Source of the DNA: Bacteroidia bacterium
GTDB taxonomy: Bacteria; Bacteroidota; Bacteroidia; 2-12-FULL-35-15
DNA: 64,000 bases
Reading direction: 5' to 3'
Assembly (NCBI GenBank): GCA_030654175.1
Contig: JAURXZ010000006.1
Location: 62,001 to 126,000 of the forward strand
The notes beneath the pieces were generated by a model. The model did no database searches. It worked only from the letters and a program-made list of their open reading frames with translations, and was not told the DNA's origin. Below are positions 1 to 64,000 of the stretch, in pieces. Made by a program: the position numbers and the translations under genes. Positions within the stretch are counted from its first letter, which is position 1. Every line of letters starts with the position of its first letter.

Positions 1-497
1 CCGGTGGCACTGGTTCCGCTTAATACCGCAAGATGAAAAATATAAGAATCATCTTCAACACATCTCCTGTCGGTCCATGACCCCAGATTCGACATGTCCG
101 CTTGAATTTGCTGAGCGAAACTGATATCGGGCGCTGTATTTCCGTCATTATTAACACACCAAAATGTTTCGGTACCGGTACCTCCTCCTCCATTGCAGTG
201 AATACTTAAATAATAATCGGCATTCCAGCTATTTGACATCGAGCAGCGTTGCGACAAGGTGATCCAGCCATTAGGGATGGATCTGGTCATGTGAGAGGTC
301 CAGTTAGAACATCCATTTGTTATTAAAGTATTTAACCTCAATCCAACTTCCAGGGAGGTCACAATTTCGGTGGCTGTTCTGCCATCGGGATTTCCTCCAT
401 TGGAATCATATCCATGACCGGGATCGATAACAATCACCTGAGCGTAAAACAGAGAGGATATGCAAAGAAGAAACGTCAGAATTGTAATTTTTTTCAT
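1..497 (-). CDS. N-acetylmuramoyl-L-alanine amidase (Amidase_3), 3' end cut by window edge
   Basis: This gene is absent from the ORF track because it runs off the left edge. Reading the minus strand from the ATG at 497 gives a signal peptide (MKKITILTFLLCISSLFYAQ) followed by VIVIDPGHG, which is the first zinc-ligand motif of Amidase_3 peptidoglycan amidases. A Glu in TATEIV and the later SIHCNGGGGTGTETFW segment match the second and third conserved motifs. The enzyme is exported and should cleave the amide bond between MurNAc and the stem peptide. Its start codon lies 2 bases after the stop codon of the upstream 288-aa gene, so the two are very likely co-transcribed. The family assignment is secure; the C-terminal part, where a sorting domain may sit, is outside the window. 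Confidence 0.88.
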   Translation of the reverse strand, partial: MKKITILTFLLCISSLFYAQVIVIDPGHGYDSNGGNPDGRTATEIVTSLEVGLRLNTLITNGCSNWTSHMTRSIPNGWITLSQRCSMSNSWNADYYLSIHCNGGGGTGTETFWCVNNDGNTAPDISFAQQIQADMSNLGSWTDRRCVEDDSYIFHLAVLSGTSAT

Positions 498-499
498 AA

Positions 500-1366
500 T
501 TAGTTGATTTTTAATTGTGAAATAAGAATTGAACCATCCTTGGAATTTATATAATAAATACTTTTTCCATCATGAGAAAACGAAGGGTTCATTTCTATTA
601 CCCCCTCTGTATTCGTTAACTGATGCGTGGTTTTATTAACAACATCATATAAATACAATTCAGAATTTGAAATTGAATGTCCATCTTTACTAACGTCAAC
701 AAAGCCCGCTAAAAATTTGGAATCCATCGACCATGAAGTTACCAGCCCATTCCCGATTTTCTTTGGTTTCTCTTTTTGACTGATATCATAAACCCATATC
801 TCGTTTCCGATATGAATGGCCACCTTTTGTTTATCGGGTGATAAAACAGGTTGGTAACAAACCTTAGTACCTTCCAGCACCACGATCTCTTTGCTTTTTC
901 TGCCTGTTTTTATTAATTGTAATTTATCGTTCACATAAATTACAGGATCAGTATCCAGGTGGGAATCAAGGCTTTGTATAGCACGAAAATCCATATCAGG
1001 GCGTTTTACAATTTTATTGCTGCCCAGCACATATTCAACGGTCTCGTTCTTGAAATCTTTGGTTTTGCTTTTCATCAATATGCTCTTACTTTTGGATGTC
1101 CATGTTGGAAAATAACCACTACCGGGAGAGGAAAAAATTGATTTCGGAAGGCCTTTTGCTGTTGTTTTTTTTATGAAAACCTGGCCCATGCTTTCATCAG
1201 AAAAACAAATGTATTTCCTGTTTGGAGATTCAAACACACAGGACATGGAACCCTTGATATTAGGTACTGTTTTAGAACCCGACAAAACATATTTTTTTTC
1301 AACACTGTTCTGGGAAAAACAAAAATTTCCGGATAAAAATAGTGCAACGTAAATGATCGATTTCAT
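500..1366 (-). CDS. Exported TolB-like / PD40 beta-propeller protein
   Basis: The 288-aa protein begins with a signal peptide (MKSIIYVALFLSGNFCFSQ). Reiterated blade motifs of the WD40-like PD40 type follow, such as VLSPDKQKVAIHIGNEIWVYD and NPSFSHDGKSIYYINSKDG. These are the blades of a small TolB-type propeller and suggest a periplasmic or surface binding role. No catalytic motif or T9SS sorting domain is visible. It is the first gene of a pair with the amidase, with 2 bases between stop and start, so a role alongside cell-wall turnover is a reasonable inference. The ligand is unknown. Confidence 0.7.
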   Translation of the reverse strand: MKSIIYVALFLSGNFCFSQNSVEKKYVLSGSKTVPNIKGSMSCVFESPNRKYICFSDESMGQVFIKKTTAKGLPKSIFSSPGSGYFPTWTSKSKSILMKSKTKDFKNETVEYVLGSNKIVKRPDMDFRAIQSLDSHLDTDPVIYVNDKLQLIKTGRKSKEIVVLEGTKVCYQPVLSPDKQKVAIHIGNEIWVYDISQKEKPKKIGNGLVTSWSMDSKFLAGFVDVSKDGHSISNSELYLYDVVNKTTHQLTNTEGVIEMNPSFSHDGKSIYYINSKDGSILISQLKIN

Positions 1367-1610
1367 AGATTTTGATGGTTAAATGGGGTGGTTAAATTTT
1401 ATATAAATGAGTAACAATATCTTATTAAAGCTTTGGCTACATAGTATACTGAGTACCCAAACTTACAATATTGTTTAATTCAAAACAAATTTATTGTTTT
1501 ACCCAAAGATAATTAATAGTTAAGAAGCTGAACAAACCTGTTTTCAGCTAAGTGTAGGAGTCTGGGGAGCGCAGGAATGTGATAACGCTATCATGCTGGG
1601 GTTATAAAGT
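1367..1610. other. Intergenic stretch between divergent promoter side and terminator
   Basis: Together with the terminator at 1611-1652 this leaves about 316 bases without a gene. The part near 1367-1400 should hold the promoter of the TolB-like/amidase pair, but no convincing TAnnTTTG box was found. Nothing else is recognised. Confidence 0.4.
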
Positions 1611-1652
1611 AAAAAAGCTCAATAAAACCTCCCGAGGAAAGTCTTATTGAGC
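1611..1652 (-). terminator. Intrinsic terminator of the 154-aa protein gene
   Basis: On the minus strand a long hairpin with outer arms GCTCAATAA and TTATTGAGC and an inner CCTC/GGGAGG continuation closes on a tiny loop. It is followed directly by CTTTTTT. It lies about 30 bases after the stop codon of the gene at 1683-2147. The stem is about 17 pairs including G-U wobbles. Confidence 0.8.
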
Positions 1653-1682
1653 CTTTATTGAGCCCTTAGGTATGTAGAATTT

Positions 1683-2147
1683 CTATTTTTTCTTTTTTCC
1701 TTCTTTTTCTTGTCCTGCAAAATCATAGCGTTTCTTTTCTATTCCACCTTTCAGCATAATAAAAGTTCCTTCAATTTCGTAATCCGTTATGGTTGCATCC
1801 CATTTGTAGGTTGTTTTTTCTTCAGTAAATTCTGAAGTGAAACTTAACTTATGTACTTCAGATTCATCTTCGGTATAGGTTGTATCCAATGTAACTTTAT
1901 AAGGCATGGAAGGAGCAGTCAGTTTTTCTTCCATCAGATCACATTGAACTTGGCCGCCTTTAATTATTATCAAACTTGGAAGCGGTTTGGCAGCGCCTGT
2001 TTTTTTCACTTCAGTGAACTTCACATCATATTTTTTACCTTCTAAAAACTTATTTTTTTCAGGCTTGGATTTTTGAGCAAAGCTGCTTGAAACCAATAAT
2101 AAACAAACTCCTAAAACTCCTGATCTTAATGCAATGGTGTTAATCAT
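1683..2147 (-). CDS. Exported protein of unknown function, 154 aa
   Basis: An N-terminal signal peptide (GVLGVCLLLVSSSFAQ) is followed by a mature domain of about 130 residues with alternating short strands, including FTEEKTTYKWDATITDYEIEG. The tail EKEGKKKK is strongly basic. The core reads like a small beta-barrel or lipocalin-like fold, but this is only an impression from strand spacing. The gene stands alone with its own terminator. No family recognised. Confidence 0.6.
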   Translation of the reverse strand: MINTIALRSGVLGVCLLLVSSSFAQKSKPEKNKFLEGKKYDVKFTEVKKTGAAKPLPSLIIIKGGQVQCDLMEEKLTAPSMPYKVTLDTTYTEDESEVHKLSFTSEFTEEKTTYKWDATITDYEIEGTFIMLKGGIEKKRYDFAGQEKEGKKKK

Positions 2148-2256
2148 TTTTTTTAATTTTAATTAAATTAAGTAGTTGTAAAATAAGTACTGAACCCGAT
2201 CGATGCAATTAATGTGCCTCAAATCAAAATACTTAGATTTTGTAAAACTATACTTT

Positions 2257-2264
2257 TATCTTTG
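2257..2264 (+). promoter_or_regulatory. Bacteroidota -7 promoter box before the acyltransferase gene
   Basis: TATCTTTG matches the TAnnTTTG consensus recognised by Bacteroidota primary sigma factor and sits 26 bases before the ATG at 2291. The nearest upstream TTTG is only 14 bases away, shorter than usual, so the -33 element is unclear. Confidence 0.45.
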
Positions 2265-2290
2265 TTAAAAAAAAATTTAAACGAAAATAA

Positions 2291-3169
2291 ATGATTGTTT
2301 TTAATGCACTGCTCTATTATTTAGTTATAATTCCAATCTCCCTGCTTCCTTTCCCATTATTATATGCCCTTTCGGATGGTTTATATGTCCTTTTTTATTA
2401 TATGTTGGGATACCGAAAAAAAGTGGTTTTACAAAATATCCGTAATTCATTTCCTGATAAAACGGAAAAAGAACACATTGAAATTTGCAAAAAATTTTAC
2501 AGGCATTTCTGCGATCTTGTTGTTGAAAGCCTCAAAACATTTACCATTTCGGAAAAAGAAGTTCTAAAGCGGGTTATTTTCACAAATCCCGAGGTGATCG
2601 ATAAATATTTTGACCAGAAAAGAAGCGTTATCATTGCCGGTGGGCATTATAATAATTGGGAACTATTTGCAGTGGCAGTGGATGCTCTTATCAAACACAA
2701 AACGGTGGGTATTTACAAACCGCTCAGCAATAAGTATTTTGACGGTAAAATGAGGGGTACCCGAAGCAAATACGGGCTTGAAATGATCTCTACCAAAGAG
2801 GTGAAACCTTTTTTTGATAAACATATCAATGTGCTCACTGCCACCATATTCGGTACCGATCAATCACCCTCTAATCCTAATAATGCGTATTGGATGAAAT
2901 TTTTAAATCAGGACACAGGAGTGCTTTTCGGGGCTGAAAAATTTGCCAAGGAATACAATTATCCTGTTGTTTATGGTCGCATAAACAAATTAAAACGCGG
3001 CCATTACAGCCTTGATTTCACTGTTGTTACCGATACGCCAACCGAAACAGCTTATGGCGAGATAACCGAAAAGATCACTCTTTTATTGGAAAAAGATATT
3101 CAGGCAATTCCTCAATATTGGTTGTGGACCCACCGCAGATGGAAACATAAAAGGCCGGAAGGGAAATAG
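2291..3169 (+). CDS. LpxL/HtrB-type lipid A biosynthesis (lysophospholipid) acyltransferase
   Basis: The 292-aa length and layout fit the LpxL/HtrB/LABLAT family, which adds secondary acyl chains to lipid A at the inner membrane. An N-terminal hydrophobic segment (LLYYLVIIPISLLPFPLLY) anchors the protein. The catalytic H-x4-E motif is GGHYNNWE, with His at about residue 119 and Glu at about 124. A second block, IFGTDQSPSNPNNAYWMKF, corresponds to the substrate-binding Asp-Gln region. The C-terminal PQYWLWTHRRWKHKRP is typical of the family. Lipid A rather than another acyl acceptor is inferred from the family; ornithine or other aminolipids remain possible in Bacteroidota. Confidence 0.88.
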   Translation: MIVFNALLYYLVIIPISLLPFPLLYALSDGLYVLFYYMLGYRKKVVLQNIRNSFPDKTEKEHIEICKKFYRHFCDLVVESLKTFTISEKEVLKRVIFTNPEVIDKYFDQKRSVIIAGGHYNNWELFAVAVDALIKHKTVGIYKPLSNKYFDGKMRGTRSKYGLEMISTKEVKPFFDKHINVLTATIFGTDQSPSNPNNAYWMKFLNQDTGVLFGAEKFAKEYNYPVVYGRINKLKRGHYSLDFTVVTDTPTETAYGEITEKITLLLEKDIQAIPQYWLWTHRRWKHKRPEGK

Positions 3170-3245
3170 TTCATAGAAATGTGTGGAATGGTTGGTCAGG
3201 TATAAATATTGAGTAAAAATACCTGACAGACAAACCCATAGTTGT

Positions 3246-3629
3246 ATGAAAAAGTTAATAGTGATCTTAGCAGCCATTTCGATCTTTGCAGCGTGTAAAA
3301 CTTCGAAAAAAACAACATCAGAAGATACGTTACAAAAGCCTTTGAATTGCCCTGATAAAGAGTTAACATTCAATGATGATATTAAACAGATCTTTAAAAA
3401 AAATTGTACCAAATGCCATAATAAAAATGAAAAAGCAGGGTACAATTTTCATAAATTAGAGTTTGTAAAAAAAGCTGCTAAATCGGGTAAACTGTTAGGA
3501 ACAATTAAGCACATCAAGGATTATGAGCCCATGCCAAGGTATGCGCCATTTCTTAAGTATGCTTCCAAACTTGACCAGGAATACATTGATAAAATTGAAT
3601 GTTGGATCAATAGTGGAATGAAAGAGTAA
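3246..3629 (+). CDS. Small lipoprotein with a single c-type heme motif (CxxCH), copy 1
   Basis: The 127-aa protein starts with a lipoprotein signal (MKKLIVILAAISIFAAC), with the lipobox Cys at about residue 17. One heme-binding motif CTKCH lies near residue 58. The rest includes YNFHKLEFVKKAAKSGKLLG and ends KIECWINSGMKE. A C-terminal Met in a MPRYAP segment could be the distal heme ligand. It resembles small membrane-anchored mono-heme cytochromes. A paralogue lies 190 bases downstream with the same architecture, so the pair arose by duplication. The electron partner is unknown. Confidence 0.75.
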   Translation: MKKLIVILAAISIFAACKTSKKTTSEDTLQKPLNCPDKELTFNDDIKQIFKKNCTKCHNKNEKAGYNFHKLEFVKKAAKSGKLLGTIKHIKDYEPMPRYAPFLKYASKLDQEYIDKIECWINSGMKE

Positions 3630-3686
3630 AAAATAAAAAATTGTCGAACCAGTATTTATGAATATTTTCTCTCTTTACTATATGTT

Positions 3687-3808
3687 TGCGTTAGGGATTG
3701 CAGCGTAAATCCTTTTCTGTTTAGAAAAGATTGAAGTCCTTCGACTTCGCTCAGGATAAACTCCAAGCGCGCCCCCTTCTTTGAAAAAAGAAAGGAAAAC
3801 GCCCCAAA
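3687..3808 (+). repeat. Structured dispersed repeat, copy A
   Basis: This is the first of five copies (3687, 5689, 28776, 30572 reversed, 32809). It begins TGCGTTAGGGATTGCAGCG and ends near AACGCCCC. It contains a GGATT/AATCC stem, a TTTTCT/AGAAAA stem and a CTTCTTT/AAAGAAAG stem. Unlike the other copies it carries about 20 extra bases (CCTTCGACTTCGCTCAGG), which is itself a fragment of a widespread bacterial repeat. It separates the two CxxCH genes. Confidence 0.85.
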
Positions 3809-3819
3809 ATTATTAAATA

Positions 3820-4191
3820 ATGAAAAAAACAATTTTATCAGGATTCGTATTATTATTGATCTTTGCAACCTGCAAAACTGCCAGACAATCTGAAAAGACT
3901 GCTGTTACCCAACCTGCGCTCGATTGCAGTACTATGGATGTTACCTACAGCTTTGATATAAAACCTGTTTTTGAAACCTTTTGTTTCGAATGTCATGGAG
4001 AAAAAGAAGCAGAAGGAGGGTATAATTTCATGATGATCTCTGAAATAAAAAGAGCAGCCAAATCGGGTGCATTGCTTGGTTCTATCAAATGGAAAAGAGG
4101 ATTTTCACGTATGCCTGAAAAGGCGCCACAACTGGATGCACAGACGATCAATAAAATAGAATGTTGGATCAAAAACGGGATGAAAGAATAA
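3820..4191 (+). CDS. Small lipoprotein with a single c-type heme motif (CxxCH), copy 2
   Basis: The 123-aa protein is a diverged paralogue of the gene at 3246. It has a lipoprotein signal (GFVLLLIFATC), one heme motif CFECH near residue 60, the shared KRAAKSGALLGSIKWKRGF block with MPEKAP, and the shared tail KIECWIKNGMKE. Export followed by heme attachment is implied. Its stop overlaps the start of rarA in a TAATG arrangement, which suggests translational coupling although the two functions are unrelated. Molecular role beyond heme binding is unknown. Confidence 0.75.
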   Translation: MKKTILSGFVLLLIFATCKTARQSEKTAVTQPALDCSTMDVTYSFDIKPVFETFCFECHGEKEAEGGYNFMMISEIKRAAKSGALLGSIKWKRGFSRMPEKAPQLDAQTINKIECWIKNGMKE

Positions 4192-5471
4192 TGGAACATA
4201 TAATCCCACTTGCCGAAAGGATGCGTCCAACCAGTTTGGATAACTATATTGGACAAAAACACCTTGTGGGTGAAGGGGCTATTTTACGCAATGCAATTGA
4301 ATCTAACCTACTTCCATCTATTATTTTATGGGGCCCTCCCGGTGTTGGAAAAACCACCCTTGCCAATATTATTGCTCATCAGTTAAAACGTCCGTTCTAT
4401 GGATTAAGTGCGATCAATGCAGGCGTTAAGGATATCCGGGAAATAATTGACAAGGCAAAAAGTAACAGCTTATTTGCTCAGAAAAATCCAATTTTATTTA
4501 TTGATGAGATCCATCGTTTTAGTAAATCGCAACAAGATTCATTACTTGGTGCGGTTGAAAAAGGGGTTATCACTTTAATTGGAGCCACCACCGAAAACCC
4601 TTCATTTGAAGTTATTTCAGCTCTTTTATCCCGCTGCCAGGTATATATTTTAAAACCACTGGATAAAGAGGATCTGCTTGCAATGCTTGATCTGGCAATG
4701 AAAACAGACAGTATTTTAAAAACAAAGAACATCCGTATCCTTGAAGGTGAAGCTTTATTAAGGCTTTCGGGAGGTGATGGACGAAAATTATTAAATGTTT
4801 TTGAGTTGGTGGTAAACACAATTGGTAGTGATGAAATTGAAATAACCAATGAAAAAGTAACCAATATTATCCAGCAAAACATAGCATTATACGATAAGGC
4901 AGGAGAAAATCATTACGATATCATTTCTGCATTTATTAAGTCCATTCGCGGTAGTGATCCAAATGCTGCTGTGTACTGGCTTGCCAGGATGATTGAAGGT
5001 GGCGAAGACCCTTTATTTATTGCAAGAAGATTGGTAATACTTGCTTCGGAAGATATTGGTAATGCTAATCCTACAGCCCTGGTGATCGCAACTAATTGTT
5101 TCCAGGCAGTGAACGTGATCGGGTTCCCTGAATCACGAATAATTTTATCGCAAGCAGTAACGTATTTAGCTGCATCCGCCAAAAGCAATGCAGCTTATAT
5201 GGCTATTAACAGTGCTATTGAAGCCGTAAAAAATGGCGGAGACCTACCTGTGCCCCTTCATTTGCGGAATGCTCCAACCAAACTGATGAAGGATATTGGT
5301 TATGGAAAAGAGTACCAATATTCACATGGTTACACCTCCAACTTTTCGAATCAGGAATATTTGCCCGAGGGCCTTAGCGGAGTGAAATTTTATGATCCGG
5401 GAAATAACGCCAGGGAAAAAGAAATAAGAGACCATCTGAAAAAATTGTGGGGAGATAAGTATAAGTACTAA
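4191..5471 (+). CDS. rarA: Replication-associated recombination protein A (RarA/MgsA AAA+ ATPase)
   Basis: The protein belongs to the clamp-loader-like RarA/MgsA/WRNIP1 family that acts at stalled replication forks. Walker A is GPPGVGKTT at about residues 48-56 and Walker B is ILFIDEIHRF at about 101-110; TTENPSFEV is the sensor-1 region. The C-terminal half carries the MgsA tetramerisation region, for example SAFIKSIRGSDPNAAVYWLAR and YGKEYQYSHGY. The ORF track starts at 4161, but the in-frame ATG at 4191 is preferred because it removes a 30-base overlap and yields the family start MEHIIPLAERMRP. The length is then 426 aa, normal for the family. The start overlaps the preceding stop as TAATG. 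Confidence 0.93.
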   Translation: MEHIIPLAERMRPTSLDNYIGQKHLVGEGAILRNAIESNLLPSIILWGPPGVGKTTLANIIAHQLKRPFYGLSAINAGVKDIREIIDKAKSNSLFAQKNPILFIDEIHRFSKSQQDSLLGAVEKGVITLIGATTENPSFEVISALLSRCQVYILKPLDKEDLLAMLDLAMKTDSILKTKNIRILEGEALLRLSGGDGRKLLNVFELVVNTIGSDEIEITNEKVTNIIQQNIALYDKAGENHYDIISAFIKSIRGSDPNAAVYWLARMIEGGEDPLFIARRLVILASEDIGNANPTALVIATNCFQAVNVIGFPESRIILSQAVTYLAASAKSNAAYMAINSAIEAVKNGGDLPVPLHLRNAPTKLMKDIGYGKEYQYSHGYTSNFSNQEYLPEGLSGVKFYDPGNNAREKEIRDHLKKLWGDKYKY

Positions 5472-5614
5472 GTCCAATTCTAACTCAACTGCCCTCCTAC
5501 CCTTATTTATCGGGATAAATTCCTGCAATAGATCTTTCAGTAAAAAAATAACAAAGTAAATTTCGCGCAAAATACAAGATTCATTTCGGAAGCTTTGTTA
5601 TGTGAGCCTGAAAT

Positions 5615-5662
5615 TGTTGTTTTGTGTTCATTCCCAACTTGTTTCGGAATCTCATAAAGATG
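5615..5662 (+). repeat. Decayed 'AACTTGTTTC' palindromic repeat
   Basis: The segment CCCAACTTGTTTCGGAATCTC followed by ATAAAGATGCT resembles a decayed hairpin repeat. Related fragments occur near 13640 (CTCAACTTGTTTCAGAAG) and 33490 (TAAACAGGTTTCAGCATC). This is the only recognisable content of 5472-5688. Confidence 0.4.
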
Positions 5663-5688
5663 CTAAAAAAAGTTCTTTTTCATCGCAA

Positions 5689-5788
5689 ATGCTGCGTTAG
5701 GGATTGCAGCGTAAATCCTTTTCTGTTTAGAAAAGATTGAAGCGGAAAGCCCGCCCTTTTCTTTTTCAAGAAAAGGGAACGCCCAAAT
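5689..5788 (+). repeat. Structured dispersed repeat, copy B
   Basis: This is the cleanest copy. It opens ATGCTGCGTTAGGGATTGC and closes GGGAACGCCCAAAT. Stem 1 is GGATT/AATCC, stem 2 TTTTCT/AGAAAA, and stem 3 CCCTTTTCTT/AAGAAAAGGG; GCGTT at the start pairs with AACGC at the end. It lies in the 458-base gap between rarA and the lipoprotein gene, where no gene is seen. Confidence 0.88.
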
Positions 5789-5929
5789 GAACATGCTTTT
5801 TAGACTAATTATTTTTATTTTATTAATTGAATACAGGTAAAAAAGGACACCAAAAAATTTTTTTATCATTAAGAAATCAAATATTTTCACTATTTTTAAA
5901 ACCCTATTGACGCTTTGATAGCTTTAAAA

Positions 5930-7519
5930 ATGAAAAAAATATCCGTTTTAATATCTCTACTATTCGTTGTACTTATTTTTTCATGCAGAAAAGAACTGGA
6001 AAAACCTTTTTGGGATACTCAGGTTTTAGCACCTTTGATAAATGCTTCTCTTGACATAAACAATCTTCTCCCCGACTCCATTTTACAGGCCAATGCGGAT
6101 AGCTCCATGAAAATTGTTTTTCAAAATGATATCTATAAACTGGCTATGGATACAATTTTTAGTATACCTGATACCACATTAAGCCAAATTTACACCATTC
6201 CATTTCCTGTAACCTTTAACCAGGGCCAGGTGGTAGTGAACAACAGTCAGTCCGAAACCACCTATAACCTGCAAGGCGTGCAGTTGCGCAGCACCACAGT
6301 AAAATCAGGTTTTGTTCATTATCAGATCAAAAGTCTGATCAAAGAAGTAACTAATTTTGTTTACAGCATTCCTAGTGCTAAACTCAATGGAGCGCCTTTT
6401 TCCATTAATGTATCAGTTCCTGCCGCGGTAGGAACCACACCCGGGGTTTACGATCAAACCTACGATCTGTCGGGCTATGTTTTTGACCTGACCGGAATTT
6501 ACCATAACAAAGTAAACACCCTGTACACCTCATTTACGGCCTCTGTTAGTCCTTTAGGGCAACCCGTATTGGTTAACAATACAGATAGTTTAATTGTTAC
6601 CAATACTTTTTACGATATAATACCCTATTACGCGAAAGGTTATTTTGGTCAAAACACCTTTAACGTTGGTCCTTCTTTTACAAATTTCACGTTATTTGAT
6701 CGTATTGTTGACGGAACACTTCAATTAGAAGATGTTAACTTTAACTTGAAAATTGAAAATCCCATTGGATTGGATGCCCGGATCTATTTTAACAATTTAA
6801 GTTCCGTTAATACCAGAACAGGTAATACCATTAACCTTAGCAATTCAATTATTGGAATACCAATAAATATAAACCGCGCAGCAGAAAGCGGAGGTACTGT
6901 ATTTCCAACTTATGCTAATTTTCCATTAACAGTGAATAATTCAAACATTAAACAAATGATTGAAAACCTCCCTGATAAATTTGGTTACTCCATGCAAATA
7001 ATTGCTAATCCGCTGGAGAATGTATCCAGTTCAAATGATTTTATTTATTCGGATAAATTAATGAAAGCCAACCTGGATATAGAGATCCCGCTTTCTTTGG
7101 TTGCAAGTAATTTAACGCTGGTGGATACTTTGGATCTAAATATTTCTAATCCTGATGATCAAAGTGTTAAGAGTGGCACTCTTACGTTGATCGCTGATAA
7201 TGGTTTTCCTTTTGATGCTTCCCTTCAGATCTATTTATTAAATGAGGTAAATTCAGTGGTTGACTCTGTTTTTGCTAACGCGAATATTATTGATGAGGCC
7301 CCCATCAATTCAGATCTTAGGGTGATCAGAAAAAAACAGACCAGGATCGCTCTTCCATTGAGTGAAAGCAAAATGAATCTGTTATATCATACAAAAAAAT
7401 TAAAATTAAAAGTAAAGTTCAATACAAGCGCACAGCCACAATACATCAAAATTTATAGTGAATACAGCATTGATGTAAAATTAGTTGGCGATTTTAATTA
7501 TACGATTCAGTTAAAATAA
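5930..7519 (+). CDS. Large surface lipoprotein of unknown function
   Basis: Starting from the ATG at 5930 gives a textbook lipoprotein signal (MKKISVLISLLFVVLIFSC) with the lipid-modified Cys at residue 19. The ORF-track start 15 bases upstream would add five non-signal residues. The mature part of about 510 residues is rich in Thr, Asn and aromatic beta strands with no recognisable catalytic motif. A repeated pattern of hydrophobic strands separated by Asn/Asp turns suggests a beta-sandwich array. The next gene encodes an outer-membrane-type protein and lies about 90 bases downstream, so the two may form a surface pair. No family name can be assigned with confidence. Confidence 0.65.
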   Translation: MKKISVLISLLFVVLIFSCRKELEKPFWDTQVLAPLINASLDINNLLPDSILQANADSSMKIVFQNDIYKLAMDTIFSIPDTTLSQIYTIPFPVTFNQGQVVVNNSQSETTYNLQGVQLRSTTVKSGFVHYQIKSLIKEVTNFVYSIPSAKLNGAPFSINVSVPAAVGTTPGVYDQTYDLSGYVFDLTGIYHNKVNTLYTSFTASVSPLGQPVLVNNTDSLIVTNTFYDIIPYYAKGYFGQNTFNVGPSFTNFTLFDRIVDGTLQLEDVNFNLKIENPIGLDARIYFNNLSSVNTRTGNTINLSNSIIGIPININRAAESGGTVFPTYANFPLTVNNSNIKQMIENLPDKFGYSMQIIANPLENVSSSNDFIYSDKLMKANLDIEIPLSLVASNLTLVDTLDLNISNPDDQSVKSGTLTLIADNGFPFDASLQIYLLNEVNSVVDSVFANANIIDEAPINSDLRVIRKKQTRIALPLSESKMNLLYHTKKLKLKVKFNTSAQPQYIKIYSEYSIDVKLVGDFNYTIQLK

Positions 7520-7520
7520 A

Positions 7521-7612
7521 TCAATTTGAAAATGTGCCAATTTGAAAATGAACCGGGAATCAGTTTTAAAATTGTCAAATCGTCAAATTACCAAATTATC
7601 AAATTATCAATT
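7521..7612 (+). repeat. Intergenic word array (CAAATTATC / TTTGAAAATG words)
   Basis: Imperfect reiterations such as CAATTTGAAAATG twice, then CAAATCGTCAAATTACCAAA and TTATCAAATTATCAA, fill the gap up to the GTG start of the next gene. The ORF track read through this as a 29-residue N-terminal extension. Confidence 0.65.
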
Positions 7613-8875
7613 GTGAAGAAAATATTTAGTATACTTTTTATTACTTTCATTCATCTTATTTCGCAAGCCCAGATTGCCACTATTTATTCTGAAGAATTTC
7701 TTGATTCTTCTAAAACACGTATTGGCATTAGCGCAGATTACGACTTGAATTCCAATGCATTTACCAGTGCTTTTATCTCGAAATTTTATAACGGTGGGTA
7801 TATTGATACCGATCTGAAAAATTCTGTATTAAAGCGGGCAAAGAACACAAATCGAATTGGTGGCAATTTCAATTATGGAATTAACGGTGTAATTAATTTA
7901 GACTCTCTTAATCATAAAAAAAACATCAGTGTTTTTTTCAGTGTCAGGGACAGGATACATGTGGATGCGCAATTTTCAAAAGATCTTTATAGAGTTGGCT
8001 TTTATGGGAATTCACAACATGCCGGAGAAACGGCTAATTTCAATGATTTCAATTTAAATCTGATACGATACCAGCAAATACAAATAGGTTTATTTTCATC
8101 AAAGCTGGATAGCGCAGCACGTTGGGGAATTGGTCTTTCATTTTTAAAAGGGGAACAATATCTTTCTATTGCAGCTAAAAAAGCGGAATTATTTACAAGT
8201 GAAGATGGACAATATATTGATTTTACAACTGAAATGAGTGTTGCTCAGTCCGACACTGCACGTAAGGGCTTTGGAGCTGTTAATGGATTTGGATCAAGTG
8301 TGGATATGTTTTTTGAAGCACCTTTTCAAACCCGTTTTGGTGTTTCTAAATTGCGTGTATCTGTTTCCGATATCGGTTTTATTCACTTTAATAAACAAAC
8401 CTTAAATTATACCCAAGATTCCACTTTCCATTATACCGGTTTTCACGTCAATAGTTTTAGTGATCTGCAAGATTCAACGATGGGTGCTTCATCCACAGAT
8501 ACTATTATCAACTCTATTGCAACAGCCAAAAAACAATCCTACTCGGCCACTTTGCCAACTCTGTTTGATTTGAATTATGAAACCCATTTTGCCACCTATT
8601 TTCATTTAAAAGAAGGCATCCGTTATGTTTTTAATGGAAATAACAAACTGTTGTTTTACGTAACAGGGAAGTTTTATTTTAATCCTAAATTCATGCTTTC
8701 AGCCACATTCGGTTATGGAGGATATGGCATCCTTAATTATGGATTAGGCATTAATGCTAAACTGGGAAATGGTTTTGTGATCTATGCCGGAAGTAATAAT
8801 ATTGAAGGATATCTTGCACCTAAAAAAACAAGCGGACAGGGTGTTTATATTTCTTTAATTAAAACGTTTAAGTAA
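7613..8875 (+). CDS. Outer-membrane-type protein, DUF5723-like
   Basis: The GTG at 7613 is chosen because it begins a proper signal peptide (KKIFSILFITFIHLISQAQ); the longer track ORF starts at a TTG inside a word array. The mature protein of about 400 residues has alternating amphipathic strands, and the C-terminal stretch FGYGGYGILNYGLGINAKLG followed by FVIYAGSNNIEGYLAP is characteristic of Bacteroidota DUF5723-type predicted outer membrane proteins, as I recall that family. Function is unknown. It probably partners the preceding lipoprotein at the surface. Confidence 0.65.
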   Translation: MKKIFSILFITFIHLISQAQIATIYSEEFLDSSKTRIGISADYDLNSNAFTSAFISKFYNGGYIDTDLKNSVLKRAKNTNRIGGNFNYGINGVINLDSLNHKKNISVFFSVRDRIHVDAQFSKDLYRVGFYGNSQHAGETANFNDFNLNLIRYQQIQIGLFSSKLDSAARWGIGLSFLKGEQYLSIAAKKAELFTSEDGQYIDFTTEMSVAQSDTARKGFGAVNGFGSSVDMFFEAPFQTRFGVSKLRVSVSDIGFIHFNKQTLNYTQDSTFHYTGFHVNSFSDLQDSTMGASSTDTIINSIATAKKQSYSATLPTLFDLNYETHFATYFHLKEGIRYVFNGNNKLLFYVTGKFYFNPKFMLSATFGYGGYGILNYGLGINAKLGNGFVIYAGSNNIEGYLAPKKTSGQGVYISLIKTFK

Positions 8876-8956
8876 AAATTCAGCACTAAGGCATTCAGAG
8901 TACTCAGAAATACCTGAGTAGAGACGAATGATAATTGAAATTAAAAAACAAAAATT

Positions 8957-9772
8957 ATGTCATTAAAAAACGTTCCAAATATTAAACATTTAGATACCAA
9001 TAACTTTTTTCTAATTGCCGGGCCCTGTGTAGTTGAAACGGAAGAAATATGTTTTGAGATTGCCGAAAAAGTAAAAGCAGTAACCGACAAATTAGGAATA
9101 CCTTATATTTTCAAAGCATCCTACCGTAAAGCCAATCGCTCACGTTTAGATTCCTTCACAGGTATTGGTGATATAAAAGGATTGGAAATAATTCAAAAAA
9201 TAGGGAAACAGTTAAATATACCTACACTTACTGATATTCATACAAATGAAGATGCTGCCCTTGCAGCAAAATATGTGGATGTGTTACAAATACCGGCTTT
9301 CCTTTGCCGCCAAACAGAATTATTAGTTGCTGCTGCAGAAACAGGTAAACATGTGAACATTAAAAAAGGTCAGTTCCTGTCAGCAGAATCAATGAAATTT
9401 GCGGTTGATAAAGTTCGTGAATCAGGGAATTCTAACATTATGCTTACCGAACGTGGCACCTTTTTGGGGTACCAGGATCTGGTTGTTGATTACAGAGGGA
9501 TTCCGGAGATGCAAAAAAATAATGTTCCTGTTGTCATGGATATTACTCATTCGTTGCAAACACCCAATCAAACCAGTGGTGTTACCGGTGGGAAACCCGA
9601 ATTAATTGGCACCATTGCTAAAGCAGCTATTGCTGTGGGAGTTGATGGAATATTTTTAGAAACTCATCCAAATCCTTCAAAAGCAAAATCAGATGGCGCA
9701 AATATGCTTCACCTTGATCATTTTGAAAAGTTAATGATCGACCTGATCAGGATCAGAAAAGCAATTGTATAA
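8957..9772 (+). CDS. kdsA: 3-deoxy-8-phosphooctulonate (KDO-8-P) synthase
   Basis: The 271-aa enzyme condenses arabinose-5-phosphate with phosphoenolpyruvate for the KDO of lipopolysaccharide, in the cytoplasm. Family signatures are FFLIAGPCVVE near residue 20, FKASYRKANRSRLDSFTG near 55, and the C-terminal VDGIFLETHPNPSKAKSDGA. The length equals that of known KdsA proteins. The start ATG at 8957 is the only good candidate. It is followed by a T9SS gene about 45 bases later, which is probably coincidental. Confidence 0.95.
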   Translation: MSLKNVPNIKHLDTNNFFLIAGPCVVETEEICFEIAEKVKAVTDKLGIPYIFKASYRKANRSRLDSFTGIGDIKGLEIIQKIGKQLNIPTLTDIHTNEDAALAAKYVDVLQIPAFLCRQTELLVAAAETGKHVNIKKGQFLSAESMKFAVDKVRESGNSNIMLTERGTFLGYQDLVVDYRGIPEMQKNNVPVVMDITHSLQTPNQTSGVTGGKPELIGTIAKAAIAVGVDGIFLETHPNPSKAKSDGANMLHLDHFEKLMIDLIRIRKAIV

Positions 9773-9817
9773 TTTATAATTGTAAATAGGTGCCAATGAA
9801 AAAATAATATTTTAAAA

Positions 9818-11293
9818 ATGAAAAAAATTATAAAATCCTTTGTCTTCGTTTTTATTATTCTCACATCACATTTTTCAAATGGACAAGTTATTAAGTTCAG
9901 AAAAGTGATTGGAAGCAGTGAATACGATTATGGGATGTCGGCAAAACAAACAGCCGACAAAGGATATATTCTTGGCGGATCTACGAGTAGCTTTGGAAAT
10001 GGAAATTCGGATATGTATGCAGTAAAAACGGATTCGATGGGAATACCAAAACTGCACAATACATTCGGAGGAATAAACATTGACAGAGGATCGTGTATCA
10101 GACAAACCAGCGATAATGGTTACATTATTGCAGGTTACACCAACAGTTTTGGTGCAGGAGGATATGATGTTTATTTAGTAAAAACAGATTCGGCACTCCA
10201 AACACAATGGACCAAAACCTATGGAGGAAATGATTGGGATTTTGGTAATTGTGTGGAACAAACCACTGATGGAGGATATATAATATGTGGCGGAACATAC
10301 AGTTTTGGTGAAGGCGATGAAGATTATTATTTGATCAAAACAAATTCAACCGGAGATACATTGTGGACAAGAACATTTGGAGGTGCTAAAGAAGATTTTG
10401 CTAAGTCTGTTGTTCAAACTACTGATGGTGGCTATATTTTAACAGGTACTACTAAAAGTTTAGGTGACTCTCTGGGTGATTTTTATACAATTAAAACAAA
10501 TTCATTAGGTGATACTACCTGGACCAACAAATACGGTGGTTCTCTTCTTGATTATGGAAATGATGTTTTGGAAAGCAGGTATGGCGGCTATATTGTTGGA
10601 GGGGAAACACAAAGTTTTGGTTTAACAGATTCGGATGGCTTACTTTTGCAGCTTTCTCCATCAGGAATTGCCGGAGCGACACTTTTTACCGGGGTAACAG
10701 GATATGATAATATTGAATCTATTACCGAAGATACTCTTGGCAGAATAGCCATGACCGGCAGAAATGTTGGATCAGGTGATCCAGATGGGAACGGGGATGT
10801 TAGTCTTTTTATAATTACTAAAACCTGGAGCTATTACGGTGGTACAACATTTGGTGCGAATGGCTATGATATAGGATATTCGGTAGAATCAACCATCGGA
10901 AACGGATTTATTATTTGTGGTCATACCAATAGTTTTAATAATTTATTAGATGATATTTATCTTATTAAAACAGATTCTACAGGGATTTCTACCACTTCCG
11001 AAAATACATTTGTAACCAATATTGAATCGTTTTCTTCTTCGGAGTATCCGGAATTCAAGATCTTTCCTAATCCCGCTAGTACTAATGTAACTTTTTATAC
11101 AGGAAAAATAGTTGAGCCTGCACTTGTCAGGATTATTGATTTAATTGGTAATACCATAAAAAGTGAAAAAATAAATCAAAATCAAAAAGAAACTTTTTCA
11201 ATAAATATTTCTGATCTGGCTGATGGAATATATATTCTTAATATCACAACGAGCACAAGTTCTTATTCTCAGAAATTAGTAATTCAGCATTAA
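9818..11293 (+). CDS. T9SS type A cargo protein with ~50-residue beta-propeller-like repeats
   Basis: A signal peptide (IIKSFVFVFIILTSHFSNGQ) precedes six or seven repeats of about 50 residues built on GGYIxxGxTxSFGxGxxDxYLIKTDSxG. These resemble blades of a propeller found in secreted Bacteroidota proteins. The last 80 residues form a type A sorting domain, with FKIFPNPASTNVTFYTG and DLADGIYILNI, ending KLVIQH. The protein should cross the outer membrane through T9SS and be surface attached or released. The repeats are more conserved in the first half than the second. Ligand unknown. Confidence 0.85.
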   Translation: MKKIIKSFVFVFIILTSHFSNGQVIKFRKVIGSSEYDYGMSAKQTADKGYILGGSTSSFGNGNSDMYAVKTDSMGIPKLHNTFGGINIDRGSCIRQTSDNGYIIAGYTNSFGAGGYDVYLVKTDSALQTQWTKTYGGNDWDFGNCVEQTTDGGYIICGGTYSFGEGDEDYYLIKTNSTGDTLWTRTFGGAKEDFAKSVVQTTDGGYILTGTTKSLGDSLGDFYTIKTNSLGDTTWTNKYGGSLLDYGNDVLESRYGGYIVGGETQSFGLTDSDGLLLQLSPSGIAGATLFTGVTGYDNIESITEDTLGRIAMTGRNVGSGDPDGNGDVSLFIITKTWSYYGGTTFGANGYDIGYSVESTIGNGFIICGHTNSFNNLLDDIYLIKTDSTGISTTSENTFVTNIESFSSSEYPEFKIFPNPASTNVTFYTGKIVEPALVRIIDLIGNTIKSEKINQNQKETFSINISDLADGIYILNITTSTSSYSQKLVIQH

Positions 11294-11472
11294 TCGGACC
11301 GATCTTGCTGTGTTAATTTTTTTCATTGAGCTTGTCAAGAGCCAGTTTAAGAATTAGTTTGAACTTCGGTTCTTTCTTCAATTGTATAAATTACTTATAC
11401 TGATTGTATAGAAATTTTTAAATTTGTATTCATTATTTAGTATTTCATATTTTAGAATTTAAAATTTACATT

Positions 11473-12180
11473 ATGGGACGTGTATTCGAAAAGCGTAAGT
11501 ATAAAATGTTTGCCCGCTATGATAAAATGGCAAAAGGCTTTACCCGGATAGGTAAAGAGATAGCAATTGCAATAAAACTTGGAGGAGGAGATCCTGCAGG
11601 CAATGCTCGTTTACGAATGGCTATTCAAAATGCAAAAGGTTTGAATATGCCTAAAGATCGTATTGATGCTGCTATAAAGCGCGCAACTTCAAAGGACGAA
11701 TCCAATTTAGAAGAGATAGTATATGAAGGCAAAGGCCCGTATGGTGTTGCCATTTTATGTGAATGCGCTACAGACAATCCTACTCGTACTGTTGCCAATG
11801 TCCGGATGAATTTCAACCGCACTGGCGGTGAACTGGGTAAAACAGGATCTTTGGATTATTTATTTGAACGTAAAGGAGTTTTCAGGATCAAGAATGAAAA
11901 CATTAATATGGACGAGCTGGAAATGGAATTGATCGATTTTGGTGCAGATGAAATTGAAAGTGATGAGGAAGAAATTGTGGTATATACCGCATTTACTGAT
12001 TTTGGCACAATGCAAAAAGCATTGGAAGCGAAAAAACTACATATCATCAGTTCCGAATTAGAACGCATTCCAAACTCCACCGTTGAATTATCTGATGAAC
12101 AAATAGAAGAAGTAATGCTTTTGGTTGGAAAATTAGAAGAAGATGATGACGTGCAAACTGTTTATCATAATTTGAAGTAA
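11473..12180 (+). CDS. YebC/PmpR family DNA-binding regulator or translation factor
   Basis: The 235-aa protein has the YebC/TACO1 N-terminal signature: MGRVFEKRKYKMFARYDKMA, then IAIKLGGGDPAGNARLRMAI and MPKDRIDAAIKRA. GPYGVAILCECATDNPTRTV is the second-domain core. Family members have been described as transcriptional regulators and, more recently, as factors helping ribosomes through difficult sequences. The domain order and length are normal. A palindromic repeat begins 4 bases after its stop codon. Confidence 0.92.
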   Translation: MGRVFEKRKYKMFARYDKMAKGFTRIGKEIAIAIKLGGGDPAGNARLRMAIQNAKGLNMPKDRIDAAIKRATSKDESNLEEIVYEGKGPYGVAILCECATDNPTRTVANVRMNFNRTGGELGKTGSLDYLFERKGVFRIKNENINMDELEMELIDFGADEIESDEEEIVVYTAFTDFGTMQKALEAKKLHIISSELERIPNSTVELSDEQIEEVMLLVGKLEEDDDVQTVYHNLK

Positions 12181-12184
12181 AACC

Positions 12185-12229
12185 TCACCCCTTAATCCCC
12201 TCTCCATTTGGAGAGGGGATTGGGGGTGA
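12185..12229. repeat. Palindromic GC-rich repeat, left flank of the DUF559 gene
   Basis: TCACCCCTTAATCCCCTCTCC and GGAGAGGGGATTGGGGGTGA form an almost perfect inverted repeat around an ATTT loop. The element encodes the tail SPPIPSPNGEGIKG of the DUF559 protein. A related copy is at 12633-12674 and a more degenerate one at 29906-29945. Its GC content contrasts with the AT-rich surroundings. Confidence 0.85.
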
Positions 12230-12541
12230 AGCTTTTAACGCATTGATAATTTTTTCTATTACCGATTGAATATCATTTAAAACCTCCTCATTAGTAAAAC
12301 GTATTACTGTTATACCGTATTCATTTATAACCTGGGTCCTGGCCTCATCCAATTGTATTTGTTCTTTTTTATTGTGATATTCGCCATCAATTTCAACTAC
12401 CAGTTTTTTTTCGTGGCAATAAAATTCTGCGACAAATTTGTCGATAGGATGTTGTCTTCTGAATTTACAATTTTCAATTTTTCTGTTTCTTATAACTTCC
12501 CAAACTATTTTTTCAGCTTTTGTTGTGTTAGCTATTCGCAA
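12185..12541 (-). CDS. DUF559 family endonuclease-like protein (Vsr-like PD-(D/E)xK fold)
   Basis: The core reads NRKIENCKFRRQHPIDKFVA, EFYCHEKKLVVEIDGEYH and ITVIRFTNEEVLNDI, matching DUF559, a family related to very-short-patch-repair and restriction nucleases; VVEIDGEYH supplies acidic active-site residues. The annotated start at 12541 is a TTG. The family usually begins further upstream, and the frame continues there without ATG or GTG through ENLFKGAAPILFENAH up to the TAA of the kinase gene. The N-terminus may therefore use a rare start, or the gene may have lost its start through insertion of the right-hand repeat. The C-terminal tail is repeat-encoded. Activity is unproven. Confidence 0.75.
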   Translation of the reverse strand: MRIANTTKAEKIVWEVIRNRKIENCKFRRQHPIDKFVAEFYCHEKKLVVEIDGEYHNKKEQIQLDEARTQVINEYGITVIRFTNEEVLNDIQSVIEKIINALKASPPIPSPNGEGIKG

Positions 12542-12622
12542 CAGATGGGCATTTTCAAAAAGTATAGGTGCAGCGCCTTTAAATAAATTTTCAATGCTAT
12601 TAGCTTCGCCAATCTCACTTTT

Positions 12623-13504
12623 TTAATACATACCCTCATTCCCCTCTCCAATTGGAGAGGGGTTAGGGGTGAGGTGATATAACGTTAACCCTGCAATTGG
12701 GGTTTCTATTACCGTTTCGATATTAACTCCTTTATTCTCAGCCACAGCTCTTAATATATTACTATAATAAAAAGCTACCGAGCCGACACAACTTAGTTTT
12801 AATTCTTTGTGTCTTTTATATTTACAAATGTGTCTATCAAAGAATTGTTCAAAACAATTTGCTACCAGGTCAATAACAAATTGCTCCTTTAAATTTTGGT
12901 AAATAAATTTACTAAAAGATGCTAAAAACCTGTTTGGCATTGTTTTTTTATAAACAGCATCTAAAATATCATTGGTACTCAATTTGAATCTTTCAAAAAA
13001 ACGGGCAGATAGATCAGCCGGCATTTCACCATTCAAATAAGATTGAATGAAGGTTTTGGAAATGTGAGCTCCACTTCCTTCATCACCCAATATAAAACCC
13101 AATGATGCCCTATTTTCAACAATAGTTGAACCATCATAATAACAGGTATTTGAACCGGTTCCTAAAATAGCCGCTATACCGGGGTTGGTACCGCATAATG
13201 CACGGGCAGCTCCAAGCAGATCGGTATTAATTTCAATAGTTGATAATGGAAAATTTTGCTTTAGTGAATTACGAACAATTTCTTTTTTAGAATCGGCTCC
13301 ACAACCTGCACCATAGAAGAAAATTTCAGATGGTGAATGAGTGTTTAATTGTGGTAAAAGCTCTGATTTTATAATTTCAGAAATTTCAACTTCAGTTTGA
13401 AAATAAGGGTTGAAACCTTGAGTGGAATATTGATGTATTTTTCTTTGATCGTCAATTAAACGCCAATCAGTTTTAGTGGAGCCGCTATCTGCAATTAAGA
13501 TCAT
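12623..13504 (-). CDS. BadF/BadG/BcrA/BcrD-family ATPase, N-acetylglucosamine-kinase-like
   Basis: The protein starts MILIADSGSTKTDWRLID, the phosphate-1 motif of the actin-like ATPase fold in the NAGK branch. GTNPGIAAILGTGSNTCYYD with LGFILGDEGSGAHI is the phosphate-2 and hinge region, and LSCVGSVAFYYSNIL is the adenosine motif. Such proteins phosphorylate amino sugars and are common in Bacteroidota as cell-wall recycling kinases. The natural C-terminus appears to be GLTLYH; the last 16 residues (LTPNPSPIGEGNEGMY) are encoded by the palindromic repeat at 12633-12674. The downstream DUF559 gene is in the same reading frame, separated by a single TAA and 27 codons. Confidence 0.85.
   Translation of the reverse strand: MILIADSGSTKTDWRLIDDQRKIHQYSTQGFNPYFQTEVEISEIIKSELLPQLNTHSPSEIFFYGAGCGADSKKEIVRNSLKQNFPLSTIEINTDLLGAARALCGTNPGIAAILGTGSNTCYYDGSTIVENRASLGFILGDEGSGAHISKTFIQSYLNGEMPADLSARFFERFKLSTNDILDAVYKKTMPNRFLASFSKFIYQNLKEQFVIDLVANCFEQFFDRHICKYKRHKELKLSCVGSVAFYYSNILRAVAENKGVNIETVIETPIAGLTLYHLTPNPSPIGEGNEGMY
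12633..12674. repeat. Palindromic GC-rich repeat, right flank of the DUF559 gene
   Basis: CCTCATTCCCCTCTCCAA and TTGGAGAGGGGTTAGGGG with TGAGG form an inverted repeat of about 20 pairs. It lies inside the 3' end of the kinase gene and supplies its final residues. It belongs to the same family as the copy at 12185-12229, so the DUF559 gene is exactly bracketed. Confidence 0.85.
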
Positions 13505-13590
13505 ACTATTTTCAATTCAAGATTTATTCCGCAGTTTTTAAGTCAATATTTAGGATAAATATAGAATTTTTATTTCAATAATTAATTTGT

Positions 13591-13660
13591 CATGCTCAAA
13601 CAGCCAACAAAATTGCACATAAAACTGAAGCGTTATGCTCAACTTGTTTCAGAAGCCCCA
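13591..13660. repeat. Decayed palindromic repeat in the kinase-dabB gap
   Basis: TGTCATGCTCAAACAG and ATGCTCAACTTGTTTCAGAAG appear to be remnants of a hairpin repeat also traceable at 5615 and 33487. The rest of the 223-base gap 13505-13727 shows nothing. Confidence 0.35.
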
Positions 13661-13727
13661 AAAATCAAAAATAAATTAAGAACGACAATTTGATCCCAAT
13701 GCTAAGTGCATTAACATTAAAGGGGGA

Positions 13728-15599
13728 TTATGAAGATCTGTAAGCAATTGCATGATATGCTTTTTTATGTTGCCCAAGAAAAATACGTGCATATATCCTA
13801 ACAATCGATAATTCAATAAGTACAAAACTCAAAGCAGTGAAAATTATTAAAATCTCCTGGTGTTTATGGATATGACTAAAAAGTATATCAATACCAATAA
13901 AAGTGGGGGTAAAAGGTAAACCTGCAAAACCCAAACACGAAAGCAGGAATATAAAACCAATTTTCGGGTGCTCATATGTATAGCCATGAAATTGATTTAA
14001 TTCAATATTATTATCGAATGATTTTATTTTTTTTAAACAAATAAATCCGACTATTGCTGAAACAACAGAACCACTCAAATACATAAGAATATGATTGTGT
14101 CCGAAATTTTCATTTAACAATGCAATGGAAAGTGTGATAAACAACTGACCTCCTATTACAAAACTCCATGCCCATAAAGCATCCCCTCTTTCTGCGAATG
14201 CTTTTAAAATTAATAACAAACCCAGAAAAGAAAAAAGGAAAGGCAAAAGATCGAACAGGTCAACAGGAATACTTGACTGGAACAAATTACAATATAAACC
14301 AAACAGATAAATAATGCTCAATGAAGCGACCGACATTTTCCTTTTAAAAAAGTCCAGTTTTTTCCCTACCCATTTAACCGGATTCCATAAAAAATGATAG
14401 AGAATAAAATCCAAATTCCATTCTTTTAAAGAGAGGATGTAAAATGAATTTTTAACTTTATTGAGCAGAGTATTCGTATTCCTTAGCTTTTTAGGTTCAA
14501 AATTAAAAACCATATCATGTATTTTATAACCTAACACAGATGGTGAAACCAATAGCTGGTAGGCTCTTAAAAAAGCATTACCTGTAAAATGAACTAAAGC
14601 AAGATCATGAAAACCCAAAGCTATTTCAATAAAGATCAATCCGATCTGCGCGATAGCAGAATAGGCAATTTGTGTTTTAACGGATGATTGAACCTTAGCA
14701 ATACTTGTTGCAATAATGCCTGTGAAAATTCCGGTACATACTATCAATACTTTAATTATAAAAATGCTTTCCCAATAAGGAAAAGTACGGAGTAAAAGAA
14801 AAACTCCTAAATGAACGGATAGTGAGCCGTAAAAAACAGCACTGGAAGTAGTTGGGCCTTCCATTGCTCTTGGCAGCCAGGAAGAAAAAGGCAATTGTGC
14901 AGATTTGGCGGCAGCTGCAATTAAGATCATTAACGCAATAAAAAATGCATACCAGTTATGTTCCTTAATATGTTCAGCAACTAATTTCAGGTCATTAATT
15001 TCAAGGAAAGTAATATTTTCGTGCCATAAATGATGGCTCATCCACATCGCTAGTATTAAGCATATATCACCCAATCGATAAATTGAAAGTACTTTTAAAC
15101 CATTTTTTACCGGCAAATACCTGTCTCTGTAAAAAGCAATAAGTAAGAAAGAACAAATACCTAAAATTTCCCAACCAATAAATAGTGTTTCAAAATTTCC
15201 GGAAAAAATCACGAGATTATACCCTAAAAAGAAGAGAAGTATAGTAGTAAAAAAGCGCTTAAATCCCTCTTCACGATGAAGATAAAAACGACTGAATACA
15301 GCAACTAAAAAAGTTAAGATTGCCCCCACAACAGCAAATACGGCAGTGATTTTATCAAAATAAAAATCGATAAAAATTTCAATATCTTCCGTTTCAAAAA
15401 GAACGATATGCTTGATATCCAGCGTTGGAGAACTATTCAGTAGCCAAAACACCACAAGAATTAAAATACCCGCTAAATTTATTCCTATTGTGGAAATAGC
15501 AATACCTGAAAGTATAGATTCCTTTTTACGAGGAATCAACATACTAACAATAAAACCAAAAAAGGGTATCCAAATAAAAAATTGCAATAATTGCGACAT
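13728..15599 (-). CDS. dabB: DabB-type proton-conducting membrane subunit (NuoL/MrpA-like) of a DAB inorganic carbon transporter
   Basis: The 623-aa protein is an integral membrane protein with many hydrophobic segments and the Proton_antipo_M core (NGLKVLSIYRLGDICLIL, SAQLPFSSWLPRAMEGPT and SSAVFYGSLSVHLGVFLLLR). Lys and Glu residues within membrane helices are retained, as expected for a proton channel. No other complex I or Mrp subunit is nearby; the gene lies 106 bases downstream of a DUF2309 gene, the arrangement of DAB systems. There the NuoL-like subunit is thought to couple proton or cation flow to hydration of CO2 by DabA. The name rests on context plus family. Confidence 0.87.
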   Translation of the reverse strand: MSQLLQFFIWIPFFGFIVSMLIPRKKESILSGIAISTIGINLAGILILVVFWLLNSSPTLDIKHIVLFETEDIEIFIDFYFDKITAVFAVVGAILTFLVAVFSRFYLHREEGFKRFFTTILLFFLGYNLVIFSGNFETLFIGWEILGICSFLLIAFYRDRYLPVKNGLKVLSIYRLGDICLILAMWMSHHLWHENITFLEINDLKLVAEHIKEHNWYAFFIALMILIAAAAKSAQLPFSSWLPRAMEGPTTSSAVFYGSLSVHLGVFLLLRTFPYWESIFIIKVLIVCTGIFTGIIATSIAKVQSSVKTQIAYSAIAQIGLIFIEIALGFHDLALVHFTGNAFLRAYQLLVSPSVLGYKIHDMVFNFEPKKLRNTNTLLNKVKNSFYILSLKEWNLDFILYHFLWNPVKWVGKKLDFFKRKMSVASLSIIYLFGLYCNLFQSSIPVDLFDLLPFLFSFLGLLLILKAFAERGDALWAWSFVIGGQLFITLSIALLNENFGHNHILMYLSGSVVSAIVGFICLKKIKSFDNNIELNQFHGYTYEHPKIGFIFLLSCLGFAGLPFTPTFIGIDILFSHIHKHQEILIIFTALSFVLIELSIVRIYARIFLGQHKKAYHAIAYRSS

Positions 15600-15606
15600 G
15601 TTGTTT

Positions 15607-15705
15607 TTTTGTTTTTAGTTTTTGGATGTTGAATGTTCGATGTTGGATATTAAATTGAGAAATCTTGTTTCAAATCTAGCCCTTCTAATATCCAATCTCT
15701 AACAT
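15607..15705. repeat. Intergenic word array between dabA and dabB
   Basis: Words such as GGATGTTGAATGTTCGATGT and TGGATATTAAA are answered on the other side by TAATATCCAATCTC and TAACATCTATAATC, giving a loose inverted repeat. It is one of about a dozen such arrays in this window. Confidence 0.55.
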
Positions 15706-18321
15706 CTATAATCTGTACACGGGTAAATTTTCTTGCGTGGCATCAACAATATAATTTGTTTCCATCTCCACCGCTGATTCCATAAAAGCATTAAAATTCT
15801 CAATAACTCCTAGTTCATTTGTAATAGGCGTGTATTCAGTAAACCCGCCATCTTTAAAATAATAAAATTTATTTGTTTCAGGATCTATTGCCACCAAATG
15901 AACCCAATCATTGATAAACCATTCATACATTTCAGAAACTGCCTGTATTGTTTTTAAAACAACTTCCGGAAAATGTTCAACAATGATCAGCAAACGAACA
16001 GGATCATGCACCTCAATCATTTGCACAGGAAGTCCGGGCCTTAAGTCTCCATCACAACTATTTGCCACACCAATAAGACCCATTACATTATGAGGTAGTT
16101 TGGTCCCTGCTCCAAACTTGTGGTTATCAACTCTTGAAAAATAATATTCAAGATTGATCCCGCCACACACCGGTCCGAGAGGTTTCATAATTCCTGTCAA
16201 AAGCTGACCTTGCGGATCTGTTTTGTAATCATAAGAATTCATAAAAGCCCGTCTGTCCAAAAACAAACCCTTCGTTAAATTTCTACTACCTACAATACAC
16301 AACGTATTAGTTCCATGCCCAAGTTCAGGGCGTGGCTCAAATAATGAAACGGATCTGTCCTTGATCGCTTTACGGACTTTTTGCAATTCATTTTTTGTAT
16401 TTATTGATGCAAACCTTCTGGATCTTTCTTTGGTATTCAGATCTAAGGCGCTTTCAAATGCGCTTTTATTTTTTTTATGATTTTCTATGTTTTTGGGTAG
16501 GAGTACCTGCTCATCATAAAATTCAATTTCATCACCGGCTGTATCATGTAAACATCCAACAAATTGAGTTTCGTCAGGGATACAGATGCCTTTTGCATTA
16601 AGCAATTCTCTTACTTTAAGATGATTGGCCATGAACGAAAATACTTTTGCATTAACAGAACCTGGCCTTCCACTGCATGCACCACAATCGTGAGCTCCAT
16701 GATGAGGATTATTGGCACTGCTTGAACCATGAGCCATTACATATACAATCGGAGCAAAACCTTTTGTCAAGCCGATCCCACGTAAAAGTCCTTCCACTCT
16801 GGTGGCCATTTCTTCAATGGTAAAACCTATCTGCAAATCATTTTCACGATCCTCCAAATTTTTGTTCTCAATAATAAGTTCAGAATCTTTGGTCATGTGA
16901 GTAAACGCATTAGAGATAGCAGGACTCATTTTAGGTCGGAAAATATTCATAAACAATCTAACCCCTGCAAAAAAACCAAGCGTTAAAGAAATCAAAGTGC
17001 CAAGAAAAAAAGTATGCGTTTTATTGGTGTACAATAATTCATGTTCTCTTTTCCCTTTAACATTAAATTCTTTAATTAAATATTTAGGAGTTACCGGAGC
17101 CGGACACAGTTTATCATAAAATTTACCATTTTCAGGTTGAAAATAAAATTCAACAGCAAAAAAACCGGGTGTTCCAAACGTTTCACAATTGGGATCTGTT
17201 TTTTCAATATGCCTGCGCAATGAACATTCCCGTTCATCAATGCAGAACATTGCCTGAAAACTTTTATTGACAGGATCAACATGTTTTCTCTTTTTTTCTA
17301 AAGCAATTCCTGCAAGTACCTCATCATAATAGCTCCATTCAAATGTCTCCTGAAAAATTGTAAATACCTCATTTAATTCTGTTGAAGGAACATCAGAAAA
17401 AAGATTTAAGGGTTTACTATTTACTTTAGTAGATAATGGTTTCCAATCTTTCCCTAATTGAAAATTCAGAGCATCAATTTCCAATAATAATTCAAAAACA
17501 ATTAGATCGTGTAGCGATATTTTTTTCTGATCCAGAAGTGATTGAGGCTGATCTTCAATGGAAGATACCATCCCCGACCATCCTTGATGACTGAATTGCT
17601 GATCAAATAAGTATTGCTCATAATAGGCTTCGTCTCCAACAACAATTTTCAGAAGATCTGTAATTTTACAAGTGCCATTTAATAAAAGTTGTTTAGCTCT
17701 TTCCGTTTTAAAAAAACTGGTGAAACTATTTTTCTCTAATTCCCTGATTGAAGAAAGGAAACCTTTATTTTCTGAAGGGAAATTCCAGATAGAAATTCCC
17801 TGATCTAAATAACTGCAAAGGATTCTAAAAAGCAGAGGCTGAACAAGTGAATCAAGATCCGTTTTATACAGGCTTTTCCAATGTGCCCTCAACTGCCCTA
17901 TTCTTGCCAAATTCGAAGCATCGTAATCTTTAGATAATAAATACCCCTTCCACTTTACTAAATTTTCACGTCCTTTTTTTTCAATGATGATCCTTTCAAG
18001 AATGGTATCTTTTATACGCCCGGTTTCATAAAGCTCCCGGTATTCTTTCAATTGCATGGTAACCTGATACCCAAATATTTTGGAAGCTTTAAAGATAGCC
18101 TCATAAAATTTCAAGTGTTGAAATGCATGAAGGGAATTATGATGAATAAAATCCTTTAATGGAGTTTGGGAAGGCAAATAATGCTTCAACTCATGTAAAA
18201 CAAGAGTTTCGTCAAATGAGGGATTTGATAAAATACTTGATGAATTATCAATAATTTTTTCATTTGTCAAAACATTTTTTTGGCGCGAGTCTAACTCATT
18301 CATTTCTTCTGATTTTACCAT
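15706..18321 (-). CDS. dabA: DabA (DUF2309), zinc-dependent CO2-hydrating subunit of the DAB system
   Basis: The 871-aa protein belongs to DUF2309, characterised in Halothiobacillus as DabA, a beta-carbonic-anhydrase-like cytoplasmic subunit that converts CO2 to bicarbonate vectorially. Zinc ligand candidates are present: Cys360 and Asp362 in FQAMFCIDERECS, His531 in YVMAHGSSSA and Cys546 in GAHDCGACSGRPG. The C-x-D and H-x14-C spacings equal those of the characterised protein as I recall it. DabB follows 106 bases later and a beta-carbonic anhydrase precedes by 18 bases, so the operon is coherent. ATG at 18321 is a good start. Length is within the family range. Confidence 0.92.
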   Translation of the reverse strand: MVKSEEMNELDSRQKNVLTNEKIIDNSSSILSNPSFDETLVLHELKHYLPSQTPLKDFIHHNSLHAFQHLKFYEAIFKASKIFGYQVTMQLKEYRELYETGRIKDTILERIIIEKKGRENLVKWKGYLLSKDYDASNLARIGQLRAHWKSLYKTDLDSLVQPLLFRILCSYLDQGISIWNFPSENKGFLSSIRELEKNSFTSFFKTERAKQLLLNGTCKITDLLKIVVGDEAYYEQYLFDQQFSHQGWSGMVSSIEDQPQSLLDQKKISLHDLIVFELLLEIDALNFQLGKDWKPLSTKVNSKPLNLFSDVPSTELNEVFTIFQETFEWSYYDEVLAGIALEKKRKHVDPVNKSFQAMFCIDERECSLRRHIEKTDPNCETFGTPGFFAVEFYFQPENGKFYDKLCPAPVTPKYLIKEFNVKGKREHELLYTNKTHTFFLGTLISLTLGFFAGVRLFMNIFRPKMSPAISNAFTHMTKDSELIIENKNLEDRENDLQIGFTIEEMATRVEGLLRGIGLTKGFAPIVYVMAHGSSSANNPHHGAHDCGACSGRPGSVNAKVFSFMANHLKVRELLNAKGICIPDETQFVGCLHDTAGDEIEFYDEQVLLPKNIENHKKNKSAFESALDLNTKERSRRFASINTKNELQKVRKAIKDRSVSLFEPRPELGHGTNTLCIVGSRNLTKGLFLDRRAFMNSYDYKTDPQGQLLTGIMKPLGPVCGGINLEYYFSRVDNHKFGAGTKLPHNVMGLIGVANSCDGDLRPGLPVQMIEVHDPVRLLIIVEHFPEVVLKTIQAVSEMYEWFINDWVHLVAIDPETNKFYYFKDGGFTEYTPITNELGVIENFNAFMESAVEMETNYIVDATQENLPVYRL

Positions 18322-18339
18322 GAATAATTTTGTTGCTAT

Positions 18340-19017
18340 TTAATAACTCATCTTGACCCTTACATCAGATTCACTGGAAATCAAAGTATCTTCATAAAAT
18401 TCGACCACTCCTGTTTTTATATGATGCGTTGCCCCAATAATAGCGATTTCGCCTTTTTCAATCATTTGTTCAAGTATATAACTTCTGTCAATAATAGTTT
18501 TTACTGATCGCTTCACATTAAGTGTTGCTACGTTCTCTAAAAACTCCCCATTGCCCGAATTTCTTTTACTCGACTCAAGTGTTTTTGTTTCCTGGTAAAT
18601 GGCTGGTTGAATTTTTGATAGCAACTCGGTAAGATTTCCCATTTCCAAATGATCGCAGGCGCCTTTTATAGCACCGCATTGCGTATGCCCCATTACCACA
18701 ATTAATTTTGACCCGGCCACTTTGCATGCAAATTCAATACTTCCGATAATGTCGGTATTAACTATATTTCCTGCTATGCGTATCGAAAAGATATCCCCCA
18801 GCCCCTGGTCGAAAATTAACTCAGCCGAAGTACGGCTATCAATACAACTTAATATCACCGCAAAGGGCCATTGACCTTCTCGTGTTTCATTCACTTGTTG
18901 AAGCAAATTACGATTGGCTTTCAAATTATTTACAAAACGCTGATTACCATCCTGTAAAATACCTAATGCAATTAAAGGGGTTATAGAAGCTTGAGTTTCT
19001 GAAGTATGTGCTTTCAT
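18340..19017 (-). CDS. Beta-class carbonic anhydrase
   Basis: The 225-aa enzyme interconverts CO2 and bicarbonate in the cytoplasm. The zinc ligands are Cys58 in ILSCIDSR, His111 and Cys114 in GHTQCGAIKG, and the catalytic Asp60-Arg62 dyad is intact. GNIVNTDIIGSIEFA is the usual conserved block after the first ligand. It sits 12 bases downstream of the SulP gene and 18 bases upstream of dabA, so it is clearly in the same operon. No signal peptide is present. In this setting it probably equilibrates the internal carbon pool, perhaps supplying carboxylases. Confidence 0.93.
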   Translation of the reverse strand: MKAHTSETQASITPLIALGILQDGNQRFVNNLKANRNLLQQVNETREGQWPFAVILSCIDSRTSAELIFDQGLGDIFSIRIAGNIVNTDIIGSIEFACKVAGSKLIVVMGHTQCGAIKGACDHLEMGNLTELLSKIQPAIYQETKTLESSKRNSGNGEFLENVATLNVKRSVKTIIDRSYILEQMIEKGEIAIIGATHHIKTGVVEFYEDTLISSESDVRVKMSY

Positions 19018-19029
19018 AATTTTATTTTT

Positions 19030-20610
19030 TTAGTGGCCTGATACTCCGTTAAAAGCCGGAATATTCTTAAGGTCCATATTAATTTTTTTTAATTTTGCGG
19101 TATTGTTCTTGAAATCATGAATAATTTCAAGAACATCCATGTCTATATTCCGTGATTTACTTCCATCAATTATAACATTGGAACCTTCAGGAAGTTCATC
19201 AAGCGTAAAAGCTATACTTCCTTTATTGAGAAATGAAACATCTTCTGCTAATTGAATTATTATTTTATCTACACCATCTTTTTCCTCCTTATGATAAAAA
19301 GAAGCCAGTTTAAAATTGTTTCTTAAAATAATAAATGCTGCTATTACCATACCTGCAGCAATCCCTTTTAACAGGTCAGAAAACTGTATTGCTATTACAG
19401 TAACAATAAAAGGCACAAACTGCTCCCAGCCTAATTTATACATCGAAACAAAAAGCGGGATCTTAGCCAGTTTATAACCCACCAATAAAAGTAATGCAGC
19501 CAAACATGCAAGAGGAATCATATTAAGAACAGAAGCAATTCCAATCACACTTAACAGTAAAAATAAACCATGAAATATTGATGATAATTTTGTTTTACCT
19601 CCTGCATTTATGTTGGCTGAAGTACGAACAATAACTGCGGTTAAAGGCAATCCACCAATTAAACCGGACACTAAATTACCCAGCCCTTGTGCTTTTAATT
19701 CGCGGTTGGTTGGGGTGTTACGCTTATGGGGGTCAAGCTTATCGGCAGCCTCAACACTTAACAGGGACTCTAAACTAGCAATGATTGCAATGGTTACAGC
19801 AACAACATAAACATGATAATTTCCAAATGCTGTAAAATCCGGTAACGTAAATTGATTCACAAAGCCTGATACTGAAGCCGCTACAGGCAACCTCACCAGT
19901 TTATCTCCATCTAAAAATAATGAAGGGAAACTCGTTTTAAACAATTGGTTTATTAAAATTCCAACGATTACAACCAATAATGCACCGGGAACAATTTTAA
20001 AAAAACTGATTTTTTTTAAAAAAGGCTGTTCCCACATTATCAGGATAAACAGAGAAACAATAGCAATAATGATAGCTCCGGGATGAATATAATTAAGAGA
20101 ATTGAAAATTTCAGAAAACGTATTTTGTCCATCGGATTGAATAAAATTAAAATCCCCTTCATTGTCTTTATCATATCCAAGCGCATGAGGTATCTGTTTA
20201 AGAATTAATATGATACCAATAGCAGCCAACATGCCTTTAATTACACTGGAAGGGAAATAATATCCAATAATTCCTGCTTTCAGGTAACCAAGAGCAATTT
20301 GAATCAAACCTGCCAATACCACGGCAAGTAAAAACACTTCGTAACCTCCCAACTGTGTTATTGCATTTAGAACTATAACTGTTAAACCAGCCGCTGGGCC
20401 GCTAACACTCAAGGCTGAACCACTGGAAAACGCAACTACTGTACCTCCAACAATACCGGCTATAATTCCGGAAAAAAGTGGCGCACCTGATGCAAGTGCA
20501 ATTCCTAAACATAGAGGTAAAGCAACCAGGAAAACAACTAAACCTGCGGGCAGATCATTTTTAAGGTATTTAAAAGTTAAACCTTTTACAATTTTGTTTT
20601 GCATGTCCAT
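19030..20610 (-). CDS. SulP family anion permease, probable bicarbonate transporter
   Basis: The protein has 10-12 predicted membrane segments with SulP signatures: NDLPAGLVVFLVALPLCLGI near the N-terminus, SGPAAGLTVIVLNAI, then NRELKAQGLGNLVSGLIGGL with PLTAVIVRTSANINAGG. A short, probably incomplete STAS-like tail with VIIDGSKSRNIDMDVLEIIH follows. The track starts at a TTG at 20628; the ATG at 20610 is preferred and leaves about 526 residues. SulP members carry sulfate, bicarbonate or other anions. Linkage to carbonic anhydrase and DabAB favours bicarbonate, as in BicA. It is the first gene of the operon. Confidence 0.87.
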   Translation of the reverse strand: MDMQNKIVKGLTFKYLKNDLPAGLVVFLVALPLCLGIALASGAPLFSGIIAGIVGGTVVAFSSGSALSVSGPAAGLTVIVLNAITQLGGYEVFLLAVVLAGLIQIALGYLKAGIIGYYFPSSVIKGMLAAIGIILILKQIPHALGYDKDNEGDFNFIQSDGQNTFSEIFNSLNYIHPGAIIIAIVSLFILIMWEQPFLKKISFFKIVPGALLVVIVGILINQLFKTSFPSLFLDGDKLVRLPVAASVSGFVNQFTLPDFTAFGNYHVYVVAVTIAIIASLESLLSVEAADKLDPHKRNTPTNRELKAQGLGNLVSGLIGGLPLTAVIVRTSANINAGGKTKLSSIFHGLFLLLSVIGIASVLNMIPLACLAALLLLVGYKLAKIPLFVSMYKLGWEQFVPFIVTVIAIQFSDLLKGIAAGMVIAAFIILRNNFKLASFYHKEEKDGVDKIIIQLAEDVSFLNKGSIAFTLDELPEGSNVIIDGSKSRNIDMDVLEIIHDFKNNTAKLKKINMDLKNIPAFNGVSGH

Positions 20611-20673
20611 AAGGAATATTATTATCAATTATTAAAACAAGTAATAGATTAATATAAATGATTAAAATCCTGC

Positions 20674-20719
20674 AACAGATTAAAATCAAATGAATAATCT
20701 AAAACAGATTAAAATCAAA
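20674..20719 (-). promoter_or_regulatory. Direct repeats upstream of the inorganic-carbon operon
   Basis: AACAGATTAAAATCAAA occurs perfectly twice, at 20674-20690 and 20703-20719, a 29-base period. A weaker third copy (ATGATTAAAATCC) lies at about 20658-20670. They are 60-110 bases upstream of the first gene of the sulP-CA-dabA-dabB operon, where an operator would be expected. The spacing is close to, but not exactly, three helical turns. Regulatory function is inferred. Confidence 0.5.
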
Positions 20720-20788
20720 AGAATTAGTGTACGAAATCTTGAAAAATGAAATAACAAGGGCTGAAGCCTTGGAAGGATAAAATGGTGA

Positions 20789-21115
20789 TTACAACATTTC
20801 CGGTGGCGAAAATACTTTTTGACTGTAATCAGATGAAGAAAAATCGATGTTCTGTTTAGAAGCTAAGCTCCCCGCCTCTAGTTGTCCGGCAATGAGTGTA
20901 TTATTTAAATGCTTGTGATTAAGATAAAAATCTTCAGAAAAATTCAGTTTCTCATTTTTTTCACTACCCTTTTCTGATTCCTTTTCCTCGCAGTCAAAAT
21001 TGTCTATCCAGACCAATGATACACCATCAAATGTTTTTGAAAAGTACTTGATCGTTTCATAGCTGTAAGCAAATGAAAATACAATAAGAAGGCAATATGT
21101 AATAATTTTTTTCAA
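20789..21115 (-). CDS. Small exported protein of unknown function
   Basis: The track ORF begins at a TTG at 21199, but an internal TTG at 21115 gives a clear signal sequence (KKIITYCLLIVFSFAYS), so that start is preferred (108 aa). The mature part has a charged stretch (DCEEKESEKGSEKNEKL) and ends SQKVFSPPEML. No domain recognised. It lies between a TonB receptor gene and the carbon operon, on the same strand as both. Small proteins of this size often accompany TonB receptors in Bacteroidota, but a functional link is only a guess. Confidence 0.5.
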   Translation of the reverse strand: MKKIITYCLLIVFSFAYSYETIKYFSKTFDGVSLVWIDNFDCEEKESEKGSEKNEKLNFSEDFYLNHKHLNNTLIAGQLEAGSLASKQNIDFSSSDYSQKVFSPPEML

Positions 21116-21371
21116 AAGAGAAAATGACTTTTTTTGCAAAGATGCGAAAAAAACAGGGGATTGATTGTTTAAAATATATAAATTAAGTTTTTTTAACAAG
21201 TAACAAAAGAAGTAAAAACATGTTTAAGGGCTGTTTTGTGTGGCTTGCTGAAGGGTACGAGCAAGCCCTCCCCTTATGTTCAACAAAATCAACAAGTAAC
21301 ATCTCAATTTGGGGGCCGGAGTGGGAATAACTTTATTCCTTAACTAACGACACTGATTAAACATTTCAAAA

Positions 21372-24053
21372 TTAAAAATTGAATTTAACTCCTGCATTTA
21401 CCTGTCTGAATCCTCCAGGCATGATACCTGACGAAAGTCGGTGTAAACGTGAAGCTTTGTATACTTCATCTGTAATGTTTTTAGCAGCAACAAAAATGGT
21501 TAAACCGCTCAGGTATTTATTTTTGCTGGCTGAAAAGGAGTACGAAATATTTAGATCAATCGTTTTGAAAGCTTGTAAACTCCCAATAGCGCCTTCTGCT
21601 GTCTCATTATCAAAGTTTAAATAATCAGTATATTGTTTTGCAACATAATTTAAATTTGCTCCAATATTAAACCCTTGAAAAGTATATGAAATACCTGCAT
21701 TTAAAATATAGGGAGGTAAATAAGGCACCGTATTATTGGCAATTCCATCATTACCAAAAACAAAATCCAATCGTTTAATTTTACTAAAGTCACTAACAGT
21801 TAATTCTTTTGTCACTAAACTATCGGTGCCCGCAGCGTTTGCAAAATAAACATCAAATCCGCTTCGTTCAGCATTTATTTTTTCGATCAACTCTGCTTTT
21901 GTAGCATCTGTATGTTTGGCCTTCAGCAAATCAGAATCTTTTAATAATCCACTTAATACTTTACCTTTCATCATTGTTCCTGAAAAACTAAGCACTATCT
22001 GATGTTTTTCATTATTTAATAATTTATGTAAATTCAAATTCACAACACCTTCAATGCCATTAATATTTACTGCTCCAAGCGTTTGAAATGCTTCATTTCT
22101 ACCTGCAGAATAGTAATTAGAAATATTATTATTAAAATAAGAGGCTTTAACACAAGCAAACTCTTTTAACAAACAACCTCTGATTCCGGCCTCATAATTA
22201 AAACTTGTTTCGGGAAGTCGATTAATTGGTTTTGTATCCGAAGGGATTGAAACAATGCCATCTTCTACACTTAAAAATCCGGTTTCAGCAGTTGGCGCTG
22301 TATAACCTTTGTAAATACCTGCATAAGCCGTTATTTTATTTATGCCTGCTGATAATACTTCGTATGAAATAGAAGTTCCGGGAATAAAACTTGAATAAAC
22401 ATTTTTTTGACTGCCAAAATCGTTGCTGCCATCATTATTCGTCATTTTTGAAATTGCCAGTCTATCATAGGAACGCATTTCTACCCACTCATATCGCAAA
22501 GAAGGGGTGACAGATATTTTTTTATACGTAAACTTATCTTTAAGCATCCCTGAATATGCTGCTAATTCAAAATACTGGTCTTTAATCAAAATTCCACTTC
22601 TTGAAAAACGTGATGAATCGTTTTTAATTTCTATGTTGTTAAATGTTTCCCAATGCCCTTTTGCTATAAGCTCCAGGTTCATTTTAAAGTCTTCCTTTTC
22701 GATGTTATATTTAAAACTTTCCTGCACCCCGCCTACTCTGAATAAACGATTTCGTGCTGTAGTACTTTCTTCTCCTGTTGAAACTTTTCCTACTCGTATA
22801 TAATCATCATTACCAAATGTTCTCCCATTCAAATAGGCATATCTGTCATCATAAATATCATTTCCTAAATAAGCTGACGCAGTTGATGCTTTGATCAATG
22901 TATTTTCCTGACGCCACCAGTCACGCTGAAATTGTGAAACATATACTTTTGTAGAAAGCAACGTGTTTTTTGATATTTTAAAGTTGTAAATAAAATCTAC
23001 TGCGTATCTTTTGGTATTTAGATCGTCTGCATCAAAAGGGTTTTGACGAGGGTCTGCATTAAAGGAATAAGGCGTTAAAGCGCTATAACTCGCTTTCGAT
23101 TTTTCCTGGTGATAATTTAACTTCAGATAAACGGAGGAACGGGTATTTAATTCACTATACAATTTTGCAGATGTATTAAATATGGATGACTGGGAATTAT
23201 CCTGAAAACCATCAAATTGTTTGTTCAGCACCTGTAATTCAGCACCTATATTGTTCCAGGTTCCACCATAGGTGAGGTATTCGGAATGATAGCCATTTTC
23301 ACCTGCTGTTAAATTAATTCCTAATGTTGGTTTTAAAGGAGGTTTTTTAGTAATGTAGTTAATAGCGCCATACATTGTATTACTTCCGTAAGCCAATATA
23401 TCTGCACCTTTCAAAATTTCAATGCCATCCAATCTATCGCTTGGAGGATTATAATATGCCTCAGGCGCTAAATAGGGTGCAGGAGCAATAGGCGTTCCGT
23501 CTTCCATTATCAATATATTAGCTGATCTGCGCGGGTAAGACCCCCTTATTCCTACATTTAAACGGTTAGAGATCCCCATATCTCCCGAAACATTCACGCC
23601 TTCCACTTTTTTCAGTATTTCCTCTGTACCAATGGGTTTGGTTAATTCTATTTCTTTTGATGATATTATCGTATTAGACCCCTCATACCTTGATGAGAAA
23701 TTAAGAGTTGGAGAGGATACAACAACCTCCGAGATCATTATAGCACTTGGCTTTAATTTTAATGCCTGTAAGTCAATTACTTCATTTTCTGACAATACAT
23801 TTACTGTTACTTCATTTTTCTCATAGCCTAAAAAAGCAAAAACTATTTTGTGTTCTCCTATAGCAACATCATTAAATTGATAATTACCTTTTATATCTGA
23901 GTTTTTAGAAATTGTGCCATCCAGATTAATGGATACGTATGGCATTACTGAATTATCGGCCTCATTTTTAATGATACCTTTAATTGTTGCATGTTGAGCA
24001 AAGCTCAGAAAAGAGCTTGTTAATAATGAAATAGTATATATATATTTTCTCAT
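21372..24053 (-). CDS. TonB-dependent outer membrane receptor with carboxypeptidase-regulatory-like domain
   Basis: The start at 24053 (M22 of the track ORF) gives the signal peptide RKYIYTISLLTSSFLSFAQ. Residues of about 22-105 form the CarboxypepD_reg-like domain (IKGIIKNEADNSVMPYVSI, YEKNEVTVNV). The plug follows, with GVNVSGDMGISNRLNVGIRG and ADILAYGSNTMYGAINYITK, then a 22-strand barrel ending VNAGVKFNF with a terminal aromatic. Total length is 893 aa, usual for FecA-like receptors. The plug has the TonB-receptor pattern without a SusD partner, so a siderophore or metal chelate is more likely than a glycan. A promoter is visible upstream. Confidence 0.9.
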   Translation of the reverse strand: MRKYIYTISLLTSSFLSFAQHATIKGIIKNEADNSVMPYVSINLDGTISKNSDIKGNYQFNDVAIGEHKIVFAFLGYEKNEVTVNVLSENEVIDLQALKLKPSAIMISEVVVSSPTLNFSSRYEGSNTIISSKEIELTKPIGTEEILKKVEGVNVSGDMGISNRLNVGIRGSYPRRSANILIMEDGTPIAPAPYLAPEAYYNPPSDRLDGIEILKGADILAYGSNTMYGAINYITKKPPLKPTLGINLTAGENGYHSEYLTYGGTWNNIGAELQVLNKQFDGFQDNSQSSIFNTSAKLYSELNTRSSVYLKLNYHQEKSKASYSALTPYSFNADPRQNPFDADDLNTKRYAVDFIYNFKISKNTLLSTKVYVSQFQRDWWRQENTLIKASTASAYLGNDIYDDRYAYLNGRTFGNDDYIRVGKVSTGEESTTARNRLFRVGGVQESFKYNIEKEDFKMNLELIAKGHWETFNNIEIKNDSSRFSRSGILIKDQYFELAAYSGMLKDKFTYKKISVTPSLRYEWVEMRSYDRLAISKMTNNDGSNDFGSQKNVYSSFIPGTSISYEVLSAGINKITAYAGIYKGYTAPTAETGFLSVEDGIVSIPSDTKPINRLPETSFNYEAGIRGCLLKEFACVKASYFNNNISNYYSAGRNEAFQTLGAVNINGIEGVVNLNLHKLLNNEKHQIVLSFSGTMMKGKVLSGLLKDSDLLKAKHTDATKAELIEKINAERSGFDVYFANAAGTDSLVTKELTVSDFSKIKRLDFVFGNDGIANNTVPYLPPYILNAGISYTFQGFNIGANLNYVAKQYTDYLNFDNETAEGAIGSLQAFKTIDLNISYSFSASKNKYLSGLTIFVAAKNITDEVYKASRLHRLSSGIMPGGFRQVNAGVKFNF

Positions 24054-24085
24054 GTCTTTATTTAGATTAATTTTAAATAACAGGA

Positions 24086-24116
24086 CAAAAGTAGATTTGA
24101 CAGCAGATATAGGCAA
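24086..24116 (-). promoter_or_regulatory. Promoter of the TonB-dependent receptor gene
   Basis: On the minus strand TTG is followed after 20 bases by TACTTTTG, matching the Bacteroidota TTG-N17-23-TAnnTTTG consensus. The -7 box ends about 30 bases before the ATG at 24053, consistent with that choice of start. Confidence 0.65.
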
Positions 24117-24273
24117 TACCTAAAAAGTGGTATATTAAAAAATATTCATTTTTATGGGATCGATAAACTTTTGGTGAAAAAGAAAAATCTGTGCAATCTG
24201 TGGCAAAACAATGCCCTAACTATTCGTAATTAGTAAGTCAGTATGTTTGTAGAAGGACGTAATTCGGGGTAAT

Positions 24274-24945
24274 TTAATTACTTGAAGAAAATAAAAAATG
24301 ATTAGGGCTTACCAAATTTTCGCGAACAGCAAATAAAACAAGTCCGGCAGTATTATTAACACCTAGCTTATTCATAATATTTTTACGGTGAGTGGTAACT
24401 GTATGGGTACTTAAAAATAATTTATCAGCAACCTCTTTATTTGAATAACCTTCAGCGATCAAAGTGATGATCTCCATTTCACGGTCACTGATATTCATTC
24501 CCTGGCAGGAATATTCCGGAATAGTTGTTGATTTTTCATTTAAAAGGGCATTTGCAATTTTACCGCAAATAAATTTCTCCCCTTTTGTAGTCTTGTAAAT
24601 TGCTTCTATTATTTCATCCTGATCGCAATCTTTTAGCAAATGACTGGTAATACCTATTTTCAAACCTTTTGAAATAATTTCATTGCTCTGCAACTGGGTG
24701 ATGGCAAGCAATTTTGCTTTAGGATAATTTTTAACGATTTGCTGTAATCCTTCTAAACTGTAGTTTACAGATGTATAATCAATAATGATCAAATCGGGTT
24801 TGTAAAATTTGGATTGATTTATCAGATCAGAAGTACTCAAAGCTTCGGCCAATAGCACAAAATCAGCATTCTCATTCAAGAGAACTACTAAACCTTTGCG
24901 GCTTAAAAAGTGACTGTCGGCTATGGTAATTTTGATCTTTTCCAC
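24274..24945 (-). CDS. NarL/LuxR-type response regulator
   Basis: The 223-aa protein has a receiver domain (IKITIADSHFLSRKGLVVLL at the start, phospho-acceptor Asp in PDLIIIDYTS near residue 54) and a C-terminal LuxR helix-turn-helix (SDREMEIITLIAEGYSNKEV then ADKLFLSTHTVTTHRKNIMN). It begins with GTG. No histidine kinase is in the window, so it is an orphan here. It could regulate the adjacent TonB receptor or the carbon operon, but no binding site links them. Confidence 0.9.
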   Translation of the reverse strand: MEKIKITIADSHFLSRKGLVVLLNENADFVLLAEALSTSDLINQSKFYKPDLIIIDYTSVNYSLEGLQQIVKNYPKAKLLAITQLQSNEIISKGLKIGITSHLLKDCDQDEIIEAIYKTTKGEKFICGKIANALLNEKSTTIPEYSCQGMNISDREMEIITLIAEGYSNKEVADKLFLSTHTVTTHRKNIMNKLGVNNTAGLVLFAVRENLVSPNHFLFSSSN

Positions 24946-25146
24946 AAAAAATTATTTAGACTGATTTTAAATAATACTCAAAAGTACATATTGAATTCGT
25001 TTCCACAAACTATTTTTTCAATTATTTTTCCCCTAAAAAAGTAGTAAGTGCTTTATGCCTGTAAGTGAACAATTTACACAAATAATTAAAGATGAAGGAA
25101 ACAACCGGAAGCTCTCACAACAGTATCACATATTACATATTAAATA

Positions 25147-26076
25147 TTACATACTAACAGGTTCCACAACCGTACTTTTCCCTTCAATAGAAAGTATTGT
25201 ATTGCTAAAAACTGTTTGAGCTTCGTCAAGCAAGGGTTGTAGATCTCTGTAACGAGCCGAATAATGGCCGATCATCAATTGGTGTACCTCTGCTTTTTGA
25301 GCTATTGTAGCGGCTTGTAAAGCAGTGCTATGAAAGGTTTCTTTTGCACGTGGCAACATCTCATTTAAAAAAGTTGCTTCGTGGTATAATAGGTCAACTC
25401 CTTTTATAATCTCTATAATACGCTCATCATAGCAGGTATCCGAACAATAGGCATAGCTGCGGGGCTTGAGTTTATTGCTTACAAGGTTGGTATTGGGTAT
25501 TAATTCGCCATCGGTTGTTATAAAATCAGCACCGCCTTTTATTGGCAAAATCTGTTCTACCGGTATATGATATTTTTGTATGATCTCTTTTGAAATGTTT
25601 GCAAGCAAAGGCTTTTCAGTAAATAAAAAACCACAGCAAGGAATCCGGTGATTCAATAGAATGGTGCGTACCTCCACTTTATTGTCTTCAAAAATCAGAT
25701 CATTAGCAATGTATTTATGGTGATGATAAACAATTTTAAACCTTAAATAAGTTTGGGAATGTTTGAATTGAACCTCAATTATTTCTTCCAGTTCGGGCGG
25801 ACAAAATAAATGCAAATCAACTGTTCTACCTAGTAAATGCATACTCGATAAAAGGCCGATCAATCCCAGGTAATGATCACCATGCAGGTGACTGATAAAA
25901 ATATGATTTATACGCTGAAATTTCAGTTTAAACTTCCTTAACTGGATCTGTGTGGCCTCTCCACAATCGATCAAAAAAAACCGCTCAGCTATATTTAATA
26001 ACTGAGCGGTTGGATTACGAGTAGATGTAGGAGTTGCACTGCTGCAACCTAAAATAGTTAATTCAAAATTTTGCAT
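25147..26076 (-). CDS. rnz: Ribonuclease Z (tRNA 3' processing endonuclease)
   Basis: The 309-aa metallo-beta-lactamase-fold enzyme cleaves the 3' trailer of tRNA precursors. The zinc motif HLHGDH is in INHIFISHLHGDHYLGLIG near residue 60, and the N-terminal LTILGCSSATPTSTRNPTAQ is the family start. Later ligands are in CSDTCYDERI and HSTALQAATIA; GHYSARY closes the site. The start overlaps the stop of the upstream T9SS gene as TAATG. About 23 codons in, the DNA forms a terminator-like hairpin on the sense strand (see separate entry). A truncated copy of its 5' end lies at 27100-27195. Confidence 0.93.
   Translation of the reverse strand: MQNFELTILGCSSATPTSTRNPTAQLLNIAERFFLIDCGEATQIQLRKFKLKFQRINHIFISHLHGDHYLGLIGLLSSMHLLGRTVDLHLFCPPELEEIIEVQFKHSQTYLRFKIVYHHHKYIANDLIFEDNKVEVRTILLNHRIPCCGFLFTEKPLLANISKEIIQKYHIPVEQILPIKGGADFITTDGELIPNTNLVSNKLKPRSYAYCSDTCYDERIIEIIKGVDLLYHEATFLNEMLPRAKETFHSTALQAATIAQKAEVHQLMIGHYSARYRDLQPLLDEAQTVFSNTILSIEGKSTVVEPVSM
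25973..26010 (-). terminator. Terminator-like hairpin inside the rnz coding region
   Basis: On the sense strand of rnz, ACCGCTCAG and CTGAGCGGT pair around a 13-base loop and are followed by a run of T (TTTTTTT). The hairpin encodes the conserved peptide TAQLLNIAERFF. Since the upstream T9SS gene overlaps rnz by one base, transcripts entering from it would meet this hairpin. Whether it terminates is unknown. Confidence 0.55.
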
Positions 26077-26933
26077 TATTTGCTGGAAACAACCATTCTT
26101 TTTGTTGTGGTAATAGCACCATTTTTAACAGAATACATGTAAACACCCGGTGCAAACGAATTTGCATCAAGAGCAATAGTGTTCATACCTTTTACAGCTT
26201 TGAAATTACTTGAATATACCACTGCGCCAAGCATATCATAAACCTTAAACTCAACATCTGAATTATTTACAGATGTAAAACCAATTTCTGATTTAGTACT
26301 AAACGGATTCGGAATGTTCTGAGCAACATCAAATTTGGACAAATTAAGAGATTCAATTCCTGCAGCAGGATCTACTACATGCAACTTGTAATTATTATTT
26401 TCTGTTGCATTTGCCCAAGTTCCTATACCAAAAGCAACACCACGTCCTTTTGATTTTATCTTTATTGGAAAATCTCCTGCTTTTGTTGGAGTTCCACTTA
26501 CAATAACACACGATTGCCCAGGTGCATCCCAATAACAATATTTGGTCATTGTATAACCGCTTATTCCAGTAACACCTCCCGAAGGAGTATTTGTTCCATT
26601 ACCTAAATAAGTTAATCCAATAACGGATATATCAACGTATGCAGGAGTTCCTGAGGTAGAAGTATCTGCTAAAACTTCTGTTAATGCCAAATGGCTAAGT
26701 GTTACTGTTTGCCCCAAAACTACAGATGTAGCAGGTAATTTAATACTCATAGTAACAGTATAAGCTATATTTATAGTACCTGAAGGTATACCGGTCATGG
26801 AATCCGGACAAATACCAAAAGTAGAATCAGTTGGGACGCAGGTAATGTTTGGAGTACATACTGCTTGTGCAGCAGAATCCAAAACTCCTAAACCTGTCAC
26901 TAATAGAACGGTTGAAAGTAATTTTTTAATCAT
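26076..26933 (-). CDS. Secreted T9SS type A protein, tandem paralogue 1
   Basis: The 285-aa protein has a signal peptide (LLSTVLLVTGLGVLDSAAQA), a beta-rich body with paired Cys (CTPNITCVPTDSTFGICPD, YCYWDAPGQSCVIVSG) and a type A sorting domain (ISQ-like linker, then NIPNPFSTKSEIGF, DMLGAVVYSSN and FAPGVYMYSVKNG with the tail TKRMVVSSK). It is an obvious duplicate of the gene at 27195; most of the sequence aligns without gaps. A promoter at 27012-27042 serves it. Its stop overlaps the rnz start. Substrate or role unknown; possibly an adhesin-like Ig-fold. Confidence 0.8.
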   Translation of the reverse strand: MIKKLLSTVLLVTGLGVLDSAAQAVCTPNITCVPTDSTFGICPDSMTGIPSGTINIAYTVTMSIKLPATSVVLGQTVTLSHLALTEVLADTSTSGTPAYVDISVIGLTYLGNGTNTPSGGVTGISGYTMTKYCYWDAPGQSCVIVSGTPTKAGDFPIKIKSKGRGVAFGIGTWANATENNNYKLHVVDPAAGIESLNLSKFDVAQNIPNPFSTKSEIGFTSVNNSDVEFKVYDMLGAVVYSSNFKAVKGMNTIALDANSFAPGVYMYSVKNGAITTTKRMVVSSK

Positions 26934-27011
26934 AATAAAATATTAATTAGAATTTATAGCTTTAATTCATTTTCCAGCCGCGATTTTGGGCTTTAAAACG
27001 ATTTTAGGCCA

Positions 27012-27042
27012 TAAAGGTAAAGTTTTATTTTTAAAATTCAAA
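27012..27042 (-). promoter_or_regulatory. Promoter of T9SS paralogue 1
   Basis: The minus strand carries TTTG, 19 bases, then TACCTTTA, close to TTTG-N19-TAnnTTTG with one change in the last base. The same layout occurs before paralogue 2, supporting it by conservation. Confidence 0.6.
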
Positions 27043-27099
27043 TGGCTGTTAACTAATTACTTCCCTCTTCTCAATTAATTCATTATCGTTTCTTCATAA

Positions 27100-27195
27100 T
27101 CAATCAAAAAAAAACCGCTCAGCTAATAGCTGAGCGATTTTTTTGATTTTAATTTGCATTACTGCAACCTGAAATTTTAATTCAAAATTTTGAAT
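27100..27195 (-). pseudogene. Truncated remnant of the rnz 5' end left by tandem duplication
   Basis: Read on the minus strand, ATTCAAAATTTTGAATTA then CAGGTTGCAGTAATGCAA and CGCTCAG...GCTGAGCGG match the rnz start ATGCAAAATTTTGAATTA then TAGGTTGCAGCAGTGCAA and the internal hairpin. The start codon is now ATT, so the TAATG junction became TAATT, and internal deletions have removed several codons. The remnant sits directly after T9SS paralogue 2, exactly where intact rnz sits after paralogue 1. Confidence 0.85.
27106..27136 (-). terminator. Terminator of T9SS paralogue 2, derived from rnz coding sequence
   Basis: CGCTCAGCTA and TAGCTGAGCG form a 10-base perfect inverted repeat around one base, followed on the minus strand by GTTTTTTTTT. 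It also has T7 on the plus strand, so it could work both ways. It aligns with the hairpin in rnz but is tighter owing to a 5-base deletion of the loop. Confidence 0.8.
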
Positions 27196-28052
27196 TATTT
27201 GTTTGAAACAACCATTCTTTTGGTGATCGTATTTGCACCATTTTTTACTGAATACATGTAAACACCAGGAGATAAAGTATTAGCATCAATGCTAATAGTG
27301 TTTACACCTTTTACTGATTTGAAATTACTGTTGTAAACAACAGAACCAAGTAAATTATAAACCTTAAATTCTACTTCAGAACTGTTTACTGATGAAAAAC
27401 GAATTTCAGATTTATCGCTAAATGGATTTGGAGTGTTTTGACTTACTTCAAACTTCAGCTGATCAATTGATCCAACCCCTGATGGTGCTGCAACAACTAA
27501 ACGGTAATCATTGTTCTCAGGTGCAGCTGCCCAGGTTCCTTGTCCAAAAAATACAGCACGTGCTTGAGAAATAATTTTTATTGGAAATGTTCCAACCTTG
27601 TTTGGAGTACCACTTACAATTACACATGATTGACCAGGAGCATTCCAATAACCAAATTTAGTCATTGTATAACCGCTAATTGAACAACTAGTACATCCTG
27701 AAGGAGCATTTGCTCCGCTACCTAAATAAGTTAATCCAATTGCAGATAGATCAACCCAAACAGCTGTTCCTGAAGTAGAAGTATCAACTTTAACTTCCGT
27801 TAACGCTAAATGGGTTAAGTTGTAAGTTACACCAGCAACAACTGTAGAAGCTGGTATTTTAATACTCATAGTAACAGTATACGCTTGACTTATAGTACCT
27901 GCTGGCAAACCTGTTGCAGAATCCGGACAGATACCAAAAGTAGAATCTGGTGGAACACAAGAGATATTGGATGTACACAATGCTTGTGCCGAAGAGTTCA
28001 TCACTCCTACACTTGAAATAAATAAAACAGTTGAAAGTAATTTTTTAATCAT
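27195..28052 (-). CDS. Secreted T9SS type A protein, tandem paralogue 2
   Basis: This 285-aa paralogue of 26076-26933 shares its signal peptide pattern, the Cys pairs (CTSNISCVPPDSTFGICPD, YWNAPGQSCVIVSG) and the sorting domain (NTPNPFSDKSEIRF, LSPGVYMYSVKNG, tail TKRMVVSNK). It has two extra Cys in GCTSCSISGYTMTK, absent from paralogue 1, so disulfide pairing may differ. Both proteins have the same length. Surface location through T9SS is expected; no ligand is suggested by sequence. Confidence 0.8.
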   Translation of the reverse strand: MIKKLLSTVLFISSVGVMNSSAQALCTSNISCVPPDSTFGICPDSATGLPAGTISQAYTVTMSIKIPASTVVAGVTYNLTHLALTEVKVDTSTSGTAVWVDLSAIGLTYLGSGANAPSGCTSCSISGYTMTKFGYWNAPGQSCVIVSGTPNKVGTFPIKIISQARAVFFGQGTWAAAPENNDYRLVVAAPSGVGSIDQLKFEVSQNTPNPFSDKSEIRFSSVNSSEVEFKVYNLLGSVVYNSNFKSVKGVNTISIDANTLSPGVYMYSVKNGANTITKRMVVSNK

Positions 28053-28129
28053 AATTATTTAGAGTTTAGGTTAAGGTTTATATTCATCTTGCACCATTTA
28101 TAATTGGCTTTTAAAATGAATTTAGGCGA

Positions 28130-28160
28130 TAAAGATAAAATTTTAATTTTAATTTTCAAA
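28130..28160 (-). promoter_or_regulatory. Promoter of T9SS paralogue 2
   Basis: TTTG, 19 bases, then TATCTTTA on the minus strand; same spacing and final base as the promoter at 27012. The leader of roughly 75 bases is also similar in length to that of paralogue 1. Confidence 0.6.
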
Positions 28161-28229
28161 AAACTGTTCATAAATTAATTCCAATACGCCTCTCCAGTTA
28201 AACTATCGGAAAGAATGAAATGTAATTTA

Positions 28230-28577
28230 TTAAGCTTGAACTGAAAATAGTTCAATAGCCTCAGGTAAGGTTTTGGTGATAGTTAAGATGGTATCCAATT
28301 GGGAAATGGCAACCAGTTTCTTTACAGATTCCTGTAAGCCCGTTAAAACAAATACTCCCTGGCTGTTTTTGCACAGACGGTTAGCCACCAAAATAGCGCT
28401 TAACCCTGAAGAGTCGCAATAACGTGATTGAGAAAGATCAATGATAATATTTTTTACACCATCCGTATTTAATACTACCAACTCTGATTTAAGAGAAGGA
28501 GCTACGGTGCTATCCAGTTTTTCAGCAGTTAGCTTTATTACTGTGTATTTATCGTTTTTTTCTATTTGAAAATTCAT
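28230..28577 (-). CDS. STAS-domain protein, anti-sigma factor antagonist (SpoIIAA-like)
   Basis: From the ATG at 28577 (M24 of the track ORF) the 115-aa protein is a single STAS domain: FQIEKNDKYTVIKLTAEKLD, NIIIDLSQSRYCDSSGLSAI and ANRLCKNSQGVFVLTGLQES. The Ser in CDSSGLS is the site phosphorylated by partner kinases in the SpoIIAA/RsbV family. No anti-sigma kinase or phosphatase is adjacent. It probably acts in partner switching, in the cytoplasm. The upstream 23 residues of the track ORF lack any STAS similarity. Confidence 0.88.
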   Translation of the reverse strand: MNFQIEKNDKYTVIKLTAEKLDSTVAPSLKSELVVLNTDGVKNIIIDLSQSRYCDSSGLSAILVANRLCKNSQGVFVLTGLQESVKKLVAISQLDTILTITKTLPEAIELFSVQA

Positions 28578-28775
28578 AATAAAGGATATTTTTACAAAAG
28601 TAAGAAAATTATCCTTTAAAATTACAAATCCAAGGCGATTATACAAGGAAATGCAAATTTTGGCCCCCCTTAACCTGACATCATGGGAGGTTAGTCAAAG
28701 CTTATAAAGACTGTGGAGAAGACCGATTGAGGCCTAAAAAAATGACATTGGATTGAAAAGCCTTATGGTAAAGCA

Positions 28776-28879
28776 ATGCTGCGTTAGGGATTGCAACGTA
28801 AATCCTTCTCCGATTTTTCATCGGAGAAGATTGAAGTGAAAAGCCCGCCCTTTCTTGTTTAAGAAAGGAACGCCCAAAT
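28776..28879 (+). repeat. Structured dispersed repeat, copy C
   Basis: ATGCTGCGTTAGGGATTGCA to GGAACGCCCAAAT. Stem 2 here is TTCTCCGAT/ATCGGAGAA, different in sequence from copies A and B but still perfectly paired. Stem 3 is CCTTTCTT/AAGAAAGG. It lies between pyrB and the STAS gene. Confidence 0.88.
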
Positions 28880-28923
28880 AATTTCAGCAAATCTTAAAGA
28901 AAAACAACCAAAAAATCCGTAAT

Positions 28924-29847
28924 TTAAGCCCTGCCCGCCAGCAAAAACAGCACAGCCATACGTACTGCAACACCATTCTCCACCTGTTCCAGAATAATAC
29001 TTTGATCACTATCCGCAACATCACTGGTAATTTCAACCCCGCGATTTATAGGGCCGGGATGCATGACCACAATTTTTTTAGTAAGCGAATCCAGCAATTC
29101 TTTGTTCAAACCAAAGAGCATGGTATATTCACGTAAAGAAGGGAAAAATTTAATATCCTGCCGCTCCAGCTGAATTCGAAGCATATTGGCTACATCGCAC
29201 CATTCAAGCGCTTTTTTCAGGTTATGTTCAACCTTAACGCCAAGGCTGCTGATATATTTGGGCATTAAAGTAGTTGGCCCGCAAACCATAACTTCGGCAC
29301 CTAATTTTTGTAAGCAGAAAATGTTTGAAAGCGCCACCCTGGAGTGAAGAATATCTCCAACAATAGCTATTTTTTTCCCTTTTATGTTTCCAAGTTTTTC
29401 TTTAATAGAAAAAGCGTCAAGTAATGCCTGTGTGGGATGCTCATGAGCGCCATCACCGGCATTTATAATTTTAGCATTCACATGTTTCGATAAAAACAGT
29501 GCAGCTCCAGGGTTTGGATGGCGCATCACCACCATATCCACTTTCATGGCTAAAATATTATTAACAGTGTCAATTAAAGTTTCCCCTTTTTTTACGGATG
29601 AGGAGGAAGAAGAAAAATTGATAACATCAGCACTTAGGCGCTTTTCAGCCAATTCGAACGAAAGTTTTGTGCGTGTTGAATTTTCGAAAAATAAATTGGC
29701 AATGGTAATATCTCGTAAGGAAGGAACTTTTTTTATCGGGCGATTGATTACTTCTTTAAAACTTTCAGCCGTGGTCAATATTAAATTAATATCACTGGCC
29801 GTTATATCTTTTATTCCAAGTAAGTGTTTGGTGCTCAGTTTAGTCAT
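28924..29847 (-). CDS. pyrB: Aspartate carbamoyltransferase catalytic subunit
   Basis: The 307-aa enzyme joins carbamoyl phosphate to aspartate in pyrimidine synthesis. The carbamoyl-phosphate site is FFENSTRTKLSFELAEKR near residue 52, with VVMRHPNPGAA and GDGAHEHPTQALLDAFSI following. The C-terminal VVMHPGPINRGVEIT is the aspartate-binding loop. It follows pyrR on the same strand with about 96 bases between. No pyrI regulatory subunit is seen. Confidence 0.95.
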   Translation of the reverse strand: MTKLSTKHLLGIKDITASDINLILTTAESFKEVINRPIKKVPSLRDITIANLFFENSTRTKLSFELAEKRLSADVINFSSSSSSVKKGETLIDTVNNILAMKVDMVVMRHPNPGAALFLSKHVNAKIINAGDGAHEHPTQALLDAFSIKEKLGNIKGKKIAIVGDILHSRVALSNIFCLQKLGAEVMVCGPTTLMPKYISSLGVKVEHNLKKALEWCDVANMLRIQLERQDIKFFPSLREYTMLFGLNKELLDSLTKKIVVMHPGPINRGVEITSDVADSDQSIILEQVENGVAVRMAVLFLLAGRA

Positions 29848-29885
29848 CTTAACAATTTAACAATTAAACAATTTAACAATTGGCA
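29848..29885. repeat. Word array (AACAATTTAACAATT) between pyrR and pyrB
   Basis: TTAACAATTTAACAATTAAA followed by CAATTTAACAATTGGCAATT reiterates one word several times. The same vocabulary appears at 40855 and 54770. Confidence 0.6.
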
Positions 29886-29905
29886 ATTAAGCACTAACTC
29901 ACTTA

Positions 29906-29945
29906 TAGCCTCCTCTCCTTTGGAAAGGGATTAAGGGGAGAGGCT
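29906..29945. repeat. Degenerate palindromic GC-rich repeat after pyrR
   Basis: AGCCTCCTCTCC and GGGGAGAGGCT pair around a TTTGGAAAGGGATTAA centre. It is a degenerate relative of the repeats flanking the DUF559 gene and touches the pyrR stop codon. Confidence 0.6.
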
Positions 29946-30480
29946 AAACACCCATTAATGTTACTTTATCAGCTCCATCAGTCTCTTTCCATTCTACCTT
30001 CACTTTTTCCGATGCGATCGAATCAATGGTTTTACCCACATATTTTGCCTGTATGGGCAAATGACGGCTCAATCTACGATCTATCAATACCAATAGCTCC
30101 ACGTCCTTTGGTCTGCCAAAGGCAAGCATAGCATCCAATCCAGCACGGATAGTACGGCCGGTGAACAGTACATCATCCACAAGGATAACATTTTTATTTT
30201 CAATGATAAATTCTATTTCGGTGGCAGTAGGTACTAACTCTTTCTGACGGAAATCATCACGAAAAAAAGTAATATCAAGACTTCCGCACTTAATATCTTT
30301 TTTCTTTAAAATTTCAGAAAGCTTTTTTTGGATGCGTTGTGCAAGAAAGGTACCACGGGGCTGAAGGCCGATTATTACAGTTTCTGAAAAATCGTTGTGT
30401 ACTTCAATTAATTGATAGCAAAGCCGGGTAACGGTAATTTCGAAGTGTTTACTATCTAAAATGATCCTGGGCTTCATCAT
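29944..30480 (-). CDS. pyrR: Pyr operon regulator / uracil phosphoribosyltransferase
   Basis: The 178-aa protein is of the PyrR family, with the PRPP-binding loop VILVDDVLFTGRTIRAGLDA near residue 100 and VIIGLQPRGTFLAQRI near 35. It ends VEWKETDGADKVTLMGV, typical of the family. It precedes pyrB and is likely co-transcribed. In Gram-positives PyrR binds pyr mRNA; no PyrR-binding hairpin was identified here, so regulation by it is only inferred. Either of two adjacent ATG codons could start translation. Confidence 0.9.
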   Translation of the reverse strand: MMKPRIILDSKHFEITVTRLCYQLIEVHNDFSETVIIGLQPRGTFLAQRIQKKLSEILKKKDIKCGSLDITFFRDDFRQKELVPTATEIEFIIENKNVILVDDVLFTGRTIRAGLDAMLAFGRPKDVELLVLIDRRLSRHLPIQAKYVGKTIDSIASEKVKVEWKETDGADKVTLMGV

Positions 30481-30571
30481 ATTCAGGGAACAAATATATA
30501 TTAATTAACTCAAGTTGGGGTGTTTTTTTCTAGTAAATTTTGATTTATAATGAAGATTTGAATTAAAATTA

Positions 30572-30682
30572 TTAGGGCGTTCCCTTTCTAAAAAGAAAGG
30601 GCCGGGCTTTGCACTTCAATCTTTTCTTCCGCTAATTAGCGGAAGAAAAGGATTTACGTTGCAATCCCTAACGCAGCATTCA
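30572..30682 (-). repeat. Structured dispersed repeat, copy D (reverse orientation)
   Basis: On the minus strand AATGCTGCGTTAGGGATTGC runs to GGGAACGCCCTAAT. Stem 2 is CTTCCGCTAATTAGCGGAAG, again a new but fully paired sequence, and stem 3 is CCCTTTCT/AGAAAGGG. It occupies part of the 435-base gap between pyrR and the sigma factor gene. Confidence 0.88.
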
Positions 30683-30839
30683 AGGCCTGAATACAATAGT
30701 TCAGCAAACTTGCAGATTAATTTGCCTATAACAATTACACCGGGTAATTAGCAAACCCAAATTAGTAGATTCGTAATATTCGCTATTCGCAACTAAAAAT
30801 TCATCGGCAAAAAAATAAGTTTTATCGTGAAAATAAAGA

Positions 30840-30847
30840 TATATTTG
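30840..30847 (+). promoter_or_regulatory. Candidate -7 box upstream of the sigma factor gene
   Basis: TATATTTG matches TAnnTTTG about 70 bases before the ATG at 30916. No clear TTTG lies at the usual upstream distance, so this is tentative. Confidence 0.35.
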
Positions 30848-30915
30848 AAACTTTATTTGAAAGCTTACCGTACTAATCGTCAAATTGAAGTGGTTAATAA
30901 AACTTAAATCTTTTT

Positions 30916-31785
30916 ATGAGGCAGCTAAAAATTTCCAAGCAGGTTACTAACCGCGAAACAGCATCACTCGACAAATACTTACAGGAAATAGGGAAAGTCG
31001 ATTTAATTACCGCAGATGAAGAAGTAGAGCTGGCCCGAAAAATAAGAGCGGGAGATCATGCCGCGCTTGAAAAACTAACCAAAGCCAATTTACGTTTTGT
31101 TGTTTCTGTTTCCAAACAGTACCAAAATCAAGGCCTTAGCTTACCCGATCTCATTAATGAAGGCAATTTGGGTTTGATCAAAGCCGGACAGCGGTTTGAT
31201 GAAACCCGTGGTTTTAAATTTATTTCCTATGCCGTTTGGTGGATCCGTCAATCTATTTTGCAAGCTTTGGCTGAGCAATCACGTATTGTGCGATTACCCT
31301 TGAATAAGATCGGATCTATAAATAAGATCAATAAAACGTTTTCCAAATTAGAGCAGGAATTTGAACGTGAGCCAAGCCCTGAAGAAATTGCAGGGATGCT
31401 TGAAATTTCAGAAACTGAAGTAAAGGAATCCATGAAAATTACCGGGCGCCATGTTTCTATGGATGCACCTTTAACCACTGGTGATGATAATGCAGGGAGC
31501 ATGTATGATGTAATGCAGTCGGAAGACAGTCCCAGCCCCGAATTTGGATTATTACATGAATCATTGCGCAGAGAAATTGAACGCGCATTATATACACTTA
31601 CCGCCCGGGAAGCAGATGTTGTGAGATTTTATTTCGGTTTAAATGGTGAGCATGCCATGACATTGGAAGAAATTGGTGAAAAAATTGGACTTACCCGCGA
31701 GCGCGTTCGCCAGATCAAAGAAAAAGCAATTCGCAGATTAAAACAAACATCACGAAGCAAAATTTTAAAAACATACTTGGGGTAG
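30916..31785 (+). CDS. rpoD: Primary RNA polymerase sigma factor (sigma-70, Bacteroidota type)
   Basis: The 289-aa protein lacks the long N-terminal region of proteobacterial sigma-70, as is normal in Bacteroidota. Region 1.2 is [20 protein letters not shown], region 2 is [20 protein letters not shown] then [13 protein letters not shown] and [13 protein letters not shown], region 3 starts [16 protein letters not shown], and region 4 has [20 protein letters not shown]. It recognises the TTTG/TAnnTTTG promoters noted in this window. It stands alone, flanked by a dispersed repeat and a word array. Confidence 0.93.
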
Positions 31786-31794
31786 TTTTTTTGA

Positions 31795-32030
31795 TGTGCT
31801 GATGTGCTGATTTTTTTCGATGTGCTGATGTGCTGATTTTTCTATGTGCTGATTACTAAAGTTGACACTACCACTTTTATAAATTACCTCTCAGGAAATC
31901 TGTGGGGCAATATCTTATACCCTTACTCTTCAAATCAACTGCTCAACACGTTGGCTACTAGCACATCGACTCACCAGCAAATCAGCACATCAGCACATCG
32001 AAAATCAGCACATCAATCTTTTTTGTACTT
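31795..32030. repeat. Inverted word array (GATGTGCTGATGTGCTGATT ... AATCAGCACATCAGCACATC)
   Basis: Five TGTGCTGAT words at 31795-31853 are answered by CAGCACATC words at 31960-32025, so the whole interval can fold into a large imperfect hairpin. The 95-residue track ORF at 31846 lies mostly inside it and is not considered a gene. Confidence 0.75.
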
Positions 32031-32074
32031 TTGTGATCAATTAGCTTATTCAAACATCTTTTTAATCCTCGCCA

Positions 32075-32725
32075 ATGGACCATTTAATTGCCCCATCTAT
32101 ACTATCTGCCGATTTTGCAAACTTACAACGTGATATTGAAATGATCAACAACAGCAAGGCTGATTGGTTTCATGTGGATATTATGGATGGAATGTTTGTT
32201 CCAAATATTTCTTTTGGATTTCCGGTTATTAAAGCGATAAAAAAACATGCAACAAAGCCACTGGATGTACATTTGATGATCGTGGATCCCGATCGTTATT
32301 TACAAACGTTTAAGGATGCAGGAGCAGATATATTAACTGTGCACTATGAAGCTTGTCCGCATTTGCACCGTACCATCCAGGCAATAAAAGCCCTGGGAAT
32401 GAAGGCCGGTGTAGCTATAAATCCTCACACTGCTTCTAATTTATTATCTGAAATAATTCAGGATATTGATTTGGTTTGTATTATGAGTGTAAACCCTGGC
32501 TTTGGGGGGCAAAAATTTATTGAAAAAACATATCATAAAATTATTGCTATTTCAGAAATGGTACGCGCATCTAAATCAAAAGCATTGATTGAAATTGATG
32601 GAGGAGTGGATATGAACAATTACAAAAAATTAATAGATGTAGGTGCAAATGTTCTGGTTGCAGGAAATACCGTTTTTTCATCGGCTGATCCAAGTGCAAC
32701 GATCGCTGATTTAAAAAAAATATAA
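32075..32725 (+). CDS. rpe: Ribulose-phosphate 3-epimerase
   Basis: The 216-aa TIM barrel interconverts ribulose-5-phosphate and xylulose-5-phosphate. Signatures are APSILSADFANLQRDIEM at the start, WFHVDIMDGMFVPNISFG with metal-binding His and Asp, DVHLMIVDPDRYLQTF, and VNPGFGGQKFIEKTYHKI followed by EIDGGVDMNNYKKLIDVGAN. Length and motifs are complete. Confidence 0.96.
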   Translation: MDHLIAPSILSADFANLQRDIEMINNSKADWFHVDIMDGMFVPNISFGFPVIKAIKKHATKPLDVHLMIVDPDRYLQTFKDAGADILTVHYEACPHLHRTIQAIKALGMKAGVAINPHTASNLLSEIIQDIDLVCIMSVNPGFGGQKFIEKTYHKIIAISEMVRASKSKALIEIDGGVDMNNYKKLIDVGANVLVAGNTVFSSADPSATIADLKKI

Positions 32726-32808
32726 AACAGTTCGTTTTAACAACGGTTTTAAAGTAATAAAAAAAAACACTCACATATTACCCTGAAGCCGTTAGATTTC
32801 CTATTGTT

Positions 32809-32907
32809 TGCGTGAGTGATTGTAGCGAAAATCCTTCCCCGATTTTTATCGGGGAAGATTGAAGCGGAAAGCACGACCCGCAGCGCAGCAAAGGGACACG
32901 CCCAAAT
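32809..32907 (+). repeat. Structured dispersed repeat, copy E (most diverged)
   Basis: TGCGTGAGTGATTGTAGCG to CACGCCCAAAT. Stem 2 is TTCCCCGAT/ATCGGGGAA, still perfectly paired. Stem 3 has decayed to ACCCGCAGCGCAGCAAAGGG. It lies between rpe and sixA. Confidence 0.75.
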
Positions 32908-32946
32908 AAAACAGAAAAGTAAAAAATTAACGAAGTCTAACATAAA

Positions 32947-33456
32947 ATGAAAACACTTTATCTTGTTCGACACGCAAAGTCTGATTGGGCTGATGAAGAC
33001 CTTACTGATATTGACAGACCCTTGAATAAAAGAGGCTATCGTGATGCTCATTTTATGAGTAGTTTGATGAAAGAAAAAAAACTACTGCCTGATTTAATTA
33101 TTACCAGTCCGGCCATAAGAGCCATTACCACTGCCCTTATATTTTGCCGTAATTTTAATTTTAATTATTCAGATATAGTTATTGATCCAAATTTATATGA
33201 AACAAACCTGCAACATTATAAGGATCGTATCTCAAAAACAGATAGCCGGTATAAAAGCATTATGCTTTTTGGTCACAATCCTATAATCTCTGATCTGGCG
33301 AATAATTTAACAAAGACATTTATCGAAAACATTGCAACCTGTGGTATTGTTGGTATCCGTCAGTCAGAAAATTGTAAAGAATGGAAATGTTTTAATGATA
33401 TGGTTGGAGAACTTATCATGTATGACTTCCCAAAAAAACACATCGAGAAAAATTAG
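32947..33456 (+). CDS. SixA-type histidine phosphatase
   Basis: The 169-aa protein belongs to the histidine phosphatase superfamily: LYLVRHAKSDWADEDLTDID carries the catalytic RHA at residues 8-10, and MLFGHNPIISDLAN the second His. ITSPAIRAITTALIF is the conserved Arg block. SixA in other bacteria dephosphorylates phosphohistidine proteins. It precedes a basic protein gene and the polyphosphate genes on the same strand, a neighbourhood often seen in this phylum. Substrate is unproven. Confidence 0.85.
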   Translation: MKTLYLVRHAKSDWADEDLTDIDRPLNKRGYRDAHFMSSLMKEKKLLPDLIITSPAIRAITTALIFCRNFNFNYSDIVIDPNLYETNLQHYKDRISKTDSRYKSIMLFGHNPIISDLANNLTKTFIENIATCGIVGIRQSENCKEWKCFNDMVGELIMYDFPKKHIEKN

Positions 33457-33486
33457 TGTGATAACAATCATCCATCGATTATATTC

Positions 33487-33540
33487 ACGCTAAACAGGTT
33501 TCAGCATCCCTTAGTGATGCCGAAACAGGTCCAGAGTGAT
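33487..33540 (+). repeat. Imperfect hairpin, decayed palindromic repeat
   Basis: GGTTTCAGCATC and GATGCCGAAACAGG pair with one mismatch around CCTTAGT. There is no T-run, so it is not a clear terminator. It resembles the remnants at 5615 and 13591. Confidence 0.45.
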
Positions 33541-33637
33541 TAAGATCACTACAAAATAAACTTTAAACACCAGTTAACTAATTGTTAAGGTTTTAATTTA
33601 TTAAAAATTGTATTCGTTTTTTTATAGGTTTTACCAT

Positions 33638-33645
33638 TAGTTTTG
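33638..33645 (+). promoter_or_regulatory. Candidate -7 box before the basic protein gene
   Basis: TAGTTTTG matches TAnnTTTG, 36 bases before the ATG at 33681. A clear -33 box is not seen. Confidence 0.4.
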
Positions 33646-33680
33646 CACTCATTAATTAACCCTTATTAATTATAAAAAAA

Positions 33681-33959
33681 ATGAGCAAAAAAGAATTACG
33701 TAAAGAACTTGAACTTACATTAACAAAATCTCTTGAAGAGGTTTTGAGTAAAAGAAATGTAGAAGTTGCAAAAAAAATCAGGAAAACTACCTATGAGGCT
33801 TCAAAAATGGTAGCGAAAAAGTTTCTAAAAAACATACAACCTATTAAGGAAAACAAAGCTGCTACCCCTATAAGGATTGTAAAAAAAGCTATTGTTCCAA
33901 TAAAAAAGGTTATTGCTCCTTCCGATAAAAAAAGTTTGACAAAAATTAAAAAGAAATAA
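33681..33959 (+). CDS. Small lysine-rich, histone-H1-like protein
   Basis: This 92-aa protein has about one Lys in three residues in its C-terminal half (KKAIVPIKKVIAPSDKKSLT ending KIKKK). The N-terminal half is a charged amphipathic helix (KELRKELELTLTKSLEEVLS). Such proteins are usually considered nucleoid-associated by composition, but no fold is recognised. It sits between sixA and ppk1. Binding to DNA or to polyphosphate, the product of the next gene, are both conceivable and untested. Confidence 0.6.
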   Translation: MSKKELRKELELTLTKSLEEVLSKRNVEVAKKIRKTTYEASKMVAKKFLKNIQPIKENKAATPIRIVKKAIVPIKKVIAPSDKKSLTKIKKK

Positions 33960-33984
33960 AAAAAATTCAGTTGATTACAATATT

Positions 33985-34031
33985 TTTCGGGTTTCAGGTT
34001 TTGTAATATTTACAGAATCTGAAACCCGAAA
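33985..34031. repeat. 13-bp inverted repeat upstream of ppk1
   Basis: TTTCGGGTTTCAG and CTGAAACCCGAAA are perfect reverse complements separated by 21 bases. A third related word, TTGAAACCTGGAA, follows. No T-run is present, so a structured leader or regulator site, or a word array, is more likely than a terminator. Confidence 0.6.
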
Positions 34032-34085
34032 CTTATTTATTCGCACATAGAAATTTGAATCTTGAAACCTGGAATTTTTTTAAGA

Positions 34086-36164
34086 ATGGTAAATAAAAAA
34101 ACAGTTTTAATCAATCGTGAGTTAAGTTGGTTATCATTTAATGAACGTGTGTTACAGGAAGCTGAGGATAAAACAGTTCCACTAATTGATCGAATAAAAT
34201 TTTTGGGTATTTTTTCTAATAACCGGGATGAATTTTTTCGTGTACGTGTGGCAACTCTAAAACGAATTGTAAAATTTCCAAAAAAAACTGAAAAACTTAC
34301 TGGCGAAACGCCCGAACGCTTATTATATAAAATTCAAAAAGTCGTTATTGAACAACAAATTAAGTTTGAACAGGTTTATCAAAAAATAATAGTTGAGCTT
34401 GGACAAAATGATATTTCTATCATTAATGAAAAGCAAATAACCGCTAAACAAGGTGTTTTTGTGAAAAAGTTTTTTCATGAAAATGTTATGCCCTTACTTT
34501 TCCCGATAATGGTTGATAATTCTTCAGGATTCCCTTTTTTAAAGGATAAATCGGGCTATCTTATCATAAAACTTGGACGAGATGACAATGCAAAAAAAAA
34601 TAAATATGCTATAATAGAAGTACCTACGAATTCAATTTCTCGTTTTGTTGTTTTACCAAAAGAAAAAGAAAAAAAAATAATTATCCTCCTTGATGATGTT
34701 ATTCGTTATTGTTTGGAAGATGTTTTTAATAACTTTGTTCATGATTACATAGAAGCTTACAACATAAAAATAACAAGGGATGCTGAAATTGACATGGATA
34801 ATGACCTTTCAAAGAGTTTTGTTGAAAAAATATCAAAGGGATTAAAAGACAGAAAGAAAGGACAACCTGTCCGTTTGGTTTATGATAGCCAAATAGCCCC
34901 TGATATGCTGGCTTTTATAATGAAAAAAATAAAACTTGGTAAAGAAGATAATCCTATACCCGGAGGTCGTTACCATAACTTTAAAGATTTTATTTCGTTC
35001 CCAAATGTAGGGAACATGGATTTAAGTTATAAAAAAATACTTCCTATAAAGCATCCTGCTCTGCCAAATGGACAATCCTTAAAAGACCAACCAAGTTTTT
35101 TTAATGTTCTCAAAAAAAAGGACGTATTGTTAACCTATCCCTACCAATCCTTTGATCATATCATTGATTTGTTGCGGGAGGCTTCCATTGATCCTAAAGT
35201 TCAATCGATCAAAATTACCTTGTATAGGGTTGCAAAAAATTCAAGCGTGGTTAAAGCGCTCATTAATGCTATAAAGAATGGTAAACAGGTAACAGCTGTT
35301 GTTGAACTTCAGGCACGCTTTGATGAGGAGGCTAATATTTATTGGGCCAATAAGCTACAGGAAGAAGGGGCCAAAGTAATTTATGGTGTACCCGGATTAA
35401 AGGTGCATACCAAAATGTTTTTAATAACCCGCAAGGAAGGCAATAAAACTATAGACTATGCCCATGTTGGAACCGGAAATTTTAATCGTGATACCGCAGC
35501 CGTTTATACTGATCATAGTTTGCTTACCATTGATAAACGTATTACGGAAGAGGTAGCAAAAGTTTTTACTTTTTATTCGGATAATTTAAAAACAGGCACT
35601 TATAAACATTTGTTGGTTTCTCCATTTTTTATGCGAAAACAGATCATACTGCTTATAAATAAAGAGATTCAGAATGCTAAAAAAAATAAGCATGCATCAA
35701 TTATTTTAAAATTGAATAATCTGGTTGATCCTGAAATGATCAAAAAACTATACGAAGCAAGTGCAGCTGGTGTAAAAATTAAATTGATGGTTCGTGGAAT
35801 TTGCTCTTTGGTTGCAGGAGTTAAAGGCTTAAGTGAGAATATTGAGGCGATAAGTATTGTTGATCGTTTTTTGGAGCATAGCCGTGTGTTAATATTTTAT
35901 AATGGTGGTGATGAAAAATATTTTTTATCTTCGGCCGACTGGATGGCTCGCAACTTAGATTTCCGTTCAGAAGTTGCTGTACCAATATATGATAACGAAA
36001 TAAAGGAGCAATTACGGAAAATTATTGACCTTCTTTGGGCGGATAATACAAAAGCCCGAATATTAGGGAATAATCAAAATAACGAATACAGAAAAATAAA
36101 CACCAAACAAAAAGTACGCGCACAAGAAGCAATATATAATTTGTTAACCCTTAAAAAGAATTAA
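34086..36164 (+). CDS. ppk1: Polyphosphate kinase 1
   Basis: Starting at the ATG at 34086 gives MVNKKTVLINRELSWLSFNE, the family start; the track start upstream is a TTG. PPK1 makes polyphosphate from ATP. The N-terminal domain has NRDEFFRVRVATLKR. The catalytic domains carry VYGVPGLKVHTKMFLI with the autophosphorylated His and DRFLEHSRVLIFYNGGDEKY with the second conserved His. YADH-type HVGTGNFNRDTAAVYTDHSL is also intact. Length of 692 aa is normal. The ppx gene starts 8 bases after its stop. Confidence 0.95.
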   Translation: MVNKKTVLINRELSWLSFNERVLQEAEDKTVPLIDRIKFLGIFSNNRDEFFRVRVATLKRIVKFPKKTEKLTGETPERLLYKIQKVVIEQQIKFEQVYQKIIVELGQNDISIINEKQITAKQGVFVKKFFHENVMPLLFPIMVDNSSGFPFLKDKSGYLIIKLGRDDNAKKNKYAIIEVPTNSISRFVVLPKEKEKKIIILLDDVIRYCLEDVFNNFVHDYIEAYNIKITRDAEIDMDNDLSKSFVEKISKGLKDRKKGQPVRLVYDSQIAPDMLAFIMKKIKLGKEDNPIPGGRYHNFKDFISFPNVGNMDLSYKKILPIKHPALPNGQSLKDQPSFFNVLKKKDVLLTYPYQSFDHIIDLLREASIDPKVQSIKITLYRVAKNSSVVKALINAIKNGKQVTAVVELQARFDEEANIYWANKLQEEGAKVIYGVPGLKVHTKMFLITRKEGNKTIDYAHVGTGNFNRDTAAVYTDHSLLTIDKRITEEVAKVFTFYSDNLKTGTYKHLLVSPFFMRKQIILLINKEIQNAKKNKHASIILKLNNLVDPEMIKKLYEASAAGVKIKLMVRGICSLVAGVKGLSENIEAISIVDRFLEHSRVLIFYNGGDEKYFLSSADWMARNLDFRSEVAVPIYDNEIKEQLRKIIDLLWADNTKARILGNNQNNEYRKINTKQKVRAQEAIYNLLTLKKN

Positions 36165-36172
36165 ATACATCA

Positions 36173-37072
36173 GTGAAATTTGCAGCAATTGATATAGGTT
36201 CCAACGCAGTAAGACTATTGTTTAGCAATGTTTACGATGACAATGGCGTAACCTATTTTAAAAAAGCTGAACTTATTCGTATTCCTCTTCGTTTGGGTGA
36301 AGATTCTTTTTTACACGGTAAGATCTCTGAAAAAAAAATTGAGAAATTAGTAACTTCAATGAAAGCATTTAAACATTTAATTGATGTTTATGATGCCATT
36401 GATTATCGTGCTTGTGCCACGTCAGCGATGCGTGATGCCGATAACCGGTGGGATGTAATCGAAAGGGTGCGGAAAGAAGCAGGTATAAAAATTGAAATTA
36501 TTGACGGGAAAACGGAGGCCGATATTATTTATTCAAATCATATTGAAGAACAGCTGGATAAAAACAATGCCTATCTCTATATAGATATTGGTGGAGGAAG
36601 CACTGAGATCACACTTTTCTCAAAAAATAAAGCAGTAGTTTCACAATCATTCAATATTGGCACCATTCGTATGCTGCACAACCAAATTGATAAAGAGTAT
36701 TGGAACTATTTTAAAAACTGGGTAAAGGAGATCACAAAAGGATATAAGCCACTATTAGCAATTGGTTCGGGAGGTAATATTAATAAATTATATCGGATGT
36801 CGGGAAGGAAGTTGAACAAACCGTTTGCAACATCCAAATTAAAAAGCCTCTACGAATTACTGGAATCTTATACTTATGAAGAACGTGTGAAAATTTTGGG
36901 TTTAAATCCCGACCGGGCGGATGTCATTATCCCTGCATCCAAAATTTTACTCAGTGTTTTGAAAAATGCCGAAATAGATAAAATAATTGTTCCTCAAATT
37001 GGTCTTTCTGATGGCATTGTACATCAATTGTATGAGAAATACAGGGAGCAAAATTTGACACAGAAAATATGA
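36173..37072 (+). CDS. Ppx/GppA exopolyphosphatase family protein
   Basis: The 299-aa protein has the actin-like ATPase motifs of Ppx/GppA: KFAAIDIGSNAVRLLFSN at the start, CATSAMRDADN near residue 82, and AYLYIDIGGGSTEITLFS near 131. It begins with GTG, 8 bases after ppk1, so translation is probably coupled. The short length corresponds to the two-domain form without the HD-like C-terminal domain. Exopolyphosphatase is favoured over pppGpp hydrolase because of the ppk1 linkage. Confidence 0.88.
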   Translation: MKFAAIDIGSNAVRLLFSNVYDDNGVTYFKKAELIRIPLRLGEDSFLHGKISEKKIEKLVTSMKAFKHLIDVYDAIDYRACATSAMRDADNRWDVIERVRKEAGIKIEIIDGKTEADIIYSNHIEEQLDKNNAYLYIDIGGGSTEITLFSKNKAVVSQSFNIGTIRMLHNQIDKEYWNYFKNWVKEITKGYKPLLAIGSGGNINKLYRMSGRKLNKPFATSKLKSLYELLESYTYEERVKILGLNPDRADVIIPASKILLSVLKNAEIDKIIVPQIGLSDGIVHQLYEKYREQNLTQKI

Positions 37073-37273
37073 GTTTTAAACTAATACCGCATAAATTATC
37101 CTTCCTTTAAAATATACTGTTGACTATTTTTCTTTTCAAGAATTAATCTCAAATAAAAAAAATATTTTTTAAGTTTATATCGATATTTAAGCTAGTTTGC
37201 AACAAAATTGATAGTTTTTACGTAAAAAAGAAACTTAAAAGAAACATAAAAAAATTGTCTTGAATTTAATATT

Positions 37274-39331
37274 ATGAAACTTACCAGAATACTCATACTA
37301 TTATTTTTAATAACAAATCATCTATTAGATAATACAAACTGCATAGCCCAAAACATTGGGATCAACACTTCCGGTGCAGTACCCAATTCCTCATCATTAC
37401 TGGATATTGACGCAGCCCCGGGCAACAACAAAGGGCTATTGATACCCCGCATGGCTCTGGTTTCGTCAACAGATGCAGTAACTATTACCAGCCCGGCAAC
37501 CAGTTTACTTGTGTATCATACCGGAAGCGGTGGTTTGCCAATAGCGGGATACTATTATAATTCAGGAACTTCAGGCTCACCTATTTGGGTTCAACTGCTA
37601 AATGGAGGCTCCCCAGGTACAGCATGGATGCTCACGGGTAATACCGGTACCACAGGAGGCCCCAATTTTTTAGGAACAAAAGATAATATTTCATTGCGCT
37701 TCCGAACAAACAATACCCAACGTTTTATTATTGATTCAACAGGTAAGGTTGGTATTGGAATTATGAGCCCAGCCTCCAAGTTAACGATAGCAAGCACAGG
37801 TTATAATGGATTTGAAGATATTGATGGAAATGCAGAAGTACACATTGGAACTCAGTTAGCAGCTCCAAACACTTCTGGAGAGATTGCCAGACTTGCCATT
37901 CAGCCATACGGACATACCGGAGGACCTTTCAATATTATTGCACGAGATCTATCTTCTTATGCTTTCCTTGACTTTCGTTACGGCCCGCTCACTGAACCTA
38001 CTTTATTCACACTCCGGAATGACGGTAATGTTGGTATCGGGACAGCATTACCAACAGTAAAAACTCATATTTACAATGCTGTAGATAGTATATTTACCGG
38101 ATTAGCGATTGATAATCGAAAAACATATGGATCCGGGACAGGCACAAATGAGATAAGCAGACTGATACTTTCCTTATCAGAGGCATCCATTCCAGACCCA
38201 CTCAATAGGATAATGGGATATATCAGTGCGGGCACTGAAAGCGAAACAAGTTCGGCAAATGGTTTTATGGCTTTGGGGACAAGAATTGCAGGTGCTGAAA
38301 CTGAAAAGGTAAGAATCACAAGTTCTGGAAACGTAGGTATTGGCATAACAAGCCCTGGAGCAAAGCTTGATGTTGTTGCCTCAACAAATGCATTATTGAC
38401 AGATGTTACTCAAAATATTTCAAACAGTGGAATTCTGATAACTGCAGACATTACAAATACCTTCCATAATTCAGGTATATTCTGGAGATCGCTTAATAAT
38501 AATTCCACCAAACCTAAGGCAGGTATTTGGATGTATAATGAAAATGGTCCGGGATCCTGGCTTTTGTTTGGTACTTCCAGTACTTATGCAACCGGCATTA
38601 CCAACACCGCTTTAGCTATAGCACCTACAGGTAATATAGGTATTGGAACAACCGCCCCCGGAAGTAAACTGGTAATAGATAATGGTGCTTCAGCAGATGC
38701 CAGCCTTGTATTGCAAAACTCAATTTCGGATGGTTCCAACATACGTTTCAAAAATTCCGCTACCAATATGTTTAGTATTGATCAAATTGAAGCTCCTAAT
38801 GCAAGGTTGCGTTTTTTTACTGAGAATGGTCCTAGTGGAAATATAGAACGCATGACAATGCTCGAAACAGGAAATGTGGGTATCGGAACAAGCACCCCTT
38901 TATCGAAATTACATATCAATGGAGATCTCGCAACTCAAAACGGGCAGGTTAAGCGCGATTTCCTTACCTTTAATACCGGAGCAAGTACAAATGTTATAAT
39001 ACATATAAAAACAAATATTACCTGCGCAAACATCATGTATCGTTTTTTGATTGAAGGGTATAATTATGGAACGGCAAAAGCCATTAATTCTGAAGCTGTG
39101 GGATATGCTTATGCGGGTACAGGAACTATTGTCAGCAATCAAAATATTGACCATTCAGGTGGAGTTATCAGTTCTCAATACCTAAGCTCCGATGGCTTTG
39201 TTGTGATAAGGCTTGACCCCAACGGATCCAATTATTATATAGGATTTTCTGTATCAGGATGGTTTGTAAATCCTACAGGTAATGCATTTAATATTTCAGG
39301 TGTTGTATATCACCAAAATGCTAATTTATAA
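37274..39331 (+). CDS. Secreted repeat protein with GNVGIGTxxP motifs
   Basis: The 685-aa protein has a signal peptide (LTRILILLFLITNHLLDNTN with Cys later) and a first block typical of this group, NTSGAVPNSSSLLDIDAAPG followed by GLLIPRMALV. Five or six copies of a short motif like GNVGIGTTAPGSKLVI mark blocks of about 90 residues; in tail-fibre-like proteins of Bacteroidota the same motif precedes beta-helical segments. No sorting domain is evident at the C-terminus. It could be a surface or extracellular fibre; phage origin is not supported by neighbours. Confidence 0.65.
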   Translation: MKLTRILILLFLITNHLLDNTNCIAQNIGINTSGAVPNSSSLLDIDAAPGNNKGLLIPRMALVSSTDAVTITSPATSLLVYHTGSGGLPIAGYYYNSGTSGSPIWVQLLNGGSPGTAWMLTGNTGTTGGPNFLGTKDNISLRFRTNNTQRFIIDSTGKVGIGIMSPASKLTIASTGYNGFEDIDGNAEVHIGTQLAAPNTSGEIARLAIQPYGHTGGPFNIIARDLSSYAFLDFRYGPLTEPTLFTLRNDGNVGIGTALPTVKTHIYNAVDSIFTGLAIDNRKTYGSGTGTNEISRLILSLSEASIPDPLNRIMGYISAGTESETSSANGFMALGTRIAGAETEKVRITSSGNVGIGITSPGAKLDVVASTNALLTDVTQNISNSGILITADITNTFHNSGIFWRSLNNNSTKPKAGIWMYNENGPGSWLLFGTSSTYATGITNTALAIAPTGNIGIGTTAPGSKLVIDNGASADASLVLQNSISDGSNIRFKNSATNMFSIDQIEAPNARLRFFTENGPSGNIERMTMLETGNVGIGTSTPLSKLHINGDLATQNGQVKRDFLTFNTGASTNVIIHIKTNITCANIMYRFLIEGYNYGTAKAINSEAVGYAYAGTGTIVSNQNIDHSGGVISSQYLSSDGFVVIRLDPNGSNYYIGFSVSGWFVNPTGNAFNISGVVYHQNANL

Positions 39332-39510
39332 TAAACAAGATCGCAGTCTGAGCTGTTAAAAATCAGTTTATTCTGGATTACCAGCACTTTTGATTAAATT
39401 ATCTATTAAAAAAATCAAAAAAAATAATCATCAAAATTCGAAAAAAGAAAAAGAAAAAAATTACCTTTAGCTGTTTCTTTCAAGAATAACAAAGAACATT
39501 TTCAAAAAAA

Positions 39511-40842
39511 ATGAAAAATATTTTTTTAACTTCAATTACCTTACCCGCCCGATTCCGCTTTATTTTTATAATGGCGAGTATTGTTTTTTCATCTTGCCTC
39601 TCCTTTTCGCAAACCAATTTTTATAATGCAGGAGCTGATATTACTGTTAATCCAAGCACTATTTTATATGTGGACGGACATTTATCAAATAGCTCTTTTG
39701 GATTTATTCACAATCAGGGAAATATTTATTTCACCGGGGACTGGACCAATAGTGCCCCAATGGGCTGCCTCGACCCTAATACAGGATCCGTATTTTTATA
39801 TGGAGGAACTCAAACTATTCAAGGTAGTGCACCAACCATATTCAATAATCTTGACTTACAAGGTTTAGGTACAAAAACGCTGAACGTAAATACTTTTGTA
39901 ACAGGAAATTCAGGCGTACTATCACTAAATTCGAATCCCCTGGATCTGAAAAGTAATACGGTAGTTATTACCAATCCTGCTCCAACAGCCATTACCCGTA
40001 CAAGTGGATATATTATTTCTGAAACCGAGCCAGGTGTTGGCTATGGAAAAATTCAATGGAATATTGGAAATAGCCTCAACAACTATACTTTTCCTTTTGG
40101 AACAATTTCCGGTACTTACATTCCTTTCTTTTTTGATGTTACAGAAGCAGGAACACAAGATTCAATTGGAAATGTTTCTGTTGCAACATATCCCACAGAT
40201 GTTACTTCAACACCAAACAACCGGCCATTACCATCAGGAGTAAACAATTTGAACGATGCCAGTGGAGATGAGAGTGATATTTATTGTGCTGATCGTTTCT
40301 GGATAGTTGATGAAGTAGATTATTCTACTAATCCAATAGCCGATTTCACTTTTACGTATCGTGATGAAGAATGGGATAACTCAGGAGGAAGTACAAACAT
40401 TTTACTTGAAGATAGCTTGAAGGGAAATATGTGGAACGGAACGCAATGGATCAGTACCACAGGGACCTGCAATACCAATAACAATACAGTTAATGTAAAA
40501 AAAGTATACGGTTCCGCTCCATGGACTTTATATAGCGGTAAGCCTCTCCCGTTTGCTTGTGGAAAATTTACAACCCCCAATGCATTTTCACCAAATAATG
40601 ACGGTCATAGCGATTTATTTATTTTACAAGGAGCCTGGGAATTCTGTATTGCAAGCTTCCATATAGCCATTTTCAATCGATGGGGAGAAAAAGTATTTGA
40701 AACCGAAAATATTGCGCAAGGTTGGGACGGTAACTTTAAAGGCAAAGCCCTCGACCCGGGAGTATTTGTGTATTATATCAAAGCACAAGATATTACAGGT
40801 GAAAATTTAACTAAAAAAGGAAATATTTCATTGATTCGATAA
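39511..40842 (+). CDS. Secreted protein with gliding-motility-type C-terminal domain (CHU_C, T9SS type B)
   Basis: The 443-aa protein has a long N-terminal export segment (IFIMASIVFSSCLSFSQ) and a beta-rich body with ADITVNPSTILYVDGHLSN. The last 90 residues are a gliding domain: FTTPNAFSPNNDGHSDLFIL, IFNRWGEKVFETENI, GWDGNFKGKALDPGVFVYYI and the end NLTKKGNISLIR. This domain directs type B T9SS substrates to the surface. Upstream, TACCTTTA at about 39461 resembles a -7 box. Function unknown. Confidence 0.82.
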   Translation: MKNIFLTSITLPARFRFIFIMASIVFSSCLSFSQTNFYNAGADITVNPSTILYVDGHLSNSSFGFIHNQGNIYFTGDWTNSAPMGCLDPNTGSVFLYGGTQTIQGSAPTIFNNLDLQGLGTKTLNVNTFVTGNSGVLSLNSNPLDLKSNTVVITNPAPTAITRTSGYIISETEPGVGYGKIQWNIGNSLNNYTFPFGTISGTYIPFFFDVTEAGTQDSIGNVSVATYPTDVTSTPNNRPLPSGVNNLNDASGDESDIYCADRFWIVDEVDYSTNPIADFTFTYRDEEWDNSGGSTNILLEDSLKGNMWNGTQWISTTGTCNTNNNTVNVKKVYGSAPWTLYSGKPLPFACGKFTTPNAFSPNNDGHSDLFILQGAWEFCIASFHIAIFNRWGEKVFETENIAQGWDGNFKGKALDPGVFVYYIKAQDITGENLTKKGNISLIR

Positions 40843-40854
40843 AAGGCAATTATT

Positions 40855-40940
40855 AAATTTTACAATTAATCAGTAGGCAATTTCTAACAATTTTTCAATT
40901 TTGACTACTGAAAATTGTTAAATTGTTGTAATTAATCAAT
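40855..40940. repeat. Palindromic word array (CAGTAGGCAA / AAATTGTTAAATTG)
   Basis: ATCAGTAGGCAATTTCTAAC and ACTACTGAAAATTGTTAAAT are partly self-complementary. The CAGTAGGCAA word recurs in the array at 54770-54967, 14 kb away. Confidence 0.6.
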
Positions 40941-42362
40941 ATGAAAGTAGAACAAATATATACAGGATGTTTAGCTCAGGGAGCTTATTTCATTCAATCG
41001 GAAGGTGAAGCTGTGGTTATTGATCCTTTAAGAGAAACCAAGCCTTACATTCAAAAAGCAGAAAAAGAAAATGTAAAAATTAAATATGTTTTAGAAACTC
41101 ATTTTCATGCTGATTTTGTAAGCGGACATATTGATCTTGCAAATGCAACAGGAGCAACAATTGTTTTTGGACCAAATGCAATCACTTCTTTTAAAGCACA
41201 TATTGCCAAAGATGGTGAAGAATTAAAAGTAGGAAAGATCACCATCAGGGTATTGCATACTCCCGGGCATACCATGGAATCAACAAGCTATCTTTTACTG
41301 GATGAAAATGGAAAAGAATACGCAATTTTCAGTGGGGACACTCTTTTTATTGGTGATGTTGGAAGACCTGATCTAGCAGTAAAATCGAGTTTAACCATGG
41401 AAGATCTGGCAGGCACACTTTATGATTCTTTGCGGAATAAAATTATGCCCTTACCCGGTGAAGTGATCGTATATCCTGCTCATGGAGCAGGATCTGCCTG
41501 TGGAAAAAACATGAGTAAAGAAACATTCGACACACTCGAAAATCAAAAGAAAGTCAACTATGCTTTAAGGGCAGATATGACCAAAGCTGAATTCATAAAA
41601 GAAGTAACTAATGGCATACTACCTCCTCCAGGCTACTTTCCATTAAATGTTAAAATGAATAAAGAAGGATATGCTAATATTAATGAGGTAATAAAAAAAG
41701 GCACGAAAGCTTTGGTTCCAGATGATTTTGAGCGTATAGCTGATGAAACCGGAGCATTAAAACTTGATGTACGTGGACAAAATGTTTTCGCAAAAGGCTT
41801 CATAACAAACTCTATCAACATTGGAATAGACGGGGGATTTGCTCCATGGGTAGGTACATTGATACCGGATATCAACCAACAAATTTTATTGATAACAGAC
41901 GAAGGAAGAGAAGAAGAATCCGTTATCAGATTGGCCCGCGTTGGGTATGATAATACAATTGGTTATCTCAAAGGAGGCATTAATGCATGGAAAGATGCAG
42001 GTAAAGAAGTAGATCAAATAAATTCTATATCTGTTCAAACATTTGTTGAAACCTATCGTAAAGATAAGAACATCAACATTTTGGATGTGCGCAAAAAAAG
42101 CGAATACGATGCTGAACACATTTTGGATGTGGCAAATTTGCCTTTAGATACTATTAATGAAGGCATGCCATTAATTGATAAAAACAAAACCTATTTTGTG
42201 CATTGTGCAGGAGGTTACCGTTCAATGATATATACTTCTATTTTAAAATCGAGAGGTTATAATAATTTGATCAATGTGGAAGGTGGTTTTAAAACGATAA
42301 TTGCCGCTGGTCCGGAAATAAAAGTAAGTGCTTTCGTTTGTCCATCAACAATTAGTAATTAA
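40941..42362 (+). CDS. Metallo-beta-lactamase plus tandem rhodanese fusion (persulfide dioxygenase / sulfurtransferase type)
   Basis: The 473-aa protein has an MBL domain at residues of about 1-240, with ETHFHADFVSGHIDLANATG and HTPGHTMESTSYLLL, and two rhodanese domains after it. In the MBL motif HxHxDF a Phe replaces the usual second His. Rhodanese 1 (about 260-355) has an Asp where the active Cys should be (LLITDEGREE), so it is probably inactive; rhodanese 2 keeps Cys in VHCAGGYRSM. Similar fusions, such as CstB, oxidise persulfides and move sulfane sulfur. Sulfide or persulfide detoxification is the likely role. Confidence 0.87.
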   Translation: MKVEQIYTGCLAQGAYFIQSEGEAVVIDPLRETKPYIQKAEKENVKIKYVLETHFHADFVSGHIDLANATGATIVFGPNAITSFKAHIAKDGEELKVGKITIRVLHTPGHTMESTSYLLLDENGKEYAIFSGDTLFIGDVGRPDLAVKSSLTMEDLAGTLYDSLRNKIMPLPGEVIVYPAHGAGSACGKNMSKETFDTLENQKKVNYALRADMTKAEFIKEVTNGILPPPGYFPLNVKMNKEGYANINEVIKKGTKALVPDDFERIADETGALKLDVRGQNVFAKGFITNSINIGIDGGFAPWVGTLIPDINQQILLITDEGREEESVIRLARVGYDNTIGYLKGGINAWKDAGKEVDQINSISVQTFVETYRKDKNINILDVRKKSEYDAEHILDVANLPLDTINEGMPLIDKNKTYFVHCAGGYRSMIYTSILKSRGYNNLINVEGGFKTIIAAGPEIKVSAFVCPSTISN

Positions 42363-42376
42363 GCCATTAATTTAAA

Positions 42377-42607
42377 ATGAATTTATCTGCTCCCCATACC
42401 CCTAATATGTTCCGCGCCAATATTAAACTAGGTATGGAAGTAGATGTAGTATTAAAAAAAGACCAGCGCACCGGCAAACGAACCCGCGGGAAAGTACAAT
42501 GGATACTTACAAGTGCCCCTTTTCACTCCCGGGGAATAAAAGTAACGCTTGATACCCGACAGGTTGGCCGTGTGCAGGAAATAGTTGGTTTCAGTATAGT
42601 ATCCTGA
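42377..42607 (+). CDS. YwbE family protein (DUF2196)
   Basis: This 76-aa protein matches the YwbE/DUF2196 pattern: GMEVDVVLKKDQRTGKRTRG then WILTSAPFHSRGIKVTLDTR and VGRVQEIV. The family is small, basic and conserved, with unknown function. It lies 14 bases after the MBL-rhodanese gene and 35 bases before the next gene on the same strand, so a shared transcript is likely. Confidence 0.85.
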   Translation: MNLSAPHTPNMFRANIKLGMEVDVVLKKDQRTGKRTRGKVQWILTSAPFHSRGIKVTLDTRQVGRVQEIVGFSIVS

Positions 42608-42642
42608 GAATTTTTATAACCCAGTACCTAATCCTGCCTTAA

Positions 42643-43788
42643 ATGAGATACAACTTTCTTATTTTGATAGCTTTGATACTTGTCTTTCAAATCACACAAG
42701 CGCAGAATTATCCTGCATTTGGACCGGAAAAAGATGTAACTGTTACCGGTTTGAACTTTGATGCGATGGAGCTTTTCATTTCTCCTGATGGGAACACTCT
42801 TTTTTTTAATTCGCTTAATTCAGGCGGAAATACCAATCTATACTACGCTTCAAAAATTGATGATACCACATTTACCTATCAGGGATTGCTGGGAGGTTGT
42901 TATGACTCTTCTCCAAACCATTTAGATGCCGTTGCTTCCATGGATTCCTTAAATAACTTCTTTTGGATTTCGGTCCGCAATTACCCGGCAGTATTTGAAA
43001 ATCTGCATCGTGGGATATACTCAGCCGGTAATGTTTCAGGCATCACAAGGGTTTATGGAGACTTTAATATATTTACTCCCAGTTGGTTAATTATGGATGG
43101 TACAATAAATTATCAGGGCAATCTGCTTTATTATAACAATGCTTACTTTAACAATTGTACCTACGGAATGCCCTGTAAGGCGAGGCTTGGTGTCGCTCAA
43201 AAAGTAAATGATTCAACATTTAATAAACTTTCAAATACAGAAGCTATTTTCGCAAATGTAAACGATACCAATTACTTAGTTTATGCTCCACAAATTACAA
43301 AAGATGGTTTTGAGCTATATTTTACAAGAATTTTAAATTCAACTGTAAATTCAGAAATTTGCGTGTCGGTGAGGAACAGTCTTTCAGCCCCTTTTAGTCT
43401 GCCTTTTGTGATCCATTCCAATAATGGTTTTGTTCCGGAGGCACCAACTTTAACTACCGACAAACAGAAAATGTATTACCACCAAAAAGATGGTTCCGGA
43501 GTTTTTAAAATTAATATGCGTTATCGAACTTCTTCTACGGGAATAAACAAATTTTCCTCCACTCAAGACTTTGAACTATTTCCAAATCCGACAACTAATA
43601 GTATCAATATAACTGTTCCAAATCCAAATGATAAATATGAAATTGAAATCCATTCTCCTCTAGGACAGCTAATTTTGAAGACATCTGCAACAAGCACTGT
43701 TGATATTGAACATTTACCAAAAGGAATTTATTTTCTGACGGTGAATCAAAATAATAAAAAAGTAACAAAAAAAATAATAAAACAATAA
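42643..43788 (+). CDS. Secreted T9SS type A protein with PD40-like segments
   Basis: The 381-aa protein has a signal peptide (RYNFLILIALILVFQITQAQ). PD40-type blades such as MELFISPDGNTLFFNSLNSG and PQITKDGFELYFTRILNS suggest a small beta-propeller. The C-terminus is a type A sorting domain with FELFPNPTTNSINITVPNP and LPKGIYFLTVNQN. No catalytic motif. It could follow ywbE in the same transcript. Confidence 0.78.
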   Translation: MRYNFLILIALILVFQITQAQNYPAFGPEKDVTVTGLNFDAMELFISPDGNTLFFNSLNSGGNTNLYYASKIDDTTFTYQGLLGGCYDSSPNHLDAVASMDSLNNFFWISVRNYPAVFENLHRGIYSAGNVSGITRVYGDFNIFTPSWLIMDGTINYQGNLLYYNNAYFNNCTYGMPCKARLGVAQKVNDSTFNKLSNTEAIFANVNDTNYLVYAPQITKDGFELYFTRILNSTVNSEICVSVRNSLSAPFSLPFVIHSNNGFVPEAPTLTTDKQKMYYHQKDGSGVFKINMRYRTSSTGINKFSSTQDFELFPNPTTNSINITVPNPNDKYEIEIHSPLGQLILKTSATSTVDIEHLPKGIYFLTVNQNNKKVTKKIIKQ

Positions 43789-44118
43789 ACTCCTGATCTT
43801 ATAAACAGAATTTAATTGATACAAAAAGTATGGATGCGATAAAAATTTAAATGAATTTAAGTTGTACCATTCTGCTCAGGCTTTCCCATTTTTTTGTATA
43901 TTTGATTCTTATTATGAGAAAAAATTTCGCAAAAATAACTTTCAAATTCCTGCCCTGGGTAGCCCTACCCGGTTTGTGATTTTTAATTGAATACTCTTAA
44001 TCAGAACGTAGAATTTTTGCAGTAAAAAATCTCCCTTTATCATAAGACATTTGCCTTATCTGCGTTCCATCAACATTAAAAAATTATTAAATAATTTCAC
44101 ATTCTTAAATAAATTTTC
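43789..44118. other. 330-base intergenic stretch with a TATATTTG box and short palindrome
   Basis: TATATTTG at 43897-43904 fits a -7 promoter box. It precedes a 21-codon ORF at 43914-43979 whose last codons overlap a palindrome, TGGGTAGCCCTACCCG. The promoter more likely serves the gene at 44119 through a leader of about 200 bases. No RNA family was recognised. Confidence 0.35.
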
Positions 44119-45279
44119 ATGAAAAAAATTATTGTATTAGGTGCCGGCATGGTAGGTAGTGCCATGGCTATTGACTTAGCAAAAAAGCACAGTGTAACAG
44201 TTGCTGATTTGAGCGACAAAGCATTGGAAAAATTAAAACAAAAAAATCAAAGCATAAGTACTCTTCAACTGAACGCCAAAGACAAAGCGTTATTAATTTC
44301 AGCAATTACGCCTTTTGATATTGTAGTTTGTGCAGTACCGGGTTTTATGGGATTCGAAACCCTTAAAACGATTATTGAAACAGGTAAAAATGTGGTTGAT
44401 ATTTCTTTCTTCCCTGAAAACTCTCTTGATCTGGATGCATTGGCAAAACAAAAAGGAGTTACTGCAATTGTTGATTGTGGTGTAGCTCCGGGAATGGACA
44501 ATATCATTTTAGGATATTATAACGAAAAAATGAAACTTACTGATTTTGAATGTTTGGTGGGTGGATTACCTAAAGTAAAAAAATGGCCGTTTAATTATAA
44601 AGCTCCTTTTTCACCTATTGATGTGATCGAAGAATATACACGTCCTGCACGTTATGTAGAAAATGGCAAGATAATTACTAAACCTGCTATGTCGGATATT
44701 GAACACATAGAAATGGATGGCGTAGGAACACTTGAAACATTTAATTCAGATGGATTACGCTCGATCATTTTCACAATGCCGCACATTCAGAATATGAAAG
44801 AGAAAACGATGCGTTACCCCGGGCACATTGAAAAAGTGCTCGCTTTGCGCGATTCAGGTTTTCTTAGTAAAGAACCAATACAGGTAAATGGTGTTGATAT
44901 TGTGCCTTTGGACTTTACCTCTAAAGTTTTATTCAACGATTGGAAATTAGGTGAAACAGAAGAAGAAATCACTGTAATGCGCGTTACTTTGATAGGTGAT
45001 GAAAATGGGGTAACTAAAAAAGTATCTTATCATTTACATGATGAATACAATAAAGAAACTCAAACATCTTCAATGGCACGTACAACGGGTTATACTGCAA
45101 CCGCTGGTGTTAACCTTGTATTGGAAAATCTTTTCACCGAAAAAGGTGTTTTCCCTCCTGAGTTGGTTAGTAAACAAGCTGTTTGTTTTAACCACTTTAT
45201 AAATTATTTAAAAGAAAGAGGAGTTCATTATCGTAAAGAAGAAACAATCATAAAAAGTACGCTAAAAGCCACTAACTAA
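44119..45279 (+). CDS. Saccharopine dehydrogenase family oxidoreductase
   Basis: The 386-aa protein has an N-terminal Rossmann fold (KKIIVLGAGMVGSAMAIDLA) and the saccharopine dehydrogenase core, with VVDISFFPENSLDLDALAKQ and GVTAIVDCGVAPGMDNIIL. The C-terminal part includes EEITVMRVTLIGDENGVTKK. Family members act on saccharopine, carboxynorspermidine or related amino acids with NAD(P); lysine metabolism is most likely but unproven. An intrinsic terminator follows. Confidence 0.87.
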   Translation: MKKIIVLGAGMVGSAMAIDLAKKHSVTVADLSDKALEKLKQKNQSISTLQLNAKDKALLISAITPFDIVVCAVPGFMGFETLKTIIETGKNVVDISFFPENSLDLDALAKQKGVTAIVDCGVAPGMDNIILGYYNEKMKLTDFECLVGGLPKVKKWPFNYKAPFSPIDVIEEYTRPARYVENGKIITKPAMSDIEHIEMDGVGTLETFNSDGLRSIIFTMPHIQNMKEKTMRYPGHIEKVLALRDSGFLSKEPIQVNGVDIVPLDFTSKVLFNDWKLGETEEEITVMRVTLIGDENGVTKKVSYHLHDEYNKETQTSSMARTTGYTATAGVNLVLENLFTEKGVFPPELVSKQAVCFNHFINYLKERGVHYRKEETIIKSTLKATN

Positions 45280-45346
45280 GAGGATCAATAAGAATTGATT
45301 TCTTCTTTTACAAGAGTATCTTGATAAATTTTAAAATGTAAAAAAA

Positions 45347-45375
45347 ACATCTCCATAAACGAGATGTTTTTTTTA
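45347..45375. terminator. Intrinsic terminator after the saccharopine dehydrogenase gene
   Basis: ACATCTC and GAGATGT pair around CATAAAC with T-runs on both sides, so it could work on both strands. Confidence 0.8.
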
Positions 45376-45633
45376 TTTATAATTCAACCGGCCTATTCTT
45401 TGCAAACTCAAAAAAATCGCTTCCAAAAAAATGTGGACACGTACGTTACACCATTTCATCTATTGGTAACAGGCTTTCCCAATACAGAAATAAATAAAAA
45501 GTAAGATCTTCAACACTTTGGGCATTAGCATTCACAAAATGTGTGAATGATGTAATCTATTTGAAAAGTTATGTAACTCTTTTGAAATCAACTACACCCA
45601 CCTTTGTTGCATAATTATTAATCACAATTAGAA
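45376..45633. other. Intergenic stretch with no recognised feature
   Basis: Apart from the terminator just before it, the 354-base gap 45280-45633 holds only low-complexity AT-rich sequence. CACCTTTG near 45600 is an imperfect -7-like box for the next gene. Confidence 0.3.
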
Positions 45634-45879
45634 ATGGAAAAAAATCAAAACAACCTGAATTTTCATCAAGGTGAAAACAAATTGAATCAACCATCAGCAG
45701 GAAAAGAAAGAGAAAACCCGCAAGTAAACCCGGGAAACCCACTTCCAAATAAACCTGAAAAAAATAATCCAACAAAACCTGATATTGAGAATGATCCGAC
45801 AAAATCAAGACCCGGTGGAAATGAACCTCAAAAAAACGATCCGACAAGAATTGCCGAACCAAGTCCGGCAAAAAACTGA
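45634..45879 (+). CDS. Small Asn/Pro/Lys-rich disordered protein
   Basis: This 81-aa protein has no signal peptide or hydrophobic segment. It is a chain of short polar phrases such as NPGNPLPNKPEKNNPTKPD and NDPTKSRPGG, so it is almost certainly disordered. Its codon use looks like that of neighbouring genes. The family is not recognised; small proteins of this type recur in Bacteroidota and may be stress related, which is only an impression. Confidence 0.5.
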   Translation: MEKNQNNLNFHQGENKLNQPSAGKERENPQVNPGNPLPNKPEKNNPTKPDIENDPTKSRPGGNEPQKNDPTRIAEPSPAKN

Positions 45880-45959
45880 GTGAATAAAAAAAATTATAAC
45901 TTCTTGTACTCCCCTTTATACCGTTGTGAAAATTAATTCACAATTTAAATTAAAATAAA

Positions 45960-46301
45960 ATGGCAACTATAGTAAAAGCAGCGAAAGCGGTAAAAAAAGT
46001 AAAAGCAGTAAAACCAGTGAAAGCTGTGAAAGCGTTAAAAACAGTGAAAGCAGCGAAAACTGTTAAAGCTGTTAAAACAGTAAAAAAAGTGGAAGCGGAG
46101 AAAAAAAATGTTTCTCCTGTTAAAAATCTAAAAAAGATCGAAGACCACATTAAATCCGCTAAACACCATGAAGAAGCGGCAAAGCATCATCGTGAAACGG
46201 TTAAACATTATGAAGCAGGAAGTCATGAGAAAGCAAAAGAAAGCACAATGAAAGCTCATGGCATTCTTTCTTTTTTAACAAAATTGTGGGGCAAAATTTA
46301 A
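45960..46301 (+). CDS. Histone-H1-like protein with VKA tripeptide repeats
   Basis: The first 45 residues are a run of VKA/VKT-type triplets, as in AVKPVKAVKALKTVKAAKTV, encoded by an imperfect 9-base DNA repeat. The second half is a His/Lys/Glu-rich helix, KSAKHHEEAAKHHRETVKHY, followed by EKAKESTMKAHG. The total is 113 aa. Lys-rich alanine-valine arrays are typical of bacterial H1-like nucleoid proteins. The His-rich half could bind metal. Function inferred only from composition. Confidence 0.6.
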   Translation: MATIVKAAKAVKKVKAVKPVKAVKALKTVKAAKTVKAVKTVKKVEAEKKNVSPVKNLKKIEDHIKSAKHHEEAAKHHRETVKHYEAGSHEKAKESTMKAHGILSFLTKLWGKI

Positions 46302-46399
46302 ATTTATTTAGCTTGTAGAATTAAAGCCGATGGATAATTATTCATCGGCATAAATTCTGTTTTTTATCTTGAAAACTGACTTGTATAGGCACATTAAAT

Positions 46400-47116
46400 T
46401 TACTCAAGCAATAAATCACAAAACCAAAAACCTTTAGTGGCGGGCTTATCTAAAAGCAAATCAGAAGTTTTTATTTCCAAAGGTTTGTATATTTTTTCTC
46501 CAATTTTAAATTTTATTGGCATTTTAAAAATGGGGCCATCAAAGCAAAAGCTATGGTATTCGCCATTTTCACCACAAGGATCTATATTATTTTGAAGTGT
46601 TTTTATAAATTCTTTAGTTATCTCCTCTCCCACCCTATGTTTACCCATGTAGGTATCATTTACGCAACAGGTAATAGTTCTAAAATTTTCTGCTAAAAAT
46701 TCATGGATCAATTCTCCTGTATCTCTTTTCCACAAAGGAAATTCAGCGGTCAATCCAATTTTTGATAAATTACTTTCGCGATAAGCCCGAAGATCTTCAA
46801 GAAAAATATCACCGAAAATTACTTTACTTACTCCTTCTGATTTATATTTCAAAAGTAAGGTTTCCATATTTTGCTCATACTCGGTATTGGTACCTTCGCT
46901 TACAAACATTTTTAGCAAAGGCAGGCCTATCGAAGCAGCTTGTTTATCCAACAACTCTTCACGAACGCCATGCATCGAAACTCTTTTAAATTTAGCATTT
47001 AAAGTTGTGAGCAAAGCCACAACTTCGTATTTATTTTCTTGTAATACTTTATGTAAAGCCAGCGCAGAGTCTTTACCTCCACTCCAGCAAAAGATAACTT
47101 TTGGTTTTATTATCAT
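46400..47116 (-). CDS. Dph6-like ATP_bind_4 family protein (adenine nucleotide alpha hydrolase fold)
   Basis: The start at 47116 (M30 of the track ORF) gives IIKPKVIFCWSGGKDSALAL, with the PP-loop SGGKDS at residues 12-17. The upstream residues in the track are encoded by a decayed repeat. VIFGDIFLEDLRAYRESNLS and GENGEYHSFCFDGPIF are the family's conserved blocks. Eukaryotic Dph6 amidates diphthine; bacteria lack diphthamide, so the bacterial substrate is different and unknown. It lies downstream of the B12 operon on the same strand and might be part of it. Confidence 0.82.
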   Translation of the reverse strand: MIIKPKVIFCWSGGKDSALALHKVLQENKYEVVALLTTLNAKFKRVSMHGVREELLDKQAASIGLPLLKMFVSEGTNTEYEQNMETLLLKYKSEGVSKVIFGDIFLEDLRAYRESNLSKIGLTAEFPLWKRDTGELIHEFLAENFRTITCCVNDTYMGKHRVGEEITKEFIKTLQNNIDPCGENGEYHSFCFDGPIFKMPIKFKIGEKIYKPLEIKTSDLLLDKPATKGFWFCDLLLE

Positions 47117-47261
47117 ATTTCTAACAAAAAGACCTTGCACATTTTTGACTGCGCTCAAGCTCACATAGCGGGATGTTACTTTGAGCCAAGCTAAAATATG
47201 CAAGGTTGTTTATTTTTTTAAAATCAAATTGCTTTCTTGTATTTGAGAGTATTAATGTTTG

Positions 47262-48344
47262 TTACTTGAAACAGAAATTACCCGGAATTACACCAACTGT
47301 AAAGCTATCAACAGCAACTCCAGTTGTGTTGTACCTTATCACTTTTCCGTTACTGGAAAAATTACCTGCGTCAGAGCCGTAGAAATAATCATTGGTAGGA
47401 TCAATACCTAAACCATAAAAATTTCTGTTGATAGTTGCCGTTGTATTTAATACAGTGGCAGTGGAAAGCTGAGAATACACTTTACCATCATAAGAATAAT
47501 ACAAAGTAGTTTTTGAATTATTAATAACCAGGTTTAAAGGTTGTGAATAAATTGATGCAAATGGCAATGTCAGATCAACAGTATTTGTTGATGCATCAAT
47601 ACGCACTAATTGACCTAATTTTACAAGGTTAGTAGCCGGATAAGGCGCATATTGTCCACTGCACAATACCCAGATTTTTCCGCTGGCATCAACTTTTATG
47701 TTCTTCGGATTTGCACCAACAGTTATCGTTGTAACAACAGCGTTTGTGGTAGCATCAATAACAGTAACAACACTGTCGTTATCATATCCACCACTGCAGG
47801 TTACATACACATTGTTACCAACCTTTACCATTCCTTCAGCACCTTTTCCAGTATTAATAGTTGCGGTAACAGTTTTAGTGTTTAGATCCACTACTTTTAT
47901 TGCACCATTAATACCACCTGTACCCCATTCTGAAATATATCCTTTGCTATTATCTATTCCTAAAAAATTACGTGGATTTGTTAATCCGCTAATCACACCA
48001 TTACTTGCAAAGGTGCTGCCATCCACTATTTCTACCTTACCGGCATTATTCACTACTATATACCCTTTCCCGTTAAAAATCTCCATCGACTGAACAACAT
48101 TACCTAATGGATAACTATTTTTTACCTCAAAAATGTCATTAGTTACACCTGAAGTACTTCTGTTATAAAAACTTATAGTACCAGTGCCACTCCCATAAGG
48201 GCCTTCATTACTAATGAATACACCGTTATCATACGCTCCCCCAACAGGAGCTGGTGTCGGAACTTCCGGGTCATCTTTTTTACAGCTTGTAAATGTGATC
48301 GCTAAAGCCAATGCGCTTAAATTAAATAGTGTTTTTGTTTTCAT
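47262..48344 (-). CDS. Surface lipoprotein, seven-bladed beta-propeller (YncE-like), BtuG-like by context
   Basis: The 360-aa protein has a lipoprotein signal (NLSALALAITFTSC) and YVTN-like blades such as VVTVIDATTNAVVTTITVGA and KVVDLNTKTVTATINTGKGA. It directly follows a BtuB-like receptor gene with a gap of about 90 bases and is under the same cobalamin riboswitch. BtuG in Bacteroides is a surface beta-propeller lipoprotein that binds B12 and hands it to BtuB; this protein has the same fold class and setting. Function is inferred, since sequence similarity to BtuG was not tested. Confidence 0.75.
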   Translation of the reverse strand: MKTKTLFNLSALALAITFTSCKKDDPEVPTPAPVGGAYDNGVFISNEGPYGSGTGTISFYNRSTSGVTNDIFEVKNSYPLGNVVQSMEIFNGKGYIVVNNAGKVEIVDGSTFASNGVISGLTNPRNFLGIDNSKGYISEWGTGGINGAIKVVDLNTKTVTATINTGKGAEGMVKVGNNVYVTCSGGYDNDSVVTVIDATTNAVVTTITVGANPKNIKVDASGKIWVLCSGQYAPYPATNLVKLGQLVRIDASTNTVDLTLPFASIYSQPLNLVINNSKTTLYYSYDGKVYSQLSTATVLNTTATINRNFYGLGIDPTNDYFYGSDAGNFSSNGKVIRYNTTGVAVDSFTVGVIPGNFCFK

Positions 48345-48349
48345 TTTTA

Positions 48350-48440
48350 TTGTTGTTAGATGTTAGATATTAGATTTAGTTGTTAGTTGTTAGTTGTTAG
48401 TGCATTTTCAATTGTCAATTATCAATTATCAATTATCAAT
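48350..48440. repeat. Word array (TAGTTGTTAGTTGTTAG / ATTATCAATTATCAATT)
   Basis: TTGTTAGATGTTAGATATTAG leads into TTAGTTGTTAGTTGTTAG and then TCAATTATCAATTATCAATT. It fills the gap between the propeller and receptor genes of the B12 operon. Confidence 0.65.
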
Positions 48441-50370
48441 TCCTTTTATTCTGTTGATTAAAATAAACGGTTGCACCAAATTGACAATTAAATAAAGGCA
48501 TTGCTCTATATGCCACAACCTGGTATGTTTCCTGCCAAATATTATTTAATTGGGCAAATACTTTTATTTTTAAAGTATTCCATCCAAAGGTTTGTGCAAC
48601 ATTCAAATTCCCAACAGAATAGGGCTTTAAATAGGACGTATTATCAGATGTTGTATATCTATACCCTGTATACACCTGAGTATAGCTGATAGAAGTGGCC
48701 CTATAGAAGAGAGAAAGATTACATTGTCCGTTTTGTATTGGAACATAGATCAACTGTTGGCCTAATGCTGCATCGTTTATTGTTGTTGATCTTTCATTGG
48801 TTGATAAAACATAATTATACATTCCGGATAATTGCACTTTAAATTTTCTAATCGTATAATTCACGTTTACCTTATATTCAAGCCCACGAGACCATACCTG
48901 CAAAACATTGGCAGGCGTCCAACTATTATATTGATCAGGTAACCAAAGTATCCAATCATCAATAGTCCGGTTAAAGGCGGTTGCACCTAATTCCCACCCA
49001 ATTTGTTTATAACTAGAACTATGAATTAAACTTAATTCTTCAGCCCATCCACTTTCCGGTTTTAAATTTGGATTTCCTTGTGCACCCTGCCCTGCCCAAT
49101 ACAGATCATTAAATGTTGGTAAACGATAATGTTTTGAAACATTTCCTTTTAATATAATAAGTTTAAATAATTTCCCTTCAAAACCAACAGATGAAGTAAA
49201 AGGAATTTCTTTATTTTCAATAAATTCCTGACGTGCACTGATCACAGCATTCCAGTTATTTTTGGCAGTATGAACCTTATAACTTCCAAACAATGCGGTT
49301 CTGTTTTCGGAAGGATTTTTTAAATAATCAGGTGTACTTGCCTCGCTGTAGGTATTGTTAATACCGATATTTATCAGATCAAATTTTGTGATAGTAAACC
49401 TGGTCTCAACTTCTGAAATTGCGTTTTTTGTCCGGCTTTTTGAATCTTCATTGATCATAGAATCTTTAAATTTCAATCCTTCATCAAAATAAGCGAAGCG
49501 GGCTAAAATGGTTAATTTCTTTCCTGTTCGTTGCCATTCAGTAGTAGCTCTGTATGATTCATCTTTTTGATTGGATATATTACTATTTTGGGTCATTGAG
49601 GGTGGAATGTTCCTATCACTGAACTGATACCAAAAACGGGTATTTATTTTTTGATTTGAATTTATCTGAAAATAATTTTCCTGAAGTAAGCCTTTTTGTT
49701 TTAATTCTGCATTCGATTGTTTTTGTTCGGGTTTACCATATTGGGCAGTATTGATAAATGGAAAATCGTTTTTTGCATCGTGATTAAAAACCTTGAAGGA
49801 AGTAACGAATCGTTTTTTGCTTATTTCAAAACTTGCCTGTTGTTGTTTATCCGAAAAACTACCAAAAGCAATAGTTGCGGAAGCAGAAATTCCTTTATCA
49901 AATTGACTTGTATTGTTCAAATGAATAGTTCCTCCAACAGCCCCACTACCCCACAAGGCGCCAGATGCTCCATACTGCAACTTAACATCATTCAAAAAGT
50001 TAGTTGGTATTAGTGACAGATCTAATTGTCCAAGCATCGGACTTTGTAAATTAAATCCGTTCCATAAAACTGCGGTGTGGCTAGCTCCTGAACCTCTAAA
50101 AGAGCTTGATGCCAAGCTTCCTAAACCGTATGATTTAATAAAAACCTGGCTTCGGTTAGCGAGCAGATCTGCTAAATTACCTGCAGAATTTTGATCAAGA
50201 AGGCTGCTATCAATTGTTTCAGATTTGTTTCCGGAAGAAAAAGTTGATTGTCGGGAGGAGGATACTTCAACAACAGACAACTGTTTTACAGTATCCATGC
50301 GCAGTTGAGCAAAGCCTGTAAAGGCAAGCAAAAAGGAACAAACAAATAAATTAATTTTAAACAAATTCAT
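48436..50370 (-). CDS. btuB: TonB-dependent receptor, BtuB-like (B12 uptake)
   Basis: The 644-aa protein has a signal peptide (FKINLFVCSFLLAFTGFAQ) and a TonB box region with LSVVEVSS. The plug includes GNLADLLANRSQVFIKSYGL and LGSLASSSFRGSGASHTAVL; the barrel ends FNCQFGATVYFNQQNKRN. It lacks a CarboxypepD_reg domain and is shorter than the 21372 receptor, which fits BtuB-like transporters. A cobalamin riboswitch directly upstream makes B12 or a related corrinoid the likely ligand. Confidence 0.87.
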   Translation of the reverse strand: MNLFKINLFVCSFLLAFTGFAQLRMDTVKQLSVVEVSSSRQSTFSSGNKSETIDSSLLDQNSAGNLADLLANRSQVFIKSYGLGSLASSSFRGSGASHTAVLWNGFNLQSPMLGQLDLSLIPTNFLNDVKLQYGASGALWGSGAVGGTIHLNNTSQFDKGISASATIAFGSFSDKQQQASFEISKKRFVTSFKVFNHDAKNDFPFINTAQYGKPEQKQSNAELKQKGLLQENYFQINSNQKINTRFWYQFSDRNIPPSMTQNSNISNQKDESYRATTEWQRTGKKLTILARFAYFDEGLKFKDSMINEDSKSRTKNAISEVETRFTITKFDLINIGINNTYSEASTPDYLKNPSENRTALFGSYKVHTAKNNWNAVISARQEFIENKEIPFTSSVGFEGKLFKLIILKGNVSKHYRLPTFNDLYWAGQGAQGNPNLKPESGWAEELSLIHSSSYKQIGWELGATAFNRTIDDWILWLPDQYNSWTPANVLQVWSRGLEYKVNVNYTIRKFKVQLSGMYNYVLSTNERSTTINDAALGQQLIYVPIQNGQCNLSLFYRATSISYTQVYTGYRYTTSDNTSYLKPYSVGNLNVAQTFGWNTLKIKVFAQLNNIWQETYQVVAYRAMPLFNCQFGATVYFNQQNKRN

Positions 50371-50484
50371 TACAAACGATTAAGCGTTAGCTAAAATCAT
50401 TGGCAACAAACGGTAAAATTGAATGGATAGAAAAATGTTAACCTATTTATCTATTCTTCGCCTTTTCTCCGAAAGCTACAAATG

Positions 50485-50742
50485 GTAATGCAAATGGCAG
50501 GTCTTCTGACTTGTTCTGTTTTTAACGCCTTCCCGTCTTTAGATGAATCAAGATAAAAGAATCAAGATTTAAGACAGTGGCAAAATGAATGTTAAAAAAA
50601 TATTTAGAAAAAGTTAACTTCAAAGTGATATATAAAGCAAACTTTACAACTTTGAACTTTAAACTTTAAACTAAATAAGAACTTACAGCATCGGGAAATG
50701 TTCAGGATTATACCTGATTCCCTTTTAATTCCTCAAAATGAA
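50485..50742 (-). promoter_or_regulatory. Cobalamin (B12) riboswitch upstream of btuB
   Basis: On the minus strand the conserved core is visible: GGGAATCAGGTATAATCCTG, then CATTTCCCGATGCTGTAAG, later GCCACTGTC, GACGGGAAGGCG and finally AGTCAGAAGACCTGCC. These match the family's GGGAA..GGT..AATCC, CCCGC.ACTGTA, GCCACTG and GTCAG.AGACCTGCC boxes. Between CTGTA and GCCACTG there are about 100 bases, containing a word array. It should switch off receptor expression when B12 is abundant. Confidence 0.9.
50640..50680 (-). repeat. Word array inside the cobalamin riboswitch
   Basis: CAACTTTGAACTTTAAACTT then TAAACTAAATAAG lies in the peripheral variable region of the aptamer. The same words fill the gap at 57329-57480. 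Confidence 0.7.
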
Positions 50743-50758
50743 GAAACCAATTGCGGAA

Positions 50759-50766
50759 CAAATGTA
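50759..50766 (-). promoter_or_regulatory. -7 promoter box of the B12 operon
   Basis: TACATTTG on the minus strand matches TAnnTTTG and lies about 17 bases upstream of the riboswitch core, which gives a leader starting close to the aptamer. Confidence 0.55.
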
Positions 50767-50822
50767 TAAAAATAATTCAATTAGAATCATGACTAAAAAT
50801 TAACTTTGCTAAAATTCAGATC

Positions 50823-51359
50823 ATGTCACAGCAAAACAAATTCATTTACATCGCCTACAATAAGCCTGTTGGCATTGTTTGTACCACAGAAAAAATTGAA
50901 GGCAATATTATTGATGCCATCAAACATCCCGAAAGAATTATTCCTATTGGAAGATTAGATAAGGATTCGGAAGGATTGATCTTACTTACCAATGACAGTA
51001 GCATTATTAACAAGATCATCCATCCCGATTTTGAACACGAAAAAGAATATTTGGTAACACTTAATTTACCATTGAGAAATCAGTTTTTAAAAGAGTTGGC
51101 TGAAGGAGTTAATATTGGTGATGCAATTACCAAGCCTTGTAAAATAAAAGCGGAGCCAAATGCAAGACGGATATTCAGAATTGTTCTGAAACAGGGCTTG
51201 AACAGGCAAATACGCAGAATGTGTAATGTATTTAAATACCAGGTAATAAAATTAGAGCGGGTACGAATAATGAATATCAAATTGGGAAAATTAAAAACAG
51301 GGGAATGGCGGGATCTATCAGAAGATGAATTAAATGAACTGGTTGGTCAATTGAAATAA
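50823..51359 (+). CDS. RsuA/RluE/RluF-type rRNA pseudouridine synthase
   Basis: The 178-aa protein lacks the N-terminal S4 domain. The catalytic motif is PIGRLDKDSEGLILLTND with the nucleophilic Asp; KEYLVTLNLPLRNQFLKEL and GLNRQIRRMCNVFKYQVIKL follow. The sequence is closest in feel to RluE/RluF, which modify 23S rRNA. It isomerises uridine to pseudouridine. The gene is a single unit ended by a terminator. Confidence 0.9.
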   Translation: MSQQNKFIYIAYNKPVGIVCTTEKIEGNIIDAIKHPERIIPIGRLDKDSEGLILLTNDSSIINKIIHPDFEHEKEYLVTLNLPLRNQFLKELAEGVNIGDAITKPCKIKAEPNARRIFRIVLKQGLNRQIRRMCNVFKYQVIKLERVRIMNIKLGKLKTGEWRDLSEDELNELVGQLK

Positions 51360-51423
51360 AAAAAAATATCTCCAATTTTGAATGGTATTTACGGAAAAAT
51401 TAAAAGAGTAAATCAAATGGAAT

Positions 51424-51464
51424 AAAAAAAATCCCCTGCTTAAAATAAGCAGGGGATTTTTTTA
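51424..51464. terminator. Bidirectional intrinsic terminator between convergent genes
   Basis: ATCCCCTGCTTA and TAAGCAGGGGAT pair around AAA, with A7 before and T7 after. It serves the pseudouridine synthase (plus) and the outer membrane protein (minus). Confidence 0.9.
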
Positions 51465-51478
51465 TAATCTAATTATTT

Positions 51479-52405
51479 TTAGAAATGGAAAGTTGCTCTT
51501 AAAGAAGCAGTACCAGTGTTTGAACCATTGAAACCAAAAATAGTTCCTTGGTTTAAATCAGTATCAAATCCAAATTTAGAAGAACCTGCAACTTCAGTTT
51601 CTATTTCACCTACAACTGGAGTTGTTCCACCTGTAGTTTCAGTAACATTTGTTCCTTTACCAGCAGTTTGGAAACCAATACCCCAACCGTATTCAGCACC
51701 AATTGCAATTTTCGGGAAAATGAAATACTCAGCACCAACAAAACCACGAACTCCAATTCCTAAAGTCATTCCAGACTTGTTAGAAAGAGTACGGCTACCT
51801 AATGGACCTTCAGCTAAGATAGCTCCTGTTGTTGGACTCCAAGTAGTAGAAGTAGGAGTTGGTGTAACACCTGGTGCAGCAACACCTGTCATAGTATTAC
51901 CGTAGGTATACTTTTCAGATGACATTGCGATCCAAAGCATTGCATCAGCACCATAATACCCTTGCAAACGTGTTTTACCTCTTCTCATTTCTTTACCAAC
52001 ACCAATACCTATTACAGTATTTTTGATAGATATTTTGTCTTCTTTTTGTGGAAATGGAGCAGGGAATGTTGGTGCAGTAACAATTGCATCATCATTTACA
52101 AAATTTTTGTACCCCTCAGATGTAAAGCCTAAACGAAGTAATGCTCTGTAAGCATTTTTTTCATCAATAAACTTTTTACCAATAATGGTTCCGTTACCAT
52201 TTAACCAGGCCACACCAGGTGCACCGTTAGCTACACTAGCATTAAATGCATTGCCAATAAAATTGAATATTGGATCAGCACTCATACTGATAGCCCAATC
52301 ATCTGTTTCTGGTAACATTGGTTCGCCTTTTTTAGAAGTAAGGTCCTGTGCAAAAGCACTTGTTACTCCAAATGCTAAAGTAAATAGAAATACTTTTTTT
52401 TTCAT
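51479..52405 (-). CDS. Outer membrane beta-barrel-type protein
   Basis: The 308-aa protein has a signal peptide (KKKVFLFTLAFGVTSAFAQ) and ends FGFNGSNTGTASLRATFHF with the terminal Phe usual for outer membrane proteins. Alternating strands such as IAIGAEYGWGIGFQTAGKG and GMTLGIGVRGFVGAEYFIFP suggest an 8-12 strand barrel. Function is unknown; it has a clear promoter box upstream and its own terminator, so expression may be high. Confidence 0.75.
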   Translation of the reverse strand: MKKKVFLFTLAFGVTSAFAQDLTSKKGEPMLPETDDWAISMSADPIFNFIGNAFNASVANGAPGVAWLNGNGTIIGKKFIDEKNAYRALLRLGFTSEGYKNFVNDDAIVTAPTFPAPFPQKEDKISIKNTVIGIGVGKEMRRGKTRLQGYYGADAMLWIAMSSEKYTYGNTMTGVAAPGVTPTPTSTTWSPTTGAILAEGPLGSRTLSNKSGMTLGIGVRGFVGAEYFIFPKIAIGAEYGWGIGFQTAGKGTNVTETTGGTTPVVGEIETEVAGSSKFGFDTDLNQGTIFGFNGSNTGTASLRATFHF

Positions 52406-52461
52406 AGCTTTTCTTTGTTTAAATTAATTGTTAATTTAGTTAAAATTCAAAATTTACGCAG

Positions 52462-52469
52462 CAAATATA
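52462..52469 (-). promoter_or_regulatory. -7 promoter box for the outer membrane protein gene
   Basis: TATATTTG on the minus strand, about 57 bases before the ATG at 52405. The 5' leader is AT-rich, common in this phylum. Confidence 0.5.
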
Positions 52470-52915
52470 TATACATCCTTTGTTTGCATTTATTCACATT
52501 CCAATTGTTATCAACAGCAACTTGTCAACAATATGACAATTATAATTCCTCATGTTTTACAAATTCACAAAAGGTTGGACTAAATGAAACTGGAATTCAT
52601 ATTAACTCAATTTCGCGGTGCAAATTTATATATGATTTTTCAGAAATTATTATACGTTCATTATAAGTAATCCTTATTTTAACGATGATTTCTTTATAAA
52701 AGACTCAATATCAATCGGGATTTGTTATTTAAGGAGAGAAATCGGATGTTAATTAAACAAATCGCTTTATATAGGAAATTTTTCTAAGAAGGGATAAAAC
52801 AGCTAATTATGGGACAAATTCAAGAATTGTGCCCTAAAAGCAATCAAAATTCAATAAAAACAAAGTAAAAACGTGTTAAACTGAGTCGTTTTTTCATTTA
52901 AATGATCAATAATTA
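52470..52915. other. Large intergenic region with no convincing gene
   Basis: Together with 52406-52469 this makes about 510 bases. The 83-aa track ORF at 52415 has no signal or domain and is interpreted as noise. Only AT-rich sequence is seen. Confidence 0.4.
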
Positions 52916-53563
52916 TCATTTCCCGGCTTTATCTTCCAAAAGAGGAACAAATTTAAATTCACCATATTCGGTTTTTTCAAACTGCTTAGCCCCTATTTTT
53001 TCAATCAAAGTCATTATTTGAACTTTATCTCCAACAGGTATAACCAATCGGCCACCAATTTTCAGTTGTCCCAATAATGCATCCGGGATAGTTGGAGCTC
53101 CTGCGGTAATAATTATTTTATCATAAGGTGCAAATACAGGTATCCCTTTATATCCATCACCATAAAAAAACTTGGTGCTGTAGCCTATGGTAGGCAAAAA
53201 AGTTTTGGTAATATCAAACAGCTCTTTTTGACGCTCAATAGTAAATACTTTTGCCCCCATTTCCAACAATATACTGGTTTGATATCCCGAACCCGTCCCA
53301 ATTTCAAGTACTTTTTCTCCACGCTTTAACTCAAGCAATTCCGTTTGAAACGCAACAGTATGAGGACGGGATATCGTTTGTCCGGCCCCAATAGGGAACG
53401 CAATATCTTCATAGGCACGTTCAATAAAAGAACTGTTTAAAAACAGGTGACGCGGCACAGTTTCTATAGCCTTTAATACTTCAGCGTTTTCAATCCCTTT
53501 TTCTTTTAAAAGTTTTGCTAACTGCTTACGTAACCCCTTGTGTCTGTATGTGTCGTTTAACAT
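52916..53563 (-). CDS. pcm: Protein-L-isoaspartate O-methyltransferase
   Basis: The 215-aa enzyme repairs isoaspartyl residues using S-adenosylmethionine. Motif I is KVLEIGTGSGYQTSILLEMG near residue 80, preceded by GAGQTISRPHTVAFQTELL. YDKIIITAGAPTIPDALLGQ is the late core block. Length and motifs are normal. Its upstream region is a word array. Confidence 0.94.
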   Translation of the reverse strand: MLNDTYRHKGLRKQLAKLLKEKGIENAEVLKAIETVPRHLFLNSSFIERAYEDIAFPIGAGQTISRPHTVAFQTELLELKRGEKVLEIGTGSGYQTSILLEMGAKVFTIERQKELFDITKTFLPTIGYSTKFFYGDGYKGIPVFAPYDKIIITAGAPTIPDALLGQLKIGGRLVIPVGDKVQIMTLIEKIGAKQFEKTEYGEFKFVPLLEDKAGK

Positions 53564-53564
53564 T

Positions 53565-53645
53565 TATAGTATTATGTATTATGTATTGAGTATCAAGTAT
53601 TAAGTACTAAGTAAGGAGTATTATATAATAAGTATTTGAATCTGG
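53565..53645. repeat. Word array (AGTATTATGTATTATG / AAGTATTAAGTACTAAG)
   Basis: GTATTATGTATTATGTATTG followed by AGTATCAAGTATTAAGTACT and further variants. It borders the pcm start codon. Confidence 0.6.
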
Positions 53646-53782
53646 CTTCACCACATCATTGTACTTTATACTTCCTAAATAATACTTTGGACAAAATTAA
53701 CATTTAAGTACTCATAAGTAAGCAAATTTTATCAAGAATGGATTGTGGAAAAAACTATTTTTGTTTTAAAATCAACGTATTT

Positions 53783-54766
53783 ATGATAAAAATAGGACTA
53801 CTTGGAGCAGGACATTTAGGTAAAATTCATATCCGGCTTTTAAAAGAAATTGAAAAATTTGATCTGATAGGTTTTTATGATGCTGATCCGGCTGCTGCCG
53901 AATTAGTAGAAAAAGAATTCGGAATTAAACGTTTCGATTCTATTGGAGCCCTTATAGATCAGGTAGATGCAATTGATATTGTTACTCCTACTATTACACA
54001 TTATGAATGTGCGTCCAAATCGATCAAAAAATCGAAACATGTTTTTATTGAAAAACCTATCACAAACACCATAGAAGAAGCTAAAACCCTTATCGGCCTT
54101 TCAAAAGAAGCCAATGTAAAGGTGCAGGTTGGGCATGTGGAGCGTTTTAATCCCGCTTTTATTGCTGCAAAAGAATATTGTTCAAACCCTATGTTTATTG
54201 AAACACATCGTTTGGCCCAGTTTAATCCTCGTGGTACTGACGTTTCGGTGGTGCTGGATCTAATGATCCACGATATTGACATTATTTTAAGTGTTGTAAA
54301 ATCAAATATCAAACGTATCAGCGCAAGCGGGGTTGCTGTGGTAAGCGATAGTCCTGATATTGCAAATGCACGTATAGAATTTGATAATGGCTGTGTTGCA
54401 AATCTGACCGCAAGCAGAATTTCAATGAAAAACATGAGAAAATCCCGTTTTTTTCAAAAAGATGCCTATGTTTCGGTCGATTTTCTGGATAAAAAAGTGG
54501 AAATTATAAAAATAATTAATGTTCAGAAGGGCGAGGAAGATCCTTTGGCAGTAACCATTGAGCTTGGGAATGATAAAGGATCGAAGCAAATTTACTTTGA
54601 AAGTCCAACAATTTTACCTTCCAACGCAATAAAGATGGAACTTGAAGCGTTTGCTGATTCAATAATCAGCAATACCACTCCTTTAGTAAGTATTGATGAT
54701 GGCTATAAAGCATTGGATGTAGCTTATAAAATAATCGAAAAAATGAAGGTAATGGCATCCAGTTAA
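53783..54766 (+). CDS. Gfo/Idh/MocA family oxidoreductase
   Basis: The ATG at 53783 starts MIKIGLLGAGHLGKIHIRLL, with the Rossmann GxGxxG at residues of about 8-13; the longer track ORF begins with 15 atypical residues. VTPTITHYECASKSIKKSKH and VFIEKPITNT with the EKP motif are diagnostic. VGHVERFNPAF and VLDLMIHDIDIILS carry the catalytic His. These enzymes oxidise or reduce sugars or sugar acids with NAD(P). Length 327 aa. Substrate unknown. Confidence 0.87.
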   Translation: MIKIGLLGAGHLGKIHIRLLKEIEKFDLIGFYDADPAAAELVEKEFGIKRFDSIGALIDQVDAIDIVTPTITHYECASKSIKKSKHVFIEKPITNTIEEAKTLIGLSKEANVKVQVGHVERFNPAFIAAKEYCSNPMFIETHRLAQFNPRGTDVSVVLDLMIHDIDIILSVVKSNIKRISASGVAVVSDSPDIANARIEFDNGCVANLTASRISMKNMRKSRFFQKDAYVSVDFLDKKVEIIKIINVQKGEEDPLAVTIELGNDKGSKQIYFESPTILPSNAIKMELEAFADSIISNTTPLVSIDDGYKALDVAYKIIEKMKVMASS

Positions 54767-54769
54767 CCA

Positions 54770-54967
54770 AATTGATCAATTTTGCAATTTTACAGTAGGC
54801 AAGTTAAAATAATTTTACAATTTAACAATTTATCAATAGGCAATGGATAATTCGTTTAAATTGATTAATTGCATACTGATAAATTGTTTAATTTTTTTTG
54901 CCAACTGCCTACTGCATAATTGTTAAATTGTTAAATTGTCTTTTAAAATTGCTTAATTGTTTTTGGG
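54770..54967. repeat. Large inverted word array (CAGTAGGCAAGTT ... AACTGCCTACTG)
   Basis: CAGTAGGCAAGTT (near 54792) pairs with AACTGCCTACTG (near 54902), and AACAATTTATCAATAGGCAAT pairs with ATTGCATACTGATAAATTGTT, with few mismatches. The whole 200-base gap can fold as a long hairpin. Confidence 0.75.
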
Positions 54968-55843
54968 ATGTCGAATAGTTATAAATTATTATTATTTTTA
55001 AGTACATCTATTATTCTAATAATTAGTTCCTGCGAACTCTATAATCCTTCCGAACCAATTCCTGCCTATATACATATTGATAAAATTGCCCTCAGTACTA
55101 TTGCTTCAACAGAAGGCAGTAATTCGCATAAAATTACAGATGCATGGGTATATGTTGATGAACAATTGATCGGTTGTTTTGAACTTCCCGCAACTTTCCC
55201 TGTTTTATATGAAGGCAGCCACCAAATTAAAATAAGAGCAGGTATCAAAGTGAACGGAATTGCTGCTACCCGTGCCCCCTACCCTTTTTACACCATTTAT
55301 GATACAATAATCAGCTTACAAAAAGGGATGAAGCTTAACTTAGCCCCCATTGTTAAATACAGAACCAATATGACCTTCAGCTTTATGGAGGATTTTGAAA
55401 ATACAGGGACCATTATTTCTAAAAGCCCTGCGTCAGGTGTTGATACAGTTATTCAACGACTTGATGCTCCCAACCCAAATGTTTTTGAAGGAAACGGATC
55501 AGGTATTGCCTATTTAGATGATACACATTACTTTTTTGAAGGTGTTTCATCCACTTCCTACGTTTTACCAAAAAGCGGATCTGATGTGTTTTTAGAATTT
55601 AATTACAAATGTAATCGTGAATTTGTGGTGGGTACATTTGCTCATAGTTCAGGAGGAACTTCAAAAGATGCAGCCTTAACTTTTAATCCCAGCGCAAACT
55701 GGAACAAAGCATATGTATATTTAACAACTGTAGTGAGTGCCAACAGTAACGCTACTGATTTTAGTGTGTTTTTTGGAATGATTAATAACAATGCTTCAGA
55801 TAGTCTTGCTTTGTTATTAGATAATATTAAACTGGTGTATTAA
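54968..55843 (+). CDS. Lipoprotein of unknown function
   Basis: The 291-aa protein has a lipoprotein signal (LLLFLSTSIILIISSC) with the modified Cys near residue 22. The body, about 270 residues, shows strand-rich segments such as SHKITDAWVYVDEQLIGCFE and a C-terminal lectin-like half with VFLEFNYKCNREFVVGTFAH and NKAYVYLTTVVSAN. This looks like two beta domains, the second reminiscent of carbohydrate-binding modules, but the match is only by appearance. It precedes a glycosyltransferase gene, so an exopolysaccharide link is possible. Confidence 0.6.
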   Translation: MSNSYKLLLFLSTSIILIISSCELYNPSEPIPAYIHIDKIALSTIASTEGSNSHKITDAWVYVDEQLIGCFELPATFPVLYEGSHQIKIRAGIKVNGIAATRAPYPFYTIYDTIISLQKGMKLNLAPIVKYRTNMTFSFMEDFENTGTIISKSPASGVDTVIQRLDAPNPNVFEGNGSGIAYLDDTHYFFEGVSSTSYVLPKSGSDVFLEFNYKCNREFVVGTFAHSSGGTSKDAALTFNPSANWNKAYVYLTTVVSANSNATDFSVFFGMINNNASDSLALLLDNIKLVY

Positions 55844-55849
55844 GCCGAA

Positions 55850-55906
55850 ATTATAAATGTTAAATTGTAATTCAACATTTATAATTTAAAATTCAACATT
55901 TCATAA
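55850..55906. repeat. Word array before the glycosylphosphotransferase gene
   Basis: AAATGTTAAATTGTAATTC with ACATTTATAATTTAAAATTC and CAACATTT reiterate one word and run up to the GTG start codon. Confidence 0.55.
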
Positions 55907-57328
55907 GTGAACAAAAGATTACAAGTTTTAAAATATCTAATTGCCGATTTCTCTTCAGCTGTTTTAGCCTGGACGTTATTTTATATTTTCAGGAAATTGT
56001 ATATAGAACCTGAAAAATTTGGTAAAGCGGTACCTGTTACATTTGAAGATCAGTTTTATTGGGGCTTGCTGCTCATCCCTTCCTGCTGGATACTAATTTA
56101 CAGTTTTACAGGTAATTACAAAGATATTTATCGCAAGTCACGATTAAAAGAGGTGGGACAAACACTTTTATTTTCAGTGGTGGGTGTAATTATTATTTTC
56201 TTCGCCCTTTTGCTGGATGATGAAATAGTTTCGTACAAAAATTATTATCAAAGCATTTTGGTCTTATTGGGATTACATTTCGGTTTTACAGCAAGCTTTC
56301 GTTTAATTTTATCAAGTATCACCAATTATCGGGTTCATAACCGTATAATTGGTTTCAATACTTTATTGGTCGGCAGTAATGCAAATGCATTAAAACTTTA
56401 TAATGAAATGGAAAATTTGCACGAATCATCGGGCAATAAATTTATTGGTTTTGTGCATGTTGATAATAAGAACGGGTATTCGAATGAGTTAAACAAAAGC
56501 TTACCTCATATCGGGGAACTATCTGACTTAAAGTCGATTATACAAAAAAATAATATCGAAGAAGTTATAATTGCCATCGAATCTTCTGAGCATGAGAATA
56601 TTGGAAAAATAGTGAATGAGCTGGATGATTCACCTGTAATTATTAAGGTTATTCCGGATATGTATGATATTTTATCGGGCTCAGTAAAAATGACCTCCAT
56701 TTTCGGTGCACCCCTCATTGAAATTTCAAGAGAAATAATGCCGGCCTGGGAGCAATCGGTTAAACGGATCTTTGATGTGTCGGTATCGTTATTTGTTTTG
56801 ATAGCTTTTAGCTGGGTATATATAATTTTAGCTATAGCGGTAAAACTTGGATCCAAAGGTTCCATTTTTTATAGTCATGAGCGAATCGGCTGGCATGGAA
56901 AACCTTTTTTTATCCATAAATTCCGTTCCATGTATATGGATGCTGAAAAAAATGGCCCTGCATTATCCAGCAAAAAAGATCCTCGTATCACTAATCTTGG
57001 AAATTTTTTACGTAAGGTTCGTTTAGACGAAATACCACAGTTTTATAATGTATTGATTGGCGAAATGTCAATTGTTGGCCCTCGCCCTGAACGCCAGTAT
57101 TTTATTGACCAGATAATTCAAAAAGCACCTCATTATAAACATTTACACAAAGTTCGCCCGGGAATTACCTCATGGGGACAAGTTAAATACGGATATGCCG
57201 AAAACGTTGAAGAAATGACAGAACGCCTTAAATACGATATTATTTATATTGAAAATATGGCGCTGGGAGTGGATATGAAAATATTAATTTACACTGCCTT
57301 GATCGTAATTCAAGGTAGAGGGAAATAG
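55907..57328 (+). CDS. Polyprenyl glycosylphosphotransferase for exopolysaccharide synthesis (WcaJ/WbaP-like)
   Basis: The 473-aa protein has several N-terminal membrane helices (FSSAVLAWTLFYIFRKLYI, YWGLLLIPSCWILIYSFTG), a nucleotide-binding-like middle domain, and the C-terminal sugar-transferase domain: SVKRIFDVSVSLFVLIAFSW, IGWHGKPFFIHKFRSMYMDA and LDEIPQFYNVLIGEMSIVGP. It should transfer a sugar phosphate to undecaprenyl phosphate at the inner membrane, starting a polysaccharide repeat unit. Translation starts at GTG inside a word array. No other polysaccharide genes are adjacent. Confidence 0.9.
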   Translation: MNKRLQVLKYLIADFSSAVLAWTLFYIFRKLYIEPEKFGKAVPVTFEDQFYWGLLLIPSCWILIYSFTGNYKDIYRKSRLKEVGQTLLFSVVGVIIIFFALLLDDEIVSYKNYYQSILVLLGLHFGFTASFRLILSSITNYRVHNRIIGFNTLLVGSNANALKLYNEMENLHESSGNKFIGFVHVDNKNGYSNELNKSLPHIGELSDLKSIIQKNNIEEVIIAIESSEHENIGKIVNELDDSPVIIKVIPDMYDILSGSVKMTSIFGAPLIEISREIMPAWEQSVKRIFDVSVSLFVLIAFSWVYIILAIAVKLGSKGSIFYSHERIGWHGKPFFIHKFRSMYMDAEKNGPALSSKKDPRITNLGNFLRKVRLDEIPQFYNVLIGEMSIVGPRPERQYFIDQIIQKAPHYKHLHKVRPGITSWGQVKYGYAENVEEMTERLKYDIIYIENMALGVDMKILIYTALIVIQGRGK

Positions 57329-57480
57329 TATTTAGTTAGAAAGTTTAAAGTTAGAAAGTTCATTAGTTTGTTGGCTAACTTTCTAACTTTGAACTTTGAA
57401 CCTTAAACTTTGAACTGTCTAACTTTGAACTTTCCAACTTTAAACTTTATAACTTTAAACTTTATAACTTTAAAACTAAT
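57329..57480. repeat. Long palindromic word array (AACTTTGAACTTTAAACTT)
   Basis: About 150 bases consist almost wholly of AACTTTN words. TTAGAAAGTTTAAAGTTAGAA at the start pairs with TTCTAACTTTGAACTTTGAA later, so it can fold back. The same vocabulary occurs in the cobalamin riboswitch at 50640. Confidence 0.8.
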
Positions 57481-57484
57481 TTAA

Positions 57485-58399
57485 ATGAAAAACATAGCAG
57501 TAGTCGGTTCGGGAACAATGGGTAATGGAATTGCTCACACATTTGCACAACAAGGTTATAACGTTGCACTTATTGATATTTCTCAACCGGCTTTGGAAAA
57601 AGCAATGGCCACCATTTCTAAAAATCTGGACCGGATTGTAACAAAGGGTGTGATCACAGAAGCGGAAAAGGCACAAACACTTAAAAATATTACTACTTAT
57701 ACCGTTATGGCGGATGGGGTAAAAAATGTGGATTTAGTGGTAGAAGCAGCAACTGAAAATGTAGAGATCAAATTAAATATTTTCCGGGACCTGGACAAAA
57801 TTTGCTCCCCCAATACCATATTAGCAAGTAATACCTCCTCTATCTCTATTACCAAAATTGGAGCTGTTACAAAGCGCCCTGATAAAGTAATTGGAATGCA
57901 TTTTATGAATCCTGTTCCGGTAATGAAATTAGTGGAAGTGATCCGAGGCTATTCTACTTCCGATGCAGTTACCAATCTGGTAATGGAAACATCAAAAAAA
58001 TTAGGTAAAACTCCCGTTGAAGTAAATGATTACCCGGGATTTGTTGCCAACAAAATATTAATGCCAATGATCAATGAAGCTATTATTACACTTCATGAAG
58101 GTACTGCTGGTGTTGAAGAAATTGATACCGTAATGAAATTAGGAATGGCTCACCCGATGGGACCACTTCAATTGGCTGATTTTATTGGTTTAGATGTTTG
58201 TTTATCAATTTTAAGAGTATTGCAGGATGGCTATGGCAATCCGAAATACGCACCATGCCCCCTATTGGTGAATATGGTTATGGCTGGTCAAATGGGAGCT
58301 AAATCCGGACAAGGGTTTTATACGTATACCGCAGGTTCAAAAGATCTTGTGATTGCTGATAGGTTTAAGAAAAAGCAAGTTAGCAATTTAGCGATTTAG
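57485..58399 (+). CDS. 3-hydroxyacyl-CoA (3-hydroxybutyryl-CoA) dehydrogenase
   Basis: The 304-aa protein carries MKNIAVVGSGTMGNGIAHTF (NAD Rossmann motif), ASNTSSISITKIGAVTKRPD, GMHFMNPVPVMKLVEVIRGY with the catalytic His, and GFVANKILMPMINEAI with LGMAHPMGPLQLADFIGLDV in the C-terminal domain. It is a single-function enzyme without the hydratase half. Role in butyryl-CoA or fatty-acid metabolism. No partner genes adjacent. Confidence 0.93.
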   Translation: MKNIAVVGSGTMGNGIAHTFAQQGYNVALIDISQPALEKAMATISKNLDRIVTKGVITEAEKAQTLKNITTYTVMADGVKNVDLVVEAATENVEIKLNIFRDLDKICSPNTILASNTSSISITKIGAVTKRPDKVIGMHFMNPVPVMKLVEVIRGYSTSDAVTNLVMETSKKLGKTPVEVNDYPGFVANKILMPMINEAIITLHEGTAGVEEIDTVMKLGMAHPMGPLQLADFIGLDVCLSILRVLQDGYGNPKYAPCPLLVNMVMAGQMGAKSGQGFYTYTAGSKDLVIADRFKKKQVSNLAI

Positions 58400-58625
58400 T
58401 GAGTGGCTATAATGATGAGCGAATTTATGAAGAAGTATTTATCTGAAATGACAAATGTTGATAAGAAAATCTGCTCACTAAATGTACTAAAATGCCAGCT
58501 CATCGAATAAGCAATGTTATGCTTTTTTTCTTTTTTATTTTTTATTATGCGGTCAAAATACCCTACGTTGGTAATTTACAGCGGTCTTAACACAAAAACC
58601 TTAAAACAAAGTTCTGAAAATACTA

Positions 58626-59063
58626 TTAATGAAATGCCTTATCAAATGGGTCAAAGTGTGTCTCATATACTTCCTCAATAATTTCTCCTGATTCATATTT
58701 ATGTCCATCTTTGTCTATTAGATATGGGAAACAATGAATACTTGAACTATGAGTTTTTCGATTTAAAAACTGCATTCTAATTTTCGCTTCCACAATAAAG
58801 TCTAAGGGGAACCCATTTCCAATTAATACCTTCTCAATTATTTGTTTTAACTCTTTAATGTTAATTATCAGAGGATAAATATTCAGTTCTGGAGGGTCTA
58901 TACTTGCATTTAAAATGTCAATTGTCGCCTCGGCTAAATTTAATTGTCTTGCAGCATTTGATAGCCAGTCTCCCATGTAGCCAATTTTGAAATAACGTTC
59001 AGTCCCGAATAAGCTTTTAGTCAAGTTATGAGCTAGTCCATTTAGGTTTCTTTTCTTTGGCAT
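58626..59063 (-). CDS. Hypothetical protein, 145 aa
   Basis: No signal peptide or membrane segment. The sequence reads as a mixed alpha/beta domain with SLFGTERYFKIGYMGDWLSN and IINIKELKQIIEKVLIGNGF. I do not recognise the family. It lies alone between hydroxyacyl-CoA dehydrogenase and DUF4294 genes, with the fragment CCTTGAGCCGAGTCGAAG of a common repeat at its upstream end. It may be an accessory gene. Confidence 0.5.
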   Translation of the reverse strand: MPKKRNLNGLAHNLTKSLFGTERYFKIGYMGDWLSNAARQLNLAEATIDILNASIDPPELNIYPLIINIKELKQIIEKVLIGNGFPLDFIVEAKIRMQFLNRKTHSSSIHCFPYLIDKDGHKYESGEIIEEVYETHFDPFDKAFH

Positions 59064-59186
59064 TTTAATTTTTTTGTTCTTCTAGTAAGATTTTGTTCGT
59101 TGCCCTAAAATTGCCGCTAACAATAAGCTAAACGCAGCTTAGTAAATTCGTGTCACCTTGAGCCGAGTCGAAGTGCTCTTATGAAT

Positions 59187-59822
59187 TTAAAAATCCCCAC
59201 CCTCAATTAATTTAATAGCCTCTTCAATGGCTTTATCTTCCCCTTTAGCGTCATAATCATCTTTCAGGTTAGAGCTGAACAATACAGCCACACCTTGCCA
59301 CATAAAGGCCGAAAATGAGCCACGCATATCTTTTACAATATCATACGTAGTTTTACCTGTTTCACGGTCAACAAGCTTAATCAGAATTCGGCCTTGGGTC
59401 ATGGTTAATTTTTTTAATTCATTTCCAAACTCATCCTTCAGCTGTTTTTCAGCAAGTTTCATGTATTTTTTCCGCTCATTCTCATTAGGGATCTTTGCCA
59501 GGAGTTTATCGTATTCTTTGAGTTTAGCGGAAGCTAAAATGGCATACGGATATACTTTTTTTACATTGTACTTCAACCGATCCCATTTTGCAGCTTCTTT
59601 TCTATTTTTAAAAACACGGGGAACATAACATACAAGAGGTGTTAAAGTGACATACGGAATTGTTTCACCATTATAAACAGTAGCATGAACAACAATAGCT
59701 TTTTCGGGCAGTTGAAGTCCCTGATATACCTTCCCTAAGGGAGCTACAGTAGAAGGAGCATCATTTTGTGCCGAACTAAAAAAAGGTAACAGAAAAATAA
59801 ATATGACTATTCTTTTTGCCAT
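59187..59822 (-). CDS. DUF4294 domain exported protein
   Basis: The 211-aa protein has a signal peptide (KRIVIFIFLLPFFSSAQ) and the DUF4294 domain: NRKEAAKWDRLKYNVKKVYP, YAILASAKLKEYDKLLAKIP, LTMTQGRILIKLVDRETG and FWQ-like MWQGVAVLF. The domain is confined largely to Bacteroidota and has no known function. Length is usual. Confidence 0.85.
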   Translation of the reverse strand: MAKRIVIFIFLLPFFSSAQNDAPSTVAPLGKVYQGLQLPEKAIVVHATVYNGETIPYVTLTPLVCYVPRVFKNRKEAAKWDRLKYNVKKVYPYAILASAKLKEYDKLLAKIPNENERKKYMKLAEKQLKDEFGNELKKLTMTQGRILIKLVDRETGKTTYDIVKDMRGSFSAFMWQGVAVLFSSNLKDDYDAKGEDKAIEEAIKLIEGGDF

Positions 59823-59836
59823 GAGGCTTTATAAAA

Positions 59837-59982
59837 ATTAAGTCAAAAGTTTTAAAGTCAAAATTCAAAATGAAGATAAGGAGGCAATTCTTATACCAAT
59901 TTTGCAAATTTGAATTGCAGTGCCGGTTTCACATGGATAGAAATTTGTTTTTTGACTTCTTTCTCTTTTAACTTTTGACTTT
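59837..59982. repeat. Inverted word array (AAGTCAAAAGTTTTAAAGTC ... CTTTTGACTTTTTAA)
   Basis: Words AAGTCAAAAGT and AAAGTCAAAATTC near 59840 are answered by TTTTTTGACTTC and AACTTTTGACTT near 59950-59980. It separates DUF4294 from accC. Confidence 0.6.
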
Positions 59983-61470
59983 TTAATTCAACCTATTCGC
60001 TTTCCACTTTGATCTGCTTTCAACGGATTCCTTGTTTTCAACTTTTGAGGAAACTTGCTTTTCGGTCATCAATTTAGCCCCAAACAATGCTGCGACTATT
60101 GCTTCGTCTTCATTTTCGGTACTTAGCATTTCTGGCGAAAAATGATCTTTTATAAAATGTGTATCAAAATAGCCTGAAGTAAATGCCTTGTGCTTCAATA
60201 CAAATTTGCAAAAACTTAAGGTTGTTTCCACCCCGGTGATCTTATAGTCATCGATAGCACGGATCATACGGCTGATCGCCTCTTCCCTGTCTTTGCCAAA
60301 TGTTATCAATTTGGAAATCATTGGGTCATAATAGATCGGAATATCCATCCCTTCTTCAAAACCATCATCTACACGTACACCCAGCCCTTGCGGACGTCTA
60401 TATGTAACTAATTTACCAATATCGGGTAAAAAATTATTACATGGATCTTCGGCATACACACGTACTTCAAGGCTATGTCCATGAATTTTCAAATCAGCCT
60501 GAGTAAATGATAATCTTTCGCCTCTCGCTACTTTTATTTGCTCTTTCACAAGGTCAATCCCTGTGATCATCTCCGTTACCGGATGCTCTACCTGCAAACG
60601 GGTGTTCATCTCCAGAAAATAGAAATTTTTATTTTCATCCAGCAAAAATTCAACTGTTCCCGCTCCCTCGTAATTACATGCTTTACCAACATTAACAGCG
60701 CATTCCCCCATTGCCTTACGGATTTCAGGCGTTAGCACCGATGATGGCGCTTCTTCTATCACTTTTTGATGGCGTCTTTGAATAGAACATTCCCGTTCAA
60801 ATAAATAAACGATATTTCCATGAGAATCACCTAAGATCTGTATTTCAATATGTCGCGGACCGGCAACATAGCGTTCAATAAAAACCGCTCCATTACCAAA
60901 TGCAGATGTTGCTTCATTAACAGCCAGTTTCATCTGCTCCTCAAATTCTTCGATACGTTCTACAATACGCATACCTTTCCCACCACCACCGGCACTTGCT
61001 TTTATTAATAAAGGAAATCCTGTAAGAGAAGCTATTTTTTTACCTTCTACCACACTTGTAATTGCTCCATCAGAACCCGGTACCATTGGGATCTTATACT
61101 TTTTAGCTGCCGCCTTAGCTGACAGCTTATCACCCATTATGTTCATTGCTTCAGACGATGGCCCGATAAATACCAATCCGGCCTTTTTAACTGCTGCTGC
61201 AAAAGATGCATTTTCAGATAAAAAACCGTATCCGGGATGAATCCCATCTACACCTAATTGTTTAGATATTTCAATAATTTTATCACCCAACAAATACGAC
61301 TGATTAGAAGGCGGAGGCCCTATGCAAACTGCCTCATCAGCATATTTTACAAAAGGAGCATTTCTATCTGCTTCGGAATATACAGCAACTGTTTTTATAC
61401 CCATCTCCCGGCAGGAACGCATGATGCGTAAAGCAATCTCACCACGGTTGGCAACTAATATTTTGTTCAT
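59983..61470 (-). CDS. accC: Biotin carboxylase subunit of acetyl-CoA carboxylase (or related carboxylase)
   Basis: The 495-aa protein matches biotin carboxylases: MNKILVANRGEIALRIMRSC, the glycine-rich KASAGGGGKGMRIVERIEEF near residue 160, RECSIQRRHQKVIEEAPSS, and FLEMNTRLQVEHPVTEMITG. The enzyme uses ATP and bicarbonate to carboxylate biotin. The biotin carrier gene is not adjacent, so the partner could also be another acyl-CoA carboxylase. Bicarbonate demand fits the carbon-uptake cluster upstream, but that is a general remark. Confidence 0.92.
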   Translation of the reverse strand: MNKILVANRGEIALRIMRSCREMGIKTVAVYSEADRNAPFVKYADEAVCIGPPPSNQSYLLGDKIIEISKQLGVDGIHPGYGFLSENASFAAAVKKAGLVFIGPSSEAMNIMGDKLSAKAAAKKYKIPMVPGSDGAITSVVEGKKIASLTGFPLLIKASAGGGGKGMRIVERIEEFEEQMKLAVNEATSAFGNGAVFIERYVAGPRHIEIQILGDSHGNIVYLFERECSIQRRHQKVIEEAPSSVLTPEIRKAMGECAVNVGKACNYEGAGTVEFLLDENKNFYFLEMNTRLQVEHPVTEMITGIDLVKEQIKVARGERLSFTQADLKIHGHSLEVRVYAEDPCNNFLPDIGKLVTYRRPQGLGVRVDDGFEEGMDIPIYYDPMISKLITFGKDREEAISRMIRAIDDYKITGVETTLSFCKFVLKHKAFTSGYFDTHFIKDHFSPEMLSTENEDEAIVAALFGAKLMTEKQVSSKVENKESVESRSKWKANRLN

Positions 61471-61639
61471 AAAATGTAATTAATAAATTCTTATTCCAAT
61501 TACCAAAAAAATACATTTGTTTAACGTAAAATCAAGGTATATATTTGAGTTGATACAAACCTAATAAAAAATTACTTATAGCTGTTAATTTTCGCTGGAT
61601 ACAAGCCCTTTATTTTAGTATAAAGTATAAACAATAATT

Positions 61640-62212
61640 ATGGAGCCTATCAATCATGAAAATAAAGTTTTCGAAAAAGTAACTTACTCTCAAAAAGAGT
61701 TAAAAAAAAGACAATTTGAAAAATGTACGTTCAATAGCTGCGACTTTTCAAACAGTAATTTATCTGCCAATGTTTTCAATGAATGTATTTTCAATAACTG
61801 TAATATGGCAATGGCTAAGCTCAACAAAACCAAACTTACCGATGTATTTTTTAAAGATTGTAAATTAATTGGTATTAACTTTTTTGAATGTAATGACTTT
61901 ATGTTCAGTGTAAATTTTGAAAACTGCCTATTGGACTATGCTTCCTTTGCATCAAAAAAAATGGCGAAAACAAAATTCATCAGCTCTTCTTTAAAAGAAA
62001 CCAATTTTTCAAATGCAGATGTTTCAGGTGTTTCCTTTCAAAACTGCAATTTAGAAGGAACCATATTTAATAAAACCCAATTAAAAAACACTGATTTTAC
62101 AACTGCTTATAACTATACGATCGACCCGAATGAAAATTTTATCAAAAAGGCCAGGTTCTCAAAAGACAGATTAGAAGGCCTTTTAGCCAAATATGATATT
62201 ACAATTGAATAA
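61640..62212 (+). CDS. Pentapeptide repeat protein
   Basis: The 190-aa protein is built of A(N/D)LxX-type pentapeptides, with many Phe in the centre position: CTFNSCDFSNSNLSANVFNE, CIFNNCNMAMAKLNKTKLTD and SNADVSGVSFQNCNLEGTIF. This predicts a right-handed quadrilateral beta-helix. The length and N-terminal residues fit Qnr-like or other stand-alone PRPs, but fluoroquinolone resistance cannot be inferred. It has no signal peptide. Confidence 0.87.
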   Translation: MEPINHENKVFEKVTYSQKELKKRQFEKCTFNSCDFSNSNLSANVFNECIFNNCNMAMAKLNKTKLTDVFFKDCKLIGINFFECNDFMFSVNFENCLLDYASFASKKMAKTKFISSSLKETNFSNADVSGVSFQNCNLEGTIFNKTQLKNTDFTTAYNYTIDPNENFIKKARFSKDRLEGLLAKYDITIE

Positions 62213-62276
62213 GCGTTGGTAGGTTAAATACCAAAACAAAATAGTATGGCATGTGTTTTGGTTATGAAGAAATAAT

Positions 62277-62284
62277 TACATTTG
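62277..62284 (+). promoter_or_regulatory. -7 promoter box for the gene at 62324
   Basis: TACATTTG lies 39 bases before the ATG; TTTG 16 bases upstream (62257-62260) could serve as the -33 box. Confidence 0.55.
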
Positions 62285-62323
62285 TAAACAATTAAAAATT
62301 AAACCCATCTAAAAACCTGAACA

Positions 62324-62677
62324 ATGAAAAAAATTATTGCACTATTTACGGTGTTCGCATTTATGCTAACCATCGCTGTGGCTCAAGAAGGCACTAAAAA
62401 CAAGGTAAAAGAAGAACCTAAAAAAGAGGTAAAAGCTAAAAAAGAAGACAAAGTAGAACATCCTAAAAAGGCGGATAAAGCAGAAGTTTCAGAACCTGCT
62501 AAACCTGATATGCAAGAAAGCAAAACGGGCACTCCAACTAAAAAAGATGGCACTCCAGATAAGCGTTTCAAAGAAAACAAACCTGAAGCTAAAACAGCTG
62601 GTCCGGTAAAAAAAGACGGAACACCTGATATGCGTCACAAAGAAAACAAAGAAGCTGCAGCAGAAAAAAAGAAATAA
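62324..62677 (+). CDS. Small exported Lys-rich protein with KKDGTPDxRxKENK repeats
   Basis: A signal peptide (KKIIALFTVFAFMLTIAVAQ) precedes about 95 residues that are mostly Lys, Glu, Ala and Pro. TKKDGTPDKRFKENKPEAK and VKKDGTPDMRHKENKE are two copies of a 20-residue unit. The protein looks disordered after export. Similar KKDGTPDxR phrases occur in other small Bacteroidota exported proteins, as I recall, and function is unknown. Confidence 0.65.
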   Translation: MKKIIALFTVFAFMLTIAVAQEGTKNKVKEEPKKEVKAKKEDKVEHPKKADKAEVSEPAKPDMQESKTGTPTKKDGTPDKRFKENKPEAKTAGPVKKDGTPDMRHKENKEAAAEKKK

Positions 62678-62700
62678 TTTTTGCTAATAAATAAAATGTT

Positions 62701-62735
62701 AAAAAAAAATCTGCTTCAAGAGCAGATTTTTTTTT
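62701..62735. terminator. Bidirectional intrinsic terminator between convergent genes
   Basis: ATCTGCT and AGCAGAT pair around TCAAG with A-run before and T9 after. It ends the gene at 62324 (plus) and that at 62734 (minus), touching the latter's stop codon. Confidence 0.88.
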
Positions 62736-63927
62736 AATATAAAAAGCCAAACAACCACAACGGAATTTTATTATTTATCCCTGCTTCTATATCATCTATA
62801 GCTAAGTAGGAGTTTTTAATATTTTTGATCTGGTTAAACTTCTTGCTCTTCCCTCCTACTTCAAATGTAAATTTGCCATCAATTAAAAAGTCTCCTTTTT
62901 CGCTGGATTCAACCGAATGAGATTGCTTTAACTGGTTATAAAAAAATGTTTCGCGTAAATTACCTTTGTCGGTATTTTCAGCAGCCAGTGCAAACGAAAG
63001 GTTAGGATTATTCAAATAGATCTTATTCGGTTTTGCCAACATGCTATAAGACTTCCCTTTGTCTTTCAACAAATAGATCAATTCCGCATTTTGCAGATAA
63101 TCCAAATATGCCAACACCGATTGCCGCGATATTTCAAGGCTGCCTGCCAAATTAGAAATATTAGGCTGAAACGGAACACTGGTAGCAAGGATGTATAATA
63201 GCTGCTTTAGCTTATACACATATTTCAGATCCACATTCATTAAATATGGCAAATCAATTTCAAGGATCAAATTGATAGTGTTCGCCAGTTTATTGTGATA
63301 TGTTTTTTTGCTTTGCAAATAATAAGGGTAATAACCATACCGCAAATAATCATCGAAATACACCAAAGGCTTAATTTTAGAGGCAATACTCCTAACAATC
63401 TCTTCGTGATTTGCCAAAAGTTCTTTTAAGCTTAAAACTTCAAAATTTTGTTTGGTTTCTATTTGCAAATATTCCCGGAAGGATAAGCCCTTCATATAAT
63501 AAACCACTGCTCTGCGGCTCAGATCAGCATTACCACCGTGTATATGTAAAATAGACGAACCGGTAAATACCACTTTTAGTTCGGGATATGAATCATAAAT
63601 GTTCTTCAGCTCCTGCGACCAGTTTGGGTATTTGTGTATCTCATCCAAAAAAAGATATTTACCACCTTTATTCAAAAATTCTTCGGCAAGTTCAACTAGA
63701 TTTTTTTGAGTAAAACGTATATCATCCAAACTCACAAACAAAGCCGATTTGTCAAAACCGAATTTTGCTTTAATATGTTGAAGTAAAAAGGTGGTTTTAC
63801 CCACTCCGCGGGCTCCTTTGATCCCTATTAGTTGCTCTTCCCACTCAATTTCATCCTCTAATGGCCTTGTAAAAAAGGGAGTAAGTTTTTTTAAAAGCTC
63901 CTGGTGTTTTAAATATATAGCATCCAT
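62734..63927 (-). CDS. AAA-type ATPase with DUF4143 C-terminal domain
   Basis: The 397-aa protein has Walker A GARGVGKTTFLLQ near residue 40 and Walker B KYLFLDEIHKYPNWSQELKN near 95, followed by VVFTGSSIL as a sensor. LRYGYYPYYLQSKKTYHNKL and ISRQSVLAYLDYLQNAELIY in a winged-helix-like region, then TFEVGGKSKKFNQIKNIKNS, are in the DUF4143 part, which in some proteins has nuclease-fold residues. Such ATPases are numerous in Bacteroidota; their role is unknown, and transfer between strains is common. Confidence 0.85.
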   Translation of the reverse strand: MDAIYLKHQELLKKLTPFFTRPLEDEIEWEEQLIGIKGARGVGKTTFLLQHIKAKFGFDKSALFVSLDDIRFTQKNLVELAEEFLNKGGKYLFLDEIHKYPNWSQELKNIYDSYPELKVVFTGSSILHIHGGNADLSRRAVVYYMKGLSFREYLQIETKQNFEVLSLKELLANHEEIVRSIASKIKPLVYFDDYLRYGYYPYYLQSKKTYHNKLANTINLILEIDLPYLMNVDLKYVYKLKQLLYILATSVPFQPNISNLAGSLEISRQSVLAYLDYLQNAELIYLLKDKGKSYSMLAKPNKIYLNNPNLSFALAAENTDKGNLRETFFYNQLKQSHSVESSEKGDFLIDGKFTFEVGGKSKKFNQIKNIKNSYLAIDDIEAGINNKIPLWLFGFLY

Positions 63928-64000
63928 AACAAATTAAATTTTGTTATACAAAGATAACACTTTTTCATTAATTTGTTAACTAAAACTAACATTAAAACAA

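Follow-up and report, generated by a model that had tools for sequence, protein, structure and literature searches.

A covarying Flavo-1 repeat of a Bacteroidia genome behaves as mobile intergenic DNA and may form the core of IS982-related MITEs

Flavo-1 was reportedly found in a 2022 survey to be among the most abundant sRNA families. Rfam catalogues the motif (RF01705) as an "sRNA" of unexplained function, and it has been listed as 'probably' an RNA and not cis-regulatory (PMC2864571). In the transcriptome of F. psychrophilum, Flavo-1 matches lie sense or antisense indistinctly and many fall in untranscribed regions (PMC9723704), a pattern that agrees with a DNA element. Miniature elements (MITEs) derived from IS982 are also known, from Cardinium (MITECca01; PMC9769881).

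The repeats described here share the core hairpin sequence and structure of the Flavo-1 motif (RF01705, PMC2864571), but whereas Rfam models 76 positions as an sRNA, the unit is longer, with a third hairpin, a GCGTT/AACGC closure, AT-rich arms and, in some copies, IS982-type ends, and its copies behave as a mobile DNA repeat. They resemble MITECca01 (PMC9769881) in length (~210-240 bp), in having no ORF and ends matching IS982, in the 5-bp target duplication of the best copies, and in the remnant of the parental IS found in a relative. They differ from it in that the core is an independent, covarying Flavo-1 and not a leftover of the IS, that sister MITEs carry other palindromic cores, and that most copies are dead. 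With REP/RAYT systems they have in common that they are intergenic, palindromic, of high copy number and strand-neutral, but they show no RAYT linkage, a larger three-way fold and, in the least decayed copies, IS982 ends. In their modular hairpins, which receive insertions at set internal positions, they may resemble the ERIC and BOX repeats, intergenic composites that contain nested palindromes.

The window is a stretch of 64,000 nucleotides from a Bacteroidia genome of 5.10 Mb in 51 contigs (G000). It contains five copies of the repeat, with the following features.

3688..3804, + strand: Flavo-1 copy 1 (GCGTTAGGG...AACGCCC), below the Rfam gathering score owing to a nested module
3737..3767, + strand: nested palindromic module TCCTTCGACTTCGCTCAGGATAAACTCCAAG in copy 1, in place of some of the core hairpin's 3' arm
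5677..5693, + strand: left-arm remnant TTTTCATCGCAAATGCT of copy 2 (score 26, control maximum 10), whose outer end is not placeable
5694..5784, + strand: Flavo-1 copy 2 (RF01705, 52.5 bits)
5785..5838, + strand: right arm of copy 2, with a decayed IS982-type terminal repeat, AATTGAATACAGGT, at 5825-5838
28781..28875, + strand: Flavo-1 copy 3 (RF01705, 59.2 bits)
30575..30674, - strand: Flavo-1 copy 4 (RF01705, 55.3 bits)
32810..32903, + strand: Flavo-1 copy 5, of the GCGTGAG...ACACGCCC subfamily (RF01705, 64.5 bits)

These repeats belong to the Flavo-1 family; four of the five, at 52.5-64.5 bits, exceed the RF01705 gathering score, which is 42. Copy 1 falls below this threshold because the TCCTTCGACTTCGCTCAGGATAAACTCCAAG module replaces part of an arm; the same module is enriched in Flavo-1 relative to the remaining tiles, and occupies the equivalent position in the copies at L097:2752 (-), L121:9991 (+) and L150:18200 (+). 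The dispersed ~100-bp repeat with five copies described in an earlier note on this DNA is thus real, with GCGTTAGGGATTGCA (up to 2 mismatches) occurring four times in the window against a mean of 0.05 in shuffled sequence. The flanks that the earlier note ascribed to all five are common to four of them, which begin with GCGTTAGGGATTGCA and finish with AACGCCC, whereas copy 5 starts with GCGTGAGTGATTGTA, finishes with ACACGCCC and represents a separate subfamily. A genome-wide search of the kind that it had proposed returned at least 135 copies, counted as exact matches to GCGTTAGGGATT (67 on the forward and 68 on the reverse strand; the reversed control pattern gave 0); 92 of these at least 135 copies, in ~1 Mb of sequence, were examined. 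The window also holds a Cobalamin riboswitch match with a long insertion (50479-50766, - strand, 51.8 bits).

The fold supported by the copies is a three-way junction closed by GCGTT/AACGC, which bears out the multi-branch arrangement with this outer pairing proposed earlier. The Flavo-1 arm comprises GGG/CCC followed by UU/AA, a 2-bp helix between purine-rich internal loops, AAUC/GAUU and then the variable stem 2, while the third branch of the junction is the variable stem 3. A GGATT/AATCC stem, also proposed, found no support, since the partner of GGG is the distal CCC and that of AATC is GATT; the columns of these two helices are all invariant, and the evidence from covariation comes from the neighbouring ones. 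In 41 aligned copies, 99.6% of 894 cells are paired, compared with 93.8% after shuffling, and the covariation score of 0.204 (0.090 in shuffles, sd 0.007) is reached by none of 500 shuffles. When the registers are slid, only 41-58% of the cells in these 41 copies are paired. Pairing in stems 2 and 3 greatly exceeds that of a null built by mixing arms from different copies, and in the conserved core columns 16:62 are GC in 23 copies, AU in 16 and broken in 2. The repeats thus present the covarying hairpin with conserved purine internal loops expected of Flavo-1. RNA folding of the five window copies gave z-scores of -2.1 to -5.9; when two copies were folded as single-stranded DNA, the plus strand had z-scores of -4.75 and -5.76 and did slightly better than the minus strand.

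All 92 copies examined in G000 are intergenic, with none inside an ORF, and the orientations of the flanking genes (30 ++, 27 --, 18 +- and 11 -+) show no preference. The distance to the next gene is larger on the 5' side of the element (median 106 bp) than on the 3' side (65 bp; P 0.0003), and the 5' side carries more other small repeats. Within the tiles L093-L152, gaps above 250 bp number 18 on the 5' side and 1 on the 3' side, an asymmetry that is independent of gene orientation and for which the longer left arm accounts only in part. Another dispersed repeat of ~160 bp, with many matches in G017, adjoins a Flavo-1 copy at L096:17546-17707. In G009:C1 (L019), two Flavo-1 copies lie in duplicated ~320-bp segments beside an RHS-type coding sequence, so that duplication of gene-end cassettes can take Flavo-1 with it.

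The number of copies detected in congeneric genomes ranges from 0 to over 60, and close relatives differ in the individual copies that they carry, which is not the fixed genomic position in all relatives that the earlier note had named as counting against its proposal. At the sites orthologous to the window copies in G017, whose DNA is ~88-90% identical to that of G000, only a remnant, GAAGAAAGGAACGCCCAA, is left of copy 3 (28781), the element is absent for copy 4 (30674), and only a short intergenic gap, with no element, corresponds to copy 5 (32810). Copies are shared, reduced to remnants or wholly lost in G017 and G022, and neither genome yielded a clean empty site, in which the target would stand once.

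Comparison of shared sites also revealed that whole hairpins are replaced. At ten sites shared with G017 in the same orientation, stem 2 was judged by eye to be replaced wholesale, and still paired, in four (L066, L078, L085 and L086), and to have diverged with compensation in another (L070). One more site (L080/L115) shows inversion of the element in place, with short AATGTTT/AAACATT repeats on either side, and G022 has an inverted copy at the L117 site; inversion thus concerns one or two orthologous sites, where independent reinsertion into the same gap is a lesser possibility. A CTTCGAC module is nested at one G022 site and absent there from G000, and the same stem 2 is found combined with many different stem 3s. 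These observations are most simply understood as conversion-like exchange between dispersed copies. Block exchange of this kind can generate covariation without stepwise selection, and part of the covariation would then reflect swapping. The covariation reported in the earlier note is therefore real, but its conclusion that kept pairing means selection for structure was too strong, because en bloc replacement of hairpins at orthologous loci produces covariation by exchange.

The less decayed copies extend beyond the core to ~210 bp and end in the inverted repeats ACCTGAGTTCGATT/AATCGAACTCAGGT, which are identical to the ends of IS982 elements. Left arms are contiguous with the core in 33 of 90 copies and right arms in 16 of 90, above the maximum of matched control flanks; the few best copies from which the arm consensus was built count by construction, and the others do not. 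The same arms are present in G017 and G022. In copy 2 of the window, the right arm reached an anchored alignment score of 85 (control maximum 19) and finishes in AATTGAATACAGGT, a decayed form of AATCGAACTCAGGT. The terminal repeat (up to 1 mismatch) occurs ten times in the 5.1 Mb, in four cases as the end of a Flavo-1 element, facing outward. IS982-type ends are thus present in the least decayed G000 copies and decayed in G017 and G022, and most Flavo-1 copies have lost recognisable ends. Exact 5-bp duplications flank two of the ten two-ended copies, at L117:18200 (TAAAA) and L098:12724 (TACTA), for a permutation P of 0.03, while the total of matches is not significant (P 0.29).

The same perfect ends occur in a 491-bp deleted IS982 copy in G017, with a TATAA duplication, and these ends or an ACGTGAG variant delimit 52 near-full-length (~1-kb) IS982 elements in diverse Bacteroidetes, of which 19 are flanked by an exact duplication of 5 bp, in 17 cases TNNNA. 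Apparently intact IS982 transposases exist in other Bacteroidetes; no cognate transposase gene was detected in G000, and in G017 only the fragment in the deleted copy. Matches to NF033520 at L251, L252 and L270 belong to another IS982 group with different ends.

Flavo-1-free sister MITEs with the same ends and other palindromic cores are found in G000, G015, G017 and G022. Those of ~203-226 bp (L457-L465 and L476 in G022; L243, L244 and L248 in G000) contain CCACGGTCT..AGACCGTGG and GGGCTAAAGCCC hairpins, and in G022, which has only a weak IS982-like match, many retain both ends intact and look recent. In L461, L466, L467, L471 and L472, MITEs with these IS982 ends have cores resembling the common TGTCAT..GAATGACA / CATGCTGAATGGAATGAAGC repeat, so that a single set of ends is found around several cores of no relation to one another.

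As a general mover of Flavo-1, IS982 was rejected, because several Flavo-1-rich relatives (G003, G004, G011, G013 and G055) lack such ends. None was seen either around the Flavo-1 copies inspected in further genomes, and over 59 genomes Flavo-1 counts correlate only weakly with IS982 ends (rho 0.22, P 0.10). In G004, G055, G026 and G034 the copies fall into lineage-specific subfamilies whose outer sequences differ, some of them again with nested palindromes at the stem tips. An IS982 carrier explains at best the expansion in this lineage. A longer autonomous element with Flavo-1 ends was sought and not encountered among the 92 copies examined. The GTT/AAC order of the ends is opposite to that of attC, and an attC-like site was rejected by inspection on this ground. 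A classic DDE MITE bounded by the core ends would show a duplication of fixed length, whereas 90 copies gave no direct-repeat signal next to GCGTT/AACGC at any offset.

This lack of a fixed duplication at the core ends is what would be expected of Y1 elements, and agrees with the suggestion, made in the earlier note, of a REP-like element moved by an unlinked RAYT transposase. Flavo-1 itself would then be REP-like and moved in trans by a RAYT or another Y1 enzyme, the IS982 ends being a later capture in one lineage. The sharp core boundaries and the little conserved outer sequence in G055 and G004 fit such a mechanism, as does the weakly positive correlation between Flavo-1 and Y1 counts (rho 0.26, P 0.047, 59 genomes). 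G000 contains three IS200-type genes and two RAYT genes:

L012:1426-1956, + strand: RAYT gene
L013:1264-1794, - strand: RAYT gene

Each has palindromes of its own on its flanks, of the GGCGCTAAGC type in one case and the GGCGCGAGTG type in the other, with no Flavo-1 within ~1.5 kb of either gene. They make up two REP/RAYT pairs unrelated to Flavo-1. Nor does a Y1 transposase accompany every amplified genome, with no match in G044 (27 copies), G050 (8), G031 (8) or G005 (5); these are drafts, in which absence is uncertain, and G050 is at 100% completeness. RAYT linkage was thus looked for and not found, and of the earlier suggestion the dispersed, structured, REP-like character stands while the RAYT as mover lacks support. 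We consider movement by a Y1 enzyme unlikely. Less probable still is that Flavo-1 is a conserved non-coding or cis-regulatory RNA, with copies kept as genes or leaders for an RNA function. The covarying fold and the RNA folding z-scores would suit such an RNA, and some of the F. psychrophilum matches do coincide with transcribed regions (PMC9723704), but the same study places matches in both senses and often outside such regions. The genomic context argues against an expressed-RNA function, copies having no strand or position preference relative to genes, varying widely in number among congeneric genomes, and being lost, inverted or hairpin-swapped at orthologous sites; the structured RNA or attenuator considered in the earlier note thus receives little encouragement.

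A further alternative concerns the origin of the covariation, and is compatible with the explanation that we prefer, namely that it arises mainly from DNA processes (hairpin-templated correction, conversion, nested palindromes) with little or no selection on structure. Stems replaced en bloc, one stem 2 shared among many stem 3s, and the unrelated CCTCTCC..GGAGAGG and CTTCGAC..GCTCAGG palindromes nested at hairpin tips in several genomes are all in its favour, but the point-like compensatory changes of the core, as in columns 16:62, and the conserved purines of the internal loops suggest that something reads the fold, and we give this reading a little less than an even chance.

On balance, we slightly favour the explanation that Flavo-1 is mobile intergenic hairpin DNA, of which the GCGTTAGGG subfamily is the core of an IS982 MITE whose copies exchange sequence. 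In the lineage of G000, G017 and G022, GCGTTAGGG...AACGCCC would have formed the structured core of a ~210-bp MITE, which an IS982 transposase acting in trans on ACCTGAGTTCGATT/AATCGAACTCAGGT would have moved to TNNNA targets with a 5-bp duplication. The transposase gene would later have disappeared from G000 and persisted only in part in G017, and in most copies decay would have overtaken the ends and the AT-rich arms. Uniformity of the core may have been maintained by sequence exchange, through conversion-like replacement of whole hairpins and in-place inversion at one or two sites, probably aided by the self-complementarity of the copies. Alternatively, an IS982 MITE may have captured a core that was older and already mobile by itself. 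More tentatively, Flavo-1 may be an exchangeable structured DNA cargo, for which IS982 MITEs, and perhaps other vehicles, serve as interchangeable carriers, as they would for CCACGGTC-type palindrome cores, the cores swapping hairpins and thereby mimicking the covariation of a functional RNA. In the literature searched, we found no description of a covarying 'RNA family' that forms an IS982 MITE core and exchanges its hairpins in blocks.

Flavo-1 has been filed since 2010 as a probable RNA, and its behaviour as mobile DNA, with a plausible carrier in one lineage, turns this into a testable question of annotation. Strong covariation across dispersed copies can arise by block exchange of hairpins, and catalogues of RNA families built from repeats may be over-interpreted.

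Follow-up and report, generated by a model that had tools for sequence, protein, structure and literature searches.

A putative T9SS gene terminator embedded in the rnz coding sequence of Bacteroidia and its stand-alone duplicate

The window analysed, a 64,000-nucleotide stretch of a Bacteroidia bacterium genome, carries two T9SS-sorted protein genes, and behind one of them lies a hairpin followed by a T-tract within a fragment of rnz, the ribonuclease Z gene. The question raised by this locus is whether the coding fragment became a terminator only after it had been duplicated, as the original prediction held, or whether rnz already contained such an element. On the minus strand the genes occur in the order pyrR, pyrB, STAS-domain gene, T9SS paralogue 2, decayed rnz fragment, T9SS paralogue 1 and rnz. 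The features of the locus are as follows.

25147..26076, minus strand: rnz, ribonuclease Z, 309 aa (NCBIfam NF000801 and TIGR02651, both over cut-off)
25973..25980, minus strand: T8 tract directly after the rnz hairpin, codons TTT TTT TT(G), Phe-Phe-Leu
25981..26009, minus strand: hairpin inside rnz, stem CCGCTCAGTTAT/ATAGCTGAGCGG, approximately codons 23-32, conserved class-wide
26076..26933, minus strand: T9SS-sorted protein, paralogue 1 (PF18962, TIGR04183)
27090..27194, minus strand: decayed copy of the rnz 5' end, ATG changed to ATT, following paralogue 2
27106..27114, minus strand: T9 tract of the stand-alone terminator-like element
27116..27136, minus strand: stand-alone terminator-like hairpin, CGCTCAGCT-ATT-AGCTGAGCG
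27138..27144, plus strand: T7 tract (A7 on the minus strand), listed among the plus strand terminator-like sites
27195..28052, minus strand: T9SS-sorted protein, paralogue 2, 69% amino acid identity to paralogue 1
28230..28646, minus strand: STAS-domain gene; in many genomes that lack the T9SS gene, it lies immediately upstream of rnz

Approximately 100 nt behind paralogue 2 aligned to the rnz 5' end (from 26076 downwards), and the rnz origin of the fragment and the loss of its start codon, both previously proposed, were confirmed. Minus strand positions 27136-27116 read CGCTCAGCTATTAGCTGAGCG, followed by G and then T9, and the element lies 59 nt past the paralogue 2 stop codon, at the place where a terminator for a T9SS gene had been expected. 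It folded into 9 GC-rich pairs with a 3-nt loop, which G.U and A-U pairs extend to about 17 bp; the 10-bp stem originally described would leave a loop of 1 nt. The presence of a hairpin before T9 was upheld, and it was far past chance (fold z = -6.4, with 0 of 200 shuffles equally good). The hairpin core measures 27 nt in rnz but 21 nt in its copy, a difference of 6 bases where a loss of 5 from the loop had been described. With A7 at its other side, the element is also terminator-like on the plus strand and looks bidirectional. The arms of the copy at 27104-27146 are near-perfect inverted repeats, A7 and T9 included, and the 5' arm (AATCAAAAAAATCGCTCAGCTA) is almost the reverse complement of the 3' arm, as if template switching had rewritten the 5' arm. 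A template-switch (quasi-palindrome) origin of the A7 arm may apply, but the A-tract is too simple to set it apart from ordinary substitutions.

The intact rnz gene carries, in frame, CCGCTCAGTTATTAAATATAGCTGAGCGG followed by T8, which encodes Thr-Ala-Gln-Leu-Leu-Asn-Ile-Ala-Glu-Arg-Phe-Phe-Leu; hairpin and T8 together span codons 23-35. The folding energy of the rnz hairpin was -21.7 kcal/mol versus -22.5 kcal/mol for the stand-alone copy. A stable GC-rich hairpin with a loop of 3-8 nt and a U-rich tract straight 3' of the stem (T8 in rnz, T9 and T10 in the copies) were both found, as in intrinsic terminators. The position also fits a transcript end, the copy lying behind paralogue 2 and the rnz hairpin being tied to the overlapping T9SS gene. 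The paralogue 1 stop and the rnz start share 1 nt (TAATG), an overlap that suggests that both genes are carried on one mRNA. In 856 kb of the genome surveyed for strong terminator-like sites, 56 were intergenic and 4 were in sense ORFs; three of these 4 were no more than about 30 nt from a start that had been assigned mechanically, which leaves the rnz site as the only one deep in an ORF. Because rnz already holds the full element, the terminator-like structure most probably existed before the duplication and did not arise from coding sequence afterwards. The proposed reuse of coding sequence thus stands as far as descent from the rnz 5' end is concerned, but not as the making of a new terminator, the same element being conserved and covarying in rnz class-wide. 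Judged by its alignment, the second terminator-like element of the window is a tandem-duplicated copy of the rnz element that has lost its coding role.

An rnz orthologue was found in 51 of 59 relatives. The pattern CCGCTCAN..TGAGCGGTTTTTT gave 27 matches in 295 genomes of the class, representing 14 genera, all 27 at the same rnz codons; the reversed pattern, used as a control, gave 0 matches in the same 295 genomes. All same-genus rnz genes examined carried the element, full or weakened. Among 31 same-genus rnz genes, the codons ACC, GCT, CAG, GCT, GAG and TTT TTT were nearly invariant and ranked among the least variable of the gene. Elsewhere in those genes ACA/ACT, CAA and GAA were preferred, ACC, CAG and GAG were in the minority, and CGG accounted for 6% of Arg codons. 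When compared with synonymous recodings, 65 of 175 distinct rnz 5' regions folded far better (z about -4 to -10), and this excess peaked at the element (mean z -6.55) and was close to 0 elsewhere along rnz.

Covariation was measured in 57 distinct sequences, in which 88% of cells paired and 9 of 14 pairs changed on both sides. None of 500 shuffles reached the observed values, and slid pairings were only 27-39% paired. Several stem changes are not silent in the protein: CAG-GCT (Gln/Ala) is replaced by CAA-CTT, with Leu, or by CAT-AAT, with His and Asn, and GCT-GAG by GCC-GGG, which turns Glu into Gly. Arg-Phe-Phe was encoded at 59 of 65 hairpin loci versus 9 among the loci without a hairpin, and Phe-Phe was nearly always written TTT TTT at hairpin loci, whereas loci without the hairpin varied. 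From these patterns, a nucleic-acid signal appears to have shaped the RNase Z protein sequence.

Departures from the usual U-tract were seen. In a record titled Candidatus Woesearchaeota archaeon, whose contig is Bacteroidota-like, an additional T in the U-tract of rnz breaks the frame at the putative terminator; this may be an error of sequencing, or else a slippery site that transcription corrects. The rnz 5' regions of loci L211 and L253 have a strong hairpin with an interrupted U-tract (TTTTATTT), possibly a stage of decay or a sign of another role; L211 is preceded by a STAS gene, not a T9SS gene.

With T9SS status called by a profile built from two seeds, the hairpin was present at 52 of 66 loci with an abutting or overlapping T9SS ORF versus 13 of 103 in other contexts (10 of 63 with a STAS gene directly preceding, 3 of 18 with a gap after the T9SS gene, and 0 of 22 others). 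A Pfam spot check upheld 19 of 19 T9SS calls and the one STAS call. Counted by family, overlap and hairpin occurred together in 13, overlap alone in 5, the hairpin alone in 2 and neither in 21 (p = 4e-5). Independent evolution was simulated on a tree of rnz without the hairpin codons, a method chosen because sister-pair contrasts were uninformative; 0 of 4000 runs reached the observed correlation (p<0.0003), and six co-gains were counted.

Among loci with a gap behind the T9SS gene and no rnz hairpin, 9 of 15 had an intergenic terminator 17-52 nt past the T9SS stop, mostly of unrelated sequence. Same-genus genomes without an adjacent T9SS gene, which have a STAS gene in front instead, had weaker hairpins, most at -14.4 versus a median near -22 kcal/mol (p = 8e-4), and one of these loci retains a short stretch that resembles a leftover of the T9SS tail. 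Of all the evidence, this complementary pattern argues most strongly that the T9SS gene is what the element would serve. The exceptions were 14 of the 66 abutting T9SS loci, without a hairpin, 10 STAS-preceded loci with one, and 6 gapped T9SS loci with neither rnz hairpin nor intergenic terminator.

Conservation, covariation, the excess over the synonymous null, the T9SS association, the complementary terminators, the duplication and the intermediate described below are best brought together if the T9SS gene has its 3' terminator within rnz, in the form of this element, which also attenuates rnz, a reading to which we give a probability of about 0.78. The gene of the small T9SS-secreted protein overlaps the rnz start, and therefore there is no space for a terminator between them; across a broad set of Bacteroidia it would instead be written inside rnz codons 23-35, as a 9-14 bp hairpin in Pro-Thr-Ala-Gln-Leu...Ala-Glu-Arg and then U8 from Phe-Phe-Leu. 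Most secreted-protein transcripts would end at the rnz hairpin and a minority would read through into rnz, so that the element would attenuate rnz as well. Going by its sequence features, the rnz version likely terminates transcription; that polymerase does stop there, how much of it reads through and whether translation exerts control are what we infer. It counts against this reading that termination could be suppressed if a ribosome followed RNA polymerase closely while translating rnz. A more ambitious and quite tentative proposal, which we think rather less probable than its opposite, is that a terminator stands in a housekeeping coding sequence across much of the class, that it has steered RNase Z amino acids, and that translation restart at TAATG gates the read-through.

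In this genome the T9SS gene was tandemly duplicated along with the first ~100 nt of rnz, and the rnz fragment of the copy then decayed save for the hairpin and U-tract. These would now serve paralogue 2 as an ordinary terminator, whose loop is shorter and whose U-tract is longer than in the rnz version. Homologous loci were compared for intermediates, and one was present in a sister species (G017/L009). There, an orthologue of paralogue 2 (91% amino acid identity, 0.999 support) is followed by a less decayed rnz remnant, in which the start codon is gone and CCGCTCAGCTATATAGCTGAGCGG, T10 and then GATCGATCTTGGAGA, resembling rnz, are found. In both species the flanking rnz sequence decays and the hairpin and U-tract stay, while the loop shrinks and the U-tract grows. 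A d'Aubenton-Carafa-type score was 40.9 for rnz and 53.1 and 64.1 for the copies, the rise being due to the longer U-tract and shorter loop. The claim that the change improved the terminator agrees with these scores but not with the equal folding energies, and release from coding may have allowed a modest tuning of the copies, at most mild.

These higher scores, together with the loop and U-tract changes, are also what would be expected if an rnz coding fragment had turned into a terminator only after duplication, through loss of loop bases. The full element in rnz, its equal folding energy and its class-wide conservation make that history improbable. Protein constraint and codon bias alone could be invoked for the palindrome, as PTAQ...ERFFLIDCGE is a conserved protein stretch, but this is refuted by the synonymous null, and rnz genes of similar protein sequence without an abutting T9SS gene mostly have no hairpin; we consider it very nearly negligible.

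Two other roles for the hairpin have to be weighed against termination. Minimal tRNase Z substrates have a similar stem length and trailer to the rnz hairpin, and the host gene encodes RNase Z, so the hairpin might be a regulatory RNA element belonging to rnz, such as a tRNA-minihelix mimic that RNase Z cuts in its own mRNA as feedback. The ~12-bp stem, the 5-7 nt loop, the U-rich trailer and the retention of the hairpin by some STAS-preceded rnz genes speak for this role, and in a minihelix test the ~12-bp stem length fitted many rnz copies, but the 3-4 nt loops of the stand-alone copies did not fit. Such feedback matches the distribution poorly: the presence of the hairpin tracks the upstream T9SS gene and not rnz, intergenic terminators take its place at gapped loci, it persists in copies separated from rnz, where its 3-4 nt loop does not resemble a T arm, and the literature searched gave no precedent. 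It is accordingly given little credence, slightly less than a history of conversion after duplication. The same sequence evidence, the U-tract excepted, would also fit a 3'-end signal of the T9SS mRNA that acts through RNase processing or as a stability hairpin, not through intrinsic termination. However, the U-tract is kept right after the stem, as the Arg-Phe-Phe counts indicate, and is longer in the copies, which is typical of termination, and this role seems as improbable as conversion after duplication.

Compared with intrinsic (Rho-independent) terminators, the putative embedded terminator is alike in its GC-rich hairpin directly before 8-10 U and its location after a gene; it differs in that the rnz element is in frame near the 5' end of the following gene's coding sequence, has co-evolving amino acids and is conserved across families. 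Intra-operon attenuators such as rplL-rpoB and frd-ampC set the ratio of two co-transcribed genes by means of a leaky terminator placed between them. Such attenuators occupy an intergenic or leader region and are not known to lie in frame within the gene that they attenuate. The leaky role predicted for the rnz element would be the likeness to rplL-rpoB and frd-ampC, and the location within the coding frame is different. By Term-seq, RNA 3' ends inside ORFs and premature termination have been detected in E. coli (PMC7815308) and Borrelia (PMC10319736), with intrinsic-terminator scores for a few of them. RNA 3' ends within coding sequence, predicted for the rnz element, are the point of likeness; those studies are single-species transcript maps, whereas the rnz element is deeply conserved in Bacteroidia, covarying, tied to a specific upstream gene and known from sequence alone. 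A search of freely accessible papers for embedded terminators, RNase Z feedback and rnz with T9SS genes returned no description of this element or locus, nor of any conserved terminator that forms part of the coding sequence downstream. If the proposed role is true, the locus would show clearly how evolution can keep a single piece of DNA as terminator and as conserved protein code over many families, with release from the coding role visible after duplication. It would allow tests of how overlapping genes push regulatory signals into their neighbours, and of the way in which rnz is expressed through a strong terminator.

The hairpin element had no Rfam match above the gathering score, and the only matches of the window, to Flavo-1 and cobalamin, were elsewhere.

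5686-5760, plus strand: Flavo-1 RNA (RF01705), Rfam
28768-28854, plus strand: Flavo-1 RNA (RF01705), Rfam
30596-30691, minus strand: Flavo-1 RNA (RF01705), Rfam
32801-32882, plus strand: Flavo-1 RNA (RF01705), Rfam
50479-50766, minus strand: cobalamin riboswitch (RF00174), Rfam, ahead of gene 48436-50370

The four Flavo-1 copies are hairpin-rich and lie between genes in both orientations, and some of them score as terminator-like.
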